A stretch of 64,000 bases of DNA, from NCBI RefSeq assembly GCF_000258175.1, contig NZ_JH636049.1, forward strand, positions 1,326,982 through 1,390,981, given 5' to 3'. The translations under genes were made by a program, and so were the position numbers. Position 1 is the first letter of the stretch. Each line of letters starts with the position of its first letter. The notes beneath the pieces were generated by a model, which searched no databases, had not been told where the DNA came from, and saw nothing but the letters and a program-made list of their open reading frames with translations. This document shows, piece by piece, positions 1 to 64,000 of the stretch. Origin of the DNA: Saccharomonospora xinjiangensis XJ-54. GTDB lineage: Bacteria > Actinomycetota > Actinomycetes > Mycobacteriales > Pseudonocardiaceae.

Positions 1-2
1 CC

Positions 3-2624
3 GATCCGCACCGCACCACGCTGACCGTCGGCGGCGCCACCGTCCACCACGCCGAAGGCGATCAGCGGCCGCGCATCGTGGGCGTCTACTCCGATCTCGA
101 CGGCTCCCTCGACCCGGTCGGCGGGCTCACCGTGTCGATCACACCGGACACGCGCTACCAGTCGTCGCCCACCGCCGTGAAGGTGTTCGTCGCGCTGCTG
201 GGAGTCGTCGCGGCACTCGGTTCACTGGCGTGTGTCCGGAGGCGCGACGCCGACCTCGGCCGCAGGGCGCCTCGCCCGTGGTCACCGGACCGTCGCCGGG
301 TCACCGGCCGCGACGCCGCGGTGGTCGGCGTGCTCGCGGTCTGGGTCGTGATCGGTCCGGTCACCTCGGACGACGGCTACATCCTCACCATGGCCAGCGT
401 CGCCGACGACGCCGGATACCTCAGCAACTACCACCGCTGGTTCGGCGTCGCCGAAGCCCCTTTCGGCTGGTTCTACCACGTCTACGGGCTGCTGGCGCAG
501 GTCAGCGCGGCGCCGCCGGTGATCCGCCTTCCTTCGTTCGTGCTCGGGGTGGCGAGCTGGCTCGTCCTCAGCCGCGCGGTGCTGCCGAGGCTCGGCGCGT
601 CCGTGCGCCGCAGCCGCTCCGCTGGCTGGGCCGCCGCGACCGTCTTCTGTGTCTGGTGGCTGCCCTACGACAACGGTGTGCGGCCCGAACCGGTGGCTGT
701 GCTCGGCTCGCTGCTCTCGCTGTGGGCCGTGGAACGCGCTCTCGCCACCCGGCGGTTGCTTCCCGTGTGTCTCGGGGTCGGCGCGGCGGCGTTCACCTTC
801 GCGGCCACGCCCACCGGGTTGATCGCCGTAGCACCGTTCGTGGTCGCTGCCCGTCCGCTGTTTCGGCTGCTGCGCGAACACGCCAGGGACGGCTGGGCGG
901 CGACCCTGGCCCCGGTGTGCGCGTCCGGTTCGCTGGTGCTGCTCGCGGTGTTCGCCGACCAGACCTCGGCAAGCGTGTCGGAGGCGATCCGCCTGCGGCA
1001 CGCCGTGGGGCCGAGCATGTCGTGGTTCGAGGAACTCACGCGCTACCAGTTCTTGTTCAGCCAGGGCCCCGACGGAGCGCTGACGCGGCGGTTTCCCGTG
1101 CTGCTGCTGGTGTTGTGCACGGCGACGTGTCTTGCCGTGCTCCTGCGGCGCGATCGCATCCCCGGCGCCGCGCTCGGTCCGAGCCGCCGCCTCATCGGCA
1201 CCGTGGCGCTGTTCTTCGTGCTGCTCGCGCTCACACCCACCAAGTGGACCCACCACTTCGGCGCGTTCGCCGCCGTCGGCGCCGCCATGGCCGCTCTCAC
1301 CGCGCTGGCCACCAGTGCTTCGGTCCTGCGATCACGGCGCAACCGCGCGGCGTTCACCTCGGGGCTTCTGCTCGTCGCCGCTGTCTCGGCAACGGCGCCC
1401 AACGCGTACTGGTTCGTGTCGCAGCTCGGCGTTCCCTGGTTCGACCTGCCCCCTTCGCTGCACGGGATCGCCCTGTCCACCCTGCTGACGGGCGCCGCCG
1501 CCGTGGCCGGCGTGGTGGCGTTCGCGGAGCACCTCCGTGCGCGGCGCCCCGGACAGCCACCAGCTCCGGAGCGTCCGCGGACGGCGCTGGGGCGAGGTTC
1601 CGTGTCCGTGGTCGCGGTGTGCGGGCTCGTCGTACTCGGCACGATCGGCAGCATGGTCAAGGCCGTGATCGAGCAGCGCGGCACCTACAGTCTCGGCGCG
1701 GCCAACCTCGCCCACCTGACGGGCGAGCACTGCGGTCTCGGCGACCACGTCATGGTGGAACGCGATCCGGCGGCCAGTGTGCTCACCACCCTGCCGGGCA
1801 GCACGGGATCGAGCACCGGCTTCCACCCGCGTCCGTCGTCCTCTCAGGACCCGATCGAGGGACCGCCACACGGGTTCACCGCCGACACCACGCCGATGTG
1901 GAGCAGCTACGAGGACGGGGGCGCGCCGACAGGACGGCTCGACTCACCGTGGTACGAGCTGCCGCGCGACAGCGCGGCCGACGCAGTGGAGCAGGTCGTC
2001 GTCGCCGTCGCCTCCCCACAGGGCAAGGCCACGAGCGTGAGCATCCAATTCGGACAGCAGGACGGCGCTGAGGTGCGGCCGATCGCCACCCGTACCGTGC
2101 TGGGCGAGGGTGCGGGCACAGGGGAATGGGAGGACGTGCGGCTACCGCTTCCGGACATCCCCCGGCACGCCGACGCGGTGCGGGTCGGCGCGACCGACGA
2201 CGACCTCACCGCCGACGGCTGGGTGGCCGTGACCGCTCCCCGCACGCCGTCGTTCACGGCGCTGACCGACAAGGTCGGCGACTCCCCCGTCTACATCGAC
2301 TGGCCCGCGTCCTTCGTGTATCCGTGCCTGCGGCCGATGACCATCACAGACGGTGTGCTGGAGCTGCCCGAGTATCACCTCACGGCAGGCACCCTGGCCG
2401 ACGAGGCGGGCTGGGCGAGCGCCGTCGCGGGCGGTGTGCTCGGCAACCTCGACGAGGTGGCGGCCAAGCCGGAGATCCCCAGCTACCTCGCTGGCGCCCC
2501 CGGTCAGCCGTGGGGCACGCTCCACGCCGTGAAGCCCTACGAGAACGGCGGCCCGCCCACGATCCACCGCGACCGTCGGGTCCGCCCCGGCTGGTGGTCG
2601 CCGGGCCCAGGGCCCTCGCGCTGA
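3..2624 (+). CDS. Emb-family arabinosyltransferase, C-terminal part (5' end outside window)
   Basis: The reading frame is open from base 3, so the gene begins upstream of the window and lacks its N-terminal part. What remains is a beta-rich stretch followed by many hydrophobic segments and a large extracytoplasmic C-terminal domain. The segment DDGYILTMA followed by NYHRWFGVAEAPFGWFYH is characteristic of the mycobacterial EmbA/B/C family. These GT-C enzymes polymerise arabinofuranose from decaprenyl-phosphoarabinose into cell-wall arabinan on the outer face of the membrane. The C-terminal region (about the last 300 codons) resembles the Emb carbohydrate-binding module. I cannot say which Emb paralogue it is. 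The gene converges on cobB, with a repeat element between the two stop codons. Confidence 0.9.
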   Translation, partial: DPHRTTLTVGGATVHHAEGDQRPRIVGVYSDLDGSLDPVGGLTVSITPDTRYQSSPTAVKVFVALLGVVAALGSLACVRRRDADLGRRAPRPWSPDRRRVTGRDAAVVGVLAVWVVIGPVTSDDGYILTMASVADDAGYLSNYHRWFGVAEAPFGWFYHVYGLLAQVSAAPPVIRLPSFVLGVASWLVLSRAVLPRLGASVRRSRSAGWAAATVFCVWWLPYDNGVRPEPVAVLGSLLSLWAVERALATRRLLPVCLGVGAAAFTFAATPTGLIAVAPFVVAARPLFRLLREHARDGWAATLAPVCASGSLVLLAVFADQTSASVSEAIRLRHAVGPSMSWFEELTRYQFLFSQGPDGALTRRFPVLLLVLCTATCLAVLLRRDRIPGAALGPSRRLIGTVALFFVLLALTPTKWTHHFGAFAAVGAAMAALTALATSASVLRSRRNRAAFTSGLLLVAAVSATAPNAYWFVSQLGVPWFDLPPSLHGIALSTLLTGAAAVAGVVAFAEHLRARRPGQPPAPERPRTALGRGSVSVVAVCGLVVLGTIGSMVKAVIEQRGTYSLGAANLAHLTGEHCGLGDHVMVERDPAASVLTTLPGSTGSSTGFHPRPSSSQDPIEGPPHGFTADTTPMWSSYEDGGAPTGRLDSPWYELPRDSAADAVEQVVVAVASPQGKATSVSIQFGQQDGAEVRPIATRTVLGEGAGTGEWEDVRLPLPDIPRHADAVRVGATDDDLTADGWVAVTAPRTPSFTALTDKVGDSPVYIDWPASFVYPCLRPMTITDGVLELPEYHLTAGTLADEAGWASAVAGGVLGNLDEVAAKPEIPSYLAGAPGQPWGTLHAVKPYENGGPPTIHRDRRVRPGWWSPGPGPSR

Positions 2625-2627
2625 CGC

Positions 2628-2759
2628 CGTGTCCGCAGTCTGTGCACACGTGTCCGCAGCCTGCGGCGCGGCCAGGCGAGAACTTCTGAGACACCCGCGC
2701 ACAAGCTGCGAACACCCGCGCACAAGCTGCAGGCACCCGTACAGGACCTGCGGACACGG
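2628..2759. repeat. Inverted 21-base-period intergenic array, locus 1
   Basis: It lies between the convergent stop codons of the emb gene and cobB. The left end reads CGTGTCCGCAGTCTGTGCAC and a second copy starts 21 bases later. After a short non-repetitive centre, three 21-base units in the opposite orientation follow (cores ACACCCGCGCACAAGCTG, AACACCCGCGCACAAGCTG, GCACCCGTACAGGACCTG), ending in GCGGACACGG. The outer ends are therefore inverted copies of each other. No coding potential is apparent. It could act as a bidirectional terminator or be a small non-autonomous repeat. The same signature recurs at four other loci in this window. Confidence 0.8.
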
Positions 2760-2767
2760 CGGCTGAG

Positions 2768-4180
2768 TCACTCCGGACCGCGGGCCGCCCAGCCGTGGAC
2801 GGCCGAGGCGAAGCGGCGGGCGACATCCGGGTGGCCCGCCCAGTGCACGTGCAGGTAGGAGGCATGCAGACTCGCCGAGGCGAACCCCTCTGCCCTGCCG
2901 TCCCACTCCCAGGCCGGGTTGGGCCCGTGACCAGGTTCGACGACGGTGCGGTGGAACTCGTGCCCGCTCACCCGCAGGCCGCGCGCGGCAAGGAGCGAGT
3001 CGCGGGGTGAGGTGGCTTCGCGGTAGCCGAGAGCACCGCCACCGCTCATCCGGCCTGCCGCGTCCAGCACCCCCGTCATCGGCATTCCATCGAGGTCGCG
3101 GCACAAATACAGCAGGCCGGCGCATTCGGCCACCACCGGCATGCCACGGGCGACGGCGTCCGCGATCGCGTCCCGCAGCGGCGTGTTGGCGGACAGCTCG
3201 GTCGCGTGTGTCTCGGGGAACCCACCGCCCAGGTACAGGCCGGAACAGCCTTCGGGCAACGTCTCGTCGCGCAGGGGATCGAAGTCCACGACGTCGATGC
3301 CCTCGGCGGCGAGTAGCTCCACCGTCTCGGTGTAGCGGAAGGTGAACGCCGCACCCGACGCCGCCGCCACACAGCGCCCGCCAGCCTGCCCGCCAGCCTG
3401 CCCGCCAGCCTGCTTGCTCACCTGCCCGTCTGTCCCTGCCAGCTCCCGCCGTGGCGGCTCCCACGGTTCGGCGGGAAGCGGAGGGGCCGACCGCGCCACG
3501 CGCACGACGGCGTCGAGATCCACCCCCGACTCCACCCACGCGGCCAGGCCCGACACCAGAGCCGGACCGTCGGCGCCACGCTCACCGGCGGGGACGAGCC
3601 CGAGATGCCGGTCGGGAGCCCGCAGCGACTCGTCGTAGGGCAGCACACCCAGCACGGGCACGCCGGTCCGGTCGAGTGCCTCGCGGATCTCCTCCTCGTG
3701 CCCTCGCGAGCTGACCCGGTTGAGAACGACGCCCGCGATGCGGACAGCGGGGTCGTACCGGGCGAACCCGAGCGTGGTCGCGGCGATGCTGCGGCTGGCC
3801 GTCCACGCATCGACCACCAGCACCACCGGTGCCGACACCAGAGTCGCGACGTGCGCCGTCGAGGCCGCCCCTCGCGTGCCGGGCGCGCCGTCGAACAGGC
3901 CCATCACTCCTTCGATCACGGCCACATCGGCTGACCGCGCACCGTGCGCGAGCAGAGGCGCCACCCGGTGCTCACCCTGGAGGATCGGGTCGAGGTTGCG
4001 GGGAGGCAGCCCCGTGGCCAGCGCGTGGTAGCCGGGGTCGATGAAGTCGGGACCGATCTTGTGTCCCGACACCACCAGCCCACGGGCCCGCAACGCGGCC
4101 ATCAGCCCGGTGGCGACACTGGTCTTGCCGTGCCCCGTGGCCGGTGCCGCGACGACGACTCTGGGGATTCTCACGACCAT
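2768..4180 (-). CDS. cobB: Cobyrinate a,c-diamide synthase (CobB/CbiA)
   Basis: It catalyses glutamine- and ATP-dependent amidation of the a and c carboxylates of the corrin ring in cobalamin synthesis. The N-terminal dethiobiotin-synthetase-like domain carries a P-loop variant (AAPATGHGKTS, residues 11-21) and SGHKIGPDFIDPGYH. The C-terminal class I glutamine amidotransferase domain has LYLGGGFPETH and the nucleophile Cys353 in VVAECAGLLYLC. The ATG at 4180 is preferred over upstream in-frame codons because GGGAGGTG lies just before it and the family begins with this hydrophobic strand. The protein is 470 residues, a normal length. A QAGG tandem repeat (residues 257-268) sits in the interdomain linker. 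No other cobalamin gene lies next to it here. It is divergent from the response regulator, 71 bases apart. Confidence 0.93.
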   Translation of the reverse strand: MVVRIPRVVVAAPATGHGKTSVATGLMAALRARGLVVSGHKIGPDFIDPGYHALATGLPPRNLDPILQGEHRVAPLLAHGARSADVAVIEGVMGLFDGAPGTRGAASTAHVATLVSAPVVLVVDAWTASRSIAATTLGFARYDPAVRIAGVVLNRVSSRGHEEEIREALDRTGVPVLGVLPYDESLRAPDRHLGLVPAGERGADGPALVSGLAAWVESGVDLDAVVRVARSAPPLPAEPWEPPRRELAGTDGQVSKQAGGQAGGQAGGRCVAAASGAAFTFRYTETVELLAAEGIDVVDFDPLRDETLPEGCSGLYLGGGFPETHATELSANTPLRDAIADAVARGMPVVAECAGLLYLCRDLDGMPMTGVLDAAGRMSGGGALGYREATSPRDSLLAARGLRVSGHEFHRTVVEPGHGPNPAWEWDGRAEGFASASLHASYLHVHWAGHPDVARRFASAVHGWAARGPE

Positions 4181-4251
4181 GTCCGGCACCTCCCCGCCGA
4201 CCGTAACGCACGCGCCGGAAGCGGCCGTCCGGCGTCGATAAGCTGCGGTCC

Positions 4252-4938
4252 ATGCCCAGGGTTCTGCTGGTCGAGGACGACACCGCACTGGCGACGGCGC
4301 TGCACCTCGCGTTGAGGCGCTTGGGACACGACGTGACGACGAACCCGTCGGGTGAGACGGCGCTAAGGACTCTCCTGGACGATCACGTGCTGCCCGACGT
4401 GGTGATTCTCGACCTGATGCTGCCCGGGATCGACGGTTTCGAGGTGTGCCGCCGTGTCCGGGCCGCCCTCCCCGTTCCGATCATCCTGCTGACCGCGCGA
4501 GGCGACGCCATCGACGTCGTCGCGGGGCTGGAATGCGGTGCCGATGACTATGTGGTCAAGCCCGTCGAACCGCGCGTTCTCGACGCTCGGGTCAAGGCCG
4601 TGCTGCGCAGGGCCACGCCGATCTCGGCGCAGGAGACGGTGGTGCGGATCGGGCCGTTGGAGTTCGATCGCACGGCGATGGTGGCCACCCGGCACGGGCG
4701 GGAACTGAACCTCAGCGCCACCGAGACGAGGTTGCTTGTCGAATTCGTCCAGCACGCGGGCCAGGTGCTGAGCAGGCAGTCGCTGCTCAAACGAGTCTGG
4801 GACTACGGCTACGTCGGCGACTCACGACTCGTGGACGCCGCCGTGGCGCGGTTGCGGGCCAAGATCGAGGACGATCCGGCCAACCCGACGTTGCTCAAGA
4901 CTGTCCGCGGCCTCGGCTACCGGTTGGCAAAACCGTGA
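4252..4938 (+). CDS. OmpR-family response regulator
   Basis: This is a 228-residue two-domain regulator. The receiver domain has the acidic pair at residues 9-10 (VEDD), the phosphoacceptor Asp54 in VILDLMLPG, Thr81 and Lys103 (KP). The C-terminal winged-helix DNA-binding domain ends in TVRGLGYRL, the typical OmpR/PhoB ending. It should be phosphorylated by the histidine kinase encoded directly downstream, whose GTG start overlaps its stop codon by four bases. The target genes are unknown. The two neighbouring membrane and cell-wall genes suggest, but do not show, an envelope role. Confidence 0.95.
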   Translation: MPRVLLVEDDTALATALHLALRRLGHDVTTNPSGETALRTLLDDHVLPDVVILDLMLPGIDGFEVCRRVRAALPVPIILLTARGDAIDVVAGLECGADDYVVKPVEPRVLDARVKAVLRRATPISAQETVVRIGPLEFDRTAMVATRHGRELNLSATETRLLVEFVQHAGQVLSRQSLLKRVWDYGYVGDSRLVDAAVARLRAKIEDDPANPTLLKTVRGLGYRLAKP

Positions 4939-6401
4939 GGGTATGTCGTCATGGCAAACGCCGTCCGCTCGGGCTGAGGGCCCGTATCACCGTGGCCGTG
5001 GCCGTGGTCTGCGCCTCGGCCACCACGTTCATGGCGCTGATGGTCTACCAGTTGCAGGCCGAATCCTCCGCCGAACGGTTCAAGGTGTCGGCGGACGTTG
5101 GTTTCGCCTCGGACCTTCAGCAAGCGAGAACACAGGTTCACCGCCATGGCGGTGACCGGTTGGAGACCGTCTCGCAGTTCGTGAGGGAACGCGAGGGGAT
5201 GCACTGGGCGCTCTACGATTTTCTCGTCGAAGACGAGCGGCCCCTCCCCGGCTCCCGCGTCTACCCTGACGCGCCGGAAGGCGGGAGGGCAATGGCCCAG
5301 TCCACGTCGCTGGCGGTCCCGGCCTGGCTGGTTGACCGTGCCCGCACAGGTGCCACCGCCTCCACGGAACTGTCGAACCGGCATGGTGCCCGGGTGTACC
5401 AGGTGGCGGGGCTCGTCGAACCGGACCTTGTTCTCGTCGAGCAGTACAGCATGCGTCGCCTTCACGACGACCTCTCGGATCTGCGGCACACCCTCGCGGT
5501 GGTGACGATTCTGGTCACCGTCCTTTCGGCGGTGGCCGCGCTCCAGGCCGCGCACTTCGCGCAGCGGCCGGTGCGTGCCGCGGCGAGCGCGGCCCGGCGA
5601 CTCGGCGCGGGAAAACTCGACGTGCGATTGCCGGTCCGAGGTGGCGACGAGTTGGCCGAACTCGCCAGGGAGTTCAACCAGATGGCCGAACGCCTCGGCA
5701 CAGTCATCGCGCAACTCCATGCCAAGGACCGGCAACAACAGCGTTTCATCGCCGACGCGGCGCACGACCTGCGCACACCGGTCGCCACCATGGTGGCCTC
5801 GGTGGACGGTCTCGACGACCCCGCGGCCCGTGCCGTATCGGCATCGCTGCTCGGTGAGCAGACTCGCAGGCTGGCCCGGCTCGTCGAAGACCTGCTGGAG
5901 ATCTCCCGGTTCGACGCGGGCACGGTGCGGATCCGGCCGGACAGGGTGGAGTTGCCTGCGCTGGTCACCGACGCCGTCTCACTCGCGGCTGCGGACGCCG
6001 AAATCACGGTGCGGGCCGCCGGTGACACCACCGTGGTGGCCGACCCTCGCCGATTGCACGCGGTGGTGGGCAACCTCATCACCAATGCCCTTTCCCACGG
6101 CGCACCCCCGGTGACCGTGGACATCGACGGCACACACCCGGACACGGTGGTGCTCCGCGTCGCCGATCGCGGCCCTGGTGTCCCCGACAAGCTCGTGCCC
6201 GTGGTGTTCGACCGTTTCGTCAGGGGCGAGGCCGCCAGGACCGACGGGGGAACCGGTCTCGGCCTCGCCATCGCCGCCGAGAACGTCGCCGTCCACGGTG
6301 GAACGATCGAGGTCACGCGCGCCGACGGCGCCGTCTTCGCGGTGACGCTGCCCCGCACCCCGCCCGGCCACACCGGCACGGCGGGGTGCGCGACCACCTG
6401 A
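4935..6401 (+). CDS. Sensor histidine kinase
   Basis: This is a 488-residue membrane sensor kinase starting at a GTG that overlaps the regulator's stop (GTGA). The order is: first transmembrane helix about residues 18-40, an extracytoplasmic sensor of about 140 residues, a second helix about 186-206, a HAMP linker about 207-260, a dimerisation domain with the phosphoacceptor His277 in AAHDLRTPV, and an HATPase domain. The ATPase domain shows the N box (NLITNALSH, 380-388), G1 (DRGPGVP), F box (FDRF) and G2 (GGTGLGLAI). All catalytic motifs are intact. The sensor domain is not recognisable, so the stimulus is unknown. The gene ends two bases before the convergent glycosyltransferase gene. Confidence 0.95.
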   Translation: MRVCRHGKRRPLGLRARITVAVAVVCASATTFMALMVYQLQAESSAERFKVSADVGFASDLQQARTQVHRHGGDRLETVSQFVREREGMHWALYDFLVEDERPLPGSRVYPDAPEGGRAMAQSTSLAVPAWLVDRARTGATASTELSNRHGARVYQVAGLVEPDLVLVEQYSMRRLHDDLSDLRHTLAVVTILVTVLSAVAALQAAHFAQRPVRAAASAARRLGAGKLDVRLPVRGGDELAELAREFNQMAERLGTVIAQLHAKDRQQQRFIADAAHDLRTPVATMVASVDGLDDPAARAVSASLLGEQTRRLARLVEDLLEISRFDAGTVRIRPDRVELPALVTDAVSLAAADAEITVRAAGDTTVVADPRRLHAVVGNLITNALSHGAPPVTVDIDGTHPDTVVLRVADRGPGVPDKLVPVVFDRFVRGEAARTDGGTGLGLAIAAENVAVHGGTIEVTRADGAVFAVTLPRTPPGHTGTAGCATT

Positions 6402-6402
6402 G

Positions 6403-8148
6403 TCACTCCAGCCCGAGCCGTCCGACCGTGGTCTGCCCCACGTGCAGGGTCTCCCCGCAGTGCCGCGTGTCCCATCCCGCGGACTCGCGGTCCACCCTGG
6501 CCAGCTCCGTCCTCGCGAACTCACGTGCCCGTTCGAGAGCGTGAGGGTCTGTGACGGCGTCCTTGCGAACCCAGTCACCGTTGGGTGGATCGTCACTCGC
6601 GTAGAGGTAGAGCACGTCGTAGTCGCGAGTCAGCCGGGGATCGGAAGGGATACCGTTGCCCGCGCTCCACGGTCCGCGCGAGTGGATGAACGTCGGCTTG
6701 ACCTCTTCGAAGACGTAGTCGCGCAACCCCGCCTTGTCCCGGTCGCGGATGTAGGCGGCGATCCTCGGTTCGGCGAGTCCTGCCATGTCCACCAGCCGCA
6801 GCCTGCTCGTCATCGCCGAACCACCGAGGTCGGGCAGCAACACCGACCCGTCCTCGACCCCGAGCAGGTCCGCGTAGGCGTTGAATCCCCTGCCGAGCCG
6901 GTCGGCGACATAGCAGGCAGGCACGTCCACGTTGTCGCCGAACGCCAACGCGTTCTCCACGTATGAGGCGAGTGAGCCGCCGAGCAGGACGGCCAGCGCC
7001 GCCGACACCGCCACACGCGGACGCCGTGTCCGGCAGCGCCGCAGCAGCTCCGCACCGGCGAGCGTCCCCAGCAGCGCGGCCACCACCCACAGTGGTGTCG
7101 CGAATCGATGTTGCTGCATCCAGTCGCGTTCGAGTACCGAGTACGCGGTCACACCGAGCGCGGCGAGGGTCAGCAGCACCACCACCGCAGGCCACCATTT
7201 CGGCCGTCGCACCCACAGCATGGCCAGCACGGCAACGACGGCGAGTACGGCAGGCGCACCCGCGTAGGCAACAAGATCCCCCGAAGCCACGACGTCGAGC
7301 AGGTCGGGCAGGCTCTGCCTCTTGGCGACCGAGGTGTTGGGCAGCCAGCGGCCGAACACGGCCAGCCGCCACGCCACGCAGGCTCCGACGGGAACCGCGA
7401 ACACCAGCACCGACATCGCGACCCTCCGACCCACCTCCGGCCAGCGACCCTTCACCAGCAGCACGGCGACGATCGGGTAGGCCACCACGTAGATCATGCC
7501 GTCGGGGCGGGTCAGTCCGGCGAGCGCGGCGAGCGCCCCTGCGACAACGGCCACCTTCCCCGACAGCAGGCGGCCGTCGAGCGCCGCGCTCACCAGCACG
7601 AACGCGAGCCCGGCCACCAACAGCGCGTAGAGGGAGTTCTCCAGTCCGGAGAAACACCAGATGACGAACGAGGGCACGGACGCCAAGAACGCCCCGGCCA
7701 CCGCCGTCCCCATCCACGCCCTGCGCAACAGCCTGCGAAAGATCAGATGGCACAACACGAGGATGCCCGCGCAGCACACCAACGCGAGCGCTTTCGGGAA
7801 CAGCACGTAGTCGGGAACGCCCGCGATGGTCCCCCTGTCGAAGAGGCCGACAAGCCTGCCGAGTGCGAGCAGCACCAGCCACGTCGGGTTGGAGAACCCC
7901 TCCACCGGCGTGGCGCCGGGCTGCAACACGGGGCCGTGCCCCTCGGAGACACTGCGCGCGTACGCGAAGGTGATGGCCGCGTCGTCGATGAGCCAGTTGC
8001 CGTACAGGGTCGCGTGCCCTGCGATGGCCGCGGTACCGCCTGCCACCGACAGCACATCCGGCCACCGCCACCGTCGGCGCTCGGGACGTCCGGCACCGGA
8101 ATCCGGCGTCGGCCGCCGTGGCGGTGCCTGCTCTACTACCAGCGACAT
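6403..8148 (-). CDS. AftB-like GT-C membrane glycosyltransferase
   Basis: This 581-residue polytopic membrane protein has about ten hydrophobic segments and a soluble C-terminal domain. The first extracytoplasmic loop has the paired aspartates of GT-C enzymes (Asp55-Asp56 in NWLIDDAAITFAYARS) followed by TPVEGFSNPTW, a pattern shared with the terminal arabinofuranosyltransferase AftB and its relatives. Such enzymes use decaprenyl-phosphate sugars outside the cytoplasmic membrane. A role in capping cell-wall arabinan is inferred from family resemblance and from the emb gene 4 kb away. Other lipid-linked sugars are possible. The ATG at 8148 was chosen for its upstream AGGGAG; a perfect inverted repeat lies just beyond it. 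It converges on the kinase gene. Confidence 0.75.
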   Translation of the reverse strand: MSLVVEQAPPRRPTPDSGAGRPERRRWRWPDVLSVAGGTAAIAGHATLYGNWLIDDAAITFAYARSVSEGHGPVLQPGATPVEGFSNPTWLVLLALGRLVGLFDRGTIAGVPDYVLFPKALALVCCAGILVLCHLIFRRLLRRAWMGTAVAGAFLASVPSFVIWCFSGLENSLYALLVAGLAFVLVSAALDGRLLSGKVAVVAGALAALAGLTRPDGMIYVVAYPIVAVLLVKGRWPEVGRRVAMSVLVFAVPVGACVAWRLAVFGRWLPNTSVAKRQSLPDLLDVVASGDLVAYAGAPAVLAVVAVLAMLWVRRPKWWPAVVVLLTLAALGVTAYSVLERDWMQQHRFATPLWVVAALLGTLAGAELLRRCRTRRPRVAVSAALAVLLGGSLASYVENALAFGDNVDVPACYVADRLGRGFNAYADLLGVEDGSVLLPDLGGSAMTSRLRLVDMAGLAEPRIAAYIRDRDKAGLRDYVFEEVKPTFIHSRGPWSAGNGIPSDPRLTRDYDVLYLYASDDPPNGDWVRKDAVTDPHALERAREFARTELARVDRESAGWDTRHCGETLHVGQTTVGRLGLE

Positions 8149-8160
8149 CGGCTGCTCCCT

Positions 8161-8188
8161 GTGGCTGTCGATCTTGACCGACAGCCAC
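8161..8188 (-). promoter_or_regulatory. Perfect 10-bp inverted repeat upstream of the AftB-like gene
   Basis: GTGGCTGTCG (8161-8170) and CGACAGCCAC (8179-8188) flank an 8-base loop. It sits immediately upstream of the ribosome-binding site of the minus-strand glycosyltransferase gene. It could be a repressor operator or a 5'-leader hairpin affecting expression. No regulator can be assigned from the sequence. Confidence 0.45.
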
Positions 8189-8313
8189 GCTAGGAACGTC
8201 TCGCGGCGGGACCGTGACAGCACCGCGACAGTCCCGCACGCGAATGCACGTCTTCGTCACGACATCGCGGCCGGGTATGCCTGGGCGCAGCGGCGAGCGG
8301 CTGGGAGGACCGG

Positions 8314-8580
8314 ATGAAGGTGCACGACGGGATCGACGCACGGTTGCGGGAGTCCCTGCTCGCCCAGCCGGTGTTCTTCGTCGGCACAGCCCCGACGGCA
8401 CTCGACGGGCACGTCAACGTGTCACCGACTCGCGGGCAGCTTCACCGTCCTCGATGACCACCGGGTCGCCTACCTCGACTACACCGTCAGCGGCGCAAGA
8501 ACCCCTACAGCATCGACGGGCTACCCGCGCTGGCCGGCGAAGATGACCGCCCCTCGGATGTCACGGGACTCCCTGCCTGA
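8314..8580 (+). pseudogene. Remnant of a PPOX-family (pyridoxamine phosphate oxidase-like) protein gene
   Basis: An ATG with a good ribosome-binding site (GGGAGGACC) opens a frame reading MKVHDGIDARLRESLLAQP and then FFVGTAPTALDGHVNVSP, which matches the N-terminus of the flavin-binding PPOX-like family. The frame then breaks: it stops at 8457, but GSFTVLDDHRVAYLDYT continues in another frame from about 8431. A third frame gives KNPYSIDGLPAL, which resembles the C-terminus of the same family, ending at 8580. So at least one frameshift and a large internal deletion have removed the central part. The full protein would be around 180-200 residues. It cannot be functional as it stands. Confidence 0.75.
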
Positions 8581-8947
8581 CCTGCACGTAGTTCAGCCGG
8601 TGTTCCAGCACGGCACCGTCGGGAAGGTCCGCCACCAGGTCGAGCAACGAATCGGCCAGTCCTTCCACGTCGGCGATGTCGTAGCCCTGCTCCTCCACAC
8701 TGGACCGCAGCACCATGATGTAGTCGGATCGGCTGATGCCGTGCAGAGTGCGCACCATCGCGGTGGTGGTAGCACGATGGGACGACAACCCGGCGAAACC
8801 ACGACCGCATCCGCAACCACCGTCGGGATCATCCCGATCCTTCGAGCACGTCGGCGCGATCCACACCAGCTCCCCTTCGACACACCAGTGGTAGTCGCTC
8901 TCGCGGAAACCCTGCGTCGCCGCGGTGGCCACCAGTGCCTTCACCAT
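8561..8947 (-). CDS. Small conserved protein with CGCGR motif, function unknown
   Basis: This protein of about 128 residues starts at the ATG at 8947, five bases after GGAGG. It opens MVKALVATAATQGFRESDY, then has CVEGELVW and a compact DPDGGCGCGRGFAGLSSH motif followed by ATTTAMVRTLHGISRSDY. I recall this overall pattern from a family of uncharacterised actinobacterial proteins but cannot name a function. The closely spaced cysteines might bind a metal. Its 3' end overlaps the last bases of the PPOX remnant on the other strand. Confidence 0.75.
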   Translation of the reverse strand: MVKALVATAATQGFRESDYHWCVEGELVWIAPTCSKDRDDPDGGCGCGRGFAGLSSHRATTTAMVRTLHGISRSDYIMVLRSSVEEQGYDIADVEGLADSLLDLVADLPDGAVLEHRLNYVQVRQGVP

Positions 8948-9092
8948 CACTGCCTCCCCATCCGTGCTGCCGTGCGCCGTGGTGACAACTGACTATCAGC
9001 GGGGGCGGACAGAAACGGGCTGCCCGCGCGCGTGTCAGCTGCGGAATAATGAATTCATCCGGTCGGGTCGTGGCCAATACACTCGCGCCATC

Positions 9093-9974
9093 ATGGACGA
9101 ACTCGACCTGTTGCGCCGATCCGGCGGCCCCGTCACCCGCAGCCGGTTACGCGCCGACCTCGAATCCCTCGGCCTGCGAAGCGGGGACACCGTCTTCTTC
9201 CACACCCGGCTGTCGGCCATCGGCTACGTGGCGGGTGGACCGGCCACACTCATCACGGCCCTGCTCGACGTGGTCGGTCCACGTGGGACGTTGATGGTGA
9301 CCTGCGGCTGGAACGACGCGCCGCCGTACGACTTCACCACGTGGCCGAAGGAATGGCAGGACCAGATCCGCGCCGAGCATCCCGCCTATCACCCCGGCCT
9401 CAGCGAGGCCGACCACAATAACGGCAGGCTCCCCGAGGCGCTGCGACGCTGGCCGGGGGCTGTCCGCAGCAGACACCCCGACGCGAGCTTCGCCGCCCTT
9501 GGTGCTCTCGCCGGGGAGTTGATGGCCGACCACCCGTGGGACGATCCGCACGGTGAAGGCAGCCCGCTCGCGAGACTCGTCGAGGCGGGTGGCCGGGTGC
9601 TCATGCTGGGCGCACCGCTGGACACCATGACGTTGCTGCACCACGCGGAGGCCCTCGCCGACGCTCCCGGCAAGATCTTCGTCGAGTACGAGATGCCGAT
9701 CACCGTGGGGGGAGAGCGGGTGTGGCGGCACTTCCACGACATCGACTCGGAGGAGGGCGCGTTCGACTACTCCTCCGTGGTGGCCGAGGACGAGGACCCG
9801 TTCGGCGTGATCGCCGACGACATGGTGGAGGCCGGACTCGGCCGGAGCGGCGACGTGGGAGCCGCGCCGAGTCACCTGTTCGAGGCCGCCGAGGCCCTCG
9901 ACTTCGGTGTCAGGTGGATCGAACGGAAACTGGGCGACGATCACGGCACGGAGGGCGGCCGGAGCCGCCGGTGA
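9093..9974 (+). CDS. AAC(3)-type aminoglycoside N-acetyltransferase family protein
   Basis: This 293-residue protein belongs to the antibiotic N-acetyltransferase family, which uses acetyl-CoA to acetylate the 3-amino group of 2-deoxystreptamine aminoglycosides. Diagnostic stretches are GLRSGDTVFFHTRLSAIGYV, the central HPDASFAALG, the DDPHGEGSPLARL loop and LMLGAPLDTMTLLHHAE with the paired histidines. The ATG at 9093 matches the family N-terminus; an upstream in-frame extension does not. No strong ribosome-binding site is visible, so it may be leaderless. Chromosomal members of this family are often intrinsic, and whether this one confers resistance cannot be told from sequence. It stands alone, about 100 bases upstream of tex. 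Confidence 0.87.
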   Translation: MDELDLLRRSGGPVTRSRLRADLESLGLRSGDTVFFHTRLSAIGYVAGGPATLITALLDVVGPRGTLMVTCGWNDAPPYDFTTWPKEWQDQIRAEHPAYHPGLSEADHNNGRLPEALRRWPGAVRSRHPDASFAALGALAGELMADHPWDDPHGEGSPLARLVEAGGRVLMLGAPLDTMTLLHHAEALADAPGKIFVEYEMPITVGGERVWRHFHDIDSEEGAFDYSSVVAEDEDPFGVIADDMVEAGLGRSGDVGAAPSHLFEAAEALDFGVRWIERKLGDDHGTEGGRSRR

Positions 9975-10073
9975 CCTCGCGGACGTGCGACCCCTGCCCG
10001 CCACGGCCTCGCGGCCGGTTTCGGTCGTGGGGCCGTCGCCCCTCGCGGAGTCCAACGGGCACAATGCGGAGTC

Positions 10074-12446
10074 GTGGCTGACAGGATGTCCCTTCACGAC
10101 AAGATCGCCGACGAGCTCGGCGTCCGCCCCGAGCAGGTTCACGCCACCGTGGCGCTGCTCGACGACGGCTCGACGGTGCCGTTCATCGCGCGTTACCGCA
10201 AGGAGGTGACCGGCGGCCTCGACGACACCCAGTTGCGGACACTCGAAGAACGCCTGCGATACCTGCGCGAACTCGAAGAACGGCGCACGGTGATCCTCGA
10301 ATCCATCCGCTCCCAGGGCAAGCTCACCGACGAGCTCGAAGCCCGGATCATGGCAGCCGAGGAGAAGGCGCGCCTCGAAGACATCTATCTGCCCTACAAG
10401 CCGAAACGGCGGACGAAGGCCCAGATCGCGAGGGAGGCCGGCCTCGAACCGCTGGCGGACGGCCTGCTGACCGATCCGTCCCAGGACCCCACGGCGGCAG
10501 CCGAGGCGTTCGTGAACCCCGACGCGGGGATCGCCGACGCCGCCGCGGCGCTGGCGGGCGCGCGCGCCATCCTCGTCGAACGGTTCGCCGAGGACGCCGA
10601 CCTCATCGGCGAGCTGCGCGAGACCATGTGGTCGAAGGGCTGGCTCACGTCGAAGGTCCGTGAGGGCAAGGAGAGTGACGGCGCCAAGTTCGCCGACTAC
10701 TTCGACTTCGCCGAGCCGCTCGCGAAGCTGCCGTCACACCGCATCCTCGCGCTGTTCCGGGGCGAGAAGGAAGAGGTCCTCGACCTTTCGACCGAACCCG
10801 TCGAACCCGGCGGGGACGCGGGCCACTACGAGACCCGCATCGCCGAACGGCACGGCATCTCGGACACGGGCCGTCCCGCCGACCGCTGGCTGCGTGACAC
10901 TGTCCGCTGGGCGTGGCGCACCAAGATCCTGCTGCACCTCGGCATCGACCTGCGCATGCGGCTTCGGCAGGCGGCCGAGGACGAGGCGGTGCGGGTGTTC
11001 GCGGCCAACCTGCGCGACCTGTTGCTGGCCGCGCCAGCCGGAACCCGCCCGACGATGGGACTCGACCCCGGCTACCGCACCGGGGTGAAGGTGGCGGTCG
11101 TGGACGGCACCGGCAAGGTCGTCGCCACGGACACCATCTACCCGCACAAGCCGCAGTCGCGCTGGGACGAGGCACTGGCCACGCTGGAACGCCTCGTCCG
11201 GGCACACGGCGTCGAACTGATCGCCATCGGCAACGGCACCGCGTCGCGCGAGACCGACAAACTCGCGGGCGACCTCCTCAAGCGGCACCCCGGTCTCGGC
11301 GCCACCAAGGTCGTGGTGTCGGAGGCGGGAGCCTCCGTGTACTCGGCGTCCGCCTACGCCGCGCAGGAGCTGCCCGGACTGGATGTGTCGCTGCGCGGCG
11401 CCGTGTCCATCGCGCGCAGGCTCCAGGACCCGCTCGCGGAACTCGTGAAGATCGACCCCAAGTCGATCGGCGTCGGGCAGTACCAGCACGACATCGCGGA
11501 GACGAAGCTCTCGCGGTCCCTCGACGCCGTGGTGGAGGACTGTGTGAACGCGGTGGGCGTCGATCTCAACACCGCGTCCGCTCCCCTGCTCGCCCGCGTG
11601 TCCGGCATCGGAACGGGGCTCGCCGAGAACATCGTCGCCCACCGCGACGCCAACGGTCCCTTCCGCAGCAGGACGGCGCTCAAGGACGTGGCGAGGCTCG
11701 GCCCGAAGGCGTTCGAGCAGTGTGCCGGCTTCCTCCGCATTCCCGACTCCGACGACCCGCTCGACACCTCGGCCGTGCACCCCGAGTCGTATCCCGTCGT
11801 GCGCCGCATCCTCGATCACACCCGTGTGGGCATCCGGGAGCTCATCGGCAACGCCCGCACCCTGCGTTCGCTCAAGCCCGAGACGTTCGCCGACGAGAAG
11901 TTCGGACTGCCGACGGTCACCGACATCCTTGCCGAGCTGGAGAAACCCGGCCGCGACCCCAGGCCGGAGTTCAAGACGGCGACGTTCGCCGAGGGCGTTG
12001 ACACGATGGCCGACCTCAAGCCCGGCATGCGGCTGGAAGGTGTGGTCACCAACGTGGCCGCGTTCGGCGCGTTCGTTGACATCGGCGTTCACCAGGACGG
12101 GCTCGTCCACGTGTCGGCCATGTCGCACCGATACGTCTCCGACCCTCGCGAGGTCGTCAAGCCCGGCGACGTGGTGACGGTCAAGGTCCTGGACGTCGAT
12201 GTGCCGCGCAAGCGCATCTCCCTCACCTTGCGGCTCGACGACGACGTCCAGCCGCCGAAGGAGGGAGACCGCTCCGACCGCCGTGGGGAAGCACGGCAGG
12301 GGCAGGGTCGCAAGGGCCAGGGACAGCAAGGTCAGCAGGGGCAGGGCAAGCAGGGTCAGGCACGGCAGGGACGCAAGCGCGACGACCGGCAACCCGCGGG
12401 CGGCGCGATGGCCGACGCGCTGCGCAAAGCCGGTTTCCGGGTCTGA
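10074..12446 (+). CDS. tex: Tex-family RNA-binding transcription accessory protein
   Basis: This 790-residue protein has the full Tex architecture. An N-terminal helical region has [17 protein letters not shown], followed by a YqgF/RuvC-like domain starting near residue 330 ([16 protein letters not shown]). Then come tandem helix-hairpin-helix motifs (about 495-560, [15 protein letters not shown]) and a C-terminal S1 RNA-binding domain (about 648-720, [21 protein letters not shown]). Tex is the bacterial counterpart of Spt6 and binds nucleic acid. The start is the GTG at 10074; an ATG four codons later is possible. After the S1 domain there is an unusual tail of about 60 residues made of Gln-Gly-Lys/Arg repeats (12280-12400). 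Confidence 0.96.
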
Positions 12447-12479
12447 GCCGGGCGCGTGGCGAGCCGGGCGGCCTGCCCC

Positions 12480-12485
12480 GACAAT
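12480..12485 (+). promoter_or_regulatory. Putative -10 element (GACAAT) of a leaderless GreA-like gene
   Basis: GACAAT is followed after six bases by the ATG at 12492, so transcription would be expected to start at or next to the start codon. No ribosome-binding site is present. The spacing equals that at 19981, 42933, 44163 and 50902. Confidence 0.45.
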
Positions 12486-12491
12486 GGGGCA

Positions 12492-12956
12492 ATGACATCG
12501 ACCCCAGGTTTGAGCCCGGCCACCCGCGCCCGTCTGGAACGCGAGCTCGAATCGCTGCGCCGGCAACGCGAATCCCTGGCGCCGAGGCTCGGTGAGGACC
12601 CGCTCGGTGACAGCGCCGACCAGGCCGACCTGCTGGAACGCGCGGAGGTGGTGTCACGGCTCGACCGGCGGATCACCGAGGTCATCGACCTGTTGCACGG
12701 TGGGCCCTCCGCTGAGCAGGAGGCAGGGCTGCCGTCCGGCACCCGGGTCACGTTGCGTTTCGACGACGGCAGCACCGAGGACATGACGGTGGTCGGTGTG
12801 GCCGACGAGGCCGAGGACGACGACACGTCGTCGCTGACAGCCGACAGCCCGCTGGGTCACGCGCTGGTGGGCCGCTCCGAGGGGGACACGGTCACGTACC
12901 GGACCCCTCGGGGCGAGGCCACAGCCCAGATCGTGAAACTCACCCCACCCGAGTAA
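12492..12956 (+). CDS. GreA/GreB-family transcription elongation factor-like protein
   Basis: This 154-residue protein has an N-terminal Arg/Glu-rich coiled coil (about residues 8-65, LSPATRARLERELESLRRQR) and a C-terminal Gre/Rnk-type domain with RVTLRFDDGSTEDMTVVGV and SPLGHALVGRSEGDTV. Gre factors insert a coiled coil into the RNA polymerase secondary channel to stimulate transcript cleavage. Actinobacteria carry divergent Gre-like paralogues with unproven activity, and this looks like one of them rather than housekeeping GreA. It follows tex by 45 bases in the same direction and converges on the hydrolase gene, with a repeat array between them. Confidence 0.8.
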   Translation: MTSTPGLSPATRARLERELESLRRQRESLAPRLGEDPLGDSADQADLLERAEVVSRLDRRITEVIDLLHGGPSAEQEAGLPSGTRVTLRFDDGSTEDMTVVGVADEAEDDDTSSLTADSPLGHALVGRSEGDTVTYRTPRGEATAQIVKLTPPE

Positions 12957-12975
12957 CCGCACTCTGCCCGGCTGG

Positions 12976-13103
12976 CGTGTCCGCACTTCTCGCACGCGTG
13001 TCCGCACTTCCCGCACAGGTGTTGGCACCGCACGACGCAAACACCCGTACGTAAACTGCGGACACGAACCGAAACGTCTCGTGTCCGCACCTCCCGCACG
13101 GGT
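12976..13103. repeat. Inverted 21-base-period intergenic array, locus 2
   Basis: It lies between the convergent stop codons of the GreA-like and hydrolase genes. Two 21-base units start CGTGTCCGCACTTC. They are followed by a centre with GGTGTTGGCA facing AAACACC, and by an inverted end GTAAACTGCGGACACG (to 13066). A further copy in the forward orientation, CGTGTCCGCACCTCCCGCAC, starts at 13080. The arms could pair into a hairpin. Nothing coding is seen. Confidence 0.8.
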
Positions 13104-13106
13104 GGA

Positions 13107-15128
13107 TCAGACACAGTCGCGCGGGATCACTCGGTCCCAGTTGCGCGATGAGACGCGCTTCGTTCCCTCGTAGGCGTCGAGCCGGGCGTGCAGGCGGAAC
13201 TCGGTGCGCGAGCAGGTGAGCTCCTGCCGCGTCACCGTGGTCGCCTCCCAATCGCCTCTGGCGAAGCCCATGGCCCACTCCGTCACTCCGCCGACCGTCT
13301 CGACATCGTCGGCCACCCAGCTGTACCGTTCGCGCGCGCACCGGGTGACTTCCAGATCGTGGTCCTCGAACACGAGGGTCCCCGAGTCCTTCACGATGTC
13401 GAGCGCCGACTCGTAGCGCACGAGGTCGCGGGACACCGTCCACGAGTGCCCGCCGGGACGAACCTGCCGCGTCACGATCGGAGTCGCCCCCTCCGGCTCA
13501 CCGAATTCGAGTACCGGTTCCTCCCCCGCGACCTCGCGCACAGGCAACACGAGTTCACTCGACGACGTCCACACCGACAGCCGTACCGGTTCGGGAGGAG
13601 GCCAGGCCAGCGGCCAGTACGACGACGACACCGAAAGGCGGATGCGGTGTCCCGCAGGGAAGCGCTGCGCGAGCACGTTGCAGTCCACCGTCACGCGGTA
13701 CCGCTCGCCCGGCTCCACCGGCTCCGGTCGTTCGTGCCCGTCACGGTGAGTGAGATTCAACAGGCCGTACGTCACCCGTGTGGCCCTGCCGTCGGGCAGC
13801 ACGTCGGACAGTCGCACCGCCACCATGGCCACCGGCCGGTCGGCGGCGATGTCTAGCGTCACGCGGGGCGCGCCGAGGACCTCGACGTCCTCGGCCAGCG
13901 GCTCCGTCTCGAACACGAGTGAGCCGCCGTCCTCCTCCCGCTGGTCGTACGGCAGGTCGGGGGGCGCGTTGTACGAGGCCCACTTCCCCGCGAACTGGCC
14001 GACCGACAACGGTGACTGCACCGTCAGCTCCTCGCGCGCGACATGCTCGCCCGGTTCGGCCAGCCGGTGCCGGGCCAAGGGGAAGGCGGCCGGCCGCACG
14101 TTCGGCGACGGCCATTCCGGTTCACCCACCCAACGCCCCGGCCGCTGGTGGTAAGAGGTCGAGGGCGGAACGCTGTCCTGCATCCACGTCACCAGCATGG
14201 GCCCGTCGAGCACACCGTTGTCCTCGCCCTTCAACCAGTGGTCCCACCACCGCACGAGCTCTTGCAGGTAGCCGATCGCGGGGCCGGGCTCGCCGAGGTG
14301 CGGGTATTTGTGTGACCACGGTCCGATCAACCCCTTGCGCGGCACGTCCACGTTCGCCAGCAGCCGCGCGACAGCGTTCGAGTAGCCGTCCGCCCAGCCG
14401 CTCGTCGCGAGTACCGGGCATCTCACGTCCGCGTAGGTCTCGTTGACCGACGCGTGCGTCCAGTAGCTGTCGCGCCGCTGGTGCCGCAGCCACCTGTCCA
14501 CCCACGGGCCGGAGGCCTCCAGCCGATCGCGCCACATGTCGCGCCACCGCTCACCGACCAGCTCGGGGTCGGGAGGCAACGTGCTGTAGGCGAACATGGT
14601 TCCCGACTCGGCGAGGTTGTCGGAGAGCAGGCAGCCGCCCATGTAATGGAAGTCGTCGGCGTAGCGGTCGTCGGTGAACGACGAGATGGCGATGGCTCGG
14701 AGGTTCGGTGGTTGCCTCGCAGCCACCTGTAACGCGGCGAACCCGCCCCACGAAATGCCGAACATGCCCAGCTCGCCCGTGCACCACGGCTGGCGGGCCA
14801 GCCACGCGAGCACATCCTCGGCGTCCCGCTGCTCCTGTTCGAGGTACTCATCGATAAGCACCCCCTCCGACTCCCCTGTGCCCCGCATGTCCACGCGCAC
14901 ACAGGCGTAGCCGTGCCCCGCGAGATACGGGTGGTGGATCGAATCGCGAATGGCCGTGAGGTCGCGCTTGCGGTACGGGATGTACTCCAGCAGACCGGGC
15001 ACGGGTTCGCGGTCGGATGTCACGGGCCGCCAGATCTTCGCGGCGAGCCTCGTCCCGTCCGAGACGGTGATCCAGACATGTTCGTCGGCGGTGATGTCGC
15101 AGGGCAACGAGCTGACCTCGCGAAGCAC
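13107..15128 (-). CDS. CocE/NonD-family alpha/beta hydrolase
   Basis: This 673-residue serine hydrolase is of the X-Pro dipeptidyl-peptidase (S15) / CocE class. The nucleophile elbow is GISWGGFAAL with Ser126. The N-terminal part carries LLEYIPYRKRD and VRVDMRGTGESEG. The C-terminal jelly-roll domain (roughly residues 390-673) includes HRIRLSVSSSYWP. Members cleave esters or amides, including peptides and beta-lactams, so the substrate is open. The GTG at 15128 is supported by AAGGAGG eight bases upstream. It lies 42 bases downstream of the ATP-grasp gene on the same strand, so the two probably form an operon in which one enzyme makes and the other cleaves an amide or ester. That pairing is inference. 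Confidence 0.9.
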   Translation of the reverse strand: MLREVSSLPCDITADEHVWITVSDGTRLAAKIWRPVTSDREPVPGLLEYIPYRKRDLTAIRDSIHHPYLAGHGYACVRVDMRGTGESEGVLIDEYLEQEQRDAEDVLAWLARQPWCTGELGMFGISWGGFAALQVAARQPPNLRAIAISSFTDDRYADDFHYMGGCLLSDNLAESGTMFAYSTLPPDPELVGERWRDMWRDRLEASGPWVDRWLRHQRRDSYWTHASVNETYADVRCPVLATSGWADGYSNAVARLLANVDVPRKGLIGPWSHKYPHLGEPGPAIGYLQELVRWWDHWLKGEDNGVLDGPMLVTWMQDSVPPSTSYHQRPGRWVGEPEWPSPNVRPAAFPLARHRLAEPGEHVAREELTVQSPLSVGQFAGKWASYNAPPDLPYDQREEDGGSLVFETEPLAEDVEVLGAPRVTLDIAADRPVAMVAVRLSDVLPDGRATRVTYGLLNLTHRDGHERPEPVEPGERYRVTVDCNVLAQRFPAGHRIRLSVSSSYWPLAWPPPEPVRLSVWTSSSELVLPVREVAGEEPVLEFGEPEGATPIVTRQVRPGGHSWTVSRDLVRYESALDIVKDSGTLVFEDHDLEVTRCARERYSWVADDVETVGGVTEWAMGFARGDWEATTVTRQELTCSRTEFRLHARLDAYEGTKRVSSRNWDRVIPRDCV

Positions 15129-15170
15129 GCCCTCGGCCTCCTTGTCTCCCTCAGGTGTCTCGGGTCTCCC

Positions 15171-16439
15171 TCAGTCCTCGTCGAACCCGAACGGCAATGC
15201 CTCGACACACCGCTCGTACTTGCGCACGAGGTCGGTCTCGCTGCGAGCACCGATGAAGATGTGCGCGAGTTCGTAGCTGTAGCTGTCCTGGCCCGGCAGG
15301 TCCGAAAGGCGCTGACCGGCCTTGGGCACCACGTCCACCTCGATGCCGCCGAGTTCGTCGCGGAGGCGATCGATGTCCTCGGTGCCGGGGACGGACGTCA
15401 CCACGGCGTCCGAAAACCGCCGGTAGTACCACTTCGCGGCGATGGCGTACGGTCCTTCGCCGCTGGGAAGCATGGGGTCGCGGCCGAGGCCGAGCTGCAC
15501 CATGGCGTGGTGATTCGCGATCCCGTCAACACACTCGAACAGTTCGGCGTGCGACTGCGAGTGTCTCGGGTTGATCTCCAGTAGCGCCACGTCGTCGCAC
15601 AAAGGGTCGCAGAAGAACTCGATGCTGAACGTCGAGTTGTCCAAACCGATCCGTTGGATCACGCGCTTGGAGATGTCCCGGAGCCTGCGCTGTGACTTCT
15701 CAGGCAGCTGCGAGGGGTACTGGTGTCGCAGGAACGACGACCGCCCCGGGTAGTCGATGGAGTCCAGCACCCCGTACACCACAACTTCTCCGTTGTGGAC
15801 GTAGCCCTCCGTGGCGCACTGCACCCCGGAGAGAGCTTCCTCTGCGAGACAGGCCTGCCCGCCGACGTCTCGGATCTCCTGCGGTAGGTCCAACCGTCCG
15901 AGGACGCTGTCGAAGGCCTTGCCGATACGGCTGATCCCGGCGCGGATCTCCGCGACGGCGGTGTCGAACTCGGCGTCGTCACGAGCGAGAAACGCGAGCT
16001 CGGACGAGTAGGACTTCACCGGTTTCAACCACATCGGGAAGCGCACGCCCTCCGGCGGCACAGGACGGCTCGCGTTCAGGTCAACGATGCCGAAGTGCGG
16101 GTACTCGTCGATCGCCTTCCGCTGTTCGAGGCGGGACCAGTATTTGTGCTCGCACTTCACGACCGATTCGAGTGTCGGCCCAGGCAGTCCGTACCGCTCG
16201 CACAGCACGGCGCGCAGTGCGGAGGACGGGAAGTCCCAATACGACACGATCGCGTCGATCGAACCATCGAACGAGTCCAGTTCGGACACTGCTGTGGCGA
16301 GAAGTGCGTCCACGTCGATCTCGCCGACCTGCGTGTCCTGCACGGTGAGCAACTGGTGGACCCTGTAGTCGTCGCCTGCGACGGTGTTCAGCGTTCGGGT
16401 GTTCTCGTCGTCAAGAGCGAGCACAAAGATGTTCTTCAC
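15171..16439 (-). CDS. ATP-grasp domain protein
   Basis: This 422-residue protein is a probable carboxylate-amine or carboxylate-thiol ligase. The central region contains LESVVKCEHKYWSRLEQRKA typical of the ATP-grasp N-part, a Lys-containing strand (MWLKPVKSYSSELAF), and the metal-binding signature EINPRHSQSHAELFE near residue 330. The GTG at 16439 gives KNIFVLALDDEN, a plausible first beta strand; upstream in-frame sequence lies inside repeat DNA and is rejected. The substrate is not recognisable. It is translated ahead of the CocE-type hydrolase. Its promoter region contains repeat locus 3, which ends 44 bases before the start codon. Confidence 0.82.
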   Translation of the reverse strand: MKNIFVLALDDENTRTLNTVAGDDYRVHQLLTVQDTQVGEIDVDALLATAVSELDSFDGSIDAIVSYWDFPSSALRAVLCERYGLPGPTLESVVKCEHKYWSRLEQRKAIDEYPHFGIVDLNASRPVPPEGVRFPMWLKPVKSYSSELAFLARDDAEFDTAVAEIRAGISRIGKAFDSVLGRLDLPQEIRDVGGQACLAEEALSGVQCATEGYVHNGEVVVYGVLDSIDYPGRSSFLRHQYPSQLPEKSQRRLRDISKRVIQRIGLDNSTFSIEFFCDPLCDDVALLEINPRHSQSHAELFECVDGIANHHAMVQLGLGRDPMLPSGEGPYAIAAKWYYRRFSDAVVTSVPGTEDIDRLRDELGGIEVDVVPKAGQRLSDLPGQDSYSYELAHIFIGARSETDLVRKYERCVEALPFGFDED

Positions 16440-16482
16440 GCTGTCGGGGGTTTCCTGGCCCCTTCCGGAGTAAACGCTCGCG

Positions 16483-16634
16483 CGTGTCCGCAGCGTGTGC
16501 ACGGGTGTTCGCAACTTGTGCGCAGGTGTTGGCAGGCGATGCGCGCGTGTTGGCACGCCATGACCGTGTCCGCATCTTGTGCACGGGTGTTGGCAGCCCA
16601 CGGTGCGAACACCCGTACAGGAAGTGCGGACACG
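16483..16634. repeat. Inverted 21-base-period intergenic array, locus 3
   Basis: Forward units begin CGTGTCCGCAGCGTGTGCAC (16483), GTGTTCGCAACTTGTGCGC, GTGTTGGCAGGCGATGCGC, GTGTTGGCACGCC and CGTGTCCGCATCTTGTGCAC. The centre GGGTGTTGGCAGCC is followed by the inverted units CGAACACCCGTACAGG and AAGTGCGGACACG (16634). It fills most of the space upstream of the ATP-grasp gene and downstream of the DinB-like gene, both on the minus strand. Pairing of GGGTGTT with AACACCC predicts a hairpin. Confidence 0.8.
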
Positions 16635-16688
16635 ATGCCGGTCTTATGTCGCTCGGTCAGGCCGTTCTTACGTCGGCTTCACGCCGGT

Positions 16689-17204
16689 CTATACCCCGAC
16701 GGTGCCGTCCACTCCCTCGCGGAGGAGGTCGGCGTGCCCGTTGTGGCGGGCGTACTCGTGGATGAGGTGAAGCATCACGAGCCGCAGCGACACGTGCTCT
16801 CCCGAGCGCGGTTCGTATCCGGTGACGTCGAGAGATGCCGCCTGCCGCTCGATCCGGCGGGAGTGTTCGACCTCCGCTTCCCACGCCGCGAACGCCTCCG
16901 CACGCGTGGCCGTGCTCGCGTCGTACGCCACCTGGTAGTCGCCGTCGGCGGACCACACCAGCGGCACGTCCTCGGCGTTGATCACACGCCGGAACCAGGC
17001 GCGTTCCACTTCGGCCAGATGGCGCACGAGCCCCAGTAGCGACAGGGTGGAGGACGGTACGGAACGGCGGCGCAGGTCGTCGTCGGACAGCCCCTCACAT
17101 TTCAACGCGAGAGTGGCGCGGTGATAGTCGAGGAACGCGCGCAACGTCTCGCGCTCGCTACCGCGGAGTGGCGGGGTAGGCCGGGGATCGGGCTGATTGG
17201 GCAT
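16689..17204 (-). CDS. DinB/DUF664-type four-helix protein
   Basis: This 171-residue protein of the DinB-like/YfiT superfamily opens MPNQPDPRPTPPLRGSERET. It contains LRAFLDYHRATLALKCEGLS, LLGLVRHLAEVERAWFRRV and the closing LVMLHLIHEYARHNGHADLL. The three histidines in H-x3-E and HEYARHNGH positions are the usual divalent-metal ligands of the family. Actinobacterial members include mycothiol-dependent enzymes, so a thiol-transfer or detoxification role is possible but not shown. The ATG at 17204 matches the family start. It is flanked by repeat arrays on both sides. Confidence 0.88.
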   Translation of the reverse strand: MPNQPDPRPTPPLRGSERETLRAFLDYHRATLALKCEGLSDDDLRRRSVPSSTLSLLGLVRHLAEVERAWFRRVINAEDVPLVWSADGDYQVAYDASTATRAEAFAAWEAEVEHSRRIERQAASLDVTGYEPRSGEHVSLRLVMLHLIHEYARHNGHADLLREGVDGTVGV

Positions 17205-17284
17205 GCGGGTAGTCAACCACGTCGATCGCACGGCTGACCGGGCCTCCGGGGGCGTACGGGCAAAAGTCTCCGAGAAAGCCGTGC

Positions 17285-17557
17285 CCGGCCTGCCGACACC
17301 AGTGCGCCGCCTACCGACACCCGCGCACAACTGCCGACGCCCGTGTTCAGACTGCCGACACCGGCGCGCAGACTGCCCACCTTCGTACAGAGACCGCTGA
17401 CACTGGTACGTAAGAGAAACTGACACCCGCCGGTGCTCAGCCTGCCGGGATGTGTACACACATTGCCAAACCTGTGCCCACACTGCAGAAACCCGTGCCC
17501 GGAGTGCCTACACCTGCACACAGACTGCCAACACCCGCGCACAGACTGCGGACACGG
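17285..17557. repeat. Long degenerate 21-base-period array, locus 4
   Basis: About twelve units, all in the orientation TGCCGACACCCGCGCACAGA with variation, run from roughly 17285 to the terminal ACTGCGGACACGG (to 17557) right at the stop codon of the NDH-2 gene. Several units keep exact 21-base spacing (for example those starting TGCCGACGCCCGTG and TGCCGACACCGGCG), while the middle drifts. No forward half-array is seen here, so this locus appears to be a one-sided array. It occupies the whole gap between two minus-strand genes; no gene is visible in it. Confidence 0.75.
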
Positions 17558-18853
17558 TTACTTCTTGCCCGCGGCCTCCCGGAAGGCTCCGCGTGGTTCC
17601 TCGCGGGAGCCGAAGTTCACGACGTCATGGCCGAACGGCATGCCGACGACCCAGTCGCCGAGCACGCGCACCGTGCGGTTCCACGTCGGGATCTGGGTGG
17701 CGTAGTACGCCCTCCGCAACGTCCACGCCAGTGAGCCGTTCACCTTGTGGCCGAGCACCTGGCCCACGGCCTTGTTCTTGCCCAGCGTGACGAACTCGCC
17801 CCTGCTGTTGTAGCGGAACGGCTTCACGGCCTGTCCCCGCAGAGTGAGCAGCAGGTTCTCCCCGAGTTGCTGCGCCTGCCTGACCGCGTGCTGCGCGGTG
17901 GGCGGGCAGGTTCCGCCCTTCTCAGGGTCGGGCACGGCGGCGCAGTCACCTGCCGACCAGATGTTGGCGTGGCCGTTGACCCGCATGGTGTCGTCCACGA
18001 CGAGCCTGCCGCGCTCGTCAACGGGGAGCCCGAGTTCGCCGACGATCGTCTGCGGCCGGGTTCCCGCGACCCACACCAGCGTGTCGGACGACAGCTTCGT
18101 TCCGTCCGACAGTCGCAAGACCCTGTTCTCCGCCGATTCCAGCAGCGTGCCAGTGCGGATGTCGATGCCCCGCGCGGTGAGCTCGGTCGTGGCGAGTTCC
18201 GCGAGGTCGGCATCGACGGTGCCGAGGATGCGGTCCATCGCCTCCACGAGGATCCAGCGCATTTCCGACCGATCGACCTCCGGGTACCCCTCGAGGACGT
18301 CGATGGCCATGTCCTGCAACTCCGCGATGGCCTCGACCCCGGTGTATCCGCCACCGACGAACACGAACGTCAGCGCGCAGCGGCGCAGCTCCTCGTCGGT
18401 GGTCGCGGCGGCGATCTCCAGTTGCCTCAGAACGTGGTCGCGCAGGTGCGCGGCCTCCGCGAGGGAGTTGAAGCCGATGCCGTTGTCGGCGAGGCCGGGA
18501 ATGGGCAGCAACTTCGACGTCGCGCCCAGGGCCAGCACCAGTTCGTCGTACGGCAGCGAGAGAGCGGGCCCTGCCATGGGCTGCACCGTGGCGGTCGCGC
18601 GGTCGGTGTCCAGATCGGTCAGCGCCCCGGAGATGAACCGGGCCCTCCGCAACACCGCACGCAGCGGCACGACGGCGTGCCTCGGTTCGAGCGTGCCCGA
18701 CGCCACCTCGGGCAGCAGCGGCCGGTACACCATGTAGTTCTCCGGGTTGATCACCGTCACCTCGGCCTCGCCCTGCCGTAGCCCTCGCTGGAGTCGCAGC
18801 GCGGTGTAGAGGCCGACATAGCCGCCCCCGACGATCAGAATGCGTTTCGGCAC
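17558..18853 (-). CDS. ndh: Type II NADH dehydrogenase (NDH-2) family FAD oxidoreductase
   Basis: This 431-residue pyridine-nucleotide-disulfide oxidoreductase is likely to oxidise NADH and reduce menaquinone at the inner membrane face without proton pumping. The FAD Rossmann motif is ILIVGGGYVGLYTALRL at the N-terminus, the NADH-binding motif is FVFVGGGYTGVEAIAEL near residues 165-181, and the flavin-contact segment is IWSAGDCAAVP. The C-terminal region (about 350-410) has GKNKAVGQVLGHKVNG and amphipathic stretches expected for membrane association. A ferredoxin-type or other quinone reductase activity is less likely. It appears to be a single-gene unit; DUF6480-type gene lies upstream on the same strand. 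Confidence 0.9.
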   Translation of the reverse strand: MPKRILIVGGGYVGLYTALRLQRGLRQGEAEVTVINPENYMVYRPLLPEVASGTLEPRHAVVPLRAVLRRARFISGALTDLDTDRATATVQPMAGPALSLPYDELVLALGATSKLLPIPGLADNGIGFNSLAEAAHLRDHVLRQLEIAAATTDEELRRCALTFVFVGGGYTGVEAIAELQDMAIDVLEGYPEVDRSEMRWILVEAMDRILGTVDADLAELATTELTARGIDIRTGTLLESAENRVLRLSDGTKLSSDTLVWVAGTRPQTIVGELGLPVDERGRLVVDDTMRVNGHANIWSAGDCAAVPDPEKGGTCPPTAQHAVRQAQQLGENLLLTLRGQAVKPFRYNSRGEFVTLGKNKAVGQVLGHKVNGSLAWTLRRAYYATQIPTWNRTVRVLGDWVVGMPFGHDVVNFGSREEPRGAFREAAGKK

Positions 18854-18885
18854 ACGGACCTCCTACGAGAAATGGCGCGAAGCAG

Positions 18886-19119
18886 TCACCGGGTCAGATA
18901 GACGATCAGGTAGGTGAGGAAGAACCCCGCGATGAGCGCCACGATCACGATGACGGCGACGAGCCAGGCGACGGACATCTTCTTGCTGTGCCGCGGTTCG
19001 CGATGGGACAGTCCGGACGTCTGCCCTGAGTCGGGTGGCGTGTCGCCGGGGCTGACCCCGCCCCCGGGTTCGAGTCCCGGGGTCTTGTCCGGGTCGGGGT
19101 CGGGGTTCGGCGCGTTCAT
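18886..19119 (-). CDS. Small single-pass membrane protein (DUF6480-type)
   Basis: This is a 77-residue protein. The first 45 residues are hydrophilic and rich in Pro, Asp and Gly (NPDPDPDKTPGLEPGGG), followed by a basic patch and one transmembrane helix (about residues 50-73, VAWLVAVIVIVALIAGFFLT). The pattern DPDKTPGLEPGGGVSPGDTPP is typical of the DUF6480 family found in actinobacteria. Function is unknown. The ATG has GGGAGATCAC upstream. It lies 32 bases upstream of the NDH-2 gene and may be co-transcribed with it. Confidence 0.85.
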   Translation of the reverse strand: MNAPNPDPDPDKTPGLEPGGGVSPGDTPPDSGQTSGLSHREPRHSKKMSVAWLVAVIVIVALIAGFFLTYLIVYLTR

Positions 19120-19244
19120 GTGATCTCCCGGTCCCTCCTCGCGGATCGTGGTCGGACCGCCTCCGGATACCCGGACGGGCGATCGTCAACCCGGCGTTTC
19201 ACACCTGAGGGCCTCGGGTAGGCGGACGGCGAAAGGAGGCGCAC

Positions 19245-19433
19245 ATGCATCGGGAGAGCGACACGCACGGTCCGCGCGAGGACGAGGCGATGAAGGCCGA
19301 GTTGCAGGGCATGCTGAAGGGCAATCGGCCGAGCCGTGCCGAGGAGTGGCGTGACCCTGAGCCGCCCGCGGACGACGACTACCCCGCTCCGCCTTTCGAC
19401 CAGGAACGCGAGGACGAGTCGCCGGAAAGCTGA
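19245..19433 (+). CDS. Small acidic protein, function unknown
   Basis: This 62-residue, strongly acidic protein has no membrane segment or cysteine. It is supported by an excellent ribosome-binding site (AAAGGAGG, five bases before the ATG) and by amino acid composition: a short helix-forming stretch (DEAMKAELQGMLKGNRPSRAEE cut here to its centre) and an acidic, Pro-rich tail. I do not recognise a family. A terminator-like inverted repeat follows it. Confidence 0.7.
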   Translation: MHRESDTHGPREDEAMKAELQGMLKGNRPSRAEEWRDPEPPADDDYPAPPFDQEREDESPES

Positions 19434-19487
19434 GTACGGACGACGGCCCGCCGTCTGCTCGACATCCGGCCCAACCTCGAATCGACA

Positions 19488-19537
19488 CGGCCCGCCACGA
19501 TGTCCCGCCACCGCGCGGGAGGCGTGGCGGGCCGTTT
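19488..19537. terminator. Hairpin terminator between two convergent small genes
   Basis: CGGCCCGCCACG (19488-19499) and CGTGGCGGGCCG (19523-19534) form a perfect 12-bp stem. Within the loop, TCCCGC and GCGGGA can pair further. TTT follows on the plus strand. It lies between the ends of the genes at 19245 and 19549, consistent with a bidirectional terminator. Confidence 0.65.
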
Positions 19538-19548
19538 CGGCGGCCCTG

Positions 19549-19698
19549 CTACTCACGACCTCGCACGATGGTGGGCTCCAGGTCGTCGTCGTCGAACGAG
19601 GCGTTGGCAACGACTCCACTTACCGGCGTGCCGGTGCTGACGCGCTCGGCTCCTTCGCCGCCTTCGGGCTGGGTGGGGTCGATGTCGAGGTAGCGCAT
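19549..19698 (-). CDS. Very small acidic protein (49 aa), function unknown
   Basis: The ATG at 19698 has a clear ribosome-binding site (AAAGGAG, six bases upstream). The peptide starts MRYLDIDPTQPEGGEGAERV, then has a Thr/Ser-Gly-Val segment (STGTPVSGVVANAS) and an acidic block FDDDDLEPT before a basic end. It has no cysteine or signal peptide. The leader-like acidic and Thr-rich composition would fit a ribosomally made peptide precursor, but no modifying enzyme is adjacent (the nearest ATP-grasp gene is 3 kb away). That idea is speculation. A small regulatory protein is equally possible. Confidence 0.6.
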   Translation of the reverse strand: MRYLDIDPTQPEGGEGAERVSTGTPVSGVVANASFDDDDLEPTIVRGRE

Positions 19699-19980
19699 CG
19701 CTCGCTCCTTTCGCACTGGATGATCTTGCGGGAAATACCCGGGAAAGGAGACAGAAAACACAGTTGTCCGCCATCCCGACCCGGTGAAAATCGGTCAAGA
19801 CGCGCCCGCTCCACAGCCTGCGTCCGTGTGAAAACGACGTTTCGCAATGTGACGCAGGGAATGCGGAGCGACGCGGATCGACGCAGGGTAGCGCAGCATG
19901 ACTCGCGCGTCTCCTCCGAGTGCGCACAGCCGTCCGCGAGTGGCACCGAAAGCCTCCGGTTCGCCTGGTGCGGGGGCCGC

Positions 19981-19986
19981 TACAGT
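19981..19986 (+). promoter_or_regulatory. Putative -10 element (TACAGT) of a leaderless FAD oxidase gene
   Basis: TACAGT is followed by six bases and the GTG at 19993, with no ribosome-binding site between, the arrangement expected for a leaderless actinobacterial transcript. Confidence 0.5.
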
Positions 19987-19992
19987 CACGCC

Positions 19993-21360
19993 GTGTCGCT
20001 CGCCGCCGCGCTCGCCGCGTTCCTCCGGTCCCGACCCGGGCTCACCACCACCGTCGCCGACGACGAGGCGACGCTCGCGCGTTTCTCCCGCGACTGGGGT
20101 GGGCTCGTGCATGCTCGTCCCGGCGCCGTGGTGCGACCGTGCTCGACAGCCGACGTCGCCGCCGTACTCGCCTTCGCGGCCGAGACCGGGACGCCCGTGG
20201 TGCCGCGCGGTTCAGGCCACTCGTGCTTCGGGCAGAGCCTCACCGAGGGCGGGATCGTCCTGGATCTCTCCGGCCTTGCCAGGGTGCATCCCGGTGCGGG
20301 GCGGGAGGTGGTGGCCGACGCGGGCGCGTCCTGGCGCCGCGTCACGGAGTCCGCACTCGCGCGCGGTCTCACGCCCACGGTCCTTCCCGACTACCTCGGC
20401 CTCTCCGTCGGCGGAACGCTGTCGGTCGGCGGCCTCGGCGGGGCGAGCCACCGGCACGGGGCGCAGACCGACACGGTCACCGCGCTGGAGGTGGTCACCG
20501 GCACCGGTGAGACCCTGTGGTGCTCCCCCGAGCGGAACCGTGACCTCTTCGACGCCGTGCGGGCGGGTTCGGGGCGGTGCGGAGTGATCACGCGCGCCAC
20601 GATCGCCGTCGGTCCCGCCGCGCGACTCGCTCGTCGCCGCAAGCTGTACTACCGCGACCTCGCCGCGTTCCGCGCCGACCAGCGCACCGTGGTCACCGAG
20701 GAACGCTTCGACCATGTCGAGGGTCGCGTACTGCGTGACACGGGCGGCGAGTGGCTTTACCGCATGGACGCCACGTCGTACCACCTGCTTCCGGGTGACG
20801 CTAGCGATGCCGAGGCGCTCGACGGGCTGTCGTTCGACACCGCGCTCACCGAGACAGCCGAGTACTCCTACGGCGAGTTCTGTGATCGCATGGCCGACGG
20901 CGAAGCCTCGTTGCGAGAGAGTGGTGAGTGGTTCCACCCGCACCCGTGGCTCACGGTGTTCCTGCCCGACGACGCGGTCACCGGCATCGTCGGGCAGGCC
21001 CTGACCGGGCTGACGCTCGGGGAAGCGGACACCGTGCTGCTGTACCCGGTGAGCGCCGACCGGATCACCACGCCACTGTTGCGGCTGCCGAAGGCCGACC
21101 CCGCCCACACTCCGGTGTGGTTGTTCGCCCTCCTCACCGTCGCCGACCCACGAGACCCGATCGATCTGGCCGGAAGGCTGAAGCGCAACGCGAGCCTGTA
21201 CGACCGTGTCGCCGAGGCGGGCGGCACCGTCTATCCCGGCAGCGCGTTGCCGAGGGGTGCGCTGAAGTGGGAGCACCACTTCGGCGACGCCTGGCCCGCG
21301 CTGACAGCAGCGCGGCGGCGCTACGACCCGGCAGGCGTGCTCGCCGCGGCCCACTCCTGA
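19993..21360 (+). CDS. FAD-linked oxidase (PCMH fold, cytokinin dehydrogenase-like)
   Basis: This 455-residue flavoprotein has an N-terminal PCMH FAD-binding domain (VVRPCSTADVAAVLAFA, then VPRGSGHSCFGQSLTEGG and LSVGGTLSVGGLGGASHRHG). The GSGHS sequence has the histidine that carries covalent FAD in cytokinin dehydrogenase relatives. The C-terminal half matches the cytokinin dehydrogenase-type substrate domain, including a closing KWEHHFGDAWPAL and RRRYDPAGVLA. No signal peptide is seen. It probably oxidises a C-N or C-O bond with O2, but the substrate is unknown. The last 40 bases overlap the end of the opposite-strand gene. Confidence 0.85.
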   Translation: MSLAAALAAFLRSRPGLTTTVADDEATLARFSRDWGGLVHARPGAVVRPCSTADVAAVLAFAAETGTPVVPRGSGHSCFGQSLTEGGIVLDLSGLARVHPGAGREVVADAGASWRRVTESALARGLTPTVLPDYLGLSVGGTLSVGGLGGASHRHGAQTDTVTALEVVTGTGETLWCSPERNRDLFDAVRAGSGRCGVITRATIAVGPAARLARRRKLYYRDLAAFRADQRTVVTEERFDHVEGRVLRDTGGEWLYRMDATSYHLLPGDASDAEALDGLSFDTALTETAEYSYGEFCDRMADGEASLRESGEWFHPHPWLTVFLPDDAVTGIVGQALTGLTLGEADTVLLYPVSADRITTPLLRLPKADPAHTPVWLFALLTVADPRDPIDLAGRLKRNASLYDRVAEAGGTVYPGSALPRGALKWEHHFGDAWPALTAARRRYDPAGVLAAAHS

Positions 21361-21740
21361 TAACGCCTCGTGAACTCGGGGTCGGTGCCGAACCCGGTGA
21401 GGTCGTGGAGATCGTCGAGGGCGGGGTCCACCACGGCCGCGCCTGTCGCGAGGCAGTTGCGCAAAGCCTTGAGATCGGCCACCAGGTCGTCGGCGGTCTG
21501 GCCCTGCCCCACGGAGCGGGGAGCGTGGTGGACGATGCCGTCCACGGCCGAGGCGAGCGCTCGCGTGAGACGTGCCGCGCTGCTGACGGCCGCGCGGAGA
21601 GCGCCGACGTCGTCGCCGCGTCTGGCGAGCGCGGAGCAGGCCTGCTGGAGTCCCTCGCCCGCCCTTTCCACGGCCTGCGCCGCGTCGTCGAGCCCGGAGG
21701 CAGCCGGAGAATCGAGAACAGTCACGACAGTGTCACCCAC
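21321..21740 (-). CDS. Helical protein of unknown function
   Basis: This is a protein of about 139 residues, mostly alpha-helical and rich in Ala and Leu (DDAAQAVERAGEGLQQACSA, AARLTRALASAVDGIVHHAP) with a conserved-looking C-terminal DLHDLTGFGTDPEFTRRYQE. No known domain is recognised. The start is uncertain: GTG at 21740 and GTG at 21725 are both possible and neither has a clear ribosome-binding site. It converges on the FAD oxidase gene, sharing 40 bases of 3' coding sequence. Confidence 0.6.
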   Translation of the reverse strand: MGDTVVTVLDSPAASGLDDAAQAVERAGEGLQQACSALARRGDDVGALRAAVSSAARLTRALASAVDGIVHHAPRSVGQGQTADDLVADLKALRNCLATGAAVVDPALDDLHDLTGFGTDPEFTRRYQEWAAASTPAGS

Positions 21741-21875
21741 TTCTACCGAGTGTTTCCGGTTTCCTGTCCGCTGAACGCACAAAATTTATATCGATCAATG
21801 AAGATTGGGTCAACCTGACACGCTAGGTAAACTACGTTGGATGGTCCCGAACGACGTTGCTGGGAGCGTGCCGCG

Positions 21876-22244
21876 ATGAACTTGCGGAAGCTCGACGACG
21901 AGCACTACCCCGCCTTCAGCACAGGTCAGGCCGCCGAGCTCCTGGGGGTGGAGCAACCATTCCTGCGCAGCCTCGACAACGCAGGCGTCGTCACGCCGCA
22001 GCGGTCGAGCGGTGGCCATCGCCGCTACTCCCGTCACCAGCTCGGCCTGGCGAATCGCCTGCGGGAGTTGTTCGACGAAGGCCACAACCTCGTGTCGGCG
22101 CAGCGCATCCTGCGGCTGGAGCGCGAGCTGGACGAGGCCAGAGCCGAGATCATCCGGCTCAAGCAGCGCCTTGCGCACCTTTCCCGTACCTCCGAAGCTG
22201 AGGGCTCGCACCCGGAAGGGCCAACCGGCGACAGCACGGAGTGA
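21876..22244 (+). CDS. MerR-type helix-turn-helix regulator
   Basis: This 122-residue protein has a MerR-like winged helix: YPAFSTGQAAELLGVEQPFL (helix-turn-helix), LRSLDNAGVVTPQRSSGGHR and RYSRHQLGLANRLREL. It continues into a long coiled-coil helix (about residues 75-105, LRLERELDEARAEIIRLKQR). The short length without an effector domain resembles HspR-like regulators. The ATG at 21876 has GGGAG eleven bases upstream. Upstream, TTGGGTC and TAGGTAAACT may be promoter parts. It precedes the tmsA gene by 40 bases and may be co-transcribed with it, but a role in lipid control is only positional inference. Confidence 0.85.
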   Translation: MNLRKLDDEHYPAFSTGQAAELLGVEQPFLRSLDNAGVVTPQRSSGGHRRYSRHQLGLANRLRELFDEGHNLVSAQRILRLERELDEARAEIIRLKQRLAHLSRTSEAEGSHPEGPTGDSTE

Positions 22245-22284
22245 ACGCCGTCCGCTCGCCTGGCAGCACCCGCGACCAGGCGCG

Positions 22285-23709
22285 ATGCTGAAGAGCATGG
22301 TGCTGGACAACCGGTCGGCGTCGTCTCCGGAGCCGGGCACGTCCCCGGCCTCTGCCCCTTCTTCCGCACCCGGCCACGCCGAACGCGTGGCGGCGTTGCG
22401 GGCACAGCTCGCCGCTCAACCGGCGGACATCCCGATCCGTCTCGCCAAGCGGACCTCGAACCTCTTCCGTTCCAGGGCGAGGCGGAGCGCACCGGGCCTC
22501 GACACGTCCGCGCTGACACACGTTCTCGACGTCGATCCCGTCGCCCGCACGGCCGACGTGGAGGGCATGGTCACCTACGAGCGGCTCGTGGACGCGACGC
22601 TGCCGCACGGTCTCATGCCGATGGTGGTGCCCCAGCTCAAGACCATCACCGTCGGCGGCGCGGTGACGGGACTCGGCATCGAGTCGTCGTCGTTCCGCAA
22701 CGGCATGCCTCACGAGTCGGTGCTGGAGGCGGAGATCCTCACCGGCGACGGGGACGTGGTGCTCGCCCGCCCCGACAACGAGCACGCCGACCTGTTCTTC
22801 GGCTTCCCGAACTCGTACGGGACGCTCGGGTACGCGCTGCGGCTGCGCATCGAACTGGAGCCGGTGAAACCCTACGTGCGGCTGCGTCACGTGCGATACA
22901 CCGATCCCGGCACCTACTTCACCGAGCTGGCCAGGGTGTGCGCCGAGGGCACGGCGGACTTCATCGACGGCACCGTGTTCGGCCCCGACGAGCTGTACCT
23001 GACGCTGGGCACGTTCACCGGTGAGGCACCGAGACTCAGCGACTACACGTGGCTGGACGTCTACTACACCTCCATCCGCAGGCACGACATCGACTACCTG
23101 CACACCCGGGACTACCTGTGGCGCTGGGACACCGACTGGTTCTGGTGCTCGCGCGCCCTCGGCGTGCAGCACCGGCCCGTGCGATGGCTGCTCGGTCCCC
23201 GGCTGCTGCGCTCGGACGTGTACTGGAAGGTCGTGTCGTTCGATCGCCGCTACGACGTCTCCAACCGCGTCTACCGGTTGCTCGGCAGGCCCCGGCGCGA
23301 AGCCGTCGTCCAGGACGTCGAGATCCCGGTCGGCTCCGCCGCCGAGTTCCTGGGATTCCTGCACAGCGAGGTCCCGCTCAGTCCGGTGTGGATCTGCCCG
23401 GTGCGGCAGCGGCATCCCGACCGGCAGTGGCCGCTGTACGAACTCGATCCGCACACGCTGTACGTCAACTTCGGGTTCTGGGGCACCGTGCCGGAGCGCA
23501 AGGGCCACGGCCCTTCGGCACACAACCGTTGCGTCGAGGAGAAGGTCGCCGAACTCGGCGGGCGCAAATCGCTGTATTCGGAGTCGTTCTACGACGAACG
23601 CACGTTCTGGCGGCTCTACAACGGCACCACCTACGAGCGGCTCAAGCGCCGCTACGACCCGAAGGGCCGCCTGCTGGATCTCTACGCCAAGTGCGTCGGA
23701 GCCGAGTAG
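22285..23709 (+). CDS. tmsA: FAD-dependent reductase of 10-methyl fatty acid synthesis (TmsA/BfaA-like)
   Basis: This 474-residue FAD-binding oxidoreductase is related to delta24-sterol reductase (DWARF1/DHCR24). It has the PCMH-type segment MVVPQLKTITVGGAVTGLGI and ESSSFRNGMPHESVLEAEIL, and a C-terminal domain with LYVNFGFWGTVPERKG and YDPKGRLLDLYAKCV. Immediately downstream is a cyclopropane-synthase-like methyltransferase. The pair is the known actinomycete tmsA/tmsB (BfaA/BfaB) system: the methyltransferase makes a 10-methylene acyl chain from oleoyl lipid and this enzyme reduces it to the 10-methyl form (tuberculostearate type). The ATG at 22285 is used; an ATG four codons later is possible. 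A Ser/Pro/Ala-rich linker follows the N-terminus. Confidence 0.88.
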   Translation: MLKSMVLDNRSASSPEPGTSPASAPSSAPGHAERVAALRAQLAAQPADIPIRLAKRTSNLFRSRARRSAPGLDTSALTHVLDVDPVARTADVEGMVTYERLVDATLPHGLMPMVVPQLKTITVGGAVTGLGIESSSFRNGMPHESVLEAEILTGDGDVVLARPDNEHADLFFGFPNSYGTLGYALRLRIELEPVKPYVRLRHVRYTDPGTYFTELARVCAEGTADFIDGTVFGPDELYLTLGTFTGEAPRLSDYTWLDVYYTSIRRHDIDYLHTRDYLWRWDTDWFWCSRALGVQHRPVRWLLGPRLLRSDVYWKVVSFDRRYDVSNRVYRLLGRPRREAVVQDVEIPVGSAAEFLGFLHSEVPLSPVWICPVRQRHPDRQWPLYELDPHTLYVNFGFWGTVPERKGHGPSAHNRCVEEKVAELGGRKSLYSESFYDERTFWRLYNGTTYERLKRRYDPKGRLLDLYAKCVGAE

Positions 23710-23740
23710 CACCGCGTCACGGCGGTGCGCTGGAGGGAGT

Positions 23741-25108
23741 GTGAGTCGGATGGGGCACCCGGCACCAGGCACCACACGGGCACAATCGGCCGCGCCGAGG
23801 GTCGGTGATGCCGATGGCGGCCCGCGGACAGCGCGAGGCTCCGCGAAGGCGCCCTCGGCGGGCGTGTGCGCGGCCCTCGAGCGCATGCTGCGGCCCGGCG
23901 CGCCCGTGTCCATCACCGCCTACGACGGAAGTTCGGCAGGCGAGCCCGGCGCGCCGTTGCGCATCGAACTGCGTTCGCCGACCGCGCTCGCGTACCTCCT
24001 TTCGGCGCCGGGCGAACTGGGCCTCGCCCGCGCGTATGTCACCGGCCATCTCGAAGTGGCCGGCGAGCTGTACGAGGTCCTGAGGGCGCTGGAGGGAGTC
24101 GTTGACGGCCTCTCCCCCGCCGACCGGTTCTCGCTCCTGCGTGACCTCGGTCCTCGCCACCTGCGGCTGCTGCCACCGCCTCCCGAGGAGGCGCCGGGAC
24201 GGCTGCGGAGGGCGCTGTCCGGCCTGCGTCACTCGAAGAGCCGCGACAGTGCGGCGATCGCGCGGCACTACGACGTGTCGAACCGGTTCTACGAACTCGT
24301 GCTGGGGCCGTCGATGGCCTACACCTGCGCGTGCTACCCGGAGCCGGGCGCCGATCTGGAGCAGGCGCAGTTCCACAAGTTCGACCTCGTGTGCCGCAAG
24401 CTCGGGCTGCGACCCGGCATGCGCCTGCTCGACGTCGGCTGTGGCTGGGGCGGCATGGTGGCGCACGCGGCGAAGCACTACGGGGTGGGTGCCGTCGGCG
24501 TGACGCTGTCCCGCGAGCAGGCCGCCTGGGCGCAGGCCGAGCTGCGCCGCCTCGGACTGAGCGATCGCGCCGAGGTGCGCCACGGCGACTATCGCGACGT
24601 CACCGAAGGCGGGTTCGACGCCGTGTCGTCCATCGGTCTCACCGAGCACATCGGCGCCCGCAACCTTGGCGGCTACTTCCGTTTTCTCGCCGCCCGGCTG
24701 CGGGAGGGAGGGCGGTTGCTCAACCACTGCATCACGCGCCCGACCACCAAGGACCCGCATCGCACCGGCCCGTTCATCGACCGCTACGTGTTTCCCGACG
24801 GCGAGTTGGAAGGTGTCGGCACCATCGTGTCGGCCATGCAGGACAACGGCTTCGAGGTCAGGCACGAGGAGAACCTGCGTGAGCACTACGTGAGCACACT
24901 CGCCGCGTGGTGTGCGAACCTCGACGCGAACTGGCACGACGCCGTGCGGGAGGCGGGCGTGCGCAGAGCGCGCGTGTGGGCGCTCTACATGGCGGCGTCC
25001 CGGCTGTCGTTCGAGCGCCGCCACATCGAACTGCACCAGGTACTCGGGGTGAAGCCCTCGGCTTCGGGTGAGGCGTTCATGCCGTTGCGCCCCGACTGGG
25101 GAGTGTGA
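23741..25108 (+). CDS. tmsB: SAM-dependent methyltransferase of 10-methyl fatty acid synthesis (TmsB/BfaB/UfaA1-like)
   Basis: This 455-residue enzyme is of the cyclopropane-fatty-acid synthase family. After a low-complexity N-terminus there is a lipid-binding N-domain (LAYLLSAPGELGLARAYVTG) and the catalytic domain with IARHYDVSNRFYELVLG, MAYTCACYPEPG, the SAM-binding motif LLDVGCGWGGM, and SSIGLTEHIGARNLGGYF. The end has RRHIELHQVLGVK. It transfers a methyl group from SAM to the double bond of oleoyl phospholipid. The GTG at 23741 has GGAGGG just upstream (tight spacing); an ATG at 23750 is the alternative. It lies 31 bases after tmsA, forming an operon. Confidence 0.9.
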   Translation: MSRMGHPAPGTTRAQSAAPRVGDADGGPRTARGSAKAPSAGVCAALERMLRPGAPVSITAYDGSSAGEPGAPLRIELRSPTALAYLLSAPGELGLARAYVTGHLEVAGELYEVLRALEGVVDGLSPADRFSLLRDLGPRHLRLLPPPPEEAPGRLRRALSGLRHSKSRDSAAIARHYDVSNRFYELVLGPSMAYTCACYPEPGADLEQAQFHKFDLVCRKLGLRPGMRLLDVGCGWGGMVAHAAKHYGVGAVGVTLSREQAAWAQAELRRLGLSDRAEVRHGDYRDVTEGGFDAVSSIGLTEHIGARNLGGYFRFLAARLREGGRLLNHCITRPTTKDPHRTGPFIDRYVFPDGELEGVGTIVSAMQDNGFEVRHEENLREHYVSTLAAWCANLDANWHDAVREAGVRRARVWALYMAASRLSFERRHIELHQVLGVKPSASGEAFMPLRPDWGV

Positions 25109-25188
25109 ATCTCGCCCCTTGCGCCGTGAGTCGCCGGTCGTCACAATCGTGAATCTCATTCATATCTACGACGAAGTAGGTAGGCGAG

Positions 25189-26403
25189 ATGCGGAAGCGA
25201 CTCCGGCGGCCGGGTGCCGTCGCCACCTCCACAGCCTTGGCGACCGTGGCGGTCTCGGCCATGACCGCCACGGTGTTCACCCCCTCCCCCACGGCGCACG
25301 CCGCTCCGATGAGCGACGTGATGTTCGTCGGCAACAACTGGGACGGCACGGTCGATCTCGTGGACGCGCGCACCTTCGAGAAGTACCAGCGCATCGACGT
25401 GGCAGCGGACTTCGACGAACGGGTCTTGCAGATGCGGATCGACCAGCGCATCGCCATGGCCGTGGTCCGCGATTCGGCAGGCGAGGGCCACGACCAGCTC
25501 GTGGACGACATCATGGTGTCGCCGGAGGGGCACACCATGTACGTGTCGCGGCCGAGCCTCGGCGACGTCGCCGCGTACGACATCGCCACCGGTGAGCAAC
25601 TGTGGCATCGCCGCGTCCACGGCTACCGCTCCGACCACATGGCCCTCTCCCCCGACGGCAGCAGACTGCTCGTCTCGGCCACCACCGCCGACGTGCTCGA
25701 CGTCGTGGACACCGCGACCGGCGAGATCGTCGCCGACGTGCCGACCGGCGACTTCCCTCACGAGAACCGCTACTCGGCCGACGGCGGCACCATCTACAAC
25801 GCCTCGATCGGCAACGTGATCGCGCCCGACGCCGAGATCCTCGACGGGCTCAAGGGCGACAGGGAGCTCACGATCATCGACGCTGAGACGTACGAGGTCG
25901 AAAAGGTGATCGACTTCGGTGTCGGCATCCGGCCGTTCGTGGTGCTTCCCGACAACCGCACGATGTACGCGCAACTGTCGTTCCACAACGGACTGATCGA
26001 GTACGACCTCGAAGAGCAGCGCCGCACCCGTACCGTGCACCTCCCGCTGTCGGAGGAGGCCGAGAAACTCAAGCGCAGCGACTACCCGCTCGACTCGGCG
26101 CACCACGGGCTCGCCATGAACGACGACTACACCAAGATCTGCGACGCGGGAACCATCTCCGACTACGCGGCGATCCTGTCGGTGCCCGCGCTCACCGTTG
26201 ACGCGATCGTGCCGACCGGCGACAAGCCGTACTGGGCGGCCAGCACCCCGGACGGACGGTACTGCTTTTTGTCCAACAGTGACAGTGACGACATCTCCGT
26301 CGTGTCGTACGACAACCCCCGCGAGGTCGCCCGCATCCCCGTCGGCGACCACCCGCAGCGCGTCCGCGCCTACACCGTTCCCTCGGAGGTGCTGCACCGA
26401 TGA
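25189..26403 (+). CDS. Secreted beta-propeller (YncE-like) protein
   Basis: This 404-residue protein has a signal peptide (RKRLRRPG, hydrophobic core, cleavage near AHA-APMSD at about residues 40-42). The mature part consists of repeated beta-propeller blades of the YVTN/YncE kind: VDLVDARTFEKYQRIDV, MYVSRPSLGDVAAYDIATG, MALSPDGSRLLVSATTAD and FLSNSDSDDISVVSYDNP. Such proteins are often periplasmic or cell-surface binding scaffolds without catalytic residues. Its stop overlaps the ATG of the ceramidase gene (ATGA), so the two are translationally coupled and presumably act together outside the cell. Confidence 0.85.
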   Translation: MRKRLRRPGAVATSTALATVAVSAMTATVFTPSPTAHAAPMSDVMFVGNNWDGTVDLVDARTFEKYQRIDVAADFDERVLQMRIDQRIAMAVVRDSAGEGHDQLVDDIMVSPEGHTMYVSRPSLGDVAAYDIATGEQLWHRRVHGYRSDHMALSPDGSRLLVSATTADVLDVVDTATGEIVADVPTGDFPHENRYSADGGTIYNASIGNVIAPDAEILDGLKGDRELTIIDAETYEVEKVIDFGVGIRPFVVLPDNRTMYAQLSFHNGLIEYDLEEQRRTRTVHLPLSEEAEKLKRSDYPLDSAHHGLAMNDDYTKICDAGTISDYAAILSVPALTVDAIVPTGDKPYWAASTPDGRYCFLSNSDSDDISVVSYDNPREVARIPVGDHPQRVRAYTVPSEVLHR

Positions 26404-28487
26404 CCGCCTCCCCGAAGCGCACGACCCGCCTCACCGCACTCGGAACCTCGGCGGCGCTCGCCCTCGTCACCCTCACCGGAGCGCCGGGACACGCGCAGCA
26501 GGAATCGGCCGCACCGGCAGGTGTCTCTGCCGCCACCTCGGCTCAGGGCTATCTCGTCGGGCGCGGGATCGCCGACGCCACCGGCGAGATCGCCGAGGTC
26601 GGCCTCATGGGGTACGGCCGTCTCGACCAGCAGGCCGAGGGGCTGCACAACCGGTTAAGGGCGCGGTCGTTCGTGATCGTCGATCAGGCCACCGGTGAGC
26701 GGGTGCTCCTGGTCGTCGTCGATTCGCCGATGATCTTCTCCAGCGTGCACAGGGAGGTGCTCGCGAGACTCGCCGCCGACTACGGCGACCTCTACACCGA
26801 GCAGAACGTGCTGATCACAGCGACGCACACCCACGCGGGACCCGGCGGGTACTCGCACCACCTGCTCTACAACCTCACCACGCTCGGATACCACGAGAAG
26901 ACCTTCGACGCGATCGCCGACGGGATTCTGGAGTCGGTGCACAGGGCTCACGACGACCTCGCGCCCTCCACCCTGCGGCTCACCCACGACGACCTCACCG
27001 GTGCGAGTGCCAACCGGTCGAAGGCGGCGTTCGACCGCAATCCCGCCGCCGACCGCGCGTTCTTCCCCGACGGCGTCGATCCACAGACGACCCTGCTGCG
27101 CATCGAACGCGGAGCAACCCCCGTCGGGGCGATCAACTGGTTTCCGACGCACAACACGAGCATGTCCGGCGACAACCGGCTCGTCAGCGCGGACAACAAG
27201 GGCTACGCGGCCTACCACTGGGAACGCGAGGTGGCAGGCGTTGACTACCTTCACGAGCGCACGCCCGATTTCGTGGCCGCGTTCGCGCAGACGAACGCGG
27301 GCGACATGTCCCCCAACCTCGACCTCACTCCACCCTCCACGCCGCTGGACAGGAAACGCACCGTCGAGATCGGACTCCGGCAGTACGGCGCCGCGGCGGC
27401 GCAGCTCGGCGAACAGGGCGAGCGGCTTTCCGGCGGAGTGGACTCCGCCACCGTCTACATCGACCTCTCGGACGTCACGGTGCGGCCGGAGTTCACCTCG
27501 GACGGCCGAGAGCACAGCACCTGTGACGCGGCGGTCGGTGCCGCCATGGCGGCAGGCAGCACCGAGGACGGGCCTGCGTTCCCGCTGTTCGCCGAGGGCG
27601 ACAACCCGTTCCTCGACATGGTGTCGGACTCGATCCTCTACGAGGTGTCGCCGGAATTGCGGCAGTGCCAGGCCCCGAAGGGCATCGCGGTGCCGATCGG
27701 CGCGATGAACGAGCTGTATCCGTGGGTCGCGGAGAAGGTTCCGGTGCAGCTGGTGCGCATCGGGTCGCTGTACCTCGTCGCGATCCCCGGCGAGGTGACG
27801 ATCGCGGCGGGACTGCGGCTGCGGCGGACGGTCGCCGACGCGGTGGGCGCTGACGTCCGTGACGTGCTCGTCGCCGGGTACAGCAACAGCTACGTCCACT
27901 ACATCACCACGCCGGAGGAGTACGACGCGCAGCACTACGAGGGCGGCTCGACGCTGTTCGGCCGCTGGGAGCTCGACGCCTTCCGGCAGACGGCACACGA
28001 CCTCGCCGTCGGGATGCGCACGGGCGCGCCGCCTCCGGAGGGCACGACACCGCCTGAGGAGGACGGCGGGCGGCTGACGCTCCAGCCCGGAGTCGTGCTC
28101 GACACACCCGTGCTGGGCAAGCGCTTCGGTGACGTGCTCACCGAGCCCAGGTCCGCATACCTCCCCGGCGAGCGTGCGAGCGCCGTCTTCACGGGAGCCC
28201 ACCCGAGCAACGACCTGCATCGCGGTGGCACGTATCTGGAGGTGCAGCGGCTGGAGGACGGCGAGTGGCGCCGTGTGGCCGACGACGGCGACTGGTCCAC
28301 CGGTCTGCGCTGGAAACGCCGGGGCATCTCCGCCTCGGAGGTGACCGTGGAGTGGGACATCCCCGGGGACGCGCGGAAAGGCACCTACCGCATCCGCTAC
28401 CACGGGGACGCGAAGGACCTGTCCGGCAAGGTCACGGCGTTCACGGGCACCAGCTCGGAGTTCCAGGTCGTGACATCCGGCGGATAG
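26400..28487 (+). CDS. Secreted neutral/alkaline ceramidase
   Basis: This 695-residue enzyme has an N-terminal signal peptide (LGTSAALALVTLTGAPGHAQ). It is of the neutral ceramidase family, which hydrolyses the amide of ceramide to sphingosine and fatty acid. Zinc-ligand regions are visible as TATHTHAGPGGYSHH and NWFPTHNTSMSGDN. The catalytic serine is Ser304 in QTNAGDMSPNLDL. The C-terminal immunoglobulin-like domain (about residues 560-695) ends the protein. Bacterial homologues are secreted and act on host or environmental sphingolipids. The start overlaps the upstream propeller gene by four bases. Confidence 0.93.
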   Translation: MTASPKRTTRLTALGTSAALALVTLTGAPGHAQQESAAPAGVSAATSAQGYLVGRGIADATGEIAEVGLMGYGRLDQQAEGLHNRLRARSFVIVDQATGERVLLVVVDSPMIFSSVHREVLARLAADYGDLYTEQNVLITATHTHAGPGGYSHHLLYNLTTLGYHEKTFDAIADGILESVHRAHDDLAPSTLRLTHDDLTGASANRSKAAFDRNPAADRAFFPDGVDPQTTLLRIERGATPVGAINWFPTHNTSMSGDNRLVSADNKGYAAYHWEREVAGVDYLHERTPDFVAAFAQTNAGDMSPNLDLTPPSTPLDRKRTVEIGLRQYGAAAAQLGEQGERLSGGVDSATVYIDLSDVTVRPEFTSDGREHSTCDAAVGAAMAAGSTEDGPAFPLFAEGDNPFLDMVSDSILYEVSPELRQCQAPKGIAVPIGAMNELYPWVAEKVPVQLVRIGSLYLVAIPGEVTIAAGLRLRRTVADAVGADVRDVLVAGYSNSYVHYITTPEEYDAQHYEGGSTLFGRWELDAFRQTAHDLAVGMRTGAPPPEGTTPPEEDGGRLTLQPGVVLDTPVLGKRFGDVLTEPRSAYLPGERASAVFTGAHPSNDLHRGGTYLEVQRLEDGEWRRVADDGDWSTGLRWKRRGISASEVTVEWDIPGDARKGTYRIRYHGDAKDLSGKVTAFTGTSSEFQVVTSGG

Positions 28488-28616
28488 GAACGGTTCACTG
28501 CTCCGTTCGGATCAAGATCATGTCGCGGAACGAGGATCGGTGCTACGTTCGGTGCCCGATCGACTACTCGATCAGGTAGAAAACTGAACCGACGTGGCTG
28601 CCGAGGAGTGCCGCAC

Positions 28617-30260
28617 ATGACACCGCGTGTGTCCTGGCTGGACCGTACGGCCGAGACAGTACGAACGCTGCTCGCCGACATGGCCGCCGACCCGAACGGA
28701 CAGTACGAACCGTGCGTCTACGAGACGGGACGGCTCGTCACCCTGGCGCCGTCACTGCCGGGCCACCGGCAACGGGTTCGGTTCCTGCTCGCGGAGCAAC
28801 AGGACGACGGCCGTTGGGGCGGCCCTGACGAGTACGACCTCGTCACCACCCTGAGCGCGACGGAGGCACTTCTCACCGAGCGGCGGCGGCCGGGGTCGCC
28901 CCCGGCCGTCGCGCGGGCAGCCGACCTCGGGGTCGAGGCACTGTCGCGCAGGCTGGCGCGGCCGGGAACGCTGCCGGACACCGTCGCCGTGGAACTCGTC
29001 GTGCCCGCACTGCTGTCCGACGTCAATGCCCACCTGGCCAGCCTCGGCCGCGCTCCGCTGCCCCAACCCGCCGGTACGCGTCCCGATCTCGTCGAGGCCG
29101 TCCGCGACACGCTGGCCGAGGGCCACGCGCTGCCGGAGAAACTGTGGCACTCCCTGGAACTGTTCGGCCCCTCGGCCACGGCCGCGGCATCCGTCCGGCC
29201 CGAACGAACGGCCGGAGGCGGCCACCTCGTCGGGTGCTCCCCCGCAGCCACGGCGGCATGGCTGGGTGACGACGTCCTCGCCGACGAACGGCACCCCGGC
29301 GTCGCGTACCTGCTGGCGGTGCAGCACGAGAACGGCGGTGTGCCCGTCGCCGCGCCGCTGAGCCTGTTCGAGCGATCGTGGGTGCTGTCCACGCTGCTCG
29401 ACACCGGAGTGCCGCTCACAGCTCCGCGTCCTGTGCTGGAGGAACTCCGCCGTAGCCTGCACGCCGCGTTCGGCGACGAGGGCGCGGCAGGCGGGCTCGG
29501 CCTTCCCGTGGACGTGGACGACACGGCGGCAGGGCTGCACGCGCTGGCACTGCTCGGCAGCCCCCGCTCCCCCGACTGCCTTCGCCGGTTCGACAGGGGA
29601 GACCATTTCTTCTGCTTCCCCGAGGAACGCACCCCGTCCACGAGCGCGAACGCCCATGTCGTTCAGGCGCTCGGCGCGCTGCTCGCCCTTCCTCGGAACT
29701 CGCTCGTCCTCGACGACGAGTCGCGGGCCTGGTGTGCGGACGCCCTCGCCACCGTGGTGCGGTGGCTGAAGGAGAACCAGCATGCTGACGGGAGCTGGTC
29801 GGACAAGTGGCACGCGTCGCCCTACTACGCCACCGTCTGTTGCGCGGTCGCACTCGCCCGCCACGGAGGGTCCGCTGCGAGGGAAGCCGTGGACAGGGCC
29901 GTCGAGTGGGTGCTCGCGACCGAACGTGACGGTGGCGCCTGGGGCCGCTGGTCGGCGACGAGGGAAGAGACGGCGTACGCGGTGCGGGTGCTCCTCGTGG
30001 CGGGCGAGCGGAGCGCGGACCGTAGTGCGGACCAGGTGGCCACGGCAGCGGCGAGAGGTGCGCGCTACCTGCTGAGCCGATGGTCGGACGAGCGCCCCCA
30101 CCCGCCGCTGTGGCACGACAAGGACGTCTACACGCCCACCCGCATCATCCGCACCGAGATGCTCGCGGCCCTGTACGCGGCGCACACCGATCCCAGGACA
30201 GCGCCGCTCCTGGCCGATGCCGACCTTCCGGTGGTGGTAACCGGCAGCGGGGCGGCATGA
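28617..30260 (+). CDS. Class II terpene cyclase-like protein (DxDD)
   Basis: This 547-residue protein has the alpha-barrel repeats of the squalene-hopene/class II diterpene cyclase family. The catalytic acid motif is DVDD (Asp299-Asp302 in LPVDVDDTAAGLHAL). QW-like repeats are seen as LAEQQDDGRWGGP near the N-terminus and LKENQHADGSWSDKW near residue 385. No class I DDxxD motif is visible, so it should protonate and cyclise a prenyl diphosphate (probably geranylgeranyl diphosphate) while keeping the diphosphate. The length suits bacterial copalyl-diphosphate-type synthases. The ATG at 28617 has GAGGAG eight bases upstream. Its stop overlaps the start of the P450 gene. Confidence 0.87.
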   Translation: MTPRVSWLDRTAETVRTLLADMAADPNGQYEPCVYETGRLVTLAPSLPGHRQRVRFLLAEQQDDGRWGGPDEYDLVTTLSATEALLTERRRPGSPPAVARAADLGVEALSRRLARPGTLPDTVAVELVVPALLSDVNAHLASLGRAPLPQPAGTRPDLVEAVRDTLAEGHALPEKLWHSLELFGPSATAAASVRPERTAGGGHLVGCSPAATAAWLGDDVLADERHPGVAYLLAVQHENGGVPVAAPLSLFERSWVLSTLLDTGVPLTAPRPVLEELRRSLHAAFGDEGAAGGLGLPVDVDDTAAGLHALALLGSPRSPDCLRRFDRGDHFFCFPEERTPSTSANAHVVQALGALLALPRNSLVLDDESRAWCADALATVVRWLKENQHADGSWSDKWHASPYYATVCCAVALARHGGSAAREAVDRAVEWVLATERDGGAWGRWSATREETAYAVRVLLVAGERSADRSADQVATAAARGARYLLSRWSDERPHPPLWHDKDVYTPTRIIRTEMLAALYAAHTDPRTAPLLADADLPVVVTGSGAA

Positions 30261-31513
30261 ACTCCACGGAGTTGCGGATGGCGTTGCGGACGCTGCCGTT
30301 CCTCGACGCCCACCGCACCACACCGGCTCGGCACATCCGGCTGGCGGACGATCCACCGAAGCTGCTCGTCTGGGACCCCGAGACCATCGCGTGGATGTTC
30401 GGTGCCGACGGCGAACTCGACCATCCCGGCAGCCGCAGTCTCCTGCCGCTGTTCGGCACGCAATCGCTGCTGTGGGTGGACGGTCCCCGGCATACCGCGT
30501 ACCGCACGGTGCTCGGCCCTCCCCTGCGCGGTCGCAGGCTCGCGACGTACGCGCCGCTGATCTCCGGCACGGTGCACGAGTCGGTGGACGCGCTGCGGGT
30601 GGGACAGACCGTGGCGCTGGCCGACTGGACACGGCACGTCGCGCTGCGGGTGATCGCGAGGCTCGTGCTCGGCGACCTCGACGAGCGCGCCGATGCGGCG
30701 CTCCGCGACTTCACGTCCTGGATCGACGACGCGCTCGGTTCGCGGCCCCGCACACTGGCCCATCGGTTCCTGCGCGGCGGCCTGCCCCGCTCTGGCGCCG
30801 ACCTCGACGAGCGGCTTGTGACGCTGGCCCGCTCCGGACGGACACGGCGGCCGGCCACCCTGGCTTCGCTGCTCCTCGACGCGGACGGCCCGCTCGCCGA
30901 CCTCGGTACCGCCGAGGGCGACTTGCGCGACCAGCTCGTGTCGCTGCTCTTCGCCGGACACGAGACGACGGCGTCGGCCGCGGCGTGGACGCTGTACCGG
31001 CTGGCCCGCGACGAGCAGCTGCGGCGCGACGTGCTCGCCGAACTGGACGCCACCACTGACGAGACGCCGTCCGCGTCGGCGGTGCCGCTGCTCACGGCGG
31101 TGATCTCGGAGGCGCTGCGCCTCGCGCCCCCGGTGACGGTGGCCGAGAACCGGCGCCTGCGTTGCCCCGCGACGCTGCTCGGCAGGACGTTCCCCCGAGG
31201 GACGACACTGACGACCAGCATCTACCTCGCCCACCGGCAGGACGACGGGTTCGCCGACCCGCTGCGGTTCGACCCCGGCCGATTCCTCGGCCGCAAACCG
31301 CCGCCGTCGCGTTACCTGCCGTTCGGTGGCGGCACCCGCCGATGCCTCGGCAGCCAGCTCGCCATGCTGGAGTTGCGGATCATCGTGTCGGCTGTGTTGC
31401 GACGCCTCCGGTGGCGTCTGGTCAACCCGGCGGCGGGGAGGTTGCAGCTCCGAGGGCATGCGATGGCGCCGTCGTCGCGGCTTCGCGTCCGGGTCACCGC
31501 GTGCCGCGCCTGA
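30257..31513 (+). CDS. Cytochrome P450
   Basis: This 418-residue soluble P450 monooxygenase has the I-helix oxygen-activation motif LLFAGHETTASAAAW, the K-helix ExxR (SEALRLAPP), a PERF-like segment (FDPGRFL) and the haem-binding loop FGGGTRRCLGSQLA with Cys363 as thiolate ligand. All invariant residues are intact. The ATG overlaps the stop of the cyclase gene (ATGA), so it probably oxidises the cyclase product. Ferredoxin and reductase partners are not encoded nearby. It is followed by, and overlaps by 13 bases, the UbiA-like gene. Confidence 0.93.
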   Translation: MNSTELRMALRTLPFLDAHRTTPARHIRLADDPPKLLVWDPETIAWMFGADGELDHPGSRSLLPLFGTQSLLWVDGPRHTAYRTVLGPPLRGRRLATYAPLISGTVHESVDALRVGQTVALADWTRHVALRVIARLVLGDLDERADAALRDFTSWIDDALGSRPRTLAHRFLRGGLPRSGADLDERLVTLARSGRTRRPATLASLLLDADGPLADLGTAEGDLRDQLVSLLFAGHETTASAAAWTLYRLARDEQLRRDVLAELDATTDETPSASAVPLLTAVISEALRLAPPVTVAENRRLRCPATLLGRTFPRGTTLTTSIYLAHRQDDGFADPLRFDPGRFLGRKPPPSRYLPFGGGTRRCLGSQLAMLELRIIVSAVLRRLRWRLVNPAAGRLQLRGHAMAPSSRLRVRVTACRA

Positions 31514-32399
31514 CGGCGAGGGAACTCGCGGCCGTCCACCGGCTGGAGTTCCCGTTCTGGCTCAACACGCTGTGCCAGGCGCTGTGGGGAGTGTGCTTCG
31601 CCGCGTCGGCGCCGCGGGAGGTGCTGAGCTGGCCCTCGGTGGCGGCGGTCACGGCTGCGGTGCTGCTCATGGAGGCCACCCTGGTGCTCAACACCGTCGC
31701 CGACCTCGACAGCGACGCGCGGCACCCGGAGCGGTCCCAGCTCTCCTCGGCGGCGCAGCGCCTCGGCAGGCGAGCCGGGCTCTGCCTGGTGAGGCCGCGG
31801 CCGGGCTCGCGCTCGCCCTCGCCGTCACCGTCCACACCGGACATGTCGGTGCGGTGTTCTGTGCCGTGGGAATCCTGCTCGCCGGCGTGCTCTACAACGT
31901 CGCACCAGCGCGCCTCAAGTCGCGCGGGCTCGCAGGCGCTGTGGTGTTCGCCTGCGGGGCGGTGGCTCTCCCCTCCCTGCTCACCGGCGCCGCCCTGCAC
32001 CCCTTGCCCTCCGCAGCGACCGCGCTGGTTCTCACCGGTCTGACGATGCTGGCCGCGGGGCGGGTGGTGTGGTGGTCGGTGCCCGACCGCGACGCCGACG
32101 CCGCGGCGGGCCAGCGGACGACGAGCGTGCGCCGCGGCGCCGTCGGAGCGTTACGGGCGGCGTGCCTGCTGTCGTTCACAGGGCTCGCGGCGCTGGTCTG
32201 GGGCCTGTGGAGCTTCGCGGGGCCGGGTGCGGCGGCCTTCGGCGCGGCGGGACACGCGGTGTTCACGGGATCGGTGCTCGTCCTCATGCGCCGTGTCGCG
32301 GCAGGAGAAGCGGTGAGTTCCACCCGGCTGCGCACCACCGTCATGCCGGTGGTGCTCGCCGCCGACGTCGCGCTGGTCGGTGTGGCGCTGGCTGGGTGA
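31501..32399 (+). pseudogene. UbiA-superfamily membrane prenyltransferase/cyclase, frameshifted
   Basis: From the GTG at 31501 the frame gives FPFWLNTLCQALWGVCF and a UbiA-type aspartate motif NTVADLDSD (Asn64, Asp68, Asp72). After about residue 96 the frame becomes Pro/Arg/Ser-rich. The membrane protein resumes in the next frame with AAAGLALALAVTVHTGHVGA, then several more transmembrane helices to the stop at 32399. One missing base near 31789-31792 (GTGAGGCC where GTGGAGGCC would restore the frame) explains it. Restored, the protein would be about 299 residues with 8-9 helices. UbiA members move prenyl groups onto aromatics, and some are class I terpene cyclases. The second aspartate motif is unclear. 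Confidence 0.75.
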
Positions 32400-32420
32400 G
32401 GCGCACCGTGTCACTCCATG

Positions 32421-33255
32421 TCACCTCTTGCGCCCGATACCCGCGAACATCCGCACATCCTCCGGATTGAGCACGGTCTCGTCGCCGGGACCCGGCCGCC
32501 AGAGTGGCGCGGGCACCACACCGGGCTCGACGAGGTCGAGCCCCGCGAAGAACTCAGCGACCCGCTGCCGGGGACGCAGGCTCACCTCGGGGAACCGCCC
32601 GAATCTCAGCCGTTCGAAGATGCGGAAACCCGCGAGCACGTCCTCGTCCTCGCCGAAGTGGGAGATGACCAGGTGACTGCCACCCGGCATGGCCTCCACC
32701 CAGGCCGAGACGAGTTCCTCGGGCCGCTCGGAGTCGGGCACGTGCAACAGCAGTTCCGTCATGAGCACCGCGAAGGGCCTCGCCGGGTCGAGTACCTCGC
32801 GCACGACGGGGTGATCGAGGACAGCATCGACATCCCGGCAGTCCGCCACCACGAAACGCGCGCCGGAGGTCCCGGCGAGCAGTTCCTCGGCGTCGGCCGC
32901 GAGTGTGGCATCGAGGTCCACGTACACGACCCTGCACGCGGGGTTCACCTCCTGTGCCACGTGATGCACGTAGCCCCGGTCGGGCAATCCGGAACCGAGG
33001 TCGAGGAACTGGTCCCACTCCCCGCTCGGCGAGGTAGCGCACCTGACGCCGGACCAGCGCCCGCTGCGCGCGGACGAGATAGGGAATGTGCGGGCCGCAC
33101 AACTCGATGCGTTCCGCCAGTGCGCGGTCGCTCTCGCTGTAGTGGTTCCCGCCGAGCCAGAAGTTCCTGATGCGGGCGATGTTGGGGGCCACCGCGCCGC
33201 CCGGCATCTCGGGGTGGTTCGGTGCTTCTTGGGACGCTCCCTTGGGCATTGCCAC
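32421..33255 (-). pseudogene. SAM-dependent methyltransferase (PF04672/DUF574 type), frameshifted
   Basis: From the GTG at 33255 (ATG at 33249 also possible) the frame reads NIARIRNFWLGGNHYSESDR, ALAERIELCGPHIPYLVRAQ and RRQVRYLAERGV, the usual N-terminus of this actinobacterial family. The SAM-binding part DQFLDLGSGLPDRGYVHHVA and the rest follow in a different frame down to 32421. A single extra G in the coding strand (plus-strand CCC at 33014-33016) accounts for the shift. Repaired, the protein would be about 278 residues, a normal length. It is either a recent pseudogene or a base-call error. The substrate of this family is unknown. Confidence 0.8.
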
Positions 33256-33561
33256 GTTCCGAGCACGCTCCTCATACGTCCAACGGCGCCACGCGCGCCG
33301 TGGTCTTCAGTGGTCTGCGGTCCCCCGAACGACATCGCCGATCCTACTGACGGGAAACTTCTGCCGTAACAGCCCGAGCGCAGTCTGTCACGATCATGGA
33401 AAACTACGCGGTTTCGCAGCAACAGAACGGAAAACTCCGTCCACAATCCACAATGGTGCGTCACGCCGCGCCGCTCCGCGTCAGTCCACAATGGCCCTAC
33501 GTGATGTGAGACACATATCCGCGCCGTGGTGCCGGGGGGCCGCTTCAGGCGGCCAACTACG
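33256..33561. other. Intergenic region upstream of purC
   Basis: About 306 bases between the divergent methyltransferase and purC. No gene, clear hairpin or repeat is seen. Two A-rich segments (GGAAAACTACGCGG and GGAAAACTCCG, near 33400-33440) share the sequence GGAAAACT and could be part of a control region. Promoters for both flanking genes must lie here. Confidence 0.4.
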
Positions 33562-34404
33562 ATGGCGCGCGTGAAGCACCTGCACGCGGGCAAGGTCCGC
33601 GACCTTTACGAGGACCGAGGTGACCTGCTACTCGTCGCGTCCGACCGCGTCTCGGTGTACGACGTGCCCCTGCCGACGCCCGTTCCCGGCAAGGGAGCGT
33701 TGCTGACGCAGCTGTCGGTGTGGTGGTTCGAACGCTTCCGTGACCTCGTGCCCAACCACCTGATCTCGGCCACCGACGTTCCCGAGGAGTTCGCAGGCAG
33801 GGCCGTGCGCTGCCGTCCCCTCACCATGATCAAGGTCGAGTGCGTGGCACGCGGCTATCTCACCGGCTCGGCACTCACCGAGTACCGGAGCGAGGGCGGC
33901 GTGTGCGGTGTCGCTCTCCCCCCTGGCCTCGTGGAGGGCAGCAAGCTCCCCGAGCCGATCTTCACACCCACCACCAAGGCCGAATCGGGCCACGATCTGC
34001 CCATCACGTTCGACGACGTCGTCGCACAGGAGGGCCGCGAGACGGCCGAACGCCTCCGCGAGCTCACCCTACGTATCTACCGTGAGGGCGCCGAGTACGC
34101 GGCGGGGCGCGGCATCATCGTGGCCGACACCAAGCTGGAGTTCGGCTGGGCCGCCGACGGAACGCTCACCCTCGGGGACGAGGTCCTCACCTCCGACTCC
34201 TCACGCTTCTGGCCTGCCGACCAGTGGGAGCCTGGACAACCGCAGTACTCGTTCGACAAGCAGTATGTGCGCGACTGGGCCACCTCGACCGGATGGGACA
34301 AAACGCCACCCGGACCCGCTGTGCCGCCCGAGGTCGTGGAGGCGACCCGGCAGCGCTACATCGACGTGTACGAACGGCTCACCGGCCGGGCCTGGGAATC
34401 CTGA
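33562..34404 (+). CDS. purC: Phosphoribosylaminoimidazole-succinocarboxamide synthase (SAICAR synthetase)
   Basis: This 280-residue cytosolic enzyme of purine synthesis joins CAIR and aspartate using ATP. Family motifs are HAGKVRDLYEDRGDLLLVAS, the Asp/Ser-containing SDRVSVYDV loop, VECVARGYLTGSA, FTPTTKAESGHD, and IIVADTKLEFGW followed by DEVLTSDSSRFWP. The length fits the family. The ATG at 33562 gives the conserved start; no ribosome-binding site is obvious. No other purine gene is adjacent in this window. Confidence 0.96.
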   Translation: MARVKHLHAGKVRDLYEDRGDLLLVASDRVSVYDVPLPTPVPGKGALLTQLSVWWFERFRDLVPNHLISATDVPEEFAGRAVRCRPLTMIKVECVARGYLTGSALTEYRSEGGVCGVALPPGLVEGSKLPEPIFTPTTKAESGHDLPITFDDVVAQEGRETAERLRELTLRIYREGAEYAAGRGIIVADTKLEFGWAADGTLTLGDEVLTSDSSRFWPADQWEPGQPQYSFDKQYVRDWATSTGWDKTPPGPAVPPEVVEATRQRYIDVYERLTGRAWES

Positions 34405-34420
34405 CGGTCGCCGCTTTGCG

Positions 34421-34711
34421 TCACTCCAGGCGCCGGTGCCGGGGTGTCGTCTCGCTCCAGCGGGTGACATGCAGGCACGCGGCCGCAGCGAGGCACACGG
34501 CCCCGAAGAAGATCAGTCCGAAGTTCAGCGTCATCGCGCCGAGGATGATCAGTCCGATGGCCAGCGCGTCGATCGCGTAGCGGAGGGTGCGAGAACGCGC
34601 GAGACCGCCCACGCTACCGACCTCTCCGAGCGCCCTGGCGAGGTGCGGGTCGTCGTGCTCGAACCAGTCCTGGATCCGCTCCAGCTCCCGCTGTTCGTGA
34701 TGGCTCAACAT
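34421..34711 (-). CDS. DUF3040-type small membrane protein
   Basis: This 96-residue protein starts LSHHEQRELERIQDWFEHDD, the hallmark of DUF3040 proteins of actinobacteria, followed by two hydrophobic helices (about residues 44-62 and 63-82). The ATG at 34711 has GGGAG six bases upstream. Function is unknown. It converges on purC with a 16-base gap. Confidence 0.88.
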   Translation of the reverse strand: MLSHHEQRELERIQDWFEHDDPHLARALGEVGSVGGLARSRTLRYAIDALAIGLIILGAMTLNFGLIFFGAVCLAAAACLHVTRWSETTPRHRRLE

Positions 34712-35043
34712 GGCGTGCTCCCGGATACGCTCCGTCGCGGTTCGCGAGACTGCCTCGGCCTGTTTGTCACCGTCGTCGCCGGGCCGGGCGAACCCGCTCC
34801 GTCTCCGGCTCGGGGAGGTGGCGGCCCCGCGGCCGGAGGGCCGAGGCCTCGTCGCCGAACCGGATGATCCGCACACACCGGGCTCGTCACCGCTCCCATG
34901 CCAGGTGGCTACCCCTTTCCGGTGACGGCAAACGGTCGCGGCTCCCGGGTCACGCGCACGGCCGCAGGTGCGGTTTTGGCCTCGGCGGCAACGGTTATCC
35001 GCTCTGAGGTCAGTGCGTGACCGGGGGTGTCGCTGGAGGTGCC
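34712..35043. other. Intergenic region between divergent membrane-protein genes
   Basis: About 332 bases of GC-rich DNA with no supported gene; possible short open frames lack ribosome-binding sites and typical composition. It must hold the promoters of the DUF3040-type gene and of the AI-2E-family gene. No clear repeat or hairpin was identified. Confidence 0.4.
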
Positions 35044-36174
35044 ATGTCCGAGACCGCCGTGAGGCTCACCTCCGGCATGCTGCGCCGCGCGGCCGTCGTC
35101 TCGGCACAGCTGCTCGTCGTGTTCGCGGCGCTCTGGGCATTGCGCAACGTCACGAAGCACCTCAGTTACGTGATCATCCCGCTGGCGGTCGCCTTGCTGC
35201 TCACGGCGATGCTGGAACCGGTGGTCGGCTGGCTCACCCGCCACCGATGGCCCCGCTTCCTTGCCGTCCTTGCCGCGCTGGTGCTGGGACTCGTCGTCGT
35301 GGGCGGCCTCGTGAGTTTCGTGGTCTTCTCGATCATCGACTCCTACGACGAACTTCGCGGGCGTGTACTCGAAAGCATCAGGCAGATCGAAAGCTGGCTG
35401 GCGGAAAGCCCGCTCCCCCTCGGCGGTGAACTCGCGGGCAGGCTCCAGGAGTGGCTCGACGGAAACCGGGAGAGGGTGCTCGCGCAGGCGTTGACCGCGT
35501 TCAACACGGTGGGCGCGTTTCTGGTCGGCCTCGTGGTGGCACTGGTGCTGTTCATCATGTTCCTCCATTCGGGACCGCGGCTCTGGGCCGCGACGCTGCT
35601 GCCGTGGCGGCCGAGCACCCGCGCGGTCATCGATGACGCCGGGCGCAGGGCGTACCGGAGCGTCATCGTCTACGTGCGGGTGACGGCGCTGGTCGCGTTG
35701 ATCGACGCGATCGGTATCGGTGTGGGACTGCTCGCCGTGGGAGTGCCGCTCGCCGTTCCGCTGGCCGCGCTCGTGTTCATCGGCGGTTTCATCCCGTACG
35801 TCGGCGCGGTGGTGTCGGGCTTCGTGGCGGTCGCGGTGACCCTCGTCAGCAACGGACTTGTCGCGGCACTCATCATCCTCGGTGTCGTACTGGCGGTTCA
35901 GCAGCTCGAAGGCGAGGTATTGCAGCCCATCCTTCAGGGCAACTTCAGCAATCTGCACCCCACCGTGGTGCTGGTCGCCCTGGTCATCGGCGGTGCCGAA
36001 GGCGGCATCGCCGGGGTGCTGTTCGCCGTCCCTGTCTTGGCCGCCGTACGTGGTGTGGTGCTCGCCGTCGCCGAACACCATGCGGCGCAGGAAGCGCAGG
36101 CACGCGAGGAGAAGCCCTCCGGCACGGCACGCGAGTCCGACGGCACCGAGACCCCTGGCGGAACCGAGGAGTGA
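35044..36174 (+). CDS. AI-2E/PerM-family membrane transporter
   Basis: This 376-residue polytopic protein of the PF01594 family has about eight hydrophobic segments. The typical layout is present: paired N-terminal helices (LSYVIIPLAVALLLTAMLEP), an extracytoplasmic helical loop (about residues 90-145) and C-terminal helices with FIPYVGAVVSGFVAVAVTL, QQLEGEVLQPILQGNFSNLH and HPTVVLVALVIGGAEGGIAG. Family members export diverse small molecules; AI-2 is only one case. The ATG at 35044 has GGAGG close upstream. An acidic, low-complexity C-terminal tail follows the last helix. Confidence 0.9.
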   Translation: MSETAVRLTSGMLRRAAVVSAQLLVVFAALWALRNVTKHLSYVIIPLAVALLLTAMLEPVVGWLTRHRWPRFLAVLAALVLGLVVVGGLVSFVVFSIIDSYDELRGRVLESIRQIESWLAESPLPLGGELAGRLQEWLDGNRERVLAQALTAFNTVGAFLVGLVVALVLFIMFLHSGPRLWAATLLPWRPSTRAVIDDAGRRAYRSVIVYVRVTALVALIDAIGIGVGLLAVGVPLAVPLAALVFIGGFIPYVGAVVSGFVAVAVTLVSNGLVAALIILGVVLAVQQLEGEVLQPILQGNFSNLHPTVVLVALVIGGAEGGIAGVLFAVPVLAAVRGVVLAVAEHHAAQEAQAREEKPSGTARESDGTETPGGTEE

Positions 36175-36181
36175 GCACGCC

Positions 36182-36622
36182 CTACGCCAGGTCGCGGGCT
36201 TCCTCCACCCGGCGAGCGATGGTCATCTCCACCGCGTTCAGCAGCAGGTAGGCGGTGGATGCCGCGAACGGCCCCGCGAACCACGCCACGGTGACCGGAA
36301 GCCACGCACCGGCGGCGGCCGTCGCGCCGAGGGCGAGCCCCACCGACAGCACCCCGATGGAACTGCCCAGCGCGACCACCTTGCTCTGTTCCTCGTCGCC
36401 GAGCGAACGCCGGAACGCGTTCGTGGCGACCGCTTCCACCACGAGGAAGCTCAGCACCGCGCCGAGGGCGAACAGCAGGATCTGCACTGCCTTCGGGGGT
36501 GAATGCTGCGCCGAGAGCATGGCCAGCGAGCAGGTGATCATCACCGAATAGCCGAAGGCGCCCGAGTTGTTGCGCAGCGACATCCGGATCTCTCTGGCGT
36601 AGAGCCCTGGTATGCCTGCCAT
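36182..36622 (-). CDS. Four-helix membrane protein, function unknown
   Basis: This 146-residue protein has four predicted transmembrane helices (SVMITCSLAMLSA, ILLFALGAVLSFLVVEAVAT, LGSSIGVLSVGLALGATAAA and AWFAGPFAASTAYLLLNAVE). The N-terminus is YAREIRMSLRNNSGAFGYSV. The ATG at 36622 has GAGGAGGG upstream. I do not recognise a family. It ends eight bases from the convergent AI-2E-type gene. Confidence 0.75.
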   Translation of the reverse strand: MAGIPGLYAREIRMSLRNNSGAFGYSVMITCSLAMLSAQHSPPKAVQILLFALGAVLSFLVVEAVATNAFRRSLGDEEQSKVVALGSSIGVLSVGLALGATAAAGAWLPVTVAWFAGPFAASTAYLLLNAVEMTIARRVEEARDLA

Positions 36623-36707
36623 CCCGACCCTCCTCAGTTCCTCCCGATGTCGCCGGGGCACGAGCCGCCGTCCTCTCCCAGCGCATTCCTCGCCCCGCTC
36701 GCCATCC

Positions 36708-37643
36708 TCAGCGAGCCTCGGTGGGTTCCTCCGACTCGACCTCACCGCGCAGCACCGCGACGGGGCACGGCGCGTGGTACAGCACGGCGTGACTCACCGA
36801 ACCCAGCAGAGCTCTGGTCACCGGCCCCCTGCCATGACTGCCGACCACGAGCAGGCGGGCTCCCTCGGAGCGGTCCAGCAGCGCATGAGTCGGCCGGTCG
36901 GTGACCGCTTCCCAGTCCACCGCGACGGCCGGGTGTTCACGAGCCGCCTGTTCGAACTGCTCCCTCGCCGCTTCCTGCACGGTGTCGTCCACGTGGTAAA
37001 GCCCGGCCTGCGCGGGCGGCGCGGTCGCATAGATATCCAGCGGCCAGTCGGTCCACGAATGCACGGCACGCACCGGCGCTCCGTGGCGCTCGGCGAACGT
37101 CAGTGCGAATTCGACAGCCCTCACACTGGTGCCCGACCCGTCCACCCCGACCACCACGGGCGCATCGGGCGGAGCGGGTTCGCCCCGCACCACGACCAGC
37201 GGCTGGGGAAGGAACCTCGCGAGGTAGGCGACGGTGGAGCCGAGCAGCATCCGGGACAACGCACCACGGCCCGATGCGCCTGCCACCACCATGGCCGGTG
37301 CGATCTCCTCGGCGAGCTGGGTCACCGTGACCTCGGGTGCGCCGTCGGGCATGGCCGTGTGCACCGTCAGATCCGGGTACAGCGACCGGCAGTCGTCGGC
37401 GGCCAGCTCCAGTTCCCGCCGCGTGGCTTCGATGACAGCGCGGGCGTCGAGGTTCTCAGCCGAGACCTCCCCTTGCGCGCGTGGTGGCTCCCACTCCAGC
37501 GACCACACGATGACCAGCGGACTCCTGGACGCGGCGGCCTCACCGGCAGCCCACCACACGGCGCGTCGTCCGCCCTCCGAGCCGTCGAAACACGCCAACA
37601 CCCCGCCTGCCACCTCACCACCGGCCGACCACGAACGCGTCAT
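36708..37643 (-). CDS. Universal stress protein with two Usp domains
   Basis: This 311-residue tandem UspA protein has a first domain of about residues 10-150 with CFDGSEGGRRAVWWA and the nucleotide-binding signature GASGRGALSRMLLGSTV. The second domain is about 155-300 with VVGVDGSGTSVRAVEFAL and GSHGRGPVTRALLGSVSHAV. Both ATP-binding loops (Gx2Gx9GS) are intact. Usp proteins accumulate under starvation or hypoxia in actinobacteria. The ATG at 37643 follows AGAGGAG. It overlaps the stop of the SPW-protein gene by four bases, so the two are coupled. Confidence 0.92.
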   Translation of the reverse strand: MTRSWSAGGEVAGGVLACFDGSEGGRRAVWWAAGEAAASRSPLVIVWSLEWEPPRAQGEVSAENLDARAVIEATRRELELAADDCRSLYPDLTVHTAMPDGAPEVTVTQLAEEIAPAMVVAGASGRGALSRMLLGSTVAYLARFLPQPLVVVRGEPAPPDAPVVVGVDGSGTSVRAVEFALTFAERHGAPVRAVHSWTDWPLDIYATAPPAQAGLYHVDDTVQEAAREQFEQAAREHPAVAVDWEAVTDRPTHALLDRSEGARLLVVGSHGRGPVTRALLGSVSHAVLYHAPCPVAVLRGEVESEEPTEAR

Positions 37644-38221
37644 GCGCCGCTCCTCTTGATCTCGGACCTCCGGCCGCCCCATCGCGCGCCGAGAATCAGG
37701 GAGGCGATCGACATCGCTACCACCACGGCACCGGCAACGACGTCGTTGACGACAGCCACACCCTCCTCAGCTCCGTGGTAGTTCATCGCGAACGGGGCGA
37801 CGATCAGCCAGATTCCGACGAGCATGGTCGCCCAGCCTGCCCATTGCCTCACGAACGGGGACACCGCCTTCGCCGCGCCAAACGCGGCAAGCACGACACC
37901 GGCCACGACGTCCGGCACCGCGGCCGAGACTCCCAACACGGTGGCGGGATGATCGATCAGCACGGGCGACACGATGAGCCACACTCCCGCGAGGAACGCG
38001 ATCGCCGCGGGAAGCCCGGCCAGCACGTCCTGATACGGAACCGGCGACGTCCGATGCGATGCCGGAGGTTGTTCCGGTTCCGGTTTCCTGCCCTCGGGCA
38101 CGGCTGACGGATTGGCGTGCGGCGGTCGCATGCCTTTCCACGGCCCTGCGGGCTCCTCCGGCGCGGACGGCCGGAGGAGGAGCCTCTTCGCCGTGGTCGC
38201 ACGGCGTCCGTGCCGAATCAC
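37640..38221 (-). CDS. SPW-repeat membrane protein
   Basis: This 193-residue protein has two SPW-type repeats, each of two transmembrane helices: GVWLIVSPVLIDHPATVLGV with DVVAGVVLAAFGA, and GIWLIVAPFAMNYHGAEEGV with NDVVAGAVVVAMSIASLIL. The GTG at 38221 is chosen because AAGGAGG lies six bases upstream and the codon overlaps the stop of the lipoprotein gene (GTGA); an ATG at 38131 is the alternative. The N-terminal 60 residues are basic and Pro-rich. Function is unknown. Confidence 0.8.
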   Translation of the reverse strand: MIRHGRRATTAKRLLLRPSAPEEPAGPWKGMRPPHANPSAVPEGRKPEPEQPPASHRTSPVPYQDVLAGLPAAIAFLAGVWLIVSPVLIDHPATVLGVSAAVPDVVAGVVLAAFGAAKAVSPFVRQWAGWATMLVGIWLIVAPFAMNYHGAEEGVAVVNDVVAGAVVVAMSIASLILGARWGGRRSEIKRSGA

Positions 38222-38625
38222 GTTGAGCCTCCTTCGACGAGGTCGGCGTCATCGACGACGAGCGGCGTTCCCTGCATGCAGGTGGTGGCCATGCCGGGCC
38301 GCAGCGTGCCGTGCACGACGACCTCCGCGCCCGGCCGTACCTCGGGGCCGCCCTCCAGCAGCAGGTACTCCCGTCCTCCCGTCGTCAGCACAAGGCAGTT
38401 CGGCTCCACACCGCGCGAGATGGTGCCGCGCAGTGTCACCTCGGTGCCCTCCGTGGGAGTGGGGTCCGGCTGCCCGGGTGTGGTCGCCGGTGGGGACGCG
38501 GGGGGTGGTTCCCCCTGATCGTCCGAGCCCGAGCAGGCGGCGAGTACCACCGCGGAGGAGGTGAACAACGCGACGACGATCCCGCCGGCCATCCCACGGG
38601 CAGTCCCGCTGGCGATCCCGCGCAC
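38218..38625 (-). CDS. Putative lipoprotein with OB-fold-like domain
   Basis: This secreted protein of about 135 residues has a lipobox (SAVVLAAC, Cys near residue 31) after a hydrophobic stretch, then a Pro/Thr-rich linker and a small beta-rich domain (TLRGTISRGVEPNCLVLTTG, EVVVHGTLRPGMATTCMQGT). The GTG at 38625 is favoured by GGGAGGTGA upstream; ATG at 38592 is possible but has no good ribosome-binding site. Function unknown. It is the first gene of a coupled set of three with the SPW and Usp genes. Confidence 0.7.
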   Translation of the reverse strand: MRGIASGTARGMAGGIVVALFTSSAVVLAACSGSDDQGEPPPASPPATTPGQPDPTPTEGTEVTLRGTISRGVEPNCLVLTTGGREYLLLEGGPEVRPGAEVVVHGTLRPGMATTCMQGTPLVVDDADLVEGGST

Positions 38626-38726
38626 TCCGCCGTCACCTCCCTGCTCGATGCGACCACGGCGACGCCAACCGGGTTCCCTGGCCTCGGCGCGATCAACCCT
38701 CCCCGCGGGCGCCGGTGGCGGCGACG

Positions 38727-39536
38727 CTACTTCACCGCCCCCATCGACAAGCCTCGTACGAGGTGCTTCTGCGCGATCCAACCGATGATCATCACCGGTA
38801 GTGAGGCGAGGAGGGCCGCGGCGGACAGCTGCGCCCAGTACAGGCCCTCGCTGGTGATGAAGCCGGAAAGGAACACCGGAACCGTGCCCGCCCGGGCGGC
38901 CGTGAGGTTGATCGCGTAGAAGAACTCCGTCCACGAAAAGATCACACAGATGAGTGCCGTCGCCGCAATGCCAGGTGCCACGACGGGGAGCACGACGCGA
39001 CGGAGCAGCGTCGGCAGCGACGCGCCGTCGATCCGAGCCGCCTCGATCATCTCCCTCGGCACCTCCAGCAGGAACGAGCGCATCATCCACACCGCGAGTG
39101 GCAGGTTCATGGCGGTGTAGAGGATGACGAGGGCCCAGACATGGTCGAGCAATCGCACGTTCTGCGAGATGACGTAGAGCGGGATGATCGCGGCGACGAC
39201 CGGAAGCATCTTCGTGGAGAGGAAGAACCCGAGCACGTTCTCCGTGCGCTTGACGGGGGCGAGCGACAGCGCGTACGCGGCCGGGATGCCGAGCAGGAGC
39301 ACGAACACCGTCGAGAGCGCCGTCACGAACGCCGAATTGGCCAGATACGGCAGGAAACCGCGTTCGACGACGCCCGCGAACTGCTCCAGCGTCGGCGTGA
39401 ACACCACGGACGGCGGATCGGTGTAGGCGTCGGCCTCCCTCTTGAACGCTGTCACCACCATCCACACCACGGGGAACACGAACAGGATCGCCACCAGCCA
39501 CGTGAACGCGGTCAGCGCCGCGCGGGTGAGCCTCAT
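38727..39536 (-). CDS. Carbohydrate ABC transporter permease (MalG/SmoG type)
   Basis: This 269-residue inner-membrane permease has six transmembrane helices and the binding-protein-dependent transport EAA loop (EMIEAARIDGASLPTLLRRV). The N-terminus FTWLVAILFVFPVVWMVVTAFK is typical of the second permease of CUT1 sugar systems. The start overlaps the stop of the first permease gene. With the neighbouring permease, binding protein and dehydrogenase it forms a polyol or sugar uptake operon. Confidence 0.93.
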   Translation of the reverse strand: MRLTRAALTAFTWLVAILFVFPVVWMVVTAFKREADAYTDPPSVVFTPTLEQFAGVVERGFLPYLANSAFVTALSTVFVLLLGIPAAYALSLAPVKRTENVLGFFLSTKMLPVVAAIIPLYVISQNVRLLDHVWALVILYTAMNLPLAVWMMRSFLLEVPREMIEAARIDGASLPTLLRRVVLPVVAPGIAATALICVIFSWTEFFYAINLTAARAGTVPVFLSGFITSEGLYWAQLSAAALLASLPVMIIGWIAQKHLVRGLSMGAVK

Positions 39537-40468
39537 TTCACGCCTCCGCTCACGTCGAAGGAACGGAACATCAACCGCAGGGCGAAGGTGGCGACCACCA
39601 GTGTCATCGCCACGACGACGACCCCCATCGCCGACGACTGTCCGATGTCGAAGCCCTCGAACGCGCGCTGGTAGACGTAGAACGGCAGGTTGGTGCTCGC
39701 TGTGCCGGGCCCGCCCTGCGTCATGAGGTAGATCGCGTCGAAGGAGTTGACGATGTAGATCGCGCCGAGCAAGGCGGCGAGGTGCAGATACCTGGCGAGT
39801 TGCGGCAGCGTCACCGACGCGAACGTCCGCCACCGCCCCGCGCCGTCCATCTGCGCGGCCTCAAGCACCTCCTTCGACTGCGCCTGGAGCCCGGCGAGCA
39901 GCAGCAAGGTCATGAACGGCGTCCACTGCCACACGACCTGCGCCATCACCGACGCGAGCGGGTACTCCGAAAGCCAATCGACCTCCGCGCCGAACAGGAA
40001 GTTCACCAGTCCGTACGCCGGGTCGAACATCGTGGTCTTCCACAGCAACGCACCGGCGGCGGGAAGGATGAGAAACGGCGTGATGATCAGCGTGCGCACC
40101 ACCGCCCTACCCGGGAACGCCCTGTCGAGCAACAGAGCGAGACCCAGGCCGAGCAGCATCGACACGAACACACACACCACGGTCAACAGCACCGTGTTGA
40201 CCATCGCGACCCTGAACTGGCTGTCGGTGAACACATCGACGTAGTTGTCGAGCCCCACGAAGTGCCGCGAACCGGGCCGCACCAGGTTCCACGACTGGAA
40301 CGAGTAGATCACCGTCAGCAGGAACGGCACCTGCGTCACCGCGATCGTGAAGACGAGCGCGGGCAACAGCGGCGCCCTGCGCTTCCACCCGCTCTCTCCT
40401 CGCCGAGGCTCCCGACGTTCCTGAGACGGCGTTGAGGTCTTCCCGGCCACTGTCGTCATCGTCGTCAT
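39533..40468 (-). CDS. Carbohydrate ABC transporter permease (MalF/SmoF type)
   Basis: This 311-residue permease has about six transmembrane helices, the opening LLPALVFTIAVTQVPFLLTV, and the EAA loop VLEAAQMDGAGRWRTFASVT. IVNSFDAIYLMTQGGPGTAS is the usual stretch of CUT1 first permeases. The ATG at 40468 has GGGAGG upstream and overlaps the binding-protein stop (ATGA). It pairs with the downstream permease to form the membrane channel. Confidence 0.93.
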   Translation of the reverse strand: MTTMTTVAGKTSTPSQERREPRRGESGWKRRAPLLPALVFTIAVTQVPFLLTVIYSFQSWNLVRPGSRHFVGLDNYVDVFTDSQFRVAMVNTVLLTVVCVFVSMLLGLGLALLLDRAFPGRAVVRTLIITPFLILPAAGALLWKTTMFDPAYGLVNFLFGAEVDWLSEYPLASVMAQVVWQWTPFMTLLLLAGLQAQSKEVLEAAQMDGAGRWRTFASVTLPQLARYLHLAALLGAIYIVNSFDAIYLMTQGGPGTASTNLPFYVYQRAFEGFDIGQSSAMGVVVVAMTLVVATFALRLMFRSFDVSGGVK

Positions 40469-41814
40469 CGGGCCTCCCGGTACGAATCGCCGACGGTCTC
40501 GGCGTAGGACTGGGACTGTCGCAGCGCCTCCTCGACGGTCTGCCGACCCGCGATGGCGGCCGAGATCTGCTGGCTCACCCTCGTGCCGAGATCCTGGAAC
40601 TCGGGGATGCCGACGAACTGGATGCCCTCGTACGGCACCGGCCGCGTCATGGTGTGGTCTTGATCGGCGGTGCGGATACCGTCGAGCGTCGCATCGGCGT
40701 AGGCGCTCGCGGCTCTGCGGTACTCGGGAATGTCGTAGGTGGAGCGTCGGCAGCCTGGCGGAACGCGATTCCACCCGAGTTCCTCACCGACGAGCCGCAC
40801 GTAGTCCTTGCTGGTCATCCAGCTCAGGAACTCCCAGGCGAGGCCTGCGTTCTCCGTGCTCGCCGGGATCGCCAGCGCCCATGTGTAGAGCCAGCCGCTC
40901 GCCTCCGTCTTGGCCACCGGAGCCTGCACGTACCCCGACTTGCCGACGACCTTGCTGGTGGCCGGGTCCTCGTTGGTGCCAGCCATGACCGTCGCGTCGT
41001 ACCACATGGCGGCCTGACCCTGCGTGTACCGGGTGCCGCACTCGGAGAACCCCGCGCTGGACGCGCCCACCTCACCGTGCTCGCGCACCAGATCGACGTA
41101 GAACCGCGTCGCCGCGCGGAATTCCGGCGACGTCAGTCGCGCGTTCCAGTTCTCATCGAACCACCGCCCCCCGAACGTGTTCACCACCGTGGTGAGCGGC
41201 GCGAGACTCTCGCCCCAGCCCGGTTTGCCGCGCAGGCAGATCCCGGCGACCCCGGCCTCGTCGTCGTCGAGCACAGCGGCGAACTCCGCGATCTGCTCCC
41301 ACGTCGGACGCTCCGGCATCGTCAGTCCCGCTTCGGCGAAAAGGTCCTTGCGGTAGGCGAGGAACGACGACTCCCCGTAGAACGGCACCGCGTACATCGA
41401 CGCGCCGTACGAAAGGGAGTCGCGGATGCTGGGAATGAAGTCGTCCGCGTCGTAGTCCGGGTTCGCCTCCAGATACGGGCCGAGGTCGGTCAACCAGCCG
41501 TTGGCCGCCCACTGCGGCGTCTCGTAGTTGCTGATCATCACGATGTCGAACTCGCCGCCCTGCGTCGCGGTCGAGGCCGTGATCTTCGCTCTGGCCTGGT
41601 TCTCCGGAAGCGACACGAACGTCACCTCGACCCCGTGCTCCCGCTCGAACCGGTCGGACAGGGCGATGGCGTCGTTCATCTGGGGATTCGCCACGATGGC
41701 GACGACGAGCGAGCGGCCACTCGCTCCGATCGCCCCCGCGCCCGCGCACCCGGTGACCGTGAGTACCACGGCCAGCACGAGCAGGGGAAGGCGGTGGCGT
41801 GCGGCTCGCGACAT
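40465..41814 (-). CDS. Sugar/polyol ABC transporter substrate-binding lipoprotein
   Basis: This 449-residue extracytoplasmic binding protein (family 1) has a lipoprotein signal peptide ending in LTVTGC (Cys23). The mature protein has VAIVANPQMNDAIALSDRFE, YAVPFYGESSFLAYRKDLFA and TWALAIPASTENAGLAWEFL, as in SmoE-like sorbitol/mannitol binding proteins. The ligand is inferred to be a polyol because a medium-chain dehydrogenase follows upstream and a SorC-type regulator is divergent. It starts three bases after the dehydrogenase gene. Confidence 0.92.
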   Translation of the reverse strand: MSRAARHRLPLLVLAVVLTVTGCAGAGAIGASGRSLVVAIVANPQMNDAIALSDRFEREHGVEVTFVSLPENQARAKITASTATQGGEFDIVMISNYETPQWAANGWLTDLGPYLEANPDYDADDFIPSIRDSLSYGASMYAVPFYGESSFLAYRKDLFAEAGLTMPERPTWEQIAEFAAVLDDDEAGVAGICLRGKPGWGESLAPLTTVVNTFGGRWFDENWNARLTSPEFRAATRFYVDLVREHGEVGASSAGFSECGTRYTQGQAAMWYDATVMAGTNEDPATSKVVGKSGYVQAPVAKTEASGWLYTWALAIPASTENAGLAWEFLSWMTSKDYVRLVGEELGWNRVPPGCRRSTYDIPEYRRAASAYADATLDGIRTADQDHTMTRPVPYEGIQFVGIPEFQDLGTRVSQQISAAIAGRQTVEEALRQSQSYAETVGDSYREAR

Positions 41815-41817
41815 CGC

Positions 41818-42816
41818 TCACTCACCTCCCGGAACGACCTGGATCTTCAGCCCGGTTCCGCCGCGCATCAGGTCGAGTGCCTCGGTGAACCGCTCAAGGG
41901 GAAGGGAGTGCGTCACCAGCGCGTCGGTGTCGATGGCGCCGCTCGCGACGAGATCGAGCGCGGCGCCGTAGCTGTGCAGCACCGCCATCGAACCCACGAC
42001 GGTGATCTCGTCGTTGTAGAACCGGTACGGCGACAGTGACACCCGCTCCTGCTCCGGAGCGACGCCGAAGACGAGGAGCCGCCCGCCCCTGCGCAGCCTG
42101 TCGAACGCCGCCTCGATGGCGGGTGCGGCGCCGGTGCAATCGACGGAGGCGTCGAACGTCTCGCCGTCCAGCTCTCCGGGATCGGTGACGACGGCGGCGG
42201 CACCGAGAGCACTCGCCCTCGGCAGCCTCCCCGCGTTGCGGTCGGCCACGGTGACGAGCGCCCCCGCACGCTGGAGCAACTGCTGCATGATCAGGCCCAT
42301 CGTGCCGGCGCCCATCACGAGAAAACGCTCGCCCGCCTCCACACCGATCCGGCGGATTCCGTGTACGGCGCAGGACACCGGCTCGACGAGCGCACCCTGC
42401 GCGTAGGTCAACTCGCCGGGCAACCGGTGGCAGGTCGCGGAGGGAACCGCGACGTACTCGGCGAACGCCCCGTCAACGGTGTCACCCGTGGCACCCCAGT
42501 TGGCACAGAGGTTGCCGCGCCCCGACCGGCAGGGATCGCAGTACCCGCAGAACAGCGAAGGATCGACGGCGACCCGGTCACCGATCGCCCAGCCACCCCG
42601 CACGTCCGGGCCCAGTTCCACGATCTCGCCCGCGAACTCGTGTCCCGGAACGATCGGGTACGGCGTCGGAGGGAAGTGGCCGTCGGCGATGTGCAGGTCG
42701 GTGCCGCAGATGCCGCACGCGCCGACCTTGATCACGACCTCCCTTCGGCCCGGTGTCGGATCGGGTACGTCACCGACCCGGACACTCCCAGGGCGATCCA
42801 CGACAACGGCACGCAC
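41818..42816 (-). CDS. Zinc-dependent medium-chain dehydrogenase (polyol type)
   Basis: This 332-residue enzyme is of the sorbitol/threonine dehydrogenase group. Catalytic zinc ligands are in GACGICGTDLHIADG and the GHEFAGE motif; structural zinc cysteines are in CGYCDPCRSGRGNLC. The Rossmann motif is VMGAGTMGLIM. It probably oxidises the imported polyol with NAD. The GTG at 42816 is used; other in-frame starts are possible. It is first in the operon with the ABC genes and divergent from the regulator. Confidence 0.9.
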   Translation of the reverse strand: MRAVVVDRPGSVRVGDVPDPTPGRREVVIKVGACGICGTDLHIADGHFPPTPYPIVPGHEFAGEIVELGPDVRGGWAIGDRVAVDPSLFCGYCDPCRSGRGNLCANWGATGDTVDGAFAEYVAVPSATCHRLPGELTYAQGALVEPVSCAVHGIRRIGVEAGERFLVMGAGTMGLIMQQLLQRAGALVTVADRNAGRLPRASALGAAAVVTDPGELDGETFDASVDCTGAAPAIEAAFDRLRRGGRLLVFGVAPEQERVSLSPYRFYNDEITVVGSMAVLHSYGAALDLVASGAIDTDALVTHSLPLERFTEALDLMRGGTGLKIQVVPGGE

Positions 42817-42932
42817 AAGCCCCACCTCTCCATCGCTCAGACGAGCGCTTTGAAGAAAGATCCGTCTCAGATGTGCAGGCATTGAACGACCGAACCGGCC
42901 ACGACGTCAACATTGCCCCGAAAGATCGGCGC

Positions 42933-42938
42933 TATAGT
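42933..42938 (+). promoter_or_regulatory. Putative -10 element (TATAGT) of a leaderless regulator gene
   Basis: TATAGT is followed by six bases and the ATG at 42945, with no ribosome-binding site. This indicates a leaderless transcript for the SorC-type regulator. Confidence 0.55.
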
Positions 42939-42944
42939 GCTCAC

Positions 42945-43928
42945 ATGAGCGCGAGTAATCGATCGTGGTCCCTGCTCGATGCCGTCGAGGCAGCCGCCAT
43001 CGCCCACCGCTTCTACGTCCGGGGCGAATCGAAGCTGGAGATCGCGAACGATGTCGGCAAGAGCCGGTTCAAAATCGCCAGGGTGCTTGAGCGGGCGCTG
43101 CACGAGGGCCTGGTGCGGATCGAGTTCTCCCTACCGGAGCCCGTCGATGTCGCGCTGTCGGAGGAGCTGCGTTCGGCATACGGACTCCGCAGGGCATTCG
43201 TGCTCGAACGAGCGGAGAAGGCCGAAGCGCGGCCCGTGCTCAGGCAGCGCATCGGCTCACTGGCCGCCCGCCTGCTGTCGGAGATCGTCACCGACGAGGA
43301 CGTCATCGGCCTGTCCTGGGCGCGCTCGGTGAACGTCATGACCGAGCACATCCGCACGCTGCCGCGCTGCCCGATCGTCCAGCTCTGCGGTGTCCAGGCC
43401 GGCCTCGACAGGCGCGACCGGTCGGTGGAGACGGTGTCCAGGCTGGCGGGTGTGTCCGGCGGCGAGTCCTACCCGATCTACGCGCCTCTCGTGCTGCCGG
43501 ACCGCAGAACCACGGACATCCTCCGCAGGCAGCCGGGCATCGTCGAAACGTTCCGGCGGTTCCGCGATCTCACCAAGGCCGTGGTGAGCATCGGTGCGTG
43601 GCAACCGAACGAGTCCACTGTGTACGACGCGCTGTCACCGGCGGAGCGGGAGTCCATCGCGAAGCGGGGCGCGAAGGCCGAGGTGGCGGCGCGGCTGTTC
43701 GACGCCGACGGCAACGCGCTCGACACCGGCCTTTCGCACCACGTGCTCGCGATCAGCCACGAGGAGCTGCGCCGGATTCCCGAGGTGATCGCCCTCGGCT
43801 ACACCACTCCCAAGGCCGAGGCCGTGGACGCCGTGCTCCGCTCCGGCACGGTGAGCACCCTGGTCACAGACCACGACACCGCGCGCAGAGTCCTCACGCT
43901 CGCGGAACGCCGCCCCCCGTCGCGCTGA
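42945..43928 (+). CDS. SorC/DeoR-type sugar-binding transcriptional regulator
   Basis: This 327-residue regulator has an N-terminal helix-turn-helix (AAIAHRFYVRGESKLEIAND, VGKSRFKIARVLERALHEGL). The C-terminal sugar-phosphate sensor domain has VIGLSWARSVNVMTEHIRTL, AVVSIGAWQ and LGYTTPKAEAVDAVL. Proteins of this kind respond to phosphorylated or free polyols. It is divergent from the dehydrogenase and ABC operon and is its likely regulator. A perfect 21-base repeat array starts directly after its stop codon. Confidence 0.92.
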   Translation: MSASNRSWSLLDAVEAAAIAHRFYVRGESKLEIANDVGKSRFKIARVLERALHEGLVRIEFSLPEPVDVALSEELRSAYGLRRAFVLERAEKAEARPVLRQRIGSLAARLLSEIVTDEDVIGLSWARSVNVMTEHIRTLPRCPIVQLCGVQAGLDRRDRSVETVSRLAGVSGGESYPIYAPLVLPDRRTTDILRRQPGIVETFRRFRDLTKAVVSIGAWQPNESTVYDALSPAERESIAKRGAKAEVAARLFDADGNALDTGLSHHVLAISHEELRRIPEVIALGYTTPKAEAVDAVLRSGTVSTLVTDHDTARRVLTLAERRPPSR

Positions 43929-43930
43929 CC

Positions 43931-44145
43931 CGTGTCCGCACCTCCCGCACCCGTGTCCGCACCTCCCGCACCCGTGTCCGCACCTCCCGCACCCGTGTCC
44001 GCACCTCCCGCACCCGTGTCCGCACCTCCCGCACCCGTGTCCGCACCTCCCGCGCGGACACGGACGACAAGTGCAGGCAACCGTGCGTGGAGTGCAAGAG
44101 CCTGTCCGTGAGGTGCCAACACCCGTGCGTCAGGTGCGGACACGG
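43931..44145. repeat. Inverted 21-base-period array with six near-identical copies, locus 5
   Basis: Six head-to-tail copies of a 21-base unit start at 43931, 43952, 43973, 43994, 44015 and 44036. Each reads CGTGTCCGCACCTCCCGCAC plus one base; the last runs into GCGCGGACACGG. After a short segment, degenerate units in the opposite orientation follow (GCAACCGTGCGTGGAGTGCA, CCTGTCCGTGAGGTGCCA, ACACCCGTGCGTCAGGTGCG), ending in GCGGACACGG at 44145. The near-identity of the six copies indicates recent expansion, in contrast to the older inverted arm. Confidence 0.9.
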
Positions 44146-44162
44146 TGGCGGGGATGCCTGGA

Positions 44163-44168
44163 TACAGT
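44163..44168 (+). promoter_or_regulatory. Putative -10 element (TACAGT) of a leaderless pseudouridine synthase gene
   Basis: TACAGT, six bases, then the ATG at 44175, without a ribosome-binding site. It lies 17 bases downstream of the end of repeat locus 5, so the array occupies the position where the -35 region would be expected to start. Confidence 0.5.
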
Positions 44169-44174
44169 GCGGGC

Positions 44175-45119
44175 ATGAGACGTGCGCGGAGACCACCTTC
44201 GCCCCTGCCGCAACGCGACGGGCTCGACGCCGCCCGCATCCGGCTTCCCGCGCACGGACCGTGGGAGACGGCGCGCGACTTCCTGGTGCGCAAACTCGAC
44301 CGGCTGCAGCCCGAACACATCGACGAGATGCTGCGGCAGGGCCGCTTCGTCACCCTCGACGGACCGATCGCCCCTGACTCGGCGTATCTGCCGAACACCC
44401 TCGTCTGGTTCCACCGCGAACTTCCCGACGAGGTCCCGGTGCCGTTCGAGATCGAGGTCGCTTACGCCGACGACGACATCGTGGTGGCCGACAAACCGCA
44501 TTTCCTCGCCACCACACCTCGTGGCAGCCATGTGCGGCAGACGGCGCTGGTACGGCTGCGCCACCTGCTCGGCATCCGCGACCTCGCCCCGGTACACCGG
44601 CTCGACCGCGTCACGGCAGGGCTCCTGCTGTTCGTGACCCGGCGCGAGCTGCGCGCGCCGTACCAGCAGCTTTTCCAGAACCGGCTGGTCCGCAAGGAGT
44701 ACGAGGCCGTCGCACCGTACGACCCCGGGCTGGAACTGCCGCGCACGGTACGCAGCCGCATCGTCAAGAAGCGCGGGGTTCCGACAGCGCGGGAGATACC
44801 CGGCGAGCCCAACGCCGAGACGCACGTGGACCTGCTCGACCACGCGGACGGCCTCGCCAGGTACCGGCTGCTCCCCACGACGGGCCGCACGCACCAGCTT
44901 CGCGTCCACCTGGCGAGCCTCGGCGTCCCGATCCTCGGCGATCCGCTGTATCCCGAGGTCCGCGAGATCGCGCCCGACGACTTCACCCGGCCACTCCAGC
45001 TCCTCGCCAGGGCACTGGAGTTCGACGATCCCGTGACCGGTGAACGCCGCCGCTTCGAGAGCAAGCGCGAGCTGGTGGCGTGGTCGGATCATGCGGCGTG
45101 GCTGTCCGGGCCGGCTTGA
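44175..45119 (+). CDS. RluA-family pseudouridine synthase
   Basis: This 314-residue RNA-modifying enzyme converts uridine to pseudouridine. The catalytic motif is PVHRLDRVTAGLLLF with the nucleophilic Asp. Other family segments are DDIVVADKPHFLATTP, FQNRLVRKEYEAV, and TTGRTHQLRVHLASLGVPIL followed by GDPLYPE. The N-terminal region (about residues 30-80) is S4-like. Whether it modifies rRNA or tRNA is not clear. A hairpin at its 3' end separates it from convergent parC. Confidence 0.92.
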   Translation: MRRARRPPSPLPQRDGLDAARIRLPAHGPWETARDFLVRKLDRLQPEHIDEMLRQGRFVTLDGPIAPDSAYLPNTLVWFHRELPDEVPVPFEIEVAYADDDIVVADKPHFLATTPRGSHVRQTALVRLRHLLGIRDLAPVHRLDRVTAGLLLFVTRRELRAPYQQLFQNRLVRKEYEAVAPYDPGLELPRTVRSRIVKKRGVPTAREIPGEPNAETHVDLLDHADGLARYRLLPTTGRTHQLRVHLASLGVPILGDPLYPEVREIAPDDFTRPLQLLARALEFDDPVTGERRRFESKRELVAWSDHAAWLSGPA

Positions 45120-45134
45120 GGGCCCGGCCCGGAC
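45104..45134. terminator. Hairpin between convergent rluA-type gene and parC
   Basis: GTCCGGGCCGG (45104-45114) and CCGGCCCGGAC (45124-45134) form a perfect 11-bp stem with a 9-base loop. It overlaps the last codons of the pseudouridine synthase and ends eight bases from the parC stop. It has no clear U-run. It probably terminates both convergent transcripts. Confidence 0.6.
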
Positions 45135-45142
45135 GCCGCCGG

Positions 45143-47626
45143 TCACGGACGTTCGATCTGGTGGCCCACCACGTCCGGCCCGGGGTGAGCGGCGCCTGAA
45201 CCGTCCCTTCGAAGGTCCACCTGGGGCAGCTCGACCGCTTCACCCCGCTTCGACGACCCGACAGGACGTGGCCCCACCCAGGCGAGCACGAGTCCCTTCT
45301 CACCTGTGAGGAAGCGGTGCGCGCGCACCCCCGCGGTGGCCCTGCCCTTGGCCGGATACTCCGAGAGCGGCGTGACCTTGACGGTCTCGCCGGTGGCCGT
45401 CACCACCATCGGCTCACCGTGCTCGGCGTCGTCACCGCGCACCGCGCCGAAGAACACCACCTCGGCGGCCTTGCCGAGCGCGATACCCGCGATGCCGCCG
45501 CCCCGCAGACCCTGCGGTCGCACGAGTGAGGCGTCGTACCGCAGCAGCGCGGCCTGCGACGACACGAACGTGAACGTCTCCGTGCCGTCGGTGAGCCAGG
45601 TGGCGCCGACCACCTCGTCACCCTCTCTGAGGCTGATGACGTCGAACTCGTCAGCCCGCACCGGCCAGTCGGGCGCGCACACCTTCACCACGCCCTGCCG
45701 GGTGCCGAGAGCCAGGCCCGGCGAGCCTTCCGCCTGCTCTCCCAGCGGCGCGAGCCCCACAACGCGCTCGTCGCCCTCCAATGGCACGAGTTCCCGCGCT
45801 GGCATCCCCCCGCGCAACGACACGGTGCCGGACGACTGCGGCAGCACGGGCAGCGGCAGCACGTCGGTCTTGAACGCCCTGCCCCGGCTGGTCACTAGCA
45901 GTACCTGGCCGCGCGCGGTGGTATGGACCATGGCGGCGATCGCGTCGTGCTTGGCCCTGCCGCTGCGCCTTCGTCCCTCGACGGCCTCCTCAGACTCGGC
46001 CGCAGTCCTCGCGACCAAGCCGGTGGACGACAGGATGACCTGACACGGGTCGTCGGCCACTTCGAGCGGACCCGCGGGTTTCGACGCCTCCAGAACCTCC
46101 TTGAGGTCGCCGTCGATGAGGGAGGTGCGGCGCGGGCTGGAGAACTGCTTGGCCACGGCGGCGAGTTCCCTGGAGACGACTCGCTTCAGCACCTTCTCGT
46201 CGTCGAGGATTGCCGTCAGTTCCGCGATCTCCTCGCGGAGGCGCTCCTTTTCGGACTCCAGTTCGATCTTGTCGTACTTGGTGAGCCTGCGCAGCGGCGT
46301 GTCGAGGATGTAGGTGGCCTGGATCTCGGACAGCGCGAAGCGTCTCATCAGGCCTTCCTTCGCGGCCTTGGCGTTCTCGCTCCCCCGGATCAGCTTGATC
46401 ACCTTGTCGATGTCGAGGAGCGCGACGAGCAGACCCTCGACGAGGTGCAGGCGGTCCTCGCGCTTACGCCTGCGGTACCGCGTGCGCCGCGTGACGACCT
46501 CGTACCGGTGGGCGAGAAAGACTTCGAGAAGTTCCTTCAGCCCGAGCGTGCGCGGCTGACCGTCCACCAGCACGAGGTTGTTGATGCCGAACGACTGTTC
46601 CAGCGGAGTGAGCCGGTAGAGGTCGGCGAGCAGTGGCTGCGGGTTCACCCCGACCTTGCACTCGATGACGAGCTTCGTGCCGTTCTCGCGGTCGGTGAGG
46701 TCCTTGACGTCGGCGATGCCGGAGAGGCGTTTCGTCTTGTTGACCTCGTCGGTGATCCGCTCGATCACCTTCTCGGGGCCGACGCCGTAGGGCAGTTCGG
46801 TGACGGTGATGCCCTGCCTTCGGCTGCCCTCGATGGGGCCTGTGGTGACCTTCGCCCGCATCCGCACGACGCCGCGCCCGGTCTCGTACGCCTTGCGCAC
46901 CTGGTCGAGCCCCAGCAGGTGCCCACCGGTGGGCAGGTCGGGGCCCGGGACGAACTCCATCAGCTTGTCCAGTGAGGCGTTCGGGTGGTTGATCAGCCAC
47001 CGCGCCGCGGCCACGACCTCGCCGAGGTTGTGCGGGATCATGTTGGTGGCCATGCCGACCGCGATACCGGAGGTGCCGTTGACGAGCAGGTTCGGAAACG
47101 CCGAGGGCAGCACCGACGGCTCGGCCAGCGATCCGTCGTAGTTCGGCCGGAAATCGACGGTCTCCTCGCCCAGCTCGCCCACGAGCAGCATGGCCTCCGG
47201 CGACATGCGGGCCTCGGTGTAACGGGACGCGGCGGGTCCGTCGTCGGGGCTTCCGAAGTTGCCGTGCCCGTCCACCAGCGGCACGTTCATCGAGAAGTCC
47301 TGAGCCAGCCGCACCATGGCGTCGTAGATCGCCGTGTCGCCGTGCGGGTGGTAACGGCCCATCACATCGCCCACGACGCGGGACGACTTCACGTAGGCGT
47401 GATCGGGCCGGTAACCGTTCTCGTGCATCGAGTAGAGGATGCGGCGATGGACCGGCTTCAAGCCGTCCCGCGCGTCGGGCAGCGCGCGAGAGTGGATGAC
47501 CGAGTAGGCGTACTCCAGGTAGGAGTCCTCGATCTCGGTCTTCACCGGGTTGTCGAAGACCCGCGCGCCCGCCCTGTCGAAGGCGGAGGGATCGACGCGG
47601 GTGGTCGGGTTCTTACGCCGTGCCAT
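45143..47626 (-). CDS. parC: Type IIA topoisomerase subunit A (ParC-like)
   Basis: This 827-residue breakage-reunion subunit has LPDARDGLKPVHRRILYSMH, GRYHPHGDTAIYDAMVRLAQ, and the catalytic tyrosine Tyr136 in AASRYTEARMS. A long coiled-coil stretch around residues 430-500 and a C-terminal DNA-wrapping region follow. In the quinolone region, Thr98 is at the position of GyrA Ser83. It lies 27 bases downstream of parE. Actinobacteria such as Streptomyces have this second, ParE/ParC-like enzyme besides gyrase. The sequence cannot prove decatenation preference. Confidence 0.92.
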   Translation of the reverse strand: MARRKNPTTRVDPSAFDRAGARVFDNPVKTEIEDSYLEYAYSVIHSRALPDARDGLKPVHRRILYSMHENGYRPDHAYVKSSRVVGDVMGRYHPHGDTAIYDAMVRLAQDFSMNVPLVDGHGNFGSPDDGPAASRYTEARMSPEAMLLVGELGEETVDFRPNYDGSLAEPSVLPSAFPNLLVNGTSGIAVGMATNMIPHNLGEVVAAARWLINHPNASLDKLMEFVPGPDLPTGGHLLGLDQVRKAYETGRGVVRMRAKVTTGPIEGSRRQGITVTELPYGVGPEKVIERITDEVNKTKRLSGIADVKDLTDRENGTKLVIECKVGVNPQPLLADLYRLTPLEQSFGINNLVLVDGQPRTLGLKELLEVFLAHRYEVVTRRTRYRRRKREDRLHLVEGLLVALLDIDKVIKLIRGSENAKAAKEGLMRRFALSEIQATYILDTPLRRLTKYDKIELESEKERLREEIAELTAILDDEKVLKRVVSRELAAVAKQFSSPRRTSLIDGDLKEVLEASKPAGPLEVADDPCQVILSSTGLVARTAAESEEAVEGRRRSGRAKHDAIAAMVHTTARGQVLLVTSRGRAFKTDVLPLPVLPQSSGTVSLRGGMPARELVPLEGDERVVGLAPLGEQAEGSPGLALGTRQGVVKVCAPDWPVRADEFDVISLREGDEVVGATWLTDGTETFTFVSSQAALLRYDASLVRPQGLRGGGIAGIALGKAAEVVFFGAVRGDDAEHGEPMVVTATGETVKVTPLSEYPAKGRATAGVRAHRFLTGEKGLVLAWVGPRPVGSSKRGEAVELPQVDLRRDGSGAAHPGPDVVGHQIERP

Positions 47627-47652
47627 GACTTGGTCGTCGCTTTCCTGTGTCG

Positions 47653-49710
47653 TCAGATGTCGATCGCGGCCTGGTCAACCCTCGCGGCCGACGTGATGAG
47701 CCACTTCCTGCGGGGTTCGACCTTCTCGCCCATGAGCAACTCCAGCGCGGCCTCGGCGGCGTCTGCGTCGTCGAGGGTGATGCGGCGCACCGAGCGGGTC
47801 GCCGGGTTCATCGTGGTCTCCCACAACTCGTCGGCGTCCATCTCGCCGAGTCCCTTGAACCGGGGCACCGGCTTGACGACCTGCTTACCCGACCGTTCCA
47901 GCTCGGCGACCTTCGCCTCCATCTCGCGCTCGGTGTAGGTGTAGAAGGTCCGGGAGTCGCGCCCCTTCGTGGTGATCTTGTGCAGCGGCGGCATGGCCGC
48001 GTAGAGCCTGCCCTCGGCGATGACCGGCCGCATGTACCTCGCGAACAGCGTGATCAGCAGCGTCCGAATGTGGGAGCCGTCCACATCGGCGTCGGCCATC
48101 AGGATCACGCGGCCGTAGCGCATGGTCGAGATGTCGAACGTCCGCCCCGTCCCCGCTCCGAGTACCTGCACGATCGACGCGATCTCGGCGTTCTTGAGCG
48201 CCTCACCGAGGTTGGCCTTCTGCACGTTGAGGATCTTGCCGCGCAGTGGCAGCAGCGCCTGGTACTCCGACACGCGCGCCATCCTCGCCGAGCCGAGCGC
48301 GCTGTCACCCTCCACGAGGAACAGTTCACTGCGGGCGATGCCGGTGCTGCGGCAGTCCACGAGCTTCGGCGGCATGGCGGCGCCTTCGAGCGCGGTCTTG
48401 CGCCGTGCCGCGTCCTTCTGCTGCTTCTGCGTCAGCCGCACGCGCGAGGCGTCCACGATCTTCTGCAGCACCGTCTTGGCCTCGGTGCGGCTCCTGCGGT
48501 TGTCGGCCCACGCTTTGATGTGCTTTTCGACGAGCCCCTGCACCACCTTGGTGATACCCGAGGTGGACAGCTCGTCCTTGGTCTGCGACGTGAATTGCGG
48601 CTCGGGGATGCGCACATGCACCACAGCCGTGAGTCCCTCGCACACGTCGTCGAGGATGGGCGGCTCCTCCTTGGCCTTGAGCAGCCCACGGGTTTTCGAG
48701 ATGGCGTCGTGGACGGCCCGCACGAGACCCCGCTCGAAACCCTTCCTGTGCGTTCCACCGTGGACGTTGCGGATGGTGTTGGTGAAGCACTCGACGGTGC
48801 GTTCGTAGCCGGTTCCCCAGCGGAGCGCCACCTCGACCTCGGCCCGCCGCTCCACATTGGACTGCATGACTCCGTTGGCGTCGGCCGCGTTCTCCTTGTA
48901 CGTCCCCTCGCCGGTGATGAACTGGGTCTCACACACGGCGCGGTCACCAGAGGGCGCGAGAAACTCCACCATGTCGGCGAGCCCGTTGGGGTAGTGGAAG
49001 GTCTCCTCGTTGATGGCCGAGTCGGTGGCGGTGCGCAGCACGTACGTGACGCTGGGCACCAGGAACGCGGTGTGGCGCAGCTTCGCGCGCACGAGGTCCA
49101 CGTCGAGCTGCGCGCCGCGTTCGAAGTAGCGGGCGTCGTACCAGTAGCGGACGGTGGTGCCGGTGGATTCACCACGCTTCATCTTCCGCACGAAACGCAA
49201 CCCGGACTGCGGGGTGAACTTCGCCTTGGGGCCGGGACCGTCGAAGATTCCCGGCACACCACGGGCGAACGACATCTCGTGAACCTTGCCGCCGTACTTC
49301 ACCGTGACGTCGAACCGCAGCGACAGCGCGTTCACCGCCGAGGCGCCGACACCGTGCAGACCGCCGGACGTCTTGTACCCGGAGCCGCCGAACTTGCCGC
49401 CCGCGTGAAGGCGCGTCAGCACGAGTTCCACACCGCTGAGACCCGATTTGCCGTGGGTGTCGGTGGGGATGCCACGCCCGTCGTCGGCGACCTCCACACT
49501 GCCGTCTGCGTGCAGCGTCACCACGATCTTCGTCGCGTGCCCCGCGACGCCCTCGTCCGTCGAGTTGTCCACGATCTCCGTGAACAGGTGGTTGACCCCG
49601 CGACTGTCGGTGGACCCGATGTACATACCCGGCCGCTTGCGCACCGCTTCGAGACCTTCGAGGTGCGTGAGGTCGTCGGCCCCGTAGAGGTTCTCAGCAG
49701 AGACAGTCAC
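47653..49710 (-). CDS. parE: Type IIA topoisomerase subunit B (ParE-like)
   Basis: This is a 685-residue ATPase subunit. The GHKL ATP-binding domain has LEAVRKRPGMYIGSTD, VDNSTDEG, VADDGRGIPTDTHG and GLHGVGASAVNALS. The transducer follows, then the TOPRIM domain with LVEGDSALGSARM and MADADVDGSHI. The C-terminal end has PRFKGLGEMDADELWETTMN. The start is GTG at 49710 with GGGAG nine bases upstream. It forms an operon with parC. The Y-family polymerase gene lies upstream in the same direction. Confidence 0.93.
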   Translation of the reverse strand: MTVSAENLYGADDLTHLEGLEAVRKRPGMYIGSTDSRGVNHLFTEIVDNSTDEGVAGHATKIVVTLHADGSVEVADDGRGIPTDTHGKSGLSGVELVLTRLHAGGKFGGSGYKTSGGLHGVGASAVNALSLRFDVTVKYGGKVHEMSFARGVPGIFDGPGPKAKFTPQSGLRFVRKMKRGESTGTTVRYWYDARYFERGAQLDVDLVRAKLRHTAFLVPSVTYVLRTATDSAINEETFHYPNGLADMVEFLAPSGDRAVCETQFITGEGTYKENAADANGVMQSNVERRAEVEVALRWGTGYERTVECFTNTIRNVHGGTHRKGFERGLVRAVHDAISKTRGLLKAKEEPPILDDVCEGLTAVVHVRIPEPQFTSQTKDELSTSGITKVVQGLVEKHIKAWADNRRSRTEAKTVLQKIVDASRVRLTQKQQKDAARRKTALEGAAMPPKLVDCRSTGIARSELFLVEGDSALGSARMARVSEYQALLPLRGKILNVQKANLGEALKNAEIASIVQVLGAGTGRTFDISTMRYGRVILMADADVDGSHIRTLLITLFARYMRPVIAEGRLYAAMPPLHKITTKGRDSRTFYTYTEREMEAKVAELERSGKQVVKPVPRFKGLGEMDADELWETTMNPATRSVRRITLDDADAAEAALELLMGEKVEPRRKWLITSAARVDQAAIDI

Positions 49711-49854
49711 GTGGTCGCTCTCCCAGGTCGTGATACGCGGAATCGTGACGGGTGCGTCGAGCAGTTTCGGTCAACTGTTCGAGTGCCGCATCAGCGTAGT
49801 GCAGCGTAACGACACAGACGACGCGCGTGTAATGCAACGTCGGTGTGTCCGGCG

Positions 49855-50895
49855 TCATTCCCTGACGAACTCGGCTCGCACACCGAGAAGCCGCACGGGA
49901 CGGTCCACGGTGAAGCGTCCGAACACGTCGGCGGCGGCCTGTGCCAGCACCGCCGCGTCGTTGGTCGGCGATGCCAGTGTGACACTGCGTGTCCGCGTGA
50001 CGAACGGTGCGAAACGGACCTTCACGGCGACCCGCGCGACCGGTCGCCCCTCCTCGGCGACGTCGCCCGCGACCCGCTCCGCGAGCCTGGCCAGGTGTTC
50101 CCTCAGCCGCTCGGCGTCGCTGATGTCGTGCTGGAACGTGATCTCGCGGCTCCGGGATTTCGACACGTACGGCGTCGCCGTCACGTCCCGGTCGCCGAGG
50201 CCGTGGGCCAGCGCACGGAAGTAGGGCCCGAGTGTGGGGCCGAACTCCGCTGCCAGTTCGGTGGGATCGGCCCCGGCGAGGTCGGAGACGGTGGTGATAC
50301 CGGCAGCGGCGAGCTTGTTCCGGGTCTTCGACCCGATCCCCCACAACGCGTCGGTGGGCAGCCCGCCCATGACGTCGGTCCAGTTCTGCCGGGTCAGCCG
50401 GTAGATCCCGCCGGGTTTCGCGAACCCCGTCGCCAGTTTGGCCGTGTGCTTGTTGTCCCCGATCCCGACCGCACACGACAACCCCGTGCGCCTCGACACC
50501 GCCTCGCGGACGGCGTTCGCGAGGCGCTCCGGGTCGCGGGCCTGCTCACCCGACACACCGAGGAACGCCTCGTCCCACCCCGCCACCTCGACCACCACGG
50601 GGAACTCGCGCAGCACGGCCATCACCCGCTCCGACACCTCCTCGTACGCGGGCGGATCGGACGCGACGAAGATCGCGTCGGGACAGCGACGGGCCGCCGT
50701 TCGCAACGGCATGCCGGAATGCACGCCGAACTCCCTCGCCTCGTAGGAAGCGGTGGCCACCACCCCGCGCAGGCTCGGATCTCCGGCGCCTCCCACGACG
50801 ACGGGTTTTCCGCGCAGTTCGGGATGGCGGGCGATCTCGACCGCTGCGATGAACTGGTCGAGATCCACATGCAGCACCCAGTCCGGTGTGGACAC
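49855..50895 (-). CDS. dinB2: Y-family DNA polymerase IV, DinB2-like
   Basis: This 346-residue translesion polymerase has catalytic motifs WVLHVDLDQFIAAVE (palm Asp) and VEVAGWDEAFLGVSG (Asp-Glu pair). CAVGIGDNKHTAKLATGFAK and helix-hairpin-helix elements (ALWGIGSKTRNKLAAAGITT) follow, then the little-finger domain with SREITFQHDISD. It resembles mycobacterial DinB2/DinP (Rv3056 type), including the WDEA variant. Ile16 occupies the steric-gate position, where most Y-family enzymes have Tyr or Phe. The GTG at 50895 is preceded by CATACT six bases upstream, suggesting a leaderless gene. No beta-clamp-binding tail is obvious. Confidence 0.92.
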   Translation of the reverse strand: MSTPDWVLHVDLDQFIAAVEIARHPELRGKPVVVGGAGDPSLRGVVATASYEAREFGVHSGMPLRTAARRCPDAIFVASDPPAYEEVSERVMAVLREFPVVVEVAGWDEAFLGVSGEQARDPERLANAVREAVSRRTGLSCAVGIGDNKHTAKLATGFAKPGGIYRLTRQNWTDVMGGLPTDALWGIGSKTRNKLAAAGITTVSDLAGADPTELAAEFGPTLGPYFRALAHGLGDRDVTATPYVSKSRSREITFQHDISDAERLREHLARLAERVAGDVAEEGRPVARVAVKVRFAPFVTRTRSVTLASPTNDAAVLAQAAADVFGRFTVDRPVRLLGVRAEFVRE

Positions 50896-50901
50896 CTGTG
50901 C

Positions 50902-50907
50902 AGTATG
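50902..50907 (-). promoter_or_regulatory. Putative -10 element (CATACT) of leaderless dinB2
   Basis: Read on the minus strand, CATACT is followed by six bases and the GTG start at 50895. No ribosome-binding site precedes the start. No SOS-box-like palindrome is evident nearby. Confidence 0.45.
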
Positions 50908-51061
50908 CGCCCCGCGAGGCAGGCCGGGCACGGTCTCGTGGAGACAGAGGACGAGGAGGAGTAGAACGGCGGGGCACCGGGGTACCCGGCCGGGTGACAA
51001 CAGACGGTTGAGAGCCGGTGAGGGGCACTGACCCACACCGCTGATGAGGAAAGGAGATCTC

Positions 51062-51481
51062 ATGGCACAGCTGGTCAAGGAGCTGATGACTCCTCAGCCC
51101 GTCGCGCTGCCCGGCGACACCCCTGTCCGCGACGCCGCCCGCAGAATGCGGGACGACGACATCGGAAACGTGCTGGTGTCCGACGGCGAGGAGGTCCGTG
51201 GCATCGTGACCGACCGCGACCTGGTGGTTCGCGGGCTGGCCGACCACGACGATCTCTCGAAGACGCGGCTGCGCGACGTGTGCAGCGAGCAGTTGATCAC
51301 GGCTCGTCCCGGCGACGCGACCGGCGACGTGGTCGCGAGGATGCGCGAGCACGCGGTGCGCCGCGTGCCTGTCGTGGACAGGGGAAGGCCGGTCGGGGTG
51401 TTCTCGATCGGGGATGCCGCGATGGAGCATGATCCGGACTCGGCGCTCGGCGACATCTCGTCGGCTCGGGGCAACCGCTGA
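51062..51481 (+). CDS. CBS-domain protein
   Basis: This 139-residue protein is made almost entirely of two CBS motifs ([20 protein letters not shown] to [14 protein letters not shown], and [20 protein letters not shown] to [16 protein letters not shown]). CBS pairs bind adenine nucleotides. Stand-alone proteins like this are common in actinobacteria near hypoxia or stress genes. The ATG follows AAAGGAG with good spacing. Its function is otherwise unknown. Confidence 0.92.
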
Positions 51482-51552
51482 CCGGTCCGGGCAGGTCGGC
51501 CGCGGTCGAAATCGGATGCGGCGACCACCCTGCCGGCCGTACCGTCGCCCGC

Positions 51553-52473
51553 GTGTCGAACCGTGAGCTGATCGTCCTTGGCACTGGCAGCCAGGTGCCG
51601 TCCCGCGCGCGCAACCACAACGGGTATCTCCTGCGCTGGGACTCGATCGGCCTGCTGTTCGACCCCGGTGAGGGAACACAGCGGCAGCTCACATTCGCGG
51701 GGGTTCCCGCGAGTGCCGTCACCCGCCTCTGCCTGACGCACTTCCACGGCGATCACTGCCTCGGGGTGCCCGGTATCGTTCAACGGCTTTCCCTGGACGG
51801 TGTTCCCAGGGTGCACGCGCACTACCCCGCGTCGGGGCAGGCGTACTTCGAGCGGCTCCGGCACGCCAGCGTCTTCCACGAGACAACCGAACTGATCGAG
51901 GAACCCGTCACGGGAGACGGTGTCGTGGCGCGAGGAGGGTTCGGCGAGCTGTCGGCCCTGCGCCTCGACCATCCCGTCGAGGCGTTCGGGTACCGGCTCG
52001 TCGAACCCGACCGCCGCAACATGGTCCCCCGCCTGCTGGCACGTCACGGCGTCGCGGGGCCGGACGTCGGCGCGCTGGCGCGGGAAGGATCGTGGCTGGT
52101 CAACGGACGCACCGTGACCCTCGACGAGGTGAGCGCACTCCGGCGGGGACAGCGGTTCGCGTTCGTGATGGACACGCGGTTGTGCGATGCCGTGTTCGCA
52201 CTCGCGGAGGGTGCGGACCTGCTGGTGATCGAGGCCACGTTCCTCGAAGCCGAAGCGGACTTGGCCACCACGCACGGCCATCTGACGGCCCGGCAGGCCG
52301 CGCGGGTGGCGCGGGAGAGCGGTGTCCACACGCTGGTGCTGACGCATTTTTCACAACGCTATTCGAATATGGCCGAATTTCATGATCAGGCGGCTGAGGT
52401 GTTCGACGGCGAAGTCGTGATCGCGCACGACCTGGCCCGGATACCTGTACCGCGGAGGACGCGCCCGGAATAA
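51553..52473 (+). CDS. rnz: Ribonuclease Z-type metallo-beta-lactamase-fold hydrolase
   Basis: This 306-residue RNase Z-like protein has [31 protein letters not shown], the zinc-binding [24 protein letters not shown], and the closing [13 protein letters not shown] and [10 protein letters not shown]. The activity expected is removal of 3' trailers from tRNA precursors. The length and motifs fit short RNase Z (tRNase Z-S). The start is GTG at 51553. A related phosphodiesterase function cannot be excluded. Confidence 0.93.
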
Positions 52474-52548
52474 CGCTTCACGACGGCGCGTTGCCTCCAG
52501 GGTTTGCCCACTTCCGAGCAACCGACGACGAAAGGAGGCGGCACGCCG

Positions 52549-52827
52549 ATGACGAATGGTGAATGGTGGCAGGATGCCGCCTGTCGTGACGAAGATCCCG
52601 AGCTGTTTTTCCCTGTTTCCGACATGGGTCCCGGCGCGCGGCAGACCGCCCGCGCGAAAGCGGTGTGCGCGAGATGTCCCGTTCGTGACCAGTGCCTGCG
52701 CTACGCGCTGGAGAACGGCCTCGACCACGGAATCTTCGGTGGACTGACCGAGCGCGAGCGGCGTGATCTCCTTCACCGGAATCGCCGGGCCAGCCGGGTC
52801 CAGGACGCCGCGGACGAGGCCGCCTGA
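52549..52827 (+). CDS. WhiB-family iron-sulfur transcription factor
   Basis: This 92-residue Wbl protein has the four cluster-binding cysteines Cys12, Cys40, Cys43 and Cys49 (ACRDEDPELFFP, AVCARCPVRDQC). The turn motif is GIFGGLTERERR and a basic C-terminus follows. Wbl proteins bind a [4Fe-4S] cluster and act with the primary sigma factor. The ATG at 52549 has AAAGGAGG ten bases upstream. The WhiB subclass is not assigned. Confidence 0.95.
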   Translation: MTNGEWWQDAACRDEDPELFFPVSDMGPGARQTARAKAVCARCPVRDQCLRYALENGLDHGIFGGLTERERRDLLHRNRRASRVQDAADEAA

Positions 52828-53171
52828 GTTCGCGAACCGAATTGTGAGCCAGCTCATTCCCCAAGGGGAACAGCGGCTTCCACTCCGGTGTTGAACCACA
52901 TGCCGGTGCGCATTGACAGTCCCCGGGCCCCATCTGGAAATGCCTTCGCGGAATTCCGTTCGGCTGGAGCCGCGTCGCGCCACTCGCCGAGAGGCGACGG
53001 ATGTGCGCCGGTCCTCTTTCGAAGGCACGTCCCTGGATCGAATCCGGGGACGTGCCTTCGCTGTGCTGCCGTGGCGTCCCGGGGCCGCGTGGCGTCCCGA
53101 TCTCATTCCTCTCCATGCATTACGATCAGGCCACATCCTGATAACGAACGAGCGTTGAGACGGGAGGGCAC
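52828..53171. other. Intergenic region with hairpin
   Basis: About 344 bases with no supported gene. It contains the strong inverted repeat at 53020-53060. Otherwise nothing is recognised apart from the ribosome-binding site of the methyltransferase (GGGAGG, four bases before its GTG). Confidence 0.5.
53020..53060. terminator. Strong 14-bp inverted repeat downstream of whiB
   Basis: CGAAGGCACGTCCC (53020-53033) and GGGACGTGCCTTCG (53047-53060) pair perfectly, and the loop can form a further small stem (GGAT with ATCC). It lies about 190 bases after the whiB stop and 110 before the methyltransferase. It has no U-run, so it may be a terminator, a leader structure or a protein site. Confidence 0.5.
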
Positions 53172-53945
53172 GTGGCGAAAGAGCAGCGCAACGAACCCCA
53201 GGACGAGGGCATCCGGCAGTTCGACGACGCGGCACGCGACTCGGCATCGGCGTTCCGTGCCGCGACGGGACGCGATCTCGAAAGCGATCACGGCAAGCCC
53301 CGCTACCTCGCCTACCAGCGTGAACTCATCCGGCCCCACTGCGGCCGTACCGTCCTGGAGGTCGGCGCGGGACTCGGCGAGTTCGCCTCCGGATTCACAG
53401 GCTTCGACCGCTACGTGGTGACGGACGTGGACACCGGTGCGGTGCAGAAGCTGAAGGAACGCTTCCACGACCGGCCCGAGGTGGAGGTCCAGCAGTACGA
53501 CATCGACGGAACCACCACGCTCGCCACACCCGTGCACACCCTCGTCGCCATCAACGTCCTCGAACACATCGAGGACGACATCGGCGCTCTACGTCAGCTC
53601 TCGCGGTCACTGACCTCGAGGGGCAACGTCGTCCTCTTCGTGCCCGGATACCAGCAGCTCTACGGTGAGTTCGACCGCAGGGTCGGGCACTTCCGCCGTT
53701 ACACACCCACAACCGTGGCCGCCACGGCCCGCGAGGCGGGGCTCGTGGTGGAACTCGCCCGGCCCGTCAACTTCCTCGGCGCCTTCGCCTGGTGGGCAGC
53801 TGTGCGCAGGGGCGGCACCACGGCACCCGACCCGCGCCTTGTCTCGCTGTACGACCGCTACGTCGTCCCAGTCACCAGAGCGATCGAGAAGACGTTGCCC
53901 ATCCCCTTCGGCCAGTCGATCCTCTGCGTGGCCAGAAAACCCTGA
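53172..53945 (+). CDS. Class I SAM-dependent methyltransferase
   Basis: This is a 257-residue methyltransferase. SAM-binding motifs are RTVLEVGAGLGEFASGF (motif I), VVTDVDTGAV, VQQYDIDG and VAINVLEHIEDD. The later VLFVPGYQQLYGEFDRRVGH and RRYTPTTVAATAREAGL resemble enzymes that methylate sugars or lipids. The GTG at 53172 has GGGAGG upstream. Substrate unknown. It converges on the last gene of the hydrogenase operon with a 17-base gap. Confidence 0.9.
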   Translation: MAKEQRNEPQDEGIRQFDDAARDSASAFRAATGRDLESDHGKPRYLAYQRELIRPHCGRTVLEVGAGLGEFASGFTGFDRYVVTDVDTGAVQKLKERFHDRPEVEVQQYDIDGTTTLATPVHTLVAINVLEHIEDDIGALRQLSRSLTSRGNVVLFVPGYQQLYGEFDRRVGHFRRYTPTTVAATAREAGLVVELARPVNFLGAFAWWAAVRRGGTTAPDPRLVSLYDRYVVPVTRAIEKTLPIPFGQSILCVARKP

Positions 53946-53962
53946 CGACGATGGGGCGAGTG

Positions 53963-54103
53963 CTACATCGACCTGATCTTGACGTAGCGCACCACGGCAG
54001 GCAGCTCCCTTGCTAGCACCCCGAGCACCAAGGCACTGGCCACGGCTGCCACGATCCTGGCCACCGTCGGGCGGGCGTCCCGGTTCGTTCTGTTCCTCGT
54101 CAT
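53963..54103 (-). CDS. Small membrane peptide at end of hydrogenase operon
   Basis: This 46-residue protein has a basic N-terminus, one hydrophobic helix (VARIVAAVASALVLGVLA) and the ending ELPAVVRYVKIRSM. That ending resembles small DUF6893-type proteins of actinobacteria as I remember them. The ATG shares one base with the stop codon of the DUF6084-type gene, so it is the last cistron of the minus-strand hydrogenase operon. It could help anchor a complex to the membrane, which is speculation. Confidence 0.7.
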   Translation of the reverse strand: MTRNRTNRDARPTVARIVAAVASALVLGVLARELPAVVRYVKIRSM

Positions 54104-54762
54104 CACACACTCCCTGACAGCTTCAGAAGAGATTCGATCGCTTCCTGTGGCGAGCCGTACGCGTGGCGCACCCGGTAGTCGTGCAACCGCTCGTACACCG
54201 TCTCGTCCACCCGTAGCCACCGGTGGCGCCCGAAGTACGCCTCCCGCAGCCGCTGCCAGCACGCGACAGGAAGCCGGTAGGTCGTCTCGCTGTCCCACGG
54301 AAGCCGCGCCGCAGCGAGCCTGCCGTCCCGCTCGTGGAACAGCGTGCCGCTGAACTGGAACCGCAGTGGCACGTCGCCGTCCGCCAGTGCGGAGAGATAG
54401 CTCACCGAAGCCAGCTCGACGTCCTGACCGCAGGCGACCGGCACGTCCACCTCGGTGTGCCCTGTGAAACCCGGCACGTGCACCACCGGCCGGGCCCACA
54501 CGAGGTCCCCGATGCCGGAGGCCCACTGGCCGGGCGTGCCGAAAACGCCCCGCAGCCGACGGCGTTCCCCCTCGCTGTAGTCACGCAGGGCCGCCGCGAT
54601 CCGCACGGACACCGCCAGTGTCAGCGACCGCACCACCGCCGCGCGCCCGGTCTCCTCGCACCCGACCCGCAGCCGGAACCGGAGGGTCGGCACGGCGTCC
54701 ACGGGCGCGGCGTCCACACCGGTGATCGCCCACGACAGCTCGGGACTCACTACGGCGCTCAC
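54103..54762 (-). CDS. DUF6084-type protein of hydrogenase operon
   Basis: This 219-residue protein starts at the GTG at 54762, which overlaps the previous stop (GTGA). That overlap and the family-like ELSWAITGVDAAP / VPTLRFRLRVG beginning decide the start. Other segments are VVHVPGFTGHTEVDVPVACG, LRFQFSGTLFHE and LPVACWQRLREAYFGRHRWL. It is beta-rich in the first half. This family is found in actinobacterial [NiFe]-hydrogenase operons with no established function. Confidence 0.82.
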   Translation of the reverse strand: MSAVVSPELSWAITGVDAAPVDAVPTLRFRLRVGCEETGRAAVVRSLTLAVSVRIAAALRDYSEGERRRLRGVFGTPGQWASGIGDLVWARPVVHVPGFTGHTEVDVPVACGQDVELASVSYLSALADGDVPLRFQFSGTLFHERDGRLAAARLPWDSETTYRLPVACWQRLREAYFGRHRWLRVDETVYERLHDYRVRHAYGSPQEAIESLLKLSGSV

Positions 54763-54938
54763 GGCGGCGACAGGTTCGGCATCCCGGGCAGGACGGGATT
54801 CCTCTGCCGAGAACGGATTCCGGTGGACCGCTCCGCCGTTGACCTGCCGTCCGGCAGATGCCCCTGCTGCTTGGCGTAGTTGCCGATGCTGTTGCCCTGT
54901 CTCACCCCTCGGGTGTGTGAGGGCAGATCGACGCTCAC
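54759..54938 (-). CDS. Short hydrophilic protein of hydrogenase operon
   Basis: This 59-residue protein starts at the GTG at 54938, 17 bases after the DUF5947-type stop. Its sequence SVDLPSHTRGVRQGNSIGNY and KQQGHLPDGRSTAERSTGI then MPNLSPP is low in hydrophobics and probably unstructured. I recall similar short proteins with GNY...GHLPDGRSTARRSTG in other actinobacterial hydrogenase clusters. The four-base overlap with the next gene supports that it is translated. It may bind a subunit as an extended peptide, which is inference. Confidence 0.78.
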   Translation of the reverse strand: MSVDLPSHTRGVRQGNSIGNYAKQQGHLPDGRSTAERSTGIRSRQRNPVLPGMPNLSPP

Positions 54939-54955
54939 GTCGGGCCTGCCGAGTT

Positions 54956-55702
54956 TCAGGCCGGAACGCCGTCGCCCCGCAACTCGGCGAAGAAACGACC
55001 GATCTCGTGCCATACCTCGTCACCTCCTGTCATTCCGCTCCACGTGCCGCGTACCCGCGCGACGAGCCGGTAGCACTCGTCGATGCCCAGGAGCCACTGC
55101 TCGCCGATGTCACGGTGCACGAGCAGTGCCCTCACCTCGGGTTCGAGCCTCGAAAGCGACGGCTGCTTGCGCACAAGGCGTTCCCACGCCTGCGGATCGA
55201 CGTCCGTGCCGACCACCCCGAGTGGGCTCGGGTAGTACGCCATCACGGTCGTCCCCTCACCGGCGCCGGAGGCGTCAGCATCGTGACCGTCGTCACCGCC
55301 GTCACCGCCGTCACCATCGTCACAGTCGTCACCGGTATCCGGCTGCTCCCGCGTCACGTCGTCGTGCCGCACGAAGAACGCGAGTCCCACAGGCACCCCG
55401 AGCGCGGCCCACCCGACGTCGTCCACCGGGGTGCCGGGCAGTCGTTCGCGGGACTCCGGCACGGCGCGGTAGCGGCCCGCTCGCGCGTTCGCGCGGTCGA
55501 ACAACACAGCGCACGCCCTGCACGCACACGACAGTTCCCTCGACGGCAACCGCAGCAGGTGCCGGTGCGCATCAGGCACGATCTCCCCGCACAACTCGCA
55601 CCGATGGCGTTCCTCGGCGGAGCCGGTGGCGGCGCGAGCCAGCTCCCGGAGCCTGCCGAGGGGCAACGGCCGGGTCACGCTCTCCGTGACAGGCCCCTTC
55701 AT
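54956..55702 (-). CDS. DUF5947-type zinc-ribbon-like protein of hydrogenase operon
   Basis: This 248-residue protein has two cysteine clusters near the N-terminus (Cys35 and Cys38 in RCELCGE; Cys59, Cys61 and Cys64 in CACRAC), likely a metal-binding site. DDVGWAALGVPVGLAFFVRH follows, and the C-terminal part has LEPEVRALLVHRDIGEQWLL and GIDECYRLV. Residues 118-150 form an Asp/Gly-rich insert. The family accompanies actinobacterial group 1h hydrogenases. Its ATG overlaps the stop of the NifU-like gene. Confidence 0.82.
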   Translation of the reverse strand: MKGPVTESVTRPLPLGRLRELARAATGSAEERHRCELCGEIVPDAHRHLLRLPSRELSCACRACAVLFDRANARAGRYRAVPESRERLPGTPVDDVGWAALGVPVGLAFFVRHDDVTREQPDTGDDCDDGDGGDGGDDGHDADASGAGEGTTVMAYYPSPLGVVGTDVDPQAWERLVRKQPSLSRLEPEVRALLVHRDIGEQWLLGIDECYRLVARVRGTWSGMTGGDEVWHEIGRFFAELRGDGVPA

Positions 55703-56196
55703 CGCGACCGCACCGCCGTGAGCGGGACGAACGCGGGTTCGGTTCGCACCCGCACGCGCACGTCCCTCACCTCGGGAGCCGCGGCGGCCACGGTACCTTT
55801 CACCGTCTCCTCGGCGTCGCCTCCCGCTCGCGCGGCACCCTCGACCGACACGGTGGCCACACCGTCGTCGTAGCCGGTCAGCTCGGCGGCGAGCCGTGGT
55901 CCGAGCTCCTCCAGCGCGCGACGGATACGGGTCGCCGGATCGTGGGGGTGCAGGTCGTGCACCAGCAGCAGATGCCCGACGAGCTCGTCGCGGCCCAGCG
56001 TGTCATGGAGTCCGGGCGCGGTCTCGGTCGCGATGGCCACCACTCGGGCCAGTGCCTCGCCGTAGATTTCGACGAGGGCCCGCACCGTGTCGAGCGCCTC
56101 GCCGTCGGCTCGCTCCGACAACCCGGCGAGTCCGTCGTCGAGTTCGGAGAGCCTGCGGCGGATGCGCCCGATGTCGTCCTTCCCGTGCTCACCCAT
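55699..56196 (-). CDS. NifU-domain-like protein of hydrogenase operon
   Basis: This 165-residue protein has an N-terminal helical region (RIRRRLSELDDGLAGLSERA) and a C-terminal segment VATVSVEGAARAGGDAEETV then KGTVAAAAPEVRDVRVRV. The C-terminal segment aligns with the NifU Fe-S scaffold fold but lacks its CxxC. It may therefore be a structural or adaptor version rather than a cluster carrier. It starts six bases after the large-subunit stop and overlaps the next gene by four bases. Confidence 0.75.
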   Translation of the reverse strand: MGEHGKDDIGRIRRRLSELDDGLAGLSERADGEALDTVRALVEIYGEALARVVAIATETAPGLHDTLGRDELVGHLLLVHDLHPHDPATRIRRALEELGPRLAAELTGYDDGVATVSVEGAARAGGDAEETVKGTVAAAAPEVRDVRVRVRTEPAFVPLTAVRSR

Positions 56197-56202
56197 CGAC
56201 GA

Positions 56203-58002
56203 TCACGCCGGGTGCGCCGCGCCGAACGTGGGGGAGGCGATCTTCTTGAGCACCTTGCCCTCCCCGAGGTACATGTGCACACCACACGGCAGGCACGGGT
56301 CGAAGCTGCGCACCGTGCGCATGATGTCGATGCCCTTGAAGTTCTCCCTGCCGTTCTCCTCGAAGATCGGCGTCCCCTGCACCGCGTCCTCGTACGGCCC
56401 CGGCGTCCCGTAGCTGTCGCGAGGGCTCGCGTTCCACGGGGTTGGCGGGTAGGGGTGATAGTTGGCGATCTTCCCGTCGCGGATCACCAGGTGGTGCGAC
56501 AGCACACCCCGCACCGCCTCGTGGAAACCGACGCCGATGGCCTCGTCCGGGACCTCGAAGTTCTCGAACACCTTCGTGTTGCCGGAACGCACCTCCTGGA
56601 GCGCCTGCTCGACGAAGTGCAACGCCATGCCAGCCGCGTAGGCGACGAAGTACATCCGCGCCCTGTCGCGTTCGAGGGTGTTGGCGTAGCGGGGTGGCCG
56701 CCATTCCAGCCGCACGTCCGGGGTCTGCGGTGTGGCGGGCAGGTCGATCTGCACGGCCCCACCGGTCGCCTTGACGTACGGCGTGTCCACGAGACCGTTC
56801 AGCGCCGTCGCCCACAGCCTCGCCAGCGGGCCGCCCCCGGTGTCGAGTGCCAGGTGTTCGCGGCTCGACGGGTCGAACCAGCGCGGGCTCATCACCCAGC
56901 TGTAGTTGCCGTTCTCCAGGTCACGGGCCTGCGGGACGGGCAGCGTCGTCTGGTTCCACGGGTGCCGCTGATCGACGGGGTTGCCGAGCGGGTCGCGCTC
57001 CACGAACGTCTGCTCGTTCGTCCAGTCGTCGTAGTAGGAGCTGCCGAGCAGGATGCGCATGCCCAGGTTGATATCGACGAGGTTGTTGGTGAGCAGCTCG
57101 CCGTCCACCACGATGCCGGGTGTGACGTACATGTCACGGCCCCAGCTCGCCATGTTCTCGTAGCGGTAGTCCACCGAGTACGGGTCCTGGAAACAGCCCC
57201 AGCAGCCGAGGAGAATCCTCCTCCTGCCGACCTCCTCGTAGCCGGGCAGCGCGTCGTAGAAGAAGTCGAACACGTCGTCGTTCATGGCGACGGCCTGCTT
57301 CACGAAGTCGAGGCAGCGCAGCAGCCGGGTGAGGTAGTCGGTGAACACCTGCGGCGTCGCCACCGTCCCGACACCGCCGGGGTACAGGGTGGAGGGGTGC
57401 ACGTGTCTGCCCTCCATGAGGCAGCACATCTCCCTGGTGATCCGGCTGATCTGGAGGGCTTGTTTGTAGACCTCGCCCTCGAACGGGTTGAACGCGCGCA
57501 TGATGTCGGCGATGGTGCGGCGTCCGTGCAGGTCACCGCGAGGGGCTTCGGTGGTCTCCGCGCGCTTGAGCAGGCCGGGGTTGGTCTCGGCGACCATCCG
57601 CTCGCAGAAGTCAACGAAGACCATGTTGTCCTGGAAGATCGTGTGGTCGAACATGAACTCGGCGGCCTCACCGAGGTTCATGATCGTGTCGGCGAGCGGT
57701 GGTGGTTTCACGCCGTAGGCCATGTTCTGCGCGTAGATCGAGCACACCGCGTGGTTGTCACCGCAGATGCCGCAGATCCGGCTGGTGATGAAGTGCGAGT
57801 CACGCGGGTCCTTGCCCTTCATGAACACGCTGTAGCCGCGGAACAGCGACGAGGTGCTCCGGCACTCGACGACCTCGTTGTTGGCGAAATCCACCTTCGT
57901 GTAGATGCCGAGGTTGCCGACGATGCGGGTGATCGGGTCGAAGTTGACCTCGACCAACTCGCGCTGGGTCGGGGTACGGACCTCTCGCTGGGTCTGGGAC
58001 AT
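56203..58002 (-). CDS. hhyL: [NiFe]-hydrogenase large subunit, high-affinity (group 1h) type
   Basis: This 599-residue catalytic subunit carries the Ni-Fe site. Ligand motifs are ITSRICGICGDNHAVCS (Cys77, Cys80) and SFDPCLPCGVHMYLG (Cys570, Cys573, His576). The 23 residues after His576 form the C-terminal extension normally removed by the maturation protease, which is encoded at 62082. Sequence features and operon context (DUF5947, DUF6084, SIS proteins) match the actinobacterial Hhy enzyme that oxidises atmospheric H2. Ribosome-binding site AGGAG. It lies 27 bases downstream of the small subunit gene. Confidence 0.95.
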   Translation of the reverse strand: MSQTQREVRTPTQRELVEVNFDPITRIVGNLGIYTKVDFANNEVVECRSTSSLFRGYSVFMKGKDPRDSHFITSRICGICGDNHAVCSIYAQNMAYGVKPPPLADTIMNLGEAAEFMFDHTIFQDNMVFVDFCERMVAETNPGLLKRAETTEAPRGDLHGRRTIADIMRAFNPFEGEVYKQALQISRITREMCCLMEGRHVHPSTLYPGGVGTVATPQVFTDYLTRLLRCLDFVKQAVAMNDDVFDFFYDALPGYEEVGRRRILLGCWGCFQDPYSVDYRYENMASWGRDMYVTPGIVVDGELLTNNLVDINLGMRILLGSSYYDDWTNEQTFVERDPLGNPVDQRHPWNQTTLPVPQARDLENGNYSWVMSPRWFDPSSREHLALDTGGGPLARLWATALNGLVDTPYVKATGGAVQIDLPATPQTPDVRLEWRPPRYANTLERDRARMYFVAYAAGMALHFVEQALQEVRSGNTKVFENFEVPDEAIGVGFHEAVRGVLSHHLVIRDGKIANYHPYPPTPWNASPRDSYGTPGPYEDAVQGTPIFEENGRENFKGIDIMRTVRSFDPCLPCGVHMYLGEGKVLKKIASPTFGAAHPA

Positions 58003-58029
58003 GGGTGATTCGCTCCTGCTCGGGGGATC

Positions 58030-59085
58030 TCAGGCTCGGGGGTAGCGGGGTTGGTAGCCGGTGGTGAGTTTCTCGCCGGGGTGGCGCCACTTCGGCTCTG
58101 TGTTGACTGTCTTGTTCGTGATGCTGCGCATCGTGCGCACGAAAGGCCCGTACACGCTCAGCAGCGCGGACGAGAGGGAACCGCCAGGCGGCTCGTCCAT
58201 GAACGGCATGAACTTGTCGGGGAATCCGGGCATCGTGCAGCCGATGCACACGCCGCCGACGTTGGGGCACCCTCCGACGCCGTCCATCCAGCCCCGCTTG
58301 GTGACGTTGCAGTTCACCACGGGTCCCCAGCAGCCGATCTTGACCTGGCACTTCGGGGAGTTGTAGTCGTGGGCGAAGTCGGCCTGCTCGTAGTAGGCCG
58401 CGCGATCGCAGCCCTCGTGCACGGTCTTACCGAAGAGCCACTGCGGCCGGAGCTGGTCGTCCAGCGGGATGGTGGGTGCGAGCCCTGCTGCCTGGTGCAG
58501 CACCCACAGCAGGGTCTCCATGAAGTTGTCGGGCTGCACCGGACAGCCGGGGATGTTGATGACGGGCAGGCCACCGGCCGACCGGAAATCCTCACCGAGA
58601 TAGTCAACGAGCCCCATGCACCCTGTCGGGTTTCCCGCCATGGCGTGAATCCCGCCGTAGGTGGCACAGGTGCCGATGGCGACGACGGCCCACGCTTTCG
58701 GGGCGAGTTCGTCGATCCACCGGTTGAGGGTCTTGGGCTTGCCGGTCTCGGGATCGTTGCCCATGGCCGTCCAGAACCCGTCGGGGTCGCTGTGGATGTT
58801 CTCGTTGGGGATGGAGCCCTCGACGACGAAGATGAACGGCGCGCCGAGTTCACCGTTGGCCGCCTGGAAGAACGGCCGGAGGAAATCCTCCCCCGTCTCG
58901 TAGGCGAGCACCTTGTTGTGCAGATGCACCTTAGGGATTCCGGGAACGGCCGACAGCACCACGTCCTCGATGCTCGGCAGTGACGCTGCGGTGACCGAGA
59001 CGGTGTCACCGTCGCAGCTCATTCCCTCCGAGGTCCACAGGATGTGGATCTCTTCGACGGCGGTGGCGCTTGCCTGTGTGCTCAT
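58030..59085 (-). CDS. hhyS: [NiFe]-hydrogenase small subunit, high-affinity (group 1h) type
   Basis: This 351-residue electron-transfer subunit has three Fe-S sites. The N-terminal motif is LWTSEGMSCDGDTVSVTA, where the usual CxxC of the proximal cluster is CxxD, as in the oxygen-tolerant actinobacterial-type hydrogenase of Ralstonia. Further ligands are in GTCATYGGIHAMAGNPTGCM, NIPGCPVQPDN and KCQVKIGCWGPVVNCN, GGCPNVGGVCIGCTMPGFPD. There is no Tat signal peptide, so the enzyme is expected to be cytoplasmic. The ATG at 59085 gives a start typical of the family; the ribosome-binding site is weak. Confidence 0.95.
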   Translation of the reverse strand: MSTQASATAVEEIHILWTSEGMSCDGDTVSVTAASLPSIEDVVLSAVPGIPKVHLHNKVLAYETGEDFLRPFFQAANGELGAPFIFVVEGSIPNENIHSDPDGFWTAMGNDPETGKPKTLNRWIDELAPKAWAVVAIGTCATYGGIHAMAGNPTGCMGLVDYLGEDFRSAGGLPVINIPGCPVQPDNFMETLLWVLHQAAGLAPTIPLDDQLRPQWLFGKTVHEGCDRAAYYEQADFAHDYNSPKCQVKIGCWGPVVNCNVTKRGWMDGVGGCPNVGGVCIGCTMPGFPDKFMPFMDEPPGGSLSSALLSVYGPFVRTMRSITNKTVNTEPKWRHPGEKLTTGYQPRYPRA

Positions 59086-59274
59086 GCGTCCACAGTGCGG
59101 CCCCGGCGAACGCTTCGCACAGCTTCGCCCCCGTCCGGAGTGGACTTGTTTGAACCTCCTCGGGCGCGGGTAGAAACGGTGGTTTTGCCTTGCCCGGCAA
59201 GAAGATTCGCGCACCCGACATCGATTTGTGCCAGCTGTGCGCGAACCGTAACGTCAGGTCATCTCCGGTCCAGC

Positions 59275-59958
59275 ATGCGCCAGACCGTCCACAGTGATCA
59301 TTCACCGAGACGAAAGCCCGGACGACCAGTGCCTGACAGTTCTGCCTTCGACGCCCTTGTCGATGCCGCCATGGAGCGCCGTGACGCGCCCCTCGAATCG
59401 TTGCTCGGCGAAGCCGGGTCCGTGGCACGCGCCTGTCACGCGATGGCGGAGCGTTTTCACAACGGCGGCACACTCGTCGTCTTCGGCAACGGCGGCGGCT
59501 CGACCGACGCCCAGCACATCTCCGTGGAGTTCGTCCACCCGGTGATCGTGGGCAAACGCGCACTACCCGCGCTGTCGCTCACCGCCGACGTGGCCACCAT
59601 GACCGGAATCGCCGCCAGAGTGGGCTTCGACGAGGTGTTCGCCCACCAGTTGCGCCACCTGGCCACCCGCGACGACATCGCACTCGGCCTCTCGGTGGAC
59701 GGCAACTGCGCCAACGTGCTCCGCGGCTTCGAAGAAGCACGCGCGCTCGGCATGCTCACGATCGCGCTGGTGGGAGGCCGTACCGATCACGGTGGCGCCA
59801 TCGCGAGAAGTACTGCGGTCGATCACGTGCTGCGCGCCGACTCCGACGATCCACGGGTGGTCAAGGAGGTGCACGTGACCATGTACCACGTCCTGTGGGA
59901 GCTGGTGCACGTGTTCCTGGAGCACCCCGGCTCGCTGACCCCGGAGGCCGTGTCGTGA
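59275..59958 (+). CDS. SIS-domain protein 1 of hydrogenase maturation operon
   Basis: This protein of about 227 residues is related to sedoheptulose-7-phosphate isomerase (GmhA). Motifs are TLVVFGNGGGSTDAQHISVE, ALSLTADVATMTGIAARVGF and EVHVTMYHVLWELVHVFLEH. The phosphate loop, normally STSGNS, reads SVDGNC here. The first ATG (59275) is used; a GTG at 59329 would also fit. It is the first gene of the plus-strand operon, divergent from hhyS. Its GTGA overlap with the HypC-like gene ties it to maturation. SIS proteins also occur in mycobacterial Hhy loci, but their role is unknown. Confidence 0.87.
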   Translation: MRQTVHSDHSPRRKPGRPVPDSSAFDALVDAAMERRDAPLESLLGEAGSVARACHAMAERFHNGGTLVVFGNGGGSTDAQHISVEFVHPVIVGKRALPALSLTADVATMTGIAARVGFDEVFAHQLRHLATRDDIALGLSVDGNCANVLRGFEEARALGMLTIALVGGRTDHGGAIARSTAVDHVLRADSDDPRVVKEVHVTMYHVLWELVHVFLEHPGSLTPEAVS

Positions 59959-60185
59959 CCCCCGCGAGTAGCGAGGACGGCCATTGCGCGGGCGAGGTGT
60001 GCCTGACCTGCTCCGACGCCGCCGTCGTCGTCCGCGTGGTGCGGCTTCTCGGCGACGACCTCGCGCTCGTGGACACCGGGACAGGTCACGAGGAGGTCAG
60101 CGTGGCACTGGTCGATCCCGCATGTCTCGAACCCGGAGCCCACCTGCTCGTGCACGCCAAGGAGGCGATCGGGGTGCCCCGATGA
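59955..60185 (+). CDS. HypC/HupF-like small protein
   Basis: This 76-residue protein starts at a GTG overlapping the previous stop. Its core is EVCLTCSDAAVVVRVVRLLG, LALVDTGTGHEEVSVALVDP, AHLLVHAKEAIGV, which follows the HypC beta-barrel pattern. It differs from true HypC in lacking the Met-Cys at the N-terminus. It carries CxxC (Cys16, Cys19) instead. A classical hypC is present further downstream, so this is a second, divergent member, perhaps for a special step in Fe(CN)2CO delivery. Confidence 0.8.
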   Translation: MTPASSEDGHCAGEVCLTCSDAAVVVRVVRLLGDDLALVDTGTGHEEVSVALVDPACLEPGAHLLVHAKEAIGVPR

Positions 60186-60835
60186 CCGATGCGATGAGTT
60201 CGCTGTACCCGTTCCTCTACGACGCCGAGGACGGTGGAAGGTCCGCCGACGCGGTACTGGACGAGGTGCGCCGCTCCACCGTGGACAAGGCGAGGGAGAT
60301 CATGGCGTTGCGGCGGCGCGTCCACCGGGAGCAGGGTGCGCTGCTCGCCGCGTGCGGAGCCGCGATGGCGGAGCGGTTCTCCAGGGGAGGCCGCCTGTTC
60401 TGCTTCGGCAACGGCGGCAGCTCCACCGACGCGGCCGATCTCGCCACGCAGTTCCTCGACCCGCCCCAGGGCAGGACCCCGCTGCCTGCCTTCGCCCTCA
60501 CGGCCGAGGCCGCCGTGGTCACCGCACTGAGCAACGACGTGGGCTTCGACCTGGTGTTCTCGCGGCAACTCGCCGCGTTCGGCAGGAAGGACGACCTCGC
60601 GGTCGGCCTGTCCACCAGCGGCAACTCGGCCAACCTCCTCACCGCGTTCGACCAGGCGCATCGCATCGGGATGCTCACGATCGGGATCACCGGCGACGGA
60701 GGCGGCAGGATGGCCGAACTCGACTCGATCGACTACCTGTTCCGGGTGCCGTCGTCGTCGGTGCACCGGGTCCAGGAGGCGCAGACGACGATCTACCACG
60801 TGCTCGCCGAGCTCGCGGCGGAGGGTGCGCGATGA
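60182..60835 (+). CDS. SIS-domain protein 2 of hydrogenase maturation operon
   Basis: This 217-residue GmhA-like protein has the full SIS signature: RLFCFGNGGSSTDAADLATQ, FALTAEAAVVTALSNDVGFD and the intact phosphate-binding loop LSTSGNSANLLTAF. It ends HRVQEAQTTIYHVLAELA. The ATG overlaps the stop of the HypC-like gene and its stop overlaps the next gene. It is a paralogue of SIS protein 1; the two may form a heteromer in which this one retains substrate binding. Confidence 0.88.
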   Translation: MTDAMSSLYPFLYDAEDGGRSADAVLDEVRRSTVDKAREIMALRRRVHREQGALLAACGAAMAERFSRGGRLFCFGNGGSSTDAADLATQFLDPPQGRTPLPAFALTAEAAVVTALSNDVGFDLVFSRQLAAFGRKDDLAVGLSTSGNSANLLTAFDQAHRIGMLTIGITGDGGGRMAELDSIDYLFRVPSSSVHRVQEAQTTIYHVLAELAAEGAR

Positions 60836-62085
60836 CCGATCCGGCCGCGCTCGACCAGGTGAAAGCGGTGGCGGACGCCGTGCTCTACGAGGGGTACGTG
60901 CTCTACCCGTACCGCGCGTCCGCGCAGAAGAACCACGTCCGCTGGCAGTTCGGTGTGCTGGTGCCGCCGTCGTACGCGGCAACGGGCACCGGCGAACACT
61001 CCGCGTGCCGCACGGAGTGTCTCGCCGAGGTGGGGCCGGACGCCGAACTGCACATCCGCCTGCGGTTCCTCCAGGCTCAGCGCCGCACCGTTGAGGTCGA
61101 ACGAGAAGACGCGCCCAGCGGCTTTCGCGAGGTGGACGCCCTGATCATCGGCGAGGACGAACTACTGCCGTGGGACGAGGCGGTGGAGTGCGAGCAGGAC
61201 GTCACGCTGCCGGTCGGGCGGCTGCTCGACTCCGACCAGTACCTTCCGGTGATCGTGCGCGGCGGCGAGCTGACCACCGCCGTGGACGGCGGGCGCGTGG
61301 TACGCCGCAAGAACCCGCTGACCGCGGAGCTGCGGTGCAGGGCCGAACGGCTGCCCGGGCTGGTGCGCCTGCATGTCACGGTGGCGAACACGGACACCGT
61401 CGATTGTTCGCGGCACACCAGGGACGAGGCGCTGCGGCACTCCCTCATCGCGGCACACACGGTGCTGAGCCTGCGCAACGGCCGCTTCCTCTCGCTGCTG
61501 GACCCGCCTGAGTGGGCGAGGGAGTACGCGAAGGGATGCGTCAACGAGCACACCTGGCCGGTGCTGGTCGGCCCGGTGGGCAGCGACGACGTGATGCTGT
61601 CCTCGCCGATCATCCTCTACGACCACCCGAAAGTGGACCCGAGCAGTCATGGCGACTTCTTCGACGCCTGCGAGATCGACGAGATGCTGACGCTGCGCAC
61701 GCTCACGCTCACGGACGCCGAGAAGCGCGAGGCCCGTGCCACCGACGAGCGCGCGAGGCGCATCGTCGATCGCGTCGAGGACCTGCCGCACCAGCCGAGG
61801 GAGTCGATGCACGGCAGGGTCCGCGTCGTGCGCGTGGCAGGCACCGAGATCGGCACGGGGAGCAAGGTGGTGCTGCGCCCTCACCAGGACGGCGACGCGC
61901 AGGACATGTTCGTCGATGGGCGTGTGGCCACCGTGCGCAGCGTCCTGGAGGACGTGGACGGAACCTGCTTCCTCGCGGTGACCGTCGATGGCGACCCCGC
62001 CGAGGAGTGGCAGCTCGCCCAGGGCCGGTTCCGGTACTTCACCACGGCCGAGGTCGAGCCCTATCCAGGGGAGGTGGTGCCGTGA
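60832..62085 (+). CDS. Hydrogenase-operon protein of unknown function (417 aa)
   Basis: This 417-residue soluble protein has no recognised catalytic domain. It begins LDQVKAVADAVLYEGYVLYP and YRASAQKNHVRWQFGVLVPP. It includes HSACRTECLAEVGPDAELHI, RHTRDEALRHSLIAAHTVLS and PILYDHPKVDPSSHGDFFD with several His, Asp and Glu in DACEIDEML. A C-terminal domain is beta-rich (VVLRPHQDGDAQDMFVDGRV, RYFTTAEVEPY). ATGA/GTGA overlaps on both sides place it firmly in the maturation operon. I believe similar proteins occur in other Hhy loci, but I do not know a function. Confidence 0.82.
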   Translation: MTDPAALDQVKAVADAVLYEGYVLYPYRASAQKNHVRWQFGVLVPPSYAATGTGEHSACRTECLAEVGPDAELHIRLRFLQAQRRTVEVEREDAPSGFREVDALIIGEDELLPWDEAVECEQDVTLPVGRLLDSDQYLPVIVRGGELTTAVDGGRVVRRKNPLTAELRCRAERLPGLVRLHVTVANTDTVDCSRHTRDEALRHSLIAAHTVLSLRNGRFLSLLDPPEWAREYAKGCVNEHTWPVLVGPVGSDDVMLSSPIILYDHPKVDPSSHGDFFDACEIDEMLTLRTLTLTDAEKREARATDERARRIVDRVEDLPHQPRESMHGRVRVVRVAGTEIGTGSKVVLRPHQDGDAQDMFVDGRVATVRSVLEDVDGTCFLAVTVDGDPAEEWQLAQGRFRYFTTAEVEPYPGEVVP

Positions 62086-62606
62086 CGAGCAAGGTGCTCA
62101 TCGCAGGCATCGGCAACGTCTTCAACGGCGACGACGGGTTCGGTGTCGAGGTGGTGGCCCGGCTGTCCACCAGGGACCTGCCACCGGAAGCCGTCGTCGC
62201 GGACTACGGCATCCGGGGCGTGCACCTGGCGTACGAGCTCCTCGACGGCGGGTACGAGACCACGATCTTCGTGGACGCCGTTCGCCGTGGTGGTGAGCCG
62301 GGAACCGTCTACGTCATCGACGCCGACCCCGCCTCGACGCCGTCGGCGGGCGATCACAGCGACGAGGGCCCTGTGCTCGACGCGCACGGCATGCATCCCG
62401 CCGCCGTCCTCGCGTTGCTGCGCAGGCTGGGCGGGACTCCCGGCCGCGTGTTCGTCGTCGGTTGCGAACCGCTCACCGTCGCCGAGGGCATGGGGCTGAG
62501 CGAACCGGTGGCCGCCGCGGTGGACGAGGCGGCACGGCGAGTGCGCGAGCTCGTCGCCGACGCGTTGGAAAGGGGTGGCGTCGATGTGTCTCGGCATTCC
62601 CGGTGA
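62082..62606 (+). CDS. hupD: [NiFe]-hydrogenase maturation protease (HupD/HyaD type)
   Basis: This 174-residue endopeptidase of the M52 family has the opening VLIAGIGNVFNGDDGFGVEV, with nickel-sensing acidic residue in GDDGFG, then DYGIRGVHLAYELLDG, FVDAVRRGG and LDAHGMHPAAVLALL. It clips the C-terminal extension of the large subunit after nickel insertion. The target is likely hhyL at 56203-58002, whose extension is visible. The GTG start overlaps the upstream stop. It overlaps hypC by 23 bases. Confidence 0.93.
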   Translation: MTSKVLIAGIGNVFNGDDGFGVEVVARLSTRDLPPEAVVADYGIRGVHLAYELLDGGYETTIFVDAVRRGGEPGTVYVIDADPASTPSAGDHSDEGPVLDAHGMHPAAVLALLRRLGGTPGRVFVVGCEPLTVAEGMGLSEPVAAAVDEAARRVRELVADALERGGVDVSRHSR

Positions 62607-62856
62607 GGTGGTTGAGATCCTGGCGGATCGGCCGGATCTGGCCAGGGTGCACGTGAGCGGGGTGCGCAGGGCGATCAACATCGGCCTGCTGTCAGACGAC
62701 CCGCCTGTTCCCGGCGACTGGGTGCTCATCCACGTCGGGTTCGCAATGTCCAAAATAGACCAAAAAGAGGCCGAGGCGGTGTTGCGCTACCTGGAGGAAC
62801 TGGGCAGTGCTTACACCGACGAGATGGACGCACTGAGTCAATCGATGATCGAGTGA
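62584..62856 (+). CDS. hypC: Hydrogenase assembly chaperone HypC
   Basis: This 90-residue protein has the classical N-terminus MCLGIPGEVVEILAD with essential Cys2. It continues ARVHVSGVRRAINIGLL and GDWVLIHVGFAMSKID, then a C-terminal helix EAEAVLRYLEELG. HypC carries the Fe(CN)2CO group with HypD and passes it to the large subunit. It overlaps hupD and hypD. Confidence 0.95.
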   Translation: MCLGIPGEVVEILADRPDLARVHVSGVRRAINIGLLSDDPPVPGDWVLIHVGFAMSKIDQKEAEAVLRYLEELGSAYTDEMDALSQSMIE

Positions 62857-63995
62857 AGGCGGCGACGATGCGGTTTGTCGATGAGTACCGCGACGCGGAC
62901 ACGGCACGGGCGCTGGCGAAGCGGATCGCTGAACTGTGCGAACCCGGCCGCGAGTACAAGTTCATGGAGGTGTGCGGCGGTCACACCCACACCATCTACA
63001 AGCACGGGATCGCCGACTACCTGCCCGAACAGGTCTCCCTCGTGCACGGGCCCGGCTGCCCGGTGTGCGTGATCCCCATGGGCCGGATCGACGACGCCAT
63101 CCACATCGCGAGCCTCGACGACGTCATCATGACCTCGTTCGGCGACATGATGCGGGTTCCCGGCAGCGGCGGCACGTTCTTCGACTCCAACTCGGAGGGC
63201 ACCGACATCCGCATGGTGTACTCGCCGCTCGACTCCCTACGCATTGCCAGGCAGAACCCCGACAAGCAGGTCGTGTTCATGGCGATCGGGTTCGAGACCA
63301 CCGCGCCTTCCACCGCCATGACGGTGCTGCGCGCGCAACGCGAGGGTATCGAGAACTTCTCGGTGTTCTGCAACCACGTCACGATCATCCCCGGCATCAA
63401 GGCGATCCTCGACTCCCCCGACCTGAGGCTCGACGGCTTCCTCGGGCCTGGCCACGTCTCCACCGTGATCGGTTGCCGTCCCTACGAGTTCATCCCGCGC
63501 GACTACGCCAAACCACTCGTGGTGGCGGGCTTCGAGCCGCTGGACATTCTTCAGTCGGTGTACTTCCTGCTCCGGCAACTGCGGGAGGGCCGCTGCGAGG
63601 TGGAGAACCAGTACGCGCGGGTGGTGCCGTGGAACGGCAACCCCGTCGCACTCGACGCCATCGCGCGCACCATGCGGCTGCGCCCCTACTTCGAGTGGCG
63701 CGGTCTCGGCTTCATCTCCCACTCGGCGCTGCGGCTGCGCGACGAGTACGCGGCGTTCGACGCCGAGCAGCGGTTCTCGCTGCCCGGCGTGCGCGTCGCC
63801 GACCCGAAGTCGTGCCAGTGCGGCGAGGTACTCAAGGGCGTGCTGAAGCCGTGGGAGTGCAAGGTGTTCGGTACCGCGTGCACCCCGGAGACCCCCATCG
63901 GCACCTGCATGGTGTCGCCGGAGGGCGCGTGCGCCGCCTACTACAACTTCGGCCGGTTCACCCGGCAGCGGATCAAGGAGGCGACCACGGCATGA
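62853..63995 (+). CDS. hypD: Hydrogenase maturation protein HypD
   Basis: This 380-residue Fe-S scaffold works with HypC and HypE in making the Fe(CN)2CO centre. Conserved motifs are MEVCGGHTHTIYKHG, VHGPGCPVCVIP, GFETTAPSTA, FLGPGHVSTVIG and the C-terminal cluster cysteines in CQCGEVLKG...WECKVFGTAC and GTCMVSPEGACAAYY. The GTG at 62853 overlaps the hypC stop (GTGA). Full length for the family. Confidence 0.96.
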   Translation: MKAATMRFVDEYRDADTARALAKRIAELCEPGREYKFMEVCGGHTHTIYKHGIADYLPEQVSLVHGPGCPVCVIPMGRIDDAIHIASLDDVIMTSFGDMMRVPGSGGTFFDSNSEGTDIRMVYSPLDSLRIARQNPDKQVVFMAIGFETTAPSTAMTVLRAQREGIENFSVFCNHVTIIPGIKAILDSPDLRLDGFLGPGHVSTVIGCRPYEFIPRDYAKPLVVAGFEPLDILQSVYFLLRQLREGRCEVENQYARVVPWNGNPVALDAIARTMRLRPYFEWRGLGFISHSALRLRDEYAAFDAEQRFSLPGVRVADPKSCQCGEVLKGVLKPWECKVFGTACTPETPIGTCMVSPEGACAAYYNFGRFTRQRIKEATTA

Positions 63996-64000
63996 AGACC
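63992..64000 (+). CDS. Start of next operon gene (probably hypE), cut by the window end
   Basis: An ATG at 63992 overlaps the hypD stop codon (ATGA) and continues three codons (Met-Lys-Thr) to the window edge. In this type of operon hypE usually follows hypD, so hypE is expected, but this cannot be verified from nine bases. Confidence 0.5.

Follow-up and report, generated by a model that had tools for sequence, protein, structure and literature searches.

Short repeated sequences and terminators at bacterial gene ends are known in several forms. REP and BIME elements, with their RAYT transposases, are present in many intergenic copies, mostly at 3' ends or between convergent genes, and mix direct with inverted units. 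The uptake sequences DUS and USS are strongly conserved 9-10-mers which often stand at gene ends as an inverted pair, serving as a terminator. Actinobacteria have I-shaped and X-shaped hairpin terminators, and protein-roadblock terminators are represented by Sal-box/TTF-I arrays and DnaA-box blocks. CRISPR repeats, about 25-40 bp in length, are separated by unique spacers. The arrays described here, from a 64-kb stretch of the Saccharomonospora xinjiangensis XJ-54 genome (the window), share the gene-end position of several of these systems and are built from a directional 21-bp unit in tandem.

Architecture of the arrays in the window

A preliminary description had reported five arrays with a 21-base period; all five were found where it had placed them, and each exact copy of CGTGTCCGCA found in the window falls within one of them. 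The unit consensus is GTGTYSGCA-N6-G-YA-S (21 bp); it is directional and consists of GTGTCCGCA followed by a 12-bp spacer. The main structural elements are listed in Table 1. TRF reports 43928-44053 as 21-bp tandem units with 100% match, and the hairpin at 44036-44062 folds at about -21 kcal/mol (40-nt window). The order of forward followed by inverted units, claimed for four of the five arrays, holds for those at 2628, 12976, 16483 and 43931, except that 12976-13103 has one more forward unit after the inverted one; the array at 17285-17557 is inverted only. Pairing of the array centres (GGGTGTT with AACACCC) is good in 16483-16634, and other junctions are found elsewhere (44036-44062, 13057-13089). 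That the arrays lie exclusively between genes, as had been thought, is uncertain for 16483-16634, which on its left borders on the start region of the gene at 15171-~16502(-), a gene whose exact start is itself uncertain. The array at 2628..2758 has a counterpart in the sister species G362. Rfam at gathering score gave 0 matches across the window.

Table 1. Arrays of the 21-bp unit and their parts, in window coordinates
Feature	Position	Strand	Description
Two-armed array	2628..2758	.	Occupies a convergent intergenic region; separated by 3 nt from the stop codon of the gene that ends at 2624(+) and by 9 nt from that of 2768-4189(-)
Array	12976..13103	.	Inverted units with forward ones on either side; lies in the intergenic region of the convergent pair 12510-12956(+) / 13107-15128(-)
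Hairpin in array 12976..13103	13057-13089		TGCGGACACGA-11 nt-TCGTGTCCGCA
Array	16483..16634	.	Two inverted units following six forward ones; apex GTGTTGGCA-8 nt-TGCGAACAC; on the right, 54 nt separate it from the stop of 16689-17144(-); on the left it reaches the start region of 15171-~16502(-)
Inverted-only array	17279..17556	-	Long, largely degenerate; best-conserved unit separated by 1 nt from the stop of 17558-18853(-)
Forward arm	43931..44056	+	Six tandem 21-bp units CGTGTCCGCACCTCCCGCACC, unit six with differing last bases; begins 2 nt past the stop codon of gene 42873-43928(+)
Local hairpin	44036..44062	.	CGTGTCCGC-9 nt-GCGGACACG; last forward core and inverted core
Inverted arm	44102..44144	-	Two units, cores TGCCAACAC and TGCGGACAC; outer end TGCGGACACG

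Two further features of the window may be mentioned. Other short tandem repeats at 55273-55334 and 3376-3428 (9-bp CGTCACCGT, 12-bp GCCCGCCAGCCT) are unrelated to the 21-bp family. A second GyrA-like gene (45143-49710, - strand) has 42-43% identity to another GyrA copy, which is situated ~10 kb into the records of several relatives and, in the host, ~8 kb from dnaA; the gene adjoining the second GyrA-like gene may be a candidate GyrB-like partner. Matches to the second GyrA-like protein are split at residue ~133, in an intein-like manner, in G144, G251, G125, G037 and G377.

A genome-wide family

The pattern GTGTCCGCA-N12-GTGTCCGCA, allowing up to 2 mismatches, has 220 forward and 212 reverse matches (432) in the 4.78-Mb host genome; the reversed pattern, used as a control at the same mismatch limit, has 1 + 4 = 5. 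The single 10-mer at 1 mismatch is mildly enriched in the window (25 vs. 16.6 expected, reached by 3 of 100 shuffles). The array family is beyond chance because the 21-spaced pair is hugely enriched genome-wide. The preliminary description had taken the arrays for a real repeat family, and the genome-wide search bears this out: it gave many copies, mostly intergenic and often abutting stop codons, rather than a few copies or copies placed at random inside genes.

The host sample, 101 pieces adding up to 2.06 Mb or 43% of the genome, comprised the window and 100 20-kb stretches from all over the chromosome; 1841 genes were called in it by our own codon-usage caller, for which gene starts are uncertain. 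In this sample CGTGTCCGCA is intergenic in 180 of 190 cases, intergenic bases accounting for 13.6%, and the commonest distance between neighbouring cores is 21 bp (134 cases), with a second peak at 42 bp (16 cases). A core-based rule defines about 56 arrays: 23 are in convergent, 28 in tandem and 2 in divergent context, while 2 of the 56 that overlap called genes and 1 at a stretch edge were left out of the context counts. Of the two genic arrays, one is that at 16483 in the window, while L240 looks like a chance cluster. By extrapolation from 56 arrays in 43% of the genome, each genome would hold over a hundred loci.

No real array was seen in the 13 consecutive sampled stretches L228-L240 (G000:C2, about 3.53-4.12 Mb); a few exact matches of the pattern are present there, so this is a depletion and not an absence. 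In S. piscinae, long runs of identical units at L049 and L057 are broken by N (assembly gap or masking), and the longest arrays may therefore be under-counted in draft genomes.

Distribution among relatives

The family was found in all 6 sampled genomes of the genus and is patchy in nearby genera. Named carriers among the matches listed are Saccharomonospora piscinae, Saccharomonospora sp. NB11 and the actinomycete MAG DX1.bin91. S. piscinae has at least 67 loci and DX1.bin91 at least 34, both being biased samples since they were fetched for three exact cores; loci from other genera were likewise picked for a match. With the relaxed core, G144 has 126 matches and G251 103; G427 has 59 at 1 mismatch, and G334 and G455 have few copies. 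There was no match to the array pattern in 383 of the 397 genomes of the order, and isolated matches in G156, G243, G145, G347 and G386 look unrelated, judging from the matched letters and from one G386 locus. Of the 14 out-of-lineage loci among the matches listed, the 11 that were examined are all unrelated simple tandem repeats. Elsewhere among the 397 genomes of the order, the family was not convincingly found.

RpoC identity places the array-bearing genera among those nearest to the host's; near genomes without arrays are G027, G125 and G255, the last being of the same genus as G455. At three of the four loci of other genera examined, the units follow closely after a stop codon, and at the fourth, L303, a hairpin-like sequence lies between the stop codon and the units. 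The one array searched against phage and plasmid collections (window 16480-16640) gave no match.

Comparison of orthologous regions

Using profile-defined arrays, 225 adjacent-ortholog regions were compared between the host and G362: both species have an array in 12, the host only in 3, G362 only in 1 and neither in 209. Array positions are thus mostly common to both species. A MITE-like mobile repeat was one suggestion of the preliminary description; an active element is not favoured, as both species carry an array in 12 of the 16 array regions of the G362 comparison. Of the four regions that disagree, two are without any unit in the other species and two have one there. In the comparison with G227, a more distant relative (99 regions), both genomes have an array in 1, the host only in 3 and neither in 95; no unit is present in the three, and 5 of the 7 discordant regions pooled from the two comparisons (4 and 3) are without any unit in the relative. 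None of the discordant regions showed a clean insertion or excision by eye. Copy number and spacers differ throughout between host and G362 arrays.

By the strict core, which misses degenerate cores, 22 of 52 arrays in the host and 43 of 71 in S. piscinae have units in a single orientation; two-armed arrays have terminal inverted repeats. Adjacent units are more alike than shuffled units in the host, S. piscinae and DX1 and not in G362 (16 pairs), and 26 of 134 neighbour pairs in the host are identical. Long modules are common to arrays at different loci, as in L183 and L188, which are 85% alike over 199 bp where we estimate that ~75% is expected from the cores alone; the likeness of this pair extends no more than 15 bp past an array edge. 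Among 1321 cross-locus alignments of at least 60 bp, a number inflated by shared cores, 32 continue beyond the array by over 20 bp at both loci; one of these pairs consists of neighbouring arrays with overlapping flanks. The similar stretches at different loci suggest that units are exchanged between loci.

Constraint on the unit and its spacing

Constraint was assessed in 129 neighbour-unit pairs lying between intact cores 63 bp apart, so that a unit's own core was unselected (five sets pooled). Mismatch per site is 0.00-0.06 at GTGT (positions 0-3) and GCA (6-8), 0.10-0.12 at the two middle core bases and 0.20-0.29 at positions 9-14; it is 0.01 at 15 and 18, 0.10-0.12 at 16-17, and 0.24 and 0.20 at 19-20. 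The spacing is similarly restricted, with 134 of 141 core spacings of 14-28 bp (2.06 Mb) being exactly 21 bp and 7 being off. The 134 pairs at 21 bp hold 486 spacer substitutions, a ratio of substitutions to spacing changes of 69:1, compared with 5.5:1 (1915 substitutions, 350 gap events) in 99 array-free orthologous intergenic pairs, a comparison that is possibly biased since units with lost cores or larger indels escape the count. Taken together, the per-unit constraint and the rarity of spacing changes point to a factor that reads each unit and minds the helical phase, and hence probably to recognition of double-stranded DNA. The earlier proposal of a protein bound to every unit on one face of the DNA gains support from these two properties.

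Placement at gene ends and polarity

By a profile-based rule, arrays are present in 26 of 299 convergent, 30 of 1138 tandem and 2 of 303 divergent gene pairs (convergent vs. divergent, Fisher p 9e-7). In tandem pairs, once the length of the array is taken off, a gap of <50 bp remains in 2 of 30 cases, compared with 52% of array-free gaps (p 1e-7); these residual gaps indicate that the arrays lie at transcription-unit ends and avoid operon interiors. The idea of a terminator, also put forward earlier, is strengthened by this placement.

The arrays also have a preferred polarity. Within 60 nt past the 1708 stops of the host sample, the first exact core is sense in 46 cases and antisense in 8, and 42 of the 46 sense cores are within 20 nt of the stop codon. 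The sense and antisense counts elsewhere are 72/21 in S. piscinae, 22/10 in DX1, 14/4 in G362, 7/1 in G227 and 25/2 in other genera, the stop-codon sets of S. piscinae, DX1 and the other genera having been chosen for holding arrays and those of the host, G362 and G227 not. When the profile is relaxed and the distance widened to 120 nt, the unit met first downstream of host stops is sense in 58 and antisense in 27, and upstream of starts the numbers are 12 and 16, respectively. One-armed arrays in tandem context are sense in 36 and antisense in 13 (six sets); overlapping or edge arrays were dropped from the polarity count (1 in the host, 10 in S. piscinae, 12 in DX1, 2 in G362, 2 in G227 and 4 in other genera). 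Polarity is therefore a preference and not a rule.

The commonest leader directly before the core is TGA-CGCC or TGA-CACC (32 cases, six sets pooled). In six genes of the same sets it is TAG-CC, which looks like the unit's own TAGCC end serving as the stop. Genes ending at an array have a TAA stop in 10 of 46 cases in the host sample, as against 4% of all stops.

Hairpins and RNA pairing

Many arrays contain a hairpin, often at the junction of two arms. A local hairpin with dG <= -18 is found in 26 of 30 two-armed arrays in the host and 23 of 28 in S. piscinae, with median values of -22.5 (shuffled, -16.4) and -25.5 (shuffled, -17.9), respectively; in S. piscinae the junction GTGTNNGCA-8 nt-TGCNNACAC has 14 matches. 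Only 12 of 22 one-armed arrays in the host and 17 of 43 in S. piscinae contain such a hairpin, and some of these folds are in the flanks. An intrinsic terminator in every copy was rejected, since a stable stem-loop is present in no more than these fractions of the one-armed arrays.

Pairing between arms or between adjacent units is likewise unsupported. The arm spacers are without pairing covariation, their likeness being below that of shuffled spacers in the host (0.525 vs. 0.585, 23 arrays) and S. piscinae (0.637 vs. 0.695, 28 arrays); DX1 (7 arrays) goes in the same direction and G362 (4 arrays) has no difference. Complementarity of adjacent units is not above that of shuffled ones. From these spacer and complementarity tests, neither an arm-to-arm nor a unit-to-unit hairpin is the common design, although hairpins as such are frequent.

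In convergent regions, a strong single hairpin is found in 17 of 23 regions with arrays (shuffled, 17%) and in 56% of 125 array-free regions (shuffled, 37%), the array regions being the longer ones. An apparent scarcity of strong hairpins at array ends (34-nt windows, threshold -20: 4 of 40 vs. 36% of 150 array-free convergent ends) was reversed by this whole-region test, and the hint that arrays replace canonical hairpins was not upheld, as whole array regions have more of them.

A possible role at transcription-unit ends

The explanation that we tentatively prefer, and which may quite possibly be correct, is that the units are sites at which a putative sequence-specific factor, probably one that binds DNA, ends or insulates transcription. 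Each array would mark, as a boundary element, the 3' end of a transcription unit, and the 21-bp unit would be a recognition site, repeated every two helical turns and read singly by one factor. The factor is most likely a double-strand-DNA-binding protein coating one face of the array; that it is a protein, that it would recognize DNA rather than RNA and that it would affect transcription we infer from the constraint, spacing and placement described above. Sense units beside the stop codon would act on that gene and the inverted units at the far end on transcription arriving from the opposite side, so that convergent pairs would get a two-sided barrier. The two-armed junction often forms a stable RNA hairpin, which could add intrinsic termination, and ordinary hairpin termination may account for some of the effect, given the frequent local hairpins in two-armed arrays. 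A rigid block 2-4 bp past the stop would be expected to stall the polymerase too early, when the stop codon is not yet transcribed, and a roadblock of this kind should thus be leaky or deeper-acting: the array would yield at first and halt the polymerase further in, a possible reason why several units are needed. Recurrence of the unit and of its post-stop placement in other genera counts in favour of a boundary element; counting against it are the incomplete polarity and the comparison with G227, in which the relative lacks the array in 3 of 4 cases.

The arrays could instead be a functionless repeat, arising by slippage and copying between loci and accumulating in 3' intergenic space, where it is least harmful. 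Such a repeat would account for the likeness of adjacent units (26 of 134 neighbour pairs identical), the modules common to loci such as L183 and L188, the patchy copy number among relatives and the absence of any unit from the relative in 5 of 7 discordant syntenic regions. We consider it unlikely, however, as the core and positions 15 and 18 are near-invariant while the adjoining spacer bases vary, the host and G362 both carry an array in 12 of 16 array regions despite replaced spacers, and exact cores within 60 nt past the stop cluster at 2-20 nt. Constraint, spacing and convergent bias would also fit a chromosome-organising site, to which a nucleoid protein or topoisomerase binds at unit ends where transcription supercoils gather, termination not being its job; E. 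coli BIMEs, which bind gyrase, are a precedent. This is rather unlikely in our view, since it does not require the sense preference beside the stop codon, and the window's second gyrA-like gene does not track the arrays. The second GyrA-like protein was rejected as a partner of the arrays: relatives with at least 79% identity are present in 25 of 33 searched genomes, many of them array-free.

The sense preference and the adjacency to stop codons would also be expected if the units act as RNA in the 3' UTR, be it as terminator hairpins or by binding a ring-like factor that recognizes RNA. The small-loop apex of two-armed arrays (e.g. GTGTCCGCA-YCGYRCGR-TGCGGACAC, with 14 matches in S. piscinae), the strong local folds and the strong single hairpin in 17 of 23 array-bearing convergent regions vs. 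56% of 125 array-free, shorter ones are in line with it. On the other hand, arm spacers in the host and S. piscinae resemble each other less than shuffled ones do, adjacent units do not exceed shuffled ones in complementarity, many one-armed arrays are without a strong hairpin, and most RNA readings need no strict 21-bp spacing; an RNA element is accordingly improbable.

The preferred reading of a boundary element can be put in a more far-reaching form, as a dedicated bacterial termination or insulation system in which one putative protein polymerises on 21-bp sites right after stop codons, at over a hundred unit ends and two-sided at convergent genes, older than the genus and with a freely evolving number of units. 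In this form it is doubtful, if well worth considering. If it were true, gene ends would be set by tandem protein-binding arrays and not by hairpins or degenerate Rho sites, which would be relevant to high-GC actinobacteria, whose signals for termination are little understood; each genome would offer more than a hundred natural replicates, differing in unit number, for testing this directly. Whatever their function, the arrays are kept at many gene ends while their spacers turn over, and so provide a model for concerted evolution of bacterial non-coding DNA.

Comparison with known systems

The arrays look functionally like REP/BIME elements, paired uptake sequences and hairpin terminators, yet the defining features of these fail: there is no Y1 match, the unit is not palindromic, a hairpin is not general and Rfam gives no match. 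None of the titles listed in searches of the open-licence literature describes these 21-bp repeats. Nine 'CRISPR repeats' appear in a table of the S. viridis genome paper (PMC3035233) and might be arrays of this type. The arrays described here do not fit the CRISPR pattern, as a 9-bp core with 12-bp related spacers at a 21-bp period does not make CRISPR-type repeats.

With REP/BIME elements and their RAYT the arrays have in common the intergenic copies at 3' ends and between convergent genes, and the mixed orientation of units; they differ in their unit, a directional 21-mer repeated in strict tandem that often directly abuts stop codons. A palindromic REP unit was rejected, palindromes being found at arm junctions. 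The Y1/RAYT transposase (PF01797) has 0 matches in the host genome, which gives no support to the REP-like element of the preliminary description, and it is matched in 2 of the 6 genus genomes though arrays are present in all 6. The resemblance to DUS/USS lies in a strongly conserved 9-10-mer, often as an inverted pair at gene ends, whereas the core here is overwhelmingly intergenic and, in the window, confined to 21-bp arrays, and is not spread through coding sequence. I-shaped and X-shaped terminators are similar in their gene-end position, convergent use and stable hairpin, the last being present at many array junctions; here, however, the hairpin is not in all arrays, and the conserved part is the repeated unit.

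The array core agrees at 7 of 9 positions with TTGTCCACA, which we take to be the DnaA box. Exact same-strand pairs of TTGTCCACA occur at 6 places in the host, none near dnaA (G000:C2: 877736, 1173131, 1181324, 1631076, 2735892 and 3072517; five are spaced 18-19 bp). Protein-roadblock terminators, such as those of Sal-box/TTF-I and DnaA-box type, share with the arrays the sequence-specific sites downstream of a gene and their preferred orientation; the arrays differ from them in that the protein is here putative, and in their number, which by extrapolation exceeds a hundred loci per genome.
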